27,902 nucleotides of DNA from the NCBI GenBank assembly GCA_015680635.1, contig JAABOA010000053.1, forward strand, positions 2,222 through 30,123, in the 5' to 3' direction. The position numbers and the translations under genes were made by a program. Of this stretch, positions 1 to 27,902 are shown piece by piece. The notes beneath the pieces were generated by a model. That model saw only the letters and a list, made by a program, of their open reading frames with translations. It did no database searches and was not told the DNA's origin. Positions within the stretch are counted from its first letter, which is position 1. Every line of letters begins with the position of its first letter. Origin of the DNA: Lunasporangiospora selenospora (taxonomy: Eukaryota > Mortierellomycota > Mortierellomycetes > Mortierellales > Mortierellaceae).

Positions 1-138
1 CTTCTATGCAATGCGGCTCTGGGCCACCCGTCACTCACGACGTGCGGACGCAACAAGAGAGGGAGATGCTCCCCAAGAAGGCAACTCCTACACGAGGGAG
101 GGATGGGGAGATGTCTCGTCTCTCTTCCTTTCCATATC

Positions 139-696
139 TTAGAGCAGGAAAACGGTCGAAGCCATGGCCACGGCACCAAGGCAAGCCGCCTTGCCCATAA
201 GAGTTCTTGGGGCGGCTCCGCTTTTTTCAGACGGTGTCGAAGAACCTTGTCCGTTTCCATTGCTGCTTCCACCATTGTTCGAACCTCCGGGGTTGCTTGA
301 TCCTCCAGGCGCTGTGACATTAAATCGACCAGAATAGGCATTGTTTGGGCTCAAGAGCAACTGCAACGCGTAGATACCCGGCTTTGTGTCCGCAGGGACC
401 GTCCAGACAAGATTTCCAACGGACTGACTGCAGTCGATTGTTCCGACTTTCTTGACGTAGAAGGCATTGCTGATGTTGTTCGAGTCCATAAAGTCAACCT
501 CGGTTGCGTTTGGAGTCGCAGAGGTAAGCGTGCTGGGAGCCGTGCAGGCCATTGTCCAAGAAAAGGTCTGGTTTGTTCCAGCCTCGTACGAGATACTATC
601 ACCCACTGGTTGCGTGAACGAGATATGGGTAAGGCCCTGGGCCGAGATAGTCGAGGCCATGGCAAGCGTGGCAAGAGCGAGGATTGACTTGTACAT
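139..696 (-). CDS. Secreted GPI-anchored Kre9/Knh1-type cell-wall protein
   Basis: Single-exon gene of 185 residues. Residues 1-19 form a signal peptide (MYKSILALATLAMASTISA). Residues about 25-130 look like the Ig-like N-terminal domain of the Kre9/Knh1 family: an early ITFTQP-like strand (ISFTQPVGDSISYEAG), a central FSW, and a closing PGIYALQLL...YSGRFNVT. Cys51 and Cys89 could pair. N-glycosylation sequons lie at Asn42, 63, 74 and 126. Residues 131-160 are a Gly/Ser/Asn-rich stalk, and a C-terminal hydrophobic tail (ACLGAVAMASTVFLL) fits a GPI-attachment signal. Family members are extracellular wall or plasma-membrane proteins, and yeast KRE9/KNH1 are linked to beta-1,6-glucan. A precise role here is not shown. 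The gene diverges from the mpaB-type gene at 1787, and a purine-rich tract lies 120-175 nt upstream of its start. Confidence 0.88.
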   Translation of the reverse strand: MYKSILALATLAMASTISAQGLTHISFTQPVGDSISYEAGTNQTFSWTMACTAPSTLTSATPNATEVDFMDSNNISNAFYVKKVGTIDCSQSVGNLVWTVPADTKPGIYALQLLLSPNNAYSGRFNVTAPGGSSNPGGSNNGGSSNGNGQGSSTPSEKSGAAPRTLMGKAACLGAVAMASTVFLL

Positions 697-815
697 GATA
701 GTAACGGGGTGGGGTCGAAGTTCTTTTGTGCAAGTGTGTCAGTGGTGGGAGTGGGTGAAAAGGATATGGCACACAAGCGAGGAAGAGTGAAGGTTTGAAG
801 TTTTGAGTGGAGTGG

Positions 816-870
816 AGATGAGAAAGAGAGAAGGAGAAAGAGAAAGAGAAAGAGAAAGGGATAAGCGAGA
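816..870. repeat. GA-rich tract (AGAGAA units) upstream of the GPI-protein gene
   Basis: Nearly pure purine stretch on the plus strand with several AGAGAA/AAAGAG units, so the gene starting at 696 sees a CT-rich tract about 120-175 nt before its ATG. Similar tracts occur before three other genes in the window. It could be a promoter or 5'-leader element, or only a microsatellite. Confidence 0.75.
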
Positions 871-1650
871 AAAGGAGCGAATGCGAACGAAGGACGAAAA
901 GGCGCAATGGCAGTCCTGTATCGCTTTTATTGTTCTGACAGGAGAGGCATGGTCTTGCCCCGGGGGGCCAGCATCAGTAGACTCACTCCTAGGCCGCACT
1001 GGCAACGCGTGGAGTAGAGTTCAGTGCAGTACAAATGATAAGTGGGTACAAAGAAGGGGAGGGGCAGGGTAGGAGAGAGGGGTGGGGGAAAGGAGGGAGC
1101 TCAGTAACAGACGAAGGGGACACACGCCGAATACAGAAGGGAGCAATAGCAGGAGCGTTTCGGTGGTCATTCTTTGTTCTTTTTTTACGCGGCACGAGCA
1201 GGTCCTTTGGTCCTCAACCCTTGAACACACTGTCTGGGCTTGCAGGCATGCAGCAAGTGCACAGTCCGACTCGCTGGCCAAGCTCCGGTGTGTGCGGCAG
1301 GAGAGGGCTGCCAAGGGTGACGGAGACAGGAGACGCTGCATGGCTCACAGAGCGGCTGCAAAGCTCAAAGACACCTGGCTCCTGACCACGTACTGTACCC
1401 TCTGTCGCGGCCCTTGGCTGGTCGTGTCGTGCAAGGAGGCCATTATTCAAGGGAGGGAGCATCGGCAACCAGAGCAGCTACTCTCGCCAAGCCCCGCCGC
1501 CTCCAAGTCGTCACGCGTCTCTGAGTATTCCCGCTGTAATGAACCAACTACTCTTCCAATTCACAGTCCCTTGGGTGCTCCCTTGTCCCCGCAAAATATG
1601 CACAGCTTGCCCGCGTCTTGACGGTCAAGAGATAATCAAAGCAAGCGGCC
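871..1650. other. Intergenic core between divergent genes, no gene recognised
   Basis: About 780 bases between the two GA tracts of the divergent promoters. Open frames exist on both strands, the longest being 179 codons on the plus strand at 1082-1621. Their products are compositionally odd (Arg/Ser/Cys-rich) and show no domain, signal peptide or splice pattern that I recognise. The stretch is GC-rich. ACGCGT hexamers occur near 1004 and 1513, but I cannot tie them to a function. Confidence 0.6.

Positions 1651-1692
<42 letters not shown>
1651..1692. repeat. (GA)n microsatellite upstream of the mpaB-type gene
   Basis: Nearly perfect GA dinucleotide run with one AAAG interruption. It ends about 95 nt before the ATG at 1787, so it is probably in the core promoter or 5' leader. 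On this gene's sense strand it reads GA, whereas the tracts before the minus-strand genes read CT on their sense strands. Confidence 0.85.
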
Positions 1693-1694
<2 letters not shown>

Positions 1695-1786
1695 CAAACA
1701 GATGGGCAGGGAGAAGTAACCCCTCGTCCCTGCATTCTGCATCTTGCCTGATCTCTCCATCCTCTTCACCCCCATTCATCCTTCTA

Positions 1787-3155
1787 ATGGAGTCACTCTT
1801 TACCCTCATTCTAGCTCATCCACTCGCCAAATATGTGGTTGTGCTCGTCGTCTATGTTTCATTTGTGCGGCACCAGAGGTACAGACGCATCAAGGCCCTG
1901 CTCCACAAATATCCTGACCCGGAGATACCACTCCGTGACCTCGACGTTGCCACGGAGGTGCTGTCCGCCGTCCGCGATTATGAGTTCCCCTTCACGTATG
2001 GGAATGGACTTGAGATTTCACTCCTCAGCACCTACGGGATTCCTTCAATCTCCGCCATTCTCGCTGCCACAGGCCAATTCAAGTGTGGGTACCTCAAACG
2101 CTCCGTAGACGGGACCTTGCTCCTCCAAGAATTGAATGAAGGCTATTCCCGAAACCAACTCCGGACCGCCCTTGACAAGGGCAGGAAGCCAGACAAAAAT
2201 GAGATTGAGAACGACCGGCTTCGAGCGGCAATTGCGATGGAGAGGATCAACTTTTTCCATAGGCAATACAACATCAAGCAAAGCGACTATCTCTACACGC
2301 TTGCTTTGTTCGCTGTAGGGCCCTTCCTGTGGATCGATCGCTTCGAGTGGCGCAAGTCGACTGACCTTGAGAAAAACGTAAGCGGGAGTATTTCGGCGTC
2401 TTGTCCAAGCTATGTTTGATGGACGCAGGGACATAGGAGATACTTTTTACTAACAAGGCACCGTTCTGGATTGGAAATATAGGCTAGCCTTGCCTTGTGG
2501 GCAGCACAAGGAGAGAAAATGGGGATTCAAAATATTCCCAAGACCTTTGAAGATTTCGTTGCACTTGTAGAAGTAATGATCCCACATCCTTTACTGCCAA
2601 AGTTCTGCTAGAAGTGACAATAATACTGGTACTAATTGACGTTCTTTTTTTCTTGCATATCCTCCCATTCACGCCTTTGTGTATTCTCTGTAATAACAAA
2701 AAACAAAAAACAAAAAACAAAAATAGGAGTATGAGAGAGAATACATGGTTTATGCAAAGTCCAACACAGTGATTGCTGAGGCATTCACAAAACACTATCT
2801 CACGCAGTACTCCTCACCCTACCATGAGTTTGTACGCCAGATCCTCGCCGCACTTTTCTCAGACCGACTTCGGGGAGCTTTCAAGGCTGCATCTGCATCC
2901 TGGAAGATAAAATGGATCATCCATAGCTTTATGTGGCTCCGAGCCTTGGTTCTTCAGAATTTTATGCTGCCGCGCAAGTATCCACAGGTCCAGACAGCAT
3001 TGAGGGCCAACAAAGATGGGAAATACGTGCCGCGATTCAATGTGTTTGAAGCCCTCTACCCTCAGGGCTATAACATTGAGGACCTCGGTCCAGAGAAATT
3101 TCTAGGAAAGAACCCAGCTTCTCTCGAATCCTTGAAAAGCAAAAAAAGGTCATAA
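1787..3155 (+). CDS. mpaB/rubber-oxygenase-domain membrane protein (DUF2236 type)
   Basis: Three exons (1787-2377, 2483-2572, 2727-3155) join in phase 0 to a 369-residue protein. Residues 10-28 form an N-terminal membrane segment (AKYVVVLVVYVSFV). The body follows the fungal mpaB/mpaB'/rubber-oxygenase family: GTLLLQEL near 110, MERINFFHRQY at 151-161, DYLYTLALF near 167, WIDRFEWR near 182, then MGIQNIP and EYEREYMV across the exon 2/3 junction. Members are ER-associated; MpaB acts in mycophenolic-acid oxidative cleavage and related Lcp proteins are haem oxygenases. His158 is a candidate ligand by inference only. Intron 1 has GTAAGC and a CTAAC branch site. In intron 2 the acceptor could be TAG at 2726 or GAG at 2729, a one-residue difference. 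Substrate unknown. Confidence 0.85.
2691..2726 (+). repeat. ACAAAAA heptamer repeats abutting a 3' splice site
   Basis: About four copies of a 7-nt A-rich unit run directly into the TAG acceptor of intron 2 of the mpaB-type gene. The usual pyrimidine stretch lies further upstream, at about 2641-2690. Confidence 0.8.
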
Positions 3156-3204
3156 GATCATTATAGCCCGCCTCAAAAGAGATGCAAATGTAGATATTGT
3201 CGAG

Positions 3205-3210
3205 AATAAA
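3205..3210 (+). terminator. AATAAA poly(A) signal of the mpaB-type gene
   Basis: Canonical AATAAA hexamer 50 nt after the stop codon at 3155, on the sense strand. Confidence 0.6.
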
Positions 3211-3469
3211 GAAGAGAAAAGTTGGTAACTTGATCCTAATTGGCGATATACCGCACACTTGCTCTTGCTCTCAGCCATCCTTCGCTCGTTCGAGCTCTCC
3301 CTGATGCAGGCCGTACCCAAGCCATCCAATCTTGCCTGAAAGGAGGTCAGGAGTCATAGGAAACGCCTATGCTGAGTTCAACCCTGACCCCACCAAATGT
3401 CCGACTCTTCCTCCTTTTTTTTCCCTTTCTTTCTCTTTCGGATCCTTGTGTGTCCCATCGCCGGAAGCG

Positions 3470-3547
3470 CCCTTCCTGAGATCTTTTTGTTCACACGTCA
3501 GTCTCCCTTCCTAAGATCTTTTTATTCACACGTCGGTCTCCCTTCCT
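3470..3547 (+). repeat. Tandem 35-bp repeat upstream of the small secreted gene
   Basis: Two adjacent 35-nt copies (3470-3504 and 3505-3539) differ at three positions. The first 8 nt (CCCTTCCT) recur a third time at 3540. Each copy contains GAGATCTTTTT or AAGATCTTTTT and a TTCACACGTC core. The array ends about 60 nt before the ATG at 3609, so it is probably in the promoter or 5' leader. Confidence 0.85.
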
Positions 3548-3608
3548 CTCCTTTTCACCTTCTGACCAGCCCTAAGCAGACGTCCTTATTGTCACCGTCA
3601 TCATCAGC

Positions 3609-3812
3609 ATGCGTTCACTAACGGCCGCCATCTTCATTGCCCTCGTCGCCCTGGCTATCACCAGTCAAACCTTTGCAGTCCCCCACACTTCGTCTCGGCG
3701 GCTCACAAAGCGACGCGGCTTCAGTCAACCTAACCCTAAGGGTGGTGATGGATCCTTTAACGGAGGCCATGGCACCAGGACTGGAAGCGGACCTGGAGGT
3801 AACCGTCCCTAA
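3609..3812 (+). CDS. Small secreted pre-pro-peptide-like protein, 67 residues
   Basis: Single-exon open frame with a textbook signal peptide (MRSLTAAIFIALVALAITSQTFA, residues 1-23). A short Ser/Arg-rich pro-like stretch follows and ends in Leu-Thr-Lys-Arg (32-35), a Kex2-type dibasic site. The remaining 32 residues are cationic and Gly/Asn/Pro-rich (GDGSFNGGHG, GPGGNRP), with no cysteines. I do not recognise a family. By structure it could be a secreted or wall peptide, a Kex2-processed peptide or a small effector-like protein. It is supported by the signal peptide, the CT-rich and repeat-bearing leader upstream and an AATAAA at 3965. A donor-like GGTAAC lies at the end of the frame, so a spliced longer form is possible. 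It converges with the calpain gene. Confidence 0.6.
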   Translation: MRSLTAAIFIALVALAITSQTFAVPHTSSRRLTKRRGFSQPNPKGGDGSFNGGHGTRTGSGPGGNRP

Positions 3813-3900
3813 AGTCATAGCCACCGGAGAAGGATCTACCACCAATCCCGATAAGGAGAGATCCACCACAGAAGACACCTTTGTCGGAAACCCGACCCCC

Positions 3901-3922
3901 CCTTTCCTTTCCTTTCCTTTCC
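3901..3922 (+). repeat. (CTTTC)n pentanucleotide repeat in a 3' UTR
   Basis: About four CTTTC units lie 90 nt after the stop of the small secreted gene, between it and its poly(A) signal. Confidence 0.8.
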
Positions 3923-3964
3923 TATCAGGAAAACACCGACAGACCAGACCAGAACAACAACAAT

Positions 3965-3970
3965 AATAAA
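3965..3970 (+). terminator. AATAAA poly(A) signal of the small secreted gene
   Basis: AATAAA hexamer 153 nt downstream of the stop at 3812, on the sense strand. It supports a real transcript that ends before the convergent calpain gene (stop at 4160). Confidence 0.55.
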
Positions 3971-4159
3971 GTGACAAGGGCCTTCAGCTTGCATCGTCTG
4001 TTTTCACTACTCCTTTCCCAACTCGTTTATGCAAAAGTGTCTAAGATTTAGAGTCGAGGAAAGAGACTCGGAACCGGAAGAATTATCCAGGCCCCATGCT
4101 TTTTTTTTTCATGCCTGGCCAAGACTCTTGACCACCCGGGTTCTCTCTTTTTTAACACC

Positions 4160-7100
4160 TCATCCGTACCCGGGGTGAGAGGTAGAACTCGATCCTGTTC
4201 CTGTGGTCCCTGTGGTGGATCCGTTCCTGAGATGTCGCCGGAATCTGGAAGACGGCCGAGGATATCCCCCAGCATAGGTCGATTCGGGTGGAGACAATGT
4301 TGGCGAGGTGGATCCAGCTGAGGAAATAGATAATGATCGAATCGAACTTGGTCCACCATCGCCACCGTATCCACCGCCACTACTTCCATCTCCACCCACA
4401 CTGGCTGTAGCCGCTGCCGCTCCTCCTCCTGGCTCAATGTCCAAAGTCCGATCACTGTATGCATACAACATGAATTTGCCTGCCACGCCTGGATACAATG
4501 TCGAGACGACAATTAGGTAGCCATACTGATTTGGCAAGAGTGTGGTGGCTTCTGTTGCAACTCCTTGTGGGACCGAGGTATAGGGTCCAGACGAGGATAC
4601 TTCTCGGCCCAACACGCCTTCGTCCAAGCGCTCAAAGATTGTCACATTGATCTTTGGCATCGGATTGGTCATCTCTGGTGTCTGAAGCCGTACCCTGTTG
4701 ACGTCCCCACAAAAAGTATAGAGTCATTAGTTCCACTGTAGGTATTAGGCAGTAAGCAGTACACTAGGGGCTATCGGTTAACTTACATAAATGTGGTCAT
4801 TTCGGTAATAGTCACCAGGAAGTGAGGGTTTCGGGCATAGCCGATACTTTGATGATGATGCCAACCCATAGCGCTCACTCCCAAGACCCATTCACCTCTT
4901 AGTATCTTTTTGAACATTCCCTATAATCACGTCGCGTCAATAGAGCAAAGCATCAGTACAATCCAAAGATGTTACTTCTGAGGACTATTATGATCATGGA
5001 ACGGAAACAAGACTGGAAAAAAAAAAAGACTTACTGCGCCCTCTATTGGTATCGGCATGAGTGACAAGTCAATATGCGACTGCATCGTGATTTTGTATTT
5101 TCCAATTTGTCCAGGCTCAAATGTCGAGACCACAAGGGTATACTGCCCAGCTATTGAATATTTGGAAATCAAAATACAGAGAACCAGAAGCGTAAAGGTC
5201 AATACGGAGTGAGCGAGAAAACACCCGCAACACAATAGCAAAAGATATGTGAAATAAACATACGCCGCAGGTCCGGCGCTTCACAGTAGCAGAACCCATG
5301 CCGATACTCTCCTGACTGAGCGACAATATCCTTGGTCCATACACTAGAGAGGTGATAAAAGAAAAGAGTTAGTGATAACACTTGACCCATGGAGAGGTCG
5401 CAGTATTTAAGTCGTGTTTCTCATGTACCATGAAATGCGCTTGCCCTGAGAGTTCACAAGCTGAACGTGAGATGCAAGGTCCTTGGGTGATTCCATCATA
5501 AATAGAACAGAGGTTGTGGTTTGTGGCGCGGGCAGAACAGGGACAACAAGGCGATACTGGGGGTTGTTCATGAATCCTGCGTGGTAACTATTTCCTCCTG
5601 CCGTTTCTCTAGTCCATTCTCCGTCAATCTAAGGCGAGACGAAGAAAAGAAGTTATTAGAGCGACTAGAGCAGATATGGGGGCACACCAAGTTAACATTT
5701 TCATCATAGGACGCAAGAATTTACCTTCTTCTCTATAGGATATTTGTTGGGTATCTCTCGCATCTCGAACTCACAGATTGCATAGGCTCTTAGGGTAAAG
5801 TGGAGATCTCTTGTCTTGAGGTGTTGTGACAGGACAATGGTGTATTCGTTCTGTCCTGGTGGTACCTCGAAGCGGACTAAAATATGCGGACTGTTGACGT
5901 ACATGCCCTTGATCAGAGTGTTGCCTTCGTAATAAATCCGGGTGCCAATACGGCCAGGATCCGAGACTTGTAGGAGCGACGCGCTTGACTTTTGAGACTT
6001 GAGCGAGCCTGGGGTCTTTGGGAGGGGCGTTGTCGATATCGAAGGTGACGAAGTTGCCGAGCCAGGGGTGACTGGTGGAGGTGAAAGTAGCAATGAAGTG
6101 TAGCCGGGCTGTTTTTTGACGTCAAAGACATGAAGGGTAATATAGTCGCGGTTTTCTTCTGTAACAGTTACGTGCTTTGACAGTAATAGCCAGATAAAGC
6201 AAGGTCGAGTACCCTTCACATTTGTAAAGAGTGAGAATTGAGGATTATATCCGAGAGTGTACTTGTCCTGTTTCGGGCCATGGTTCCATGGCCATGGGCT
6301 ATTTTGAATCATGGTATCATGAATTAAGTTCCTAATACTGATTAGTACTCATTGTCGCCAAGGATGAACGTGTGATCCGAGAAAAATTAAATACAAAGGA
6401 GTAGCCTTTCTGTAAGAAAACAAGTGGCGAGTGCATAACCTGCTTTTGTCGGGCAACTTACGCGTGAATAACGGCTCGATAAGTTAGCGTTTCCAGGTTC
6501 CAGTTTATATGAATAGTATCGAAGTTGGAACACACAGAATCGTAATCAATCCAGAAAATGCCATCATCGTTTTTGAGCGCTGCAAACTGGTCATAGTTGA
6601 GTTCGTTCTTCAGTTCCTCGGTCCAATGTTCGGCATCCAGATGACTGAAGGGTCCCTTCCATCTCTTGTGGCTCCATGGGTTTTTGACTTGTAACAGGCG
6701 AAGACCCTGTACCTCTTTAAGCTCAAGTACTGCATAGGCGTGAGTCGGTACAAGGCCCATCTGGTCTGCAACTTCATCCGACATTTGTCCTGTGGCAATA
6801 GTAACGAGCGCCACACCTAAAAAAAAAAAAAAGGTAACGGTTACCATTTCCGGATGCGATATGAATGTCAGAAGTCAGGCGGACTCGGTCATCTTCGGTC
6901 ATAGTATTCCTGAAAAGGGTTCTTACCATTGCGCATTCCACTCATCATTCGTTTCCACTGCTTCTCTTTGTCAAAGTTGGCCTCATTAATAAAGATATGT
7001 TCAGGAATCCAACCAGTGAGTGCGCTAGACATAGGGTAAAGGCACCAAGTACATTCCACCGTGTAGTGGCAGGTAATGTGAATATTAGTCGTGTTTTCCA

Positions 7101-9335
7101 GCACAAGTTGTACTAGAAATAGAACCAGGAACTCAATTCTTTGACCTACTAAAGATCAATGCCGGAATTGGAGCCTGGAAAGTCGTAGCCTCCCATTAGC
7201 TTCATGTAGGCTTTCTCTACAATACTTGGCCAAAGCTCGTTCTTGTTGGTGGAGAACGTGCACATCAGGGTCCCTGACTTGGACACTGGAAGGTAGTCAT
7301 CCACAACTATTTGTAGTTGCGGAGAAAAATAAATCCCGAAAGAACCGGTTCAATAGAGAAGTGAGTAAAAGTCAGAGATGATGGAGTACCAGAAAGCTGT
7401 AAAAAACACCAGGTATTTCCCTCTCATAAATCCATACCAACACGTCGTGCAATGCCATTGAAGGTAAGCTTTACAAGGTATTTCCCGTGGGGGTTATAAC
7501 ATGGCTCGCCAAACTTGTTCTTTGGGTATATACAGGCTCGGATGAGCTAAAATAATGGAGTGGCGATGTTGAACGGTAAATAAGCATTAGAAATGCTGTC
7601 TCAAATGAATGATGTCCACAAGTAGCCTTGCCAGCAGTCCTCAACAAGTTCACTGTTCATATAACCGCATAAAGACAAACCTGTTTCTTCCACCGGCGTT
7701 CGTAGCTTGCACTGACACAAAGACTGGCGACAAACGAGCAGTCTGTCACAATATCCTGAACAATACTCGTGCTTGATATCAAACAAATCATTTTTGGGTT
7801 TTCCATAATCTGGGAGACTCGCCTCCAGGACCCAAACTTGGCAGTTTGTTTCTTTGATAATGCCAACATGCCGTCTGGATCGGTGAATGGGCCTTTCTCT
7901 CGCAAGATATCTTTGACATCCGAGTCACTCCAAGGATGATATTTCTTGTTGTTAATCAACATGGTTGTTCTAAGGACCTGTAGTTCCTGAGGTGTCAGTG
8001 TAGAGGGTCCAGCAATAACAGGTGCTGCTCCTGGTTTCGTTTCTATTTTCAAAACGTGTCAGATAAATCGTTGTCAGGACAGTCAAAGTGCAGAGTAAAA
8101 TCATCAGTGCATTTGAAAGATCTCGAAAAAAAAATAATGAACGTGGTGAGAAACGTACTTGTCAAAGGCACTGTCTTGGCTGATATTCCTTTAAGATCCT
8201 CTGCCTTGGACATGACTTCGCCGAGGCGTTGCTTCAGTGCTTCCTTTGCCTCTCCCTCAGGAGCAGCTATGGGCACGAGTGATTGATATTATTTAGACAC
8301 ACCTTTTTCGTCTCAATTGTACAATATCATTAGACAAAGCAGTGCCGTAATTTTGCACAAATGGTTCAATTTGTCCATGCATTTTACCTTTCCATGCTTG
8401 CCAAAAGAGATCAGCAGAGTCGGTAAAAAAGTCGAGTGCTCCTTGTTCGTGCTGTTTGTCGCATTCTGCTACACCCTGCTCATATGCAAACTATTGTCAA
8501 GTCACCAGTTTTGTGAAAATATAGAGGCGAAATCAGGTCCTCATTAGCCATTTGGGAGTGGTCTAGTGCTGGTTAGCTGGATGATGATTAGCCATAGTAT
8601 AATACGATACCTGTGCTTCTTGGGCGAGTCGTTCATGGTCGGGTAGTTCTCTGATATCTTTGAGTGTCGATATACTGTCGCTTCGAGATTCCCAGATAAA
8701 TTCAGCGCGCTTAGAGTACTGATCCAGTTTTCGGTTGACAAGATCACGTTCAGTTCCTAGAGGTATCACTAGTTCCGATACAGAGAGGGAAGTTAGGAGA
8801 TGGTGTGAGCAGGGGAATATTCAGGGCAAAAGTGCAAACAATTGCTTGGGCACTAGTACTGACGTTTTAGCAGTTTGTTGAAAATCTATTCCAATAGAGC
8901 ACAAACAGCCAGTTAGAATTTTGTCCAGGGTTTTTTTGTAGTCGTTGTTATGTTTGGCTCCTGCTGAATAATACAACTCTTTGCAATTACGACGCAAGCT
9001 GAACATACTTCGCACACTTCACAGTACAGCAGTCGGGCTGTGTGATGGTCCCCATTCGTGTCCTCCTGTACGGCTTGGACTGCTGATGAATAGGCATCGA
9101 TATAGAGCTCAGGGATAGAGTCCGATCGATTGTGTGGGTCGTTTCGATGGGATCGATCTGGCTCCTGGGCAGACAAAGCCCTAGGTCCAGTGGATGGGGC
9201 TTCGATCGAAAAGAGCTCAGGGTCGAGTTCCGAGTCTAGGGCAGGATCGAGGTCGAGGTCGAGGTCCACGTCAATGGCTGCGTCACCTCCCGTGTTCGGT
9301 TTCCCTGAAGGCGTAGGGAAGGGATAGGAGTCCAT
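4160..9335 (-). CDS. palB: Calpain-7/PalB/Rim13-family cysteine protease
   Basis: Sixteen exons join without a break into 1141 residues: 9335-9009, 8885-8864, 8756-8611, 8490-8388, 8266-8159, 8042-7681, 7546-7438, 7306-7150, 7024-6927, 6816-6462, 6298-5725, 5628-5429, 5343-5264, 5150-5035, 4920-4787, 4694-4160. Order: acidic N-terminus, MIT domain (about 80-165), a second MIT-like segment (166-227), calpain protease core, then calpain beta-sandwich units (from about 600, 788 and 920) and a Gly/Ser-rich tail. The catalytic triad is intact: Cys337 (DIVTDCSFVASL), His503 (GLVPTHAYAVL) and Asn523 (VKNPWSH). In ascomycetes PalB/Rim13 is recruited by ESCRT-III through its MIT region and cleaves PacC/Rim101 at alkaline pH. 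That role is inherited from the family. A Ser/Pro-rich insertion lies in exon 11. It is longer than human CAPN7 (about 813 residues). Symbol by orthology only. Confidence 0.93.
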
Positions 9336-9460
9336 TTGATATCGACTGAATTGGTCAGACTATTCAAGCGCGCTGAAGGCGGAGCACAGGAGCACAGGGT
9401 GAGAATGCGTTTGGGCGTTCTTGTGTGTGTATGTGTGCGTTTGTCTGTGAGAGACTGCAA

Positions 9461-9486
9461 GAAAGGAGAGAGAGAGAGAGATAAAA

Positions 9487-9524
<38 letters not shown>

Positions 9525-9531
9525 AACGAGA
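9461..9531. repeat. GA-rich microsatellite upstream of the calpain gene
   Basis: Two GA runs separated by ATAAAAAAAG, lying 126-196 nt upstream of the calpain ATG at 9335 (CT on that gene's sense strand). Confidence 0.85.
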
Positions 9532-10651
9532 GAATGGGCGCAGATGCACAGGCGATTCAGTTCTCAGGACAAGAGCCGAAGGGATGGGCTGTGTCGATGG
9601 TATCCTTTGAGCAACAAAAGGTAAAGTGAATATACAATGAATGGATGGCCACTGAGACAGAATGATGCCGAAGGCCACTCTTCTCCTCTGGAGATCGCCG
9701 CGTATTTGTCGCTAGTATCGACTGCGTCCGCGTGCGTGTCCTGTTTCCGGATCCCGATCCGCTTGCCTTGGGGCAAAATGTCTCTCGAGGCCGTCCAGGT
9801 CTGCCCGTGGGGATGATGGATGAGTTGAATGTGAATGGATGAAATGAAGAGAGGAAGAGTGTTTGAAAAAAAGGGCCTTGCATCGACCACTGGAACGTGT
9901 CCTGTCCCACAAATGACCGTCCCTCTTTCACTCTCTCTCACGCACTCTCTCACGCACTCTCACCTGTTGGCGGCGATGCTCCGATCGTTCCAGGTGCACG
10001 GTTACCTCCGAGGAGAGAGAGTCTTTTGCACACAACCCATGGTCGTGGTCTTACTCGACCAATCCCTTTGTGCGAGTCTGCGCCCTGACCTAGTTAAGCA
10101 CCATTGTTAACCGAGCGAGTATTATCATTTACTCACACCTTGAAGATTATCCAGTTACCAAGTTTCTTGGTCCCAGTCGCCAAGAGCCAGGTACTAATAG
10201 TCGTCCTTGTTTTGAGCCCACCGCACCAAGTTATTGTCACCCCATCCTTTTCAATTGCTACGCTGCCATTGTACTCTTTTCCATTGGGAGATTGTGAGAT
10301 ATAAAGTTATCGTTCTCCTCACGAGTTCCCCTTGCTGCAGCTTGCCGTGTGGTCAGATCGCCACTCCGCAGCGCAAGCTGTTGAGGGGAACAGCTGCACG
10401 AATCAAAAAGGATAATCCAGAGCCTGAGAAGCCTCTTGCCAATTCTCTCTGTGTTTCTTTCCAATCGAGGCGCTTGTATGAGTCCAGGCCATTAATTTCT
10501 CTGAAAAAAAAATAATTGCTCGGCACCATAGGTGCTTTAAAGAATTATGACAAGTAGCGGTAGATTTCTTTAGTAAATTGTGTAATATGCATATATTCCC
10601 AAACCCCTATCCGGCGATGATCACAGGTATTCGACGGATGAGATGCCCGTC

Positions 10652-10655
<4 letters not shown>
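9532..10655. other. Intergenic region between CDS1 and the calpain gene
   Basis: About 1.1 kb without a gene I can support. It includes a 12-nt tandem repeat (TCTCTCACGCAC, two and a half copies, 9934-9963). The frames here lack domains, signal peptides or consistent splice structure. The right part should contain the CDS1 3' UTR and the left part the calpain promoter. No tRNA or snRNA signature was seen. Confidence 0.6.

Positions 10656-10691
<36 letters not shown>
10656..10691. repeat. (CT)n microsatellite just after the CDS1 stop codon
   Basis: Pure TC/CT dinucleotide run of about 18 units beginning 12 nt beyond the CDS1 stop (10703), so it would be a GA tract at the start of the CDS1 3' UTR. 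Confidence 0.9.
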
Positions 10692-10694
<3 letters not shown>

Positions 10695-10702
10695 GCTCCC
10701 CC

Positions 10703-13189
10703 TTATGATACCCAGGCTTCCTTGGGGGGCATAATGACACAGCTCTCTTCGTCCAATAGACCCTGACCGATCAAGTATTGCCGCAGGTGGTCAAACAACT
10801 CCATCTGTTCCGAGCCCTTGAGCTTGATGGCATGCTGGAGAACAATTCCCACAGTCACTGCTGAGGTCTTGATGAAACTCTGATAATAAAGGTAAGAGAA
10901 AAAGCCCATCAAGAACTGGCAGTCCATACGATCCGTGATGCCTCCATGTCCTGGAATCGACTGCCCAAAGTCCTTGATCTTGAACGCACGCTTGAATCCA
11001 GAGGCGAAAAAGCCGCCAAAGGGAGCAATAAGACTGGCAAAGCAGGCCATGATGATTGCATGCCACTGAAGAGGCGCAATCATCACAAAGTTACTGCGAA
11101 GTCCCAAGTGACGGAGCAAACTAACCATCCATGGCTTCAAGTAATACTTCACGGAAATAAACACTGGGTTAGGTTCACAGGTCAGTCCACTAAAGGCAGT
11201 TGAGCGCAAGTCCTTGACAGGGCAAATCATGTATGGATATCTCATGAAGAGTGTTGCAAACTGTCATCCAAAAAAGAATGGTAGTCAAATGTTAGGAAAA
11301 AAAGAATCACAAAGCCGGGGATATGTTTGAATGGACAATGAAAGAGACGGCAAGCGTTCCGCTCACTTACTAGCACGCCAAAGACAATCGTCATAATCCA
11401 GCCTCCAACAAATCCTTCAACCGTCTTCTTGGGCGAGAGCTTGATAAGAGGTGTCTTTCCCCAGAAGAAACCAAAGATATAGGCCCAGATGTCGTTTGCG
11501 ATCACGAGCGAAACTGGAAGGAAGAACCAAATCAAGCCCTCAAAGATGTTGTTGATGATGAAGTGACTCTGGCAAACGACCAGCAACAATGTCATGTGAG
11601 TCCATGCAAACTGAGAGAACTGGAAACGATAGTGTCCCTTTTTCAAGTTGGCCACAAAAAACACAAAGCCTATGTCAGGAAGAATACATTCTCATTAGAT
11701 AAATGCCATTGGGGAAATACATCATTCGATTCAGGAAAGATACGATCCAAGAACACAACAAAAGCATACCAATAACATAGAGTGTAAAGGAAATGAAACG
11801 GTGGTGTGTCGCAAATGGAATTAGGAATGCATCCACGAACACTACGTGTTGAAAGTAATGAATCAAACTCTCTCCATAGAAAAAGTAGTTTGTGCTGAAC
11901 AAGAAGTACCTATAAATATGGACCATCGGAATCGCGCAAAACGGAGAGATGGGTCGGATTAATATTTGAACTTCAACCTAGAGTCAGTCCATGATACGGA
12001 TCGTAGATCAGTTCTCCAGAATTCTTTACCAATTCATGGTCCGGAACCAAGGCAACTTTTTCTCTCTGCTCGGTACGTTTGCGAGGTAGATGACTTCTTT
12101 GTAGACCAAGCCCTGAACAACAACAACCAAGAGAATCACAAAGAGCGGACCCGCTGCTACACAGGCAAAAAAGCCTCCGATCATAATAAGAGTCCATAGA
12201 GTTCGGACAGACCAATTTGCCCATTTTGCGCTCGCGGACTGGTCTGCCAACAACACTACTGACTAGGGAAGAAAATAATAGAGTAGAGTAGAATAGAAAA
12301 CAAAGAGGTCAGATAAGAGAAGGATGGTTACTCAAAGGATCTCTTTGCACTGTCTCGTCTTGTCCAGAATGCCTTTGGCATGCTTCGTATCAGAGCACTG
12401 GCTCTTTTAGAGACAAGGCATACGTTGGAGCTGGTGCTACCTCCATGCTTCCATGTCACTGTAGGAAATCCGATGGGTTTACTGGACTTTCCGTCCTTGA
12501 CTAGCAGTGGAATCGTCCTTTGGTGTTCAGGGCGGATGGCTGCCCAATGGATGGGGTGGGTGAGTGTCGGCGCTTGGCGTGACTTTGGTGGAGTCGAGAT
12601 CCTGAGCTCTTGACTGGTTGGTGAAGAGGCAGTATGCGTACAGCTCCCTTGCTCCTGTGCGTTTTCATGTGCATTTATCCTGTGATCACGCGAAACAGGA
12701 GTGAGCGGTTGGCGGGATGATCCATGTGCAACACTCCACCCACTGCTACTCACTCCCCCTTCCTCCACTCCTTCCTGTCCCCCAGAGTCGGTTGTATTTC
12801 CCGCCAATTTAAGCTGTAAAGAGCGATTGGGGCACTCAATTACAGCGGCATCCATACAAAGCTGACATCAATCCTGAAAACGCATGGGCCACATGAACAG
12901 TCCGCCCCATATTTGTAAGAATTCTTCCAGAGTTAGATCCTGACAACCACAATCGATCATTGGGGTCTGTGATTACCTCCTTGGAAGCGGGTGTTGCTCC
13001 AGTGCCATCAAGAGGTCCACTCGTGGATTCCTTGTCTTTCTGATGATGCTTTCCATTTGTGGCTGTAGATGCTGGTAATGCTACAGGCTGTTCGGGTGTA
13101 ATGACGTTATTATTATTGTTGCTGGTGTTGCTAGCACTGCTAGAACTCGTTGGCGGTGACCGCTTGGGTGATTTTGCTTTAGTCATCAT
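10703..13189 (-). CDS. CDS1: Phosphatidate cytidylyltransferase (CDP-DAG synthase)
   Basis: Makes CDP-diacylglycerol from phosphatidic acid and CTP in the ER for PI, PS and cardiolipin synthesis. Exons 13189-12977, 12262-12030, 11909-11770, 11669-11371 and 11260-10703 join to 480 residues. The N-terminus is Ser/Pro/Asn-rich and cytosolic. Multiple membrane helices follow, with conserved stretches RTMNWYFLFSTNYFFYGES, FATHHRFISF and LSPKKTVEGFVGG. The CDP-alcohol cytidylyltransferase signature KIKDFGQSIPGHGGITDRMD contains the metal-binding Asp pair. The first of the two adjacent ATGs is used; starting at the second removes one residue. The junction after exon 1 (GAG/GTAATC) is the least certain: the following intron is 714 nt, but a 60-nt phase-0 exon candidate at 12754-12813 would split it and give 500 residues. 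The catalytic part is certain. Confidence 0.92.
12754..12813 (-). other. Candidate in-frame cassette exon of CDS1
   Basis: Preceded by a good acceptor (GCTCTTTACAG) and followed by GTGAGT. It is exactly 60 nt, in phase 0 on both sides, and open (LKLAGNTTDSGGQEGVEEGG). It fits between CDS1 exons 1 and 2 without changing frame. It could be constitutive, alternative or unused. Confidence 0.45.
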
Positions 13190-13280
13190 GCACTATTGTT
13201 GACAGACTGTCGGGCAGGCGGTAATGGTGGGGATGAGAGACGGGAAAGGAGGAGATGGTGAGAAGAGATAGTTGGAGGAA

Positions 13281-13337
13281 AGAATGAGAGAATGAGAGAG
13301 AGAGAGAGAGAGAGAGGAAAGAGAGGAAAGAGAAGGG
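13281..13337. repeat. GA-rich microsatellite upstream of CDS1
   Basis: A pure GA run (13295-13316) with GAATGAGA and GAGAGGAAA flanks, 92-148 nt upstream of the CDS1 ATG at 13189. It reads CT on the sense strand. Confidence 0.85.
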
Positions 13338-14434
13338 ACCGGGATAAAAGGAAAACGCGGAGCCCGGAACTTGTAATGCACTTTCTCTTCTCCAACCAGA
13401 CTTCTCGAGTGTTCGCTGTAGACTTGGGTCTTCTTGCCTTGCAACAGTGCAGGAAGGAAAGCCGTCACAGTCCTGGATTTAAAAAAACCCCATGATGGTC
13501 AGAGTAAGTGCCCCTTGTGTTTATTGCCAAAGCAAGGCCGCGTCTAAGAACGACTAATAAAGAGGTTAATCGAAGCTATGATGTTACCATAGACTCGACA
13601 TGGGAGTCGAGCAAGTAAAGTCGCTTTGGCACCTTATGATAACAGAGCCATCCCGTCCAGATTACTTGAACAAGAAGAGTGCTTTTGTATCAGATAGCCA
13701 CATTGAGTTGCTTGTTGGTCTAGAAACCTCTACAGCACGCCCCTCTCCACACACAAAAAGCAGGTTTTGCTTGCATCAAAATGGTTTGAAAATCTCATTG
13801 AGATGAACCAAGAGCCTGCCGACTTGACAATGTGCTCCTTCCATGGCTATAGCCAAGCCTTGTCTACGGTCCTTTAAAAATATCACAGTGATTCGCATTT
13901 TGGTCTTGGGGGAATAGACAGCAAGAGGCGTCCCGCTTTGACGGCATTTTGTTGCTATTACGACTGTGAGAATATTGGGCACACCAATACTACAGTTGTT
14001 CACCTTTGTCCATACTCGACCTCCATAATTCTACTGGGAAAAATTCACCTTTTCAATGTCAACGCATGCTTGAGGTCATTCTGCATCCTGGGCGTTGGGA
14101 GTAAGATAGACCTAAAGGTGCATATTTAATCTAGCTGAGAAGGGATTGGCCTACAAGCTTCTTCTCGACCTAAAGTGGAAAGGCTGGGAGCGAGCATTCT
14201 GCTCCCTATGATCTCTGCTCCAGGGATAAATGTGTGCGGTCAAATGATGCTACATTCTGGGTTGGAGAGAGGGCGTCAAAAAATACAGTGGATATAGTCG
14301 CAAGCTTACTGACTCTTAACTCTACAGTGGCATCATCTCTGCTTTATTCTTGTCTGTATTTTGGGAAAGAGAGTGAGGTGCGGCTTCAATGTTCTGTAAT
14401 GCCAAAAAATACGTGTTTAGGGATGAATATGCAA
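13338..14434. other. Intergenic region between PIF1 and CDS1
   Basis: About 1.1 kb with only short frames on either strand (the longest about 75 codons) and no recognisable protein or RNA gene. It should hold the PIF1 3' UTR on the right and the CDS1 promoter on the left. Confidence 0.6.
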
Positions 14435-17400
14435 TCACTCTAAAGTCTTTTCTGCCGCCCGCTTCAATGTTTTGTAAAATGCAACGACTTTTGGGTGGAC
14501 CATGACCTTTTCAGGATCAAAGTTGATTACTTGCAACCCTTCCAGAGATATCGCTCGCGAGAGTGCCACATAGGCTTGTCCTAGTTGGTATCCATTACGA
14601 TTCATAAAAGTTAAGAGAGTCAGTCCCTGTGAAGTTTGTACTTTAGCAAAGAGAGAGAGTGTGTGTGAGAGAGAGACAATGTTAAGCAACGCGCGCTTAC
14701 CTTTCTCAAAGACCTTGCCCAGGTCTACTCGTACACGTGGCAACGTCTGGCCTTGCGATTTATGAATGCTCAGGGACCATGCAAGGCATAAAGGGATCTG
14801 CGCTCTCCGACCCATCACCTTACCATCTGGCATCTCGATCGTCCACTCTTCCCTCCCAACTACCATCTCGCGTGAATGAGAACCATTCTCAGAATAGAAC
14901 CTCACTCTCGGCAAGAGCTCTCCAGGCATGTTCAACATCCTTCGTTCATCCTTGGTCCCTTGGAGATTGGTCGCTGGATCCCTTGTAAACTCAACAACAA
15001 CTCCAATACTACCATTGGCGAGTCCAAATTTGCCTCCATTTTGGTTCTTGAGAAGCATGACTTGGGAGTCAACCTTAAGTTCTAGTTTTGTTGGTGCAAT
15101 GCATTGGTTCTCCATCTTTTCCTTGAGAGGTCCACTATCCTCGGCTTCAAATGAAAGAATCTTGCCTTCCAGTTGAAACAGGAGCATATTGTTGGCCTCA
15201 TCAACTTGGCGGCGGAGTGGAAATCTATGTTGACGTATGGAATGTTGGTTAGAGCACGCTAGATGACCCCTCCCTCACTCTTTCTCGCTCCTGTAGATAT
15301 TCATTCAGTGGCTAATGAGGCAGAACTTACAGCTCTGTAGGTCGTATTCCGTCTTTGATCTCGAGGTTGCGATAAAGGTTTGAAAAGCACTCAACGGTCC
15401 AAGGTGACATTTTGCCGACCCTCAGCTCATTCAACATTTCAGCAAAGGCTAAAAATGGCCATTAATAAACAACTTTCTGGAAATGAACCACATACAAAAA
15501 AATAATCTCCCCGGTCTTACTTTGGTCCTTTTGTCGGAAAATCTGCTCCAGTTCAACCGTGTAATGAATCGTCTTGCTCCAAGACTCTGCCTCGAAACAA
15601 AACTTGGCTTCCTGTGTTCGACTCACAGGCGGAAGCTGGAAGAAATCTCCTGTCAAGACCACCTGGATCCCACCCCAAGGCTCCTCCTCGTTATTCCGCA
15701 CTTTTCGTGCCAGGGCCTCCAACTTGTCCAATAAATCGGCATCAATCATCGAAACTTCGTCAATAATCAAAGTCCTGGTCGATCTCCATCGCTTCTTGGA
15801 AGCCTTGTTACATATGACTTTGGTATAGAGCTCAGATAAGGGCGCCTGTCCTAGCCCTATCCCAGCAAAGGAATGCAAAGTACACCCTCTAATATTGCAG
15901 GCTGCAATCCCTGTCGACGCCGTCACCGCTATTTCTCGCTTCTCGAACGTGTCCATGTCGTCGTCCCAGTCGTCAGTGTCGCTGGTCGGTTTAAATCTCC
16001 TGCCATACCGAAGTCGGCGAATGAGCTCACGCAATAAAATGGATTTTCCTGTACCTGCAGATCCAGTGAAAAACACATTCTTCCGTTGATTGACCACCAA
16101 ATCAAGCACATGCATTTGCTCCGCCGAGAGGGACAACCCCTCCTCCGTCGTGCGCGATGGGTCAGCCGGTGGATCATCCGGTTGACCATACGATAGATCA
16201 TCCGGTGATTGAGTCCGCCAAGTTGACGGCTCTTCTTGATATGGAGGAGGTTGGTCTCCTACCGTATCGATCACCCAAAGGGGCATTTCATTCGGTTCCT
16301 TCTCTCCAACCTCGTCCTCGTTTGGTTGAGGGCTACCGGACGGTTCTATTTCTCTTGGCGTCATGTAGGTGGAAGTGTCATAGCTGACAGAGCGCCAAGT
16401 ACCAGACCCTGGAGACTGAGGTTGTTCACTGTCTCTTTGTACCAAATCAACGTCTGTCGATTCTCTCTCTACCTTTCCACTGTCAAATACGGCGCTGCTG
16501 AGAATAGGGTTCAGAGTGTTTTCAAAGGCTGTCTCAGGTCCCGTTACTGGCCGCTGTTCTTGGTAGTTGTTTTGTAGTGAAAGGTGTTGTATTGCTTGAT
16601 CACTTGTCCGAGGCTTTGGTCTGATCCTCCATACTGGTAGAGGTATCCGACTGAAAAACTTGGTGGTGGGTTTCGCTCTTGGAGGTGGACCGTACAACGC
16701 CGTTGTCCCGATGGCAGACGTGGGTTCAGGATTATTATTGTTGGTTTCTGCGATGCTTTGTTCTGCTGTGCCTGCGTGCGTAATAGACTTTGGAGGCGGA
16801 GATCCGTTGGTTTCATTTGATGGTGGTGCTGGTTCTTCAGAGTCACTTTCCAGTGCCACAGGGTTCTGAATAGACCCAGCTAAATTATCGTCTGGGCGGA
16901 GGAGTTTTTGTGACCCTGGCGATAGCTCCTGATCAGGCCCTGATTTGCGTTTTCCAAGAACACTGGGAACATCTTCGGCATCGCTATCTTCAATGGTGAT
17001 TACTTCATCTACAGCAAGTGTAATCTTGCCCTTGGTGTTTTGACGTTCGGACTCGGAGAGTGTCTGGTTTTCCTGTGGCAAGTCAAAGTCCGAATCGTAA
17101 ACAATCTCAACATCCGAATCCTTGTCCTGAGTCTGTTCAGAGTGTCTCTGGTTTCCTTGAGGCAAGTTAAAGTCCGAGTCATAGACAATCTCTATATCCG
17201 AGTCCCTATCCACACTCTGCTCTGGGAGTTTTTGGTTTCCTTGAGGCAAGTCAAAGTCCGAGTCATAGATAATCTCTATATCCGAGTCCTTGTCCAAGTT
17301 CTGCCCTTCCTCTAAAATATATGACATATCTAAAACAGATGTGTTCTCTTCGGCGTCAGATATTGTAGGTTCTGGCCTGGGGGTTTGCTGCCGTATAGGC

Positions 17401-18415
17401 TGCGATTTTTGCTCCCCTTGCTCTGATATTGGTTCCATAGTTGGTAGCCGTCTAGGCAATGTTGAAATTGAGACCAATCCCGAATCTTGACTATTCTTGC
17501 AGTCGGTCCCTATCCCACAATCCTCCATTGAATCTACAATATCTTGAGTATTTGGTAGACGTTGTGCTAGACTTGATGACGTTTTCTCACTCTCTTGGTT
17601 GCCCTGAAATGGTCCTGGCATTCCACAAATGGACAAATAGTAGTAATCGTCCCCAGACACCGTAACACGTTTGTAAAGGTCCTTAAATCGACAGTCTTCT
17701 TGACCGGGGACGCTATCTTGGGTGCGGCTTTCTTGCAGATTGGTACTAATGCTGAGGTGGGTATCATCTGAAGGATCTGCTTTGACTGATATTTAACAAG
17801 AGGCGAAGGGTATGAAAGAAAGTGAGGAAGTTAGAGTGGCTGCTCTAGTGGGAGAGTTTTCTCCGCAGACTCAGATATCCAACGGCGAATAGTAGTTGAT
17901 CGTACTGCTATTGTACTCAACTACTTACTATCTTTGATCGCGATTGTTGATGTGGACGCGTCAGTATTCTCTTCTTCACGGGTCGTCGATCCTGCTATGT
18001 CTTCATGTAGGTCGCTTTGTAGTTGGTCTTTTCTTGGGCTCAACGCTCTGGGCCAGATCCTTTTACATGTTGGAGGTGCTAGGGAAGGATTTTCTCCATT
18101 AGAATTGGTCTCTGTCGAGGAAGCATCCTCAGAGAAGAGATTCTTGTCTGTCATAATGGACATGTGAGGTCGCAATGGGCCTGATGTTTCGACAGTGAAT
18201 AGAGAGGCGAGCAAATGTTGTCGAGATGCAAGAATGGGGTTATCATTCGCTAAGGAGTACCCTGTGGTGGAGCATTGATCTCTCGATGACATCACTCGGG
18301 CCCCTTTCCGCTTCGCCAATTCCACATGGGTAAAAAAACAAAAAGAATCCACGTCTTTGGAGATGCATGATGTCCTTGTTCGCTCGCTCACTTCGAACTT
18401 TGTTGTTCTAGACAT
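14435..18415 (-). CDS. PIF1: PIF1-family ATP-dependent DNA helicase with SIM-repeat N-terminus
   Basis: A 5'-to-3' superfamily 1B helicase for G-quadruplexes, telomeres, Okazaki processing and mitochondrial DNA in the family. Exons 18415-17929, 17785-15521, 15448-15331, 15224-14701 and 14580-14435 give 1179 residues. About 700 N-terminal residues are acidic, Ser/Pro-rich and apparently disordered, with three 28-residue repeats (326-409). The helicase core is complete: Walker A GSAGTGKS (737-744), ASTGIAA, Walker B LIIDEVSMID (Asp838-Glu839), VVLTGDFFQLPP, FRQKDQ, SIHKSQGQTL and QAYVALSRA (1133-1141). An acidic insert (DTDDWDDDMDTF) follows Walker A. Two in-phase acceptors exist for exon 2 (17785 or 17776). 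The start at 18415 is the first ATG in an open exon; no clear mitochondrial presequence is visible. The protein is longer than yeast Pif1 (859 residues). Confidence 0.93.
17046..17297 (-). repeat. Three 84-bp coding repeats (28 residues each) with SIM cores
   Basis: Units at 17297-17214, 17213-17130 and 17129-17046 encode residues 326-353, 354-381 and 382-409 of PIF1. Each has the shape D-K/R-D-S-D-[I/V]-E-I-[I/V]-Y-D-S-D-F followed by LPQ-x-NQ. The nucleotide copies are similar but diverged. Confidence 0.92.
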
Positions 18416-18734
18416 ATTTCGCTGGGATAAAATCCCAAGTCACTTTCAATTCAATCAGAGGGTAGTATATGGGAGCCCTTTCATGAACAGACTATCTTGG
18501 TCGTTGATTGCTTGACAAAAGGAGTGGGTGGGTGCATATACATTGCTCAGATTAGCACATCCATACGAAGTGAGCGAACAGCTGAGACTAGACTTGATAT
18601 TCGCCAAACCACACTCTTTTGAGGAGTCTGTAGGCTTTTGTGTTACCCTCCGTGCGAAGCACTTTTTAATTTGGTTTGATTTGCAAGGATCAGACTACAA
18701 CCGTGTCTATTCATTCTTCTTTGTTGCTATCATT
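18416..18734. other. Short intergenic gap between SMC3 and PIF1
   Basis: About 320 bases between the SMC3 stop and the PIF1 start, both on the minus strand. It must hold the SMC3 3' end and the PIF1 promoter. No GA tract and no recognisable gene; a plus-strand frame crossing it (from 18528) runs into SMC3 and looks accidental. Confidence 0.6.
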
Positions 18735-23937
<5,203 letters not shown>

Positions 23938-24268
23938 GATGCATGGAATCTTTTCTCGACTAGAATGTCTTCCAACTCCTCCGAATTGACTATATAGAAC
24001 TAGTAGAATGACAAGAATGAAAAAGGGAGAGATCTGGACTAACGAATGAAATTATAAAACTTCGGTGGCGAACTGGGTTGCTGTTGCCACCAAAATATGA
24101 ATTTCCTATCTAATTGGAAAATAATAATTTTTGTTTTATATGGTTCACTCCCTTTTCGCTTCTCTTCACACTCAAAAGTTGTCATTTCTCATGTTTATGG
24201 GCAGAGTTTACAAAGTGGGGCAAACTTTTTGTTTGGCTATTTTAACTAATACAAAAAGAAGAATACAA
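23938..24268. other. AT-rich intergenic gap between ATG17 and SMC3
   Basis: About 330 bases containing the ATG17 3' region and the SMC3 promoter. It is clearly more AT-rich than the coding flanks (notably 24050-24260). No gene, no GA tract and no canonical AATAAA on the minus strand were found. Confidence 0.6.
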
Positions 24269-26385
24269 TTACATGTCCCTCATATCCTCAAGACGACTTT
24301 CAACTAGTTGTAGCGTTGCTCGTGACGGCATCGGGAGCTGGAAATTGCCATGAGACAAAACCTCGTATTCTACAGGCGGTTCCTAATTTGGTAGACCAAA
24401 CATACACATTTCTGCTTTAGATGCCACAAAGGGAGCGACATGTCATCGATTCATTAAACCTTGGTCATGGTAACACTTACTGCAAAAGTAGGACAGAGAT
24501 CGACTGGGAGAAACTTGCCATGGTGTTCCGAGAACAGTGTCCTGGCATTTACTTCATCTAGACAAGGAGTTGAGCGATAGAGACGGAGGCACCATGTTGA
24601 GGAGTATGTCGAGAGAAAAGAGGCAAATACATGATGAATAGGAGCGGCAAGAAGTATGGTCCAAGACACTACTATTGGTAATCTTACTAGTATAGCTAAC
24701 TTCCATCTGTTCGAAAAAGTCTTTCACCATCTTTTGGCGCACCTGGTGTGCGTGGTGTCGGCGCACAATTTCAACAGTCATAGCCTCGTATGAATTGTGG
24801 AACTCCTCGTACCTTTCATGCATATAATAATAAAATGACAGACAATGAAAAGTATATTAGTAGAGAGTCCCAGGATTCGATGGATCAAAGTGCCAAGAAA
24901 GCCACGAGATGTTAATTCTAACCAGATTGCCAAGCTATCAAGCTCTCCTATGAGTCTGCCTGCTGCATCGATACTCTCTGCCAACTCTTCTGAATCTTTG
25001 AATACGCCAATTAACTGCACTAGATCGGGTTCAAGATTTTCAATTCTTCCAAAGAAATCTGTTGCCTCTTGATAGGCAGTTGCGTATTGATGTTCTCGTA
25101 CACTAACTTCTTCACTAAAACAAAATGGTAGACCTCAGCAACATCCAGTTAGAATGAACATGTATCTTTGACATGTGAGAGCGACATTAACCGGCTTCTG
25201 CATCTACCTTGTGGCCTTTACAAGGGCAAGTGACTCTACTAGTTCGCCGACAATTACCATGGCCTCAATAGTGTCACTATCAAGAACTGTGCATTGGGTT
25301 GACATATATATTAGTCGTTATTCAATCATTATAGATAACGAGGTGTTGATGCCATTCTATAGCTGAATATACCTTCTAGCTCTTCGCTCATCGGCTGAAC
25401 ATCAGCTCTATACAACATGAAAAGAAAGAGCTCCAAATAAATGGCCAGTCCAAAGATATACCCGTGTGAGTAAAAGCACACCAGTTAGTGATAGTACATA
25501 CCTCAAAACTTGAACAACCTGATCATAGTGATTAGCAAGAGAGACCAAGGACTCTGCCATAGTCGTGGTGTGCTGTTCCTGAAGATGCATCTTTTCTCTT
25601 GCGAAGGATATGGCAGAGTCATCAAGTGTAATAGCATTCATCAAATAGCTCTTGAAATCAGAACGTTGGTCCGTGAGGAAAAACACAAGCTCTTGTAGCC
25701 GTTGAGTTGTACCAACAATCCTTTGCATTCGCTCACTTGACTCTGTTTGTAACTGTTGAAGGCTGACATCATCCAAAAAGTCAAACAAAACTGTTGCTTT
25801 GGGATTATCCGTGCTATTGCTCGACGGATTCTTTTGGATCTCTTTATCGACTTTAGTGCTCCGTAGGTCCTTGAGCGCCTGATCCAACCGAGAAGAAACG
25901 CCCTTCAGCTCCCTTTGAAGCTCCTAGGATTGGTAGAGCATCAAGGGTGTAAGACAACAACCAAAACGGCAATTGGCCCTTTCTCTTACACTCCTTGGGG
26001 AACTTCCATTGAGCATGTTACCTTGGTTATCGTCATGAGCCCATTCAGCTTGAAGTACGCGATCCGCAATAGAGACTCAACCGTCTATTACGGCCAACAA
26101 AACGAACCAGACTTAGCATCGTCAAGAAGCTCGGGATTCCAAAAAGTCCAAGCAGTCACAACCACGTCCATTTGATGGTCCTCCACACGACATTACCATG
26201 GCCTGCGCTTTAATTTGGCGCGACACAAAGCAGAGCTTGGAGTAAATCTTTTCGATTTCATTTGCATGACCCTGGCATGCGTGGAGTTCATCGTGCGCTT
26301 GAGTACACAGCTGTTCCGCGTCGGAGAGTCCTTGTTTGGACTTGCTCATTAGCTCCAGTAGTAACGATCGAGCCGACTCATCCAT
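24269..26385 (-). CDS. ATG17: Autophagy scaffold protein Atg17
   Basis: Nine exons (26385-26197, 26084-26022, 25923-25502, 25407-25373, 25286-25208, 25114-24923, 24812-24688, 24557-24481, 24382-24269) join to 431 residues, a normal Atg17 length. It is almost entirely helical and coiled-coil. Family hallmarks are FDFLDDVSLQQLQ, MAESLVSLANHYDQVVQVLR, the VL-D-D-T-I-E-A-MV-ELVESL segment and, near the end, NARTLFSEHHGKFLP-VDLCPTFA followed by EPPVEYEV. Atg17 forms an elongated dimer that, with Atg29-Atg31 or Atg101-Atg13 and Atg1, starts the phagophore assembly site under starvation. Exon 4 is only 35 nt and phase-consistent. Identification rests on pattern and C-terminal motif rather than a catalytic site; the alternative is an Atg11/FIP200-like protein, which would be much longer. 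Confidence 0.85.
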
Positions 26386-26714
26386 GATGGTTAAAGGAGT
26401 TTAATTGGACAAAGAAACGAGCCCTTTTTTTTTGTCTGACTGAAAAGCCACAGGCAAGCAAGCACAATGATTTCTAAGTGAGATACACGCGCTACTCTAC
26501 CTGTCAGTCTGTCACCGCTTTGAAAGTCTCATACACTCTTAGAACCTCCATCTAGTAGCCCCTCCCATCTTTTCCATGAAAGAGGCCGTAGTTTTACCAC
26601 ACAAACTCACACGGAGCCCTTCCTGCTGTCTCAGCTACTGGGCAACGCGAGTTTCCTTGTGGATCGACAGTGTAGAGCTAGAACTAGACATTCTATTAAA
26701 CTTTACTTCACAAG
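26386..26714. other. Upstream region of ATG17, no gene recognised
   Basis: About 330 bases that should include the ATG17 promoter and 5' leader. A T-run (26426-26433) is present. A plus-strand frame from 26576 has no recognisable content. Confidence 0.5.
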
Positions 26715-27623
26715 TCAAAGCCAACAGCTGGTGCAAGAGGCGCAGGAACTTTGATGGGTTGGAGATAGTACGATGTACGGGCCACTATAGTGTCCAGAGT
26801 TTTGTTGCAGTTTCCTTTTTAGTAACAAAGCTGGAGAGTTGATCCTTTTAGTAAAAGAGCTCAAAAATAAACAAAACATAGTAAAGAAGTTGAACAGAAA
26901 ATGAACCTTCATGTAAACAAGGGGTCCAACGCCTGGAAAAAGCAACCCGATCCAAGCCCTGTTCTCGGGAATCTCAAAAGATCCAATCATCCGTGGCAAA
27001 TAGATGGCCTCATAAGGAAGGCTCATCATCATGATATGGCCATCCTTTTCAACCTAGGATTAAATTTTTGTGCCTTGCTTGTCTGCCGTGATGGCTTTTG
27101 GTCTACCACATCATTACCCTCATTTAACTGCCGAGCCGATCTCTTGAGATGGTTAATTCTTCCTATTTTCTCAAATCAGGAGTCTTTTATCCTGCTATGG
27201 CTGCATAGGATGGCGAACCAGCGGATGGTATAATCAGCAATGTCCGTGTTGTATCCCGGAAGTCGCCTAGAAGTGGCCTTGAGGTGGCCTGAAAGTGGCC
27301 TGTGAGAAGAGCAAAAGAAAGAAGAGCAGACAGGGGTTCCAGAGAGGGGAGTGTGGAAAACGTGAAGGAAAAGAAATGAAAAGAAAAGAAAGAGAGAGAG
27401 AGATTATAAAAGTGCTAGTCGTCAGTAGCGATTTGCAAAGCGTCAAAATATCATTCAATAGTGAGCGAAAGGATATGAGTTACCGAGCCACACCAGGACC
27501 CTTCAGCTCTGGCTGTTCCATCAGAGGCTGTCCTGCAGGGCTTGCTGTTGTGGTGGTTGTAGCTGTTTTGAAAAGGTCCTTGAGTCCGTTGGAAACAAAG
27601 ATGGGGAACCTCCATTCCACCAT
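26715..27623 (-). pseudogene. Unassigned coding-like fragments, possible spliced or decayed gene
   Basis: Several minus-strand stretches look protein-coding but I cannot build a clean gene. Fragment A (27623-27480) is a 47-codon ATG frame beginning MVEWRFPIFVSNGLKDLF. A donor near its end (27483) and a strong pyrimidine-rich CACAG acceptor at 27300 would join it in frame to fragment B (27299-27181: PLSGHLKATSRRLPGY, then NTDIADYTIRW), which meets a TGA. The same frame reopens as fragment C (27180-27040: KRSARQLNEGNDVVDQ). Fragment D (27053-26904) includes MMMSLPYEAIYLPRMIG and a hydrophobic AWIGLLFPGVGPLVYM. No family recognised. It may be the 3' part of a gene reaching beyond the right edge, a decayed gene, or chance. 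Confidence 0.25.
27263..27301. repeat. Degenerate tandem repeat with GTGGCCT cores
   Basis: Four imperfect copies spaced 9-11 nt: TCGCCTAGAA, GTGGCCTTGAG, GTGGCCTGAAA and GTGGCCTGTGAG. It lies just inside fragment B of the unassigned region. Confidence 0.6.
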
Positions 27624-27693
27624 CAATCTTTATTTATTATTATTGAATAAGTTACTATAGAACATGTGATTACATTGTAGGTTTATTCTTCAC

Positions 27694-27902
27694 AGCAGCT
27701 ATTGTTGCTGCTGCAGTTGCTTGCTTCTGTTTTGGTGGTTACAACTTCTGTTGTTGCTGCTTCTGTTGTTATTGTTGCTGTTACTGTTGTTGTTGCTTCT
27801 GTTGTGGTGGTTACAACTGCTGTTGCTGCTGCTGCTGTTGTTGTGGCTGTTGTTGTGGCTGTTGTTGTAGCTGCTGTTATTACTGTTGTTATTGCTGCTA
27901 TT
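27694..27902. repeat. TGT/TGC trinucleotide repeat block at the right edge
   Basis: Imperfect (TGY)n triplets with a 72-nt internal duplication: copies of TTGCTTCTGTTKTGGTGGTT begin at 27721 and 27793. On the minus strand one frame stays open from the edge as Asn/Ser-rich (NSSNNNSNNSS type) and another as Ala/Thr-rich (TTTATTTATTTAAAAA type). It could be part of a gene extending beyond the window or a non-coding microsatellite. Confidence 0.8.

Follow-up and report, generated by a model that had tools for sequence, protein, structure and literature searches.

Does the N-terminal tail of a fungal PIF1 helicase read SUMO? The question is raised by a PIF1 gene on the minus strand of the analyzed window (the whole stretch of 27,902 nucleotides of Lunasporangiospora selenospora DNA), the tail of which contains three tandem repeats with acid-flanked I/V cores, followed by a fourth core that resembles a SUMO-interacting motif (SIM).

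The PIF1 gene and its repeat array

The genome sequence covered here comprises 8.2 Mb in 475 contigs and is probably partial, and the PIF1 gene model was inferred from open frames and splice sites. In this model, exon 1 (18415-17929) and exon 2 (17785-15521) are followed by later exons that extend to about 14435. The end of exon 2 is supported by the relatives P0002 and P0010, which stop or diverge at the matching point after FRQKDQ, and an in-frame intron with a GTAAG donor at 14700 probably lies within the downstream coding frame. The helicase frame matches PF05970 (E 2.8e-42), contains the Walker A sequence GSAGTGKS, and is similar to fungal PIF1 proteins. As judged from these matches and from that of a later exon to PF21530, the gene product is a PIF1 helicase, with a PIF1 motor that includes Walker A and the Pif1 2B domain. 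The features of the gene are listed below, types A and B being the two paralogue types considered in the next section.

17929..18415, minus strand: PIF1 exon 1, residues 1-162, with ATG at 18415 and a GTAAG donor at 17928 (open frame and splice sites)
15521..17785, minus strand: PIF1 exon 2, the array-bearing N-terminal tail and then the first half of the helicase domain, with a CAG acceptor directly before 17785 and a GTAAG donor at 15520
17214..17297, minus strand: repeat unit 1, LDKDSDIEIIYDSDFDLPQGNQKLPEQS, core DSD-IEII-YDSDF, with DSDIEII at 17268-17288
17130..17213, minus strand: repeat unit 2, VDRDSDIEIVYDSDFNLPQGNQRHSEQT, core DSD-IEIV-YDSDF, with DSDIEIV at 17184-17204
17046..17129, minus strand: repeat unit 3, QDKDSDVEIVYDSDFDLPQENQTLSESE, core DSD-VEIV-YDSDF, with DSDVEIV at 17100-17120
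16992..17003, minus strand: fourth core VITI, then EDSDAED, a forward (hhXh) SIM pattern (translation and relatives' cores)
16947..16958, minus strand: LGKR anchor, invariant in 10 aligned type-B sequences
16842..16862, minus strand: PVALESD, a second conserved hydrophobic-acidic motif, common to both PIF1 paralogue types
16239..16250, minus strand: PPPY (PPxY), in the same 8 of 10 type-B sequences as the SIM
14435..15187, minus strand: downstream coding frame of PIF1, which contains the Pif1 2B domain (PF21530, E 8.1e-8); the model omits the middle exon of the interval 15187-15520

An SMC-family gene (SMC_N, E 7e-32; SMC hinge, E 5.3e-31) adjoins PIF1 at 18735-21514 on the minus strand. Other neighbours in the window, at 6458-8052, 10703-11245 and 25408-25887, are calpain-family protease pieces, a CTP transferase family piece and an ATG17-like piece, and the window ends in a TGT/GCT-rich repeat tract at 27716-27899 (e.g. 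period 72 with 84% matches at 27716-27878). Within PIF1, a short N-terminal stretch at 17607-17666, VTVSGDDYYYLSICGMPGPF, resembles VVINGETYQYIEGCGLPPML of P0009 and P0010 as well as TTVNGTTYDYIPGCGVPG of the type-A protein P0016, and is thus present in both PIF1 types. As for SUMO itself, two PF11976 matches above the cut-off in the same genome were rejected, both being ubiquitin on reading, and a yeast SUMO query of the partial 8.2 Mb sequence, with exons searched singly, returned nothing.

Tandem Repeats Finder reported a repeat at 17052-17296 with a period of 84, 2.9 copies and 81% matches, which translates into three tandem units of 28 residues at 17046-17297. Each unit holds S-D-I/V-E and Y-D-S-D-F. 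When exon 1 is joined to exon 2, the units span residues 326-409, with cores beginning at residues 329, 357 and 385, and VITI occupies residues 424-427, beginning 15 residues past the end of the third unit; the array and the fourth core are therefore real and located as an earlier note on this DNA had described them. The tail continues from VITI-EDSDAED to LGKRK and then to PVALESDSEE. Published SIM cores have the form hXhh or hhXh and are built of I, V or L, in many cases with acidic residues or phosphoserine alongside (PMC8616421). The array fits hXhh with preceding acids three times and VITI fits hhXh with following acids once, so that all four cores match the SIM consensus, as had been claimed.

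The array units are not fresh copies, to judge by their silent divergence: dS reaches 1.56-1.78 for the unit pairs 1/3 and 2/3 (dN 0.20-0.22, dN/dS 0.12-0.13) and 0.31 for the pair 1/2 (dN 0.13, dN/dS 0.41), all of these being rough values from about 16 silent sites. The raw silent and amino-acid-changing differences between units are 4.0/8.0, 10.2/11.8 and 11.0/13.0; when normalized to the number of sites, silent changes are 2.4 to 8 times as frequent as amino-acid changes. Within codons 4-19 of the unit, a block chosen after looking at the sequence, 3 of 16 codons are changed (I/V, I/V, D/N) versus 8 of 12 outside it (Fisher p 0.019). This conserved block extends through YDSDFDLPQ, beyond the length that a SIM needs.

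As a protein query, the array region gave no match at E<=10 among 460 candidates, and exon 2 gave none at E<=0.001 among 7992 candidates scored. Since the search words of the exon-2 query were its first 500 residues, ending where the helicase starts, this was effectively a search with the tail. Its outcome suggests that a closely similar tail does not occur among the proteins of 402-1280 residues in the set searched. Across the 8.2 Mb genome sequence, the array matched itself alone at E<=1, and the looser DNA pattern D-x-D-[IVM]-E-[IVM]-[IVM] occurred at six places, three of them the array (one place for the reversed-pattern control). A comparison of the array with the PDB yielded two chance-level matches (E 0.73 and 0.93).

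The array and the fourth core exceed chance in shuffling tests, which keep composition alone and use core patterns written after seeing the sequence. When the N-terminus of 711 residues was shuffled 5000 times with its composition preserved, no shuffle contained four strict cores (mean 0.054, maximum 2). Because tandem copies are not independent, the array was also collapsed to one unit, and of 20000 shuffles of this shorter tail 1.0% contained a strict core of the reversed type, 3.2% one of the forward type and 0.035% one of each. A heptad resembling the SUMO-one-binding (SOB) motif, [DE]S[DE][VI]E[VI][VI], which was taken from two human motifs and widened (I for V, D for E) to fit the window, appeared in two of these shuffles. 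The 118 usable PIF1 N-termini of 121 (window included), the relatives among which share kinship, contain 16 strict forward cores versus 0.7 expected (two sequences counted twice) and 5 strict reversed cores, 3 being the array, versus 0.2 expected; looser patterns are weakly enriched (forward, 14 versus 4.8; reversed, 10 versus 6.0). In a 200 kb background from the same genome (20 stretches, 75,382 bases masked as N), we found 2 strict SIM matches in 246 unmasked stop-to-stop frames of at least 100 residues, read in six frames and totalling 39,927 residues. No background frame held two strict SIMs within 110 residues (320 frames, masked runs included). This background is loose, because many of the frames are not genes.

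Type A and type B relatives

Of the 7992 proteins scored in the helicase-region search, 7094 reached E<=0.001; the best 120 of the 7094 were scanned by script, and 19 of them were also retrieved individually. Among the matches listed, the best E-value belonged to a Ceratobasidium protein (P0001, 47% identity), and the highest identity, up to 64%, to Mortierella-like proteins, including those of Entomortierella parvispora and Mortierella alpina. We named two types among the Mortierella-like sequences: type A, with 8 tree rows including one from the same genome (L004), and type B, with 10 tree rows including the window PIF1. A single branch (97/98) separates A from B in a tree built from 30 helicase domains, the 12 other fungal rows not being counted there, and type B need not be a clade. 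The window PIF1 forms a long row that is grouped with the P0012 group (87/80), its placement being unsure. At least one PIF1 of each type is encoded in the genome studied. Its type-A PIF1 (L004, 845-2500, G000:C249) carries PVMLESDSED, while the frames checked contain neither a strict SIM nor PPxY. A third PIF1-like match (L003) is weak, with 33% identity.

The strict forward SIM is present in 8 of the 10 type-B sequences, including the window, in the forms VITIEDSD, VIIIDGDD, VIVIDADD, VIVIDGDD, VVVIDLDD, IVVIDLDD, VIDIDDSD and VIDLDDSD; in the tree it occurs in the window PIF1, in the P0012 group and in the Entomortierella group. It starts 15-18 residues upstream of LGKR in the window and three relatives, and 58-64 residues upstream in the P0012 group, the SIM of which MAFFT aligns with the window repeats and not with the fourth core. 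On sequence grounds, VITI is likely the counterpart of VIVIDGDD / VVVIDLDDSDDD in relatives. Seven of nine type-B relatives have a SIM at or near the place of the fourth core, and two do not. The two are P0003 and P0014 of E. parvispora, which are also without PPxY. P0009, the third of three type-B proteins listed for this species, has both SIM and PPxY. A division of labour after duplication is possible among these proteins.

No strict SIM was found in the six type-A relatives that have an N-terminus (that of P0011 is too short and was not counted), and the six type-A relatives checked are likewise without PPxY, which occurs in 14 of the 118 listed PIF1 relatives overall. The motif P-h-x-h-[DE]-S-D is present in type A and type B alike. 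We take PPxY, here PPPY, to be a WW-domain ligand pattern, and as a guess its partner could be of the NEDD4/Rsp5 type. SIM-like cores also occur in other listed fungal PIF1 tails, namely TVIDLESS in Mucor, SIEIIELDDDD in Phaffia and DIPIVDLTS in Aspergillus niger.

The three-unit array itself was found in none of the nine type-B relatives, and the expectation that repeat number would vary among orthologs while the core is kept is therefore not supported. Because of this absence the array, known from one genome, looks lineage-specific.

SUMO reading and its alternatives

The match of the reversed cores to SIM and SOB patterns, the forward fourth core, and the precedent of CK2 led us to take the PIF1 N-terminal tail as a multivalent reader of SUMO, a reading that we hold to be moderately probable, with binding predicted from the motifs. 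Serines of the CK2 consensus (S-D-I/V-E) stand in the core flanks, as the earlier note had pointed out. CK2 phosphorylation in Daxx is reported to strengthen binding to SUMO-1 only, and not to SUMO-2/3 (PMC8616421); phosphorylation by CK2 beside SIMs is described as strengthening binding in ARKL1 too. Disorder prediction, which had been proposed for this tail, gave no helix or strand over residues 1-500 of the exon-2 frame, with pLDDT of 29-40 per 10-residue block. This low pLDDT is weak evidence of disorder, because the structure model was poor throughout (mean pLDDT 38.7 over 10 sequences). The SUMO reading of the earlier note thus retains the motif pattern, the CK2 serines and the occurrence of the fourth core in relatives; against it stand the absence of the array from all nine relatives and an RPA-binding motif, which had not been weighed.

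A mechanism for such a tail may be proposed as follows. One old SIM, VITI-EDSDAED in the window, would be common to type-B PIF1 of Mortierella-like fungi, and the window lineage would have added a reversed, SOB-like SIM (DSD-I/V-E-I-I/V-YDSDF) in three copies of 28 residues. CK2-type phosphorylation of the DSD serines could strengthen the cores, each of which would pack as a beta strand against SUMO. Multiple cores would favour SUMO chains or clustered SUMO on fork and repair proteins, and this preference could concentrate the helicase at fork and repair sites.

The strongest rival holds that the repeats are tandem RPA-binding motifs (RBMs), which would attach to the OB fold at the N-terminus of Rfa1/RPA70 and so recruit PIF1 to single strands coated with RPA. 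The unstructured N-terminus of S. cerevisiae Pif1 is reported to contact Rfa1N with LDLL, around which lie the acidic residues E64, D65, D71, D73 and D74, and the core of K. lactis Ddc2 is LELV (PMC11014909). WRN has a tandem pair of RPA70N-binding motifs with the same sequence (PMC10479964). IEII, IEIV and VEIV between acids share the h-acid-h-h form of LDLL and LELV, WRN offers a precedent for a tandem arrangement, and the RPA70N motifs, described as mixing acidic with hydrophobic residues over a length of about 20, suit the long block DSD..YDSDFDLPQ. However, the core hydrophobics of the window are all beta-branched I/V, whereas HelB, WRN and ETAA1 are reported to bind RPA70N as helices; not all partners are helical, since BLM peptides are described as kinked and part of RAD9 as extended. 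Mean propensities of the unit resemble those of SOB motifs and not those of a relative's helix-prone acidic segment, which is a weak comparison. In addition, VIVIDGDD / VVVIDLDDSDDD, the conserved core next to the repeats, belongs to the SIM type, and some relatives carry a separate stretch that is acidic and prone to form a helix (SVAELIEAAFADGEFLED in P0010) and could be an RBM. A search for the RPA70N family (PF04057) gave no match in the same genome, and this is uninformative because the control genomes gave none either. Cores made wholly of I/V, a fourth core of SIM type and the separate acidic stretch of some relatives lean towards SUMO, none of them decisively, and we regard the docking of these repeats on RPA as unlikely.

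Still less likely is that the tail does both, with the same repeats binding SUMO and RPA, or SUMO on SUMOylated RPA, as a two-signal recruitment at stalled forks: both partners are described as offering a hydrophobic groove with basic residues to acidic-hydrophobic peptides, and the pattern fits both, but dual binding is superfluous for explaining the sequence. Least probable, and in our view very improbable, is a minisatellite expansion in a partnerless acidic tail, tolerated since such tails vary freely; the array without counterpart in nine of nine type-B relatives, type-B N-termini that by eye are poorly conserved and in relatives such as P0012 and P0015 hold repeats of other kinds, and the similar raw counts of changing and silent differences between units agree with it, but the per-site excess of silent change and the core letters kept despite near-saturated dS in two of three pairs do not.

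Returning to the SUMO-reading tail, a bolder version of it, which we consider speculative and rather unlikely as a whole, would make type-B PIF1 a dedicated SUMO-guided helicase with an ancestral SIM and PPxY, to which the lineage added a tandem SOB-type array that perhaps reads a second SUMO face, so that the tail clamps SUMO chains from two sides. If so, type-B PIF1 would stand beside Srs2 and Sgs1 as a SUMO-guided helicase from the PIF1 family.

Comparison with known systems

Recruitment of yeast PIF1 to stalled forks, breaks and telomeres is reported to involve RPA and PCNA, while Srs2, by contrast, relies on SUMOylated PCNA (PMC11014909). Further background sources are PMC10542384, PMC11806350, PMC4911932, PMC7073672, PMC6628001 and PMC8161396. 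SIM arrays as such, and SIMs in helicase-type motors, are already known from RNF4, RNF111, Sgs1/BLM and PICH. Among the open-licence papers listed, no title or abstract opening names a SIM in a PIF1 helicase, although a report of one may exist.

The N-terminus of S. cerevisiae Pif1 and the tandem motifs of WRN resemble the window tail, the former in an acid-flanked h-acid-h-h core and the latter in being tandem in a helicase. However, the excerpts describe the Pif1 motif as L-rich and that of WRN as helical, whereas the window cores consist of I/V only. In Sgs1/BLM (two SIMs) and PICH (three), SIMs are reported to guide the motor, be it helicase or translocase, to partners that carry SUMO; unlike the window protein, these belong to the RecQ family and to the PICH translocase and not to PIF1, and in the excerpts their SIMs are not described as tandem repeats. 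RNF4, a reader of poly-SUMO with four adjacent SIMs, is alike in having several SIM-like cores closely spaced, but it is a ubiquitin ligase, whereas the window encodes a helicase with a fixed 28-residue tandem repeat and reversed cores.

The closest likeness is to the SOB motif of RNF111/Arkadia, ARKL1 and DPP9. The motifs of RNF111 (DSEVEIVTV) and DPP9 (ESEVEVIHV) are said to fit anti-parallel SIM patterns well (PMC12751080, PMC6695498), and the window repeats (DSDVEIVYD, DSDIEIVYD) nearly match these human motifs in an acid-S-acid triplet followed by V/I-E-I/V-V/I. The context is similar as well, since the excerpts on RNF111 describe a SOB motif combined with further SIMs in one stretch, as in the window tail. 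Unlike these proteins, the window has three copies, in a helicase and in a fungus. The specificity of SOB for SUMO1 is reported to depend on His75, and the window repeats are SOB-like in sequence. What appears new is the putative tandem SOB-like array, together with the candidate type-B SIM and its accompanying PPxY. If the reading is correct, a PIF1 that combines a conserved SIM with an array of repeated SIMs would place PIF1 under SUMO control in some fungi. A 2025 review leaves open whether SOB-like motifs bind SUMO in the groove used by SIMs or on a different face (PMC12751080), and for this question the array would be a natural tandem construct.
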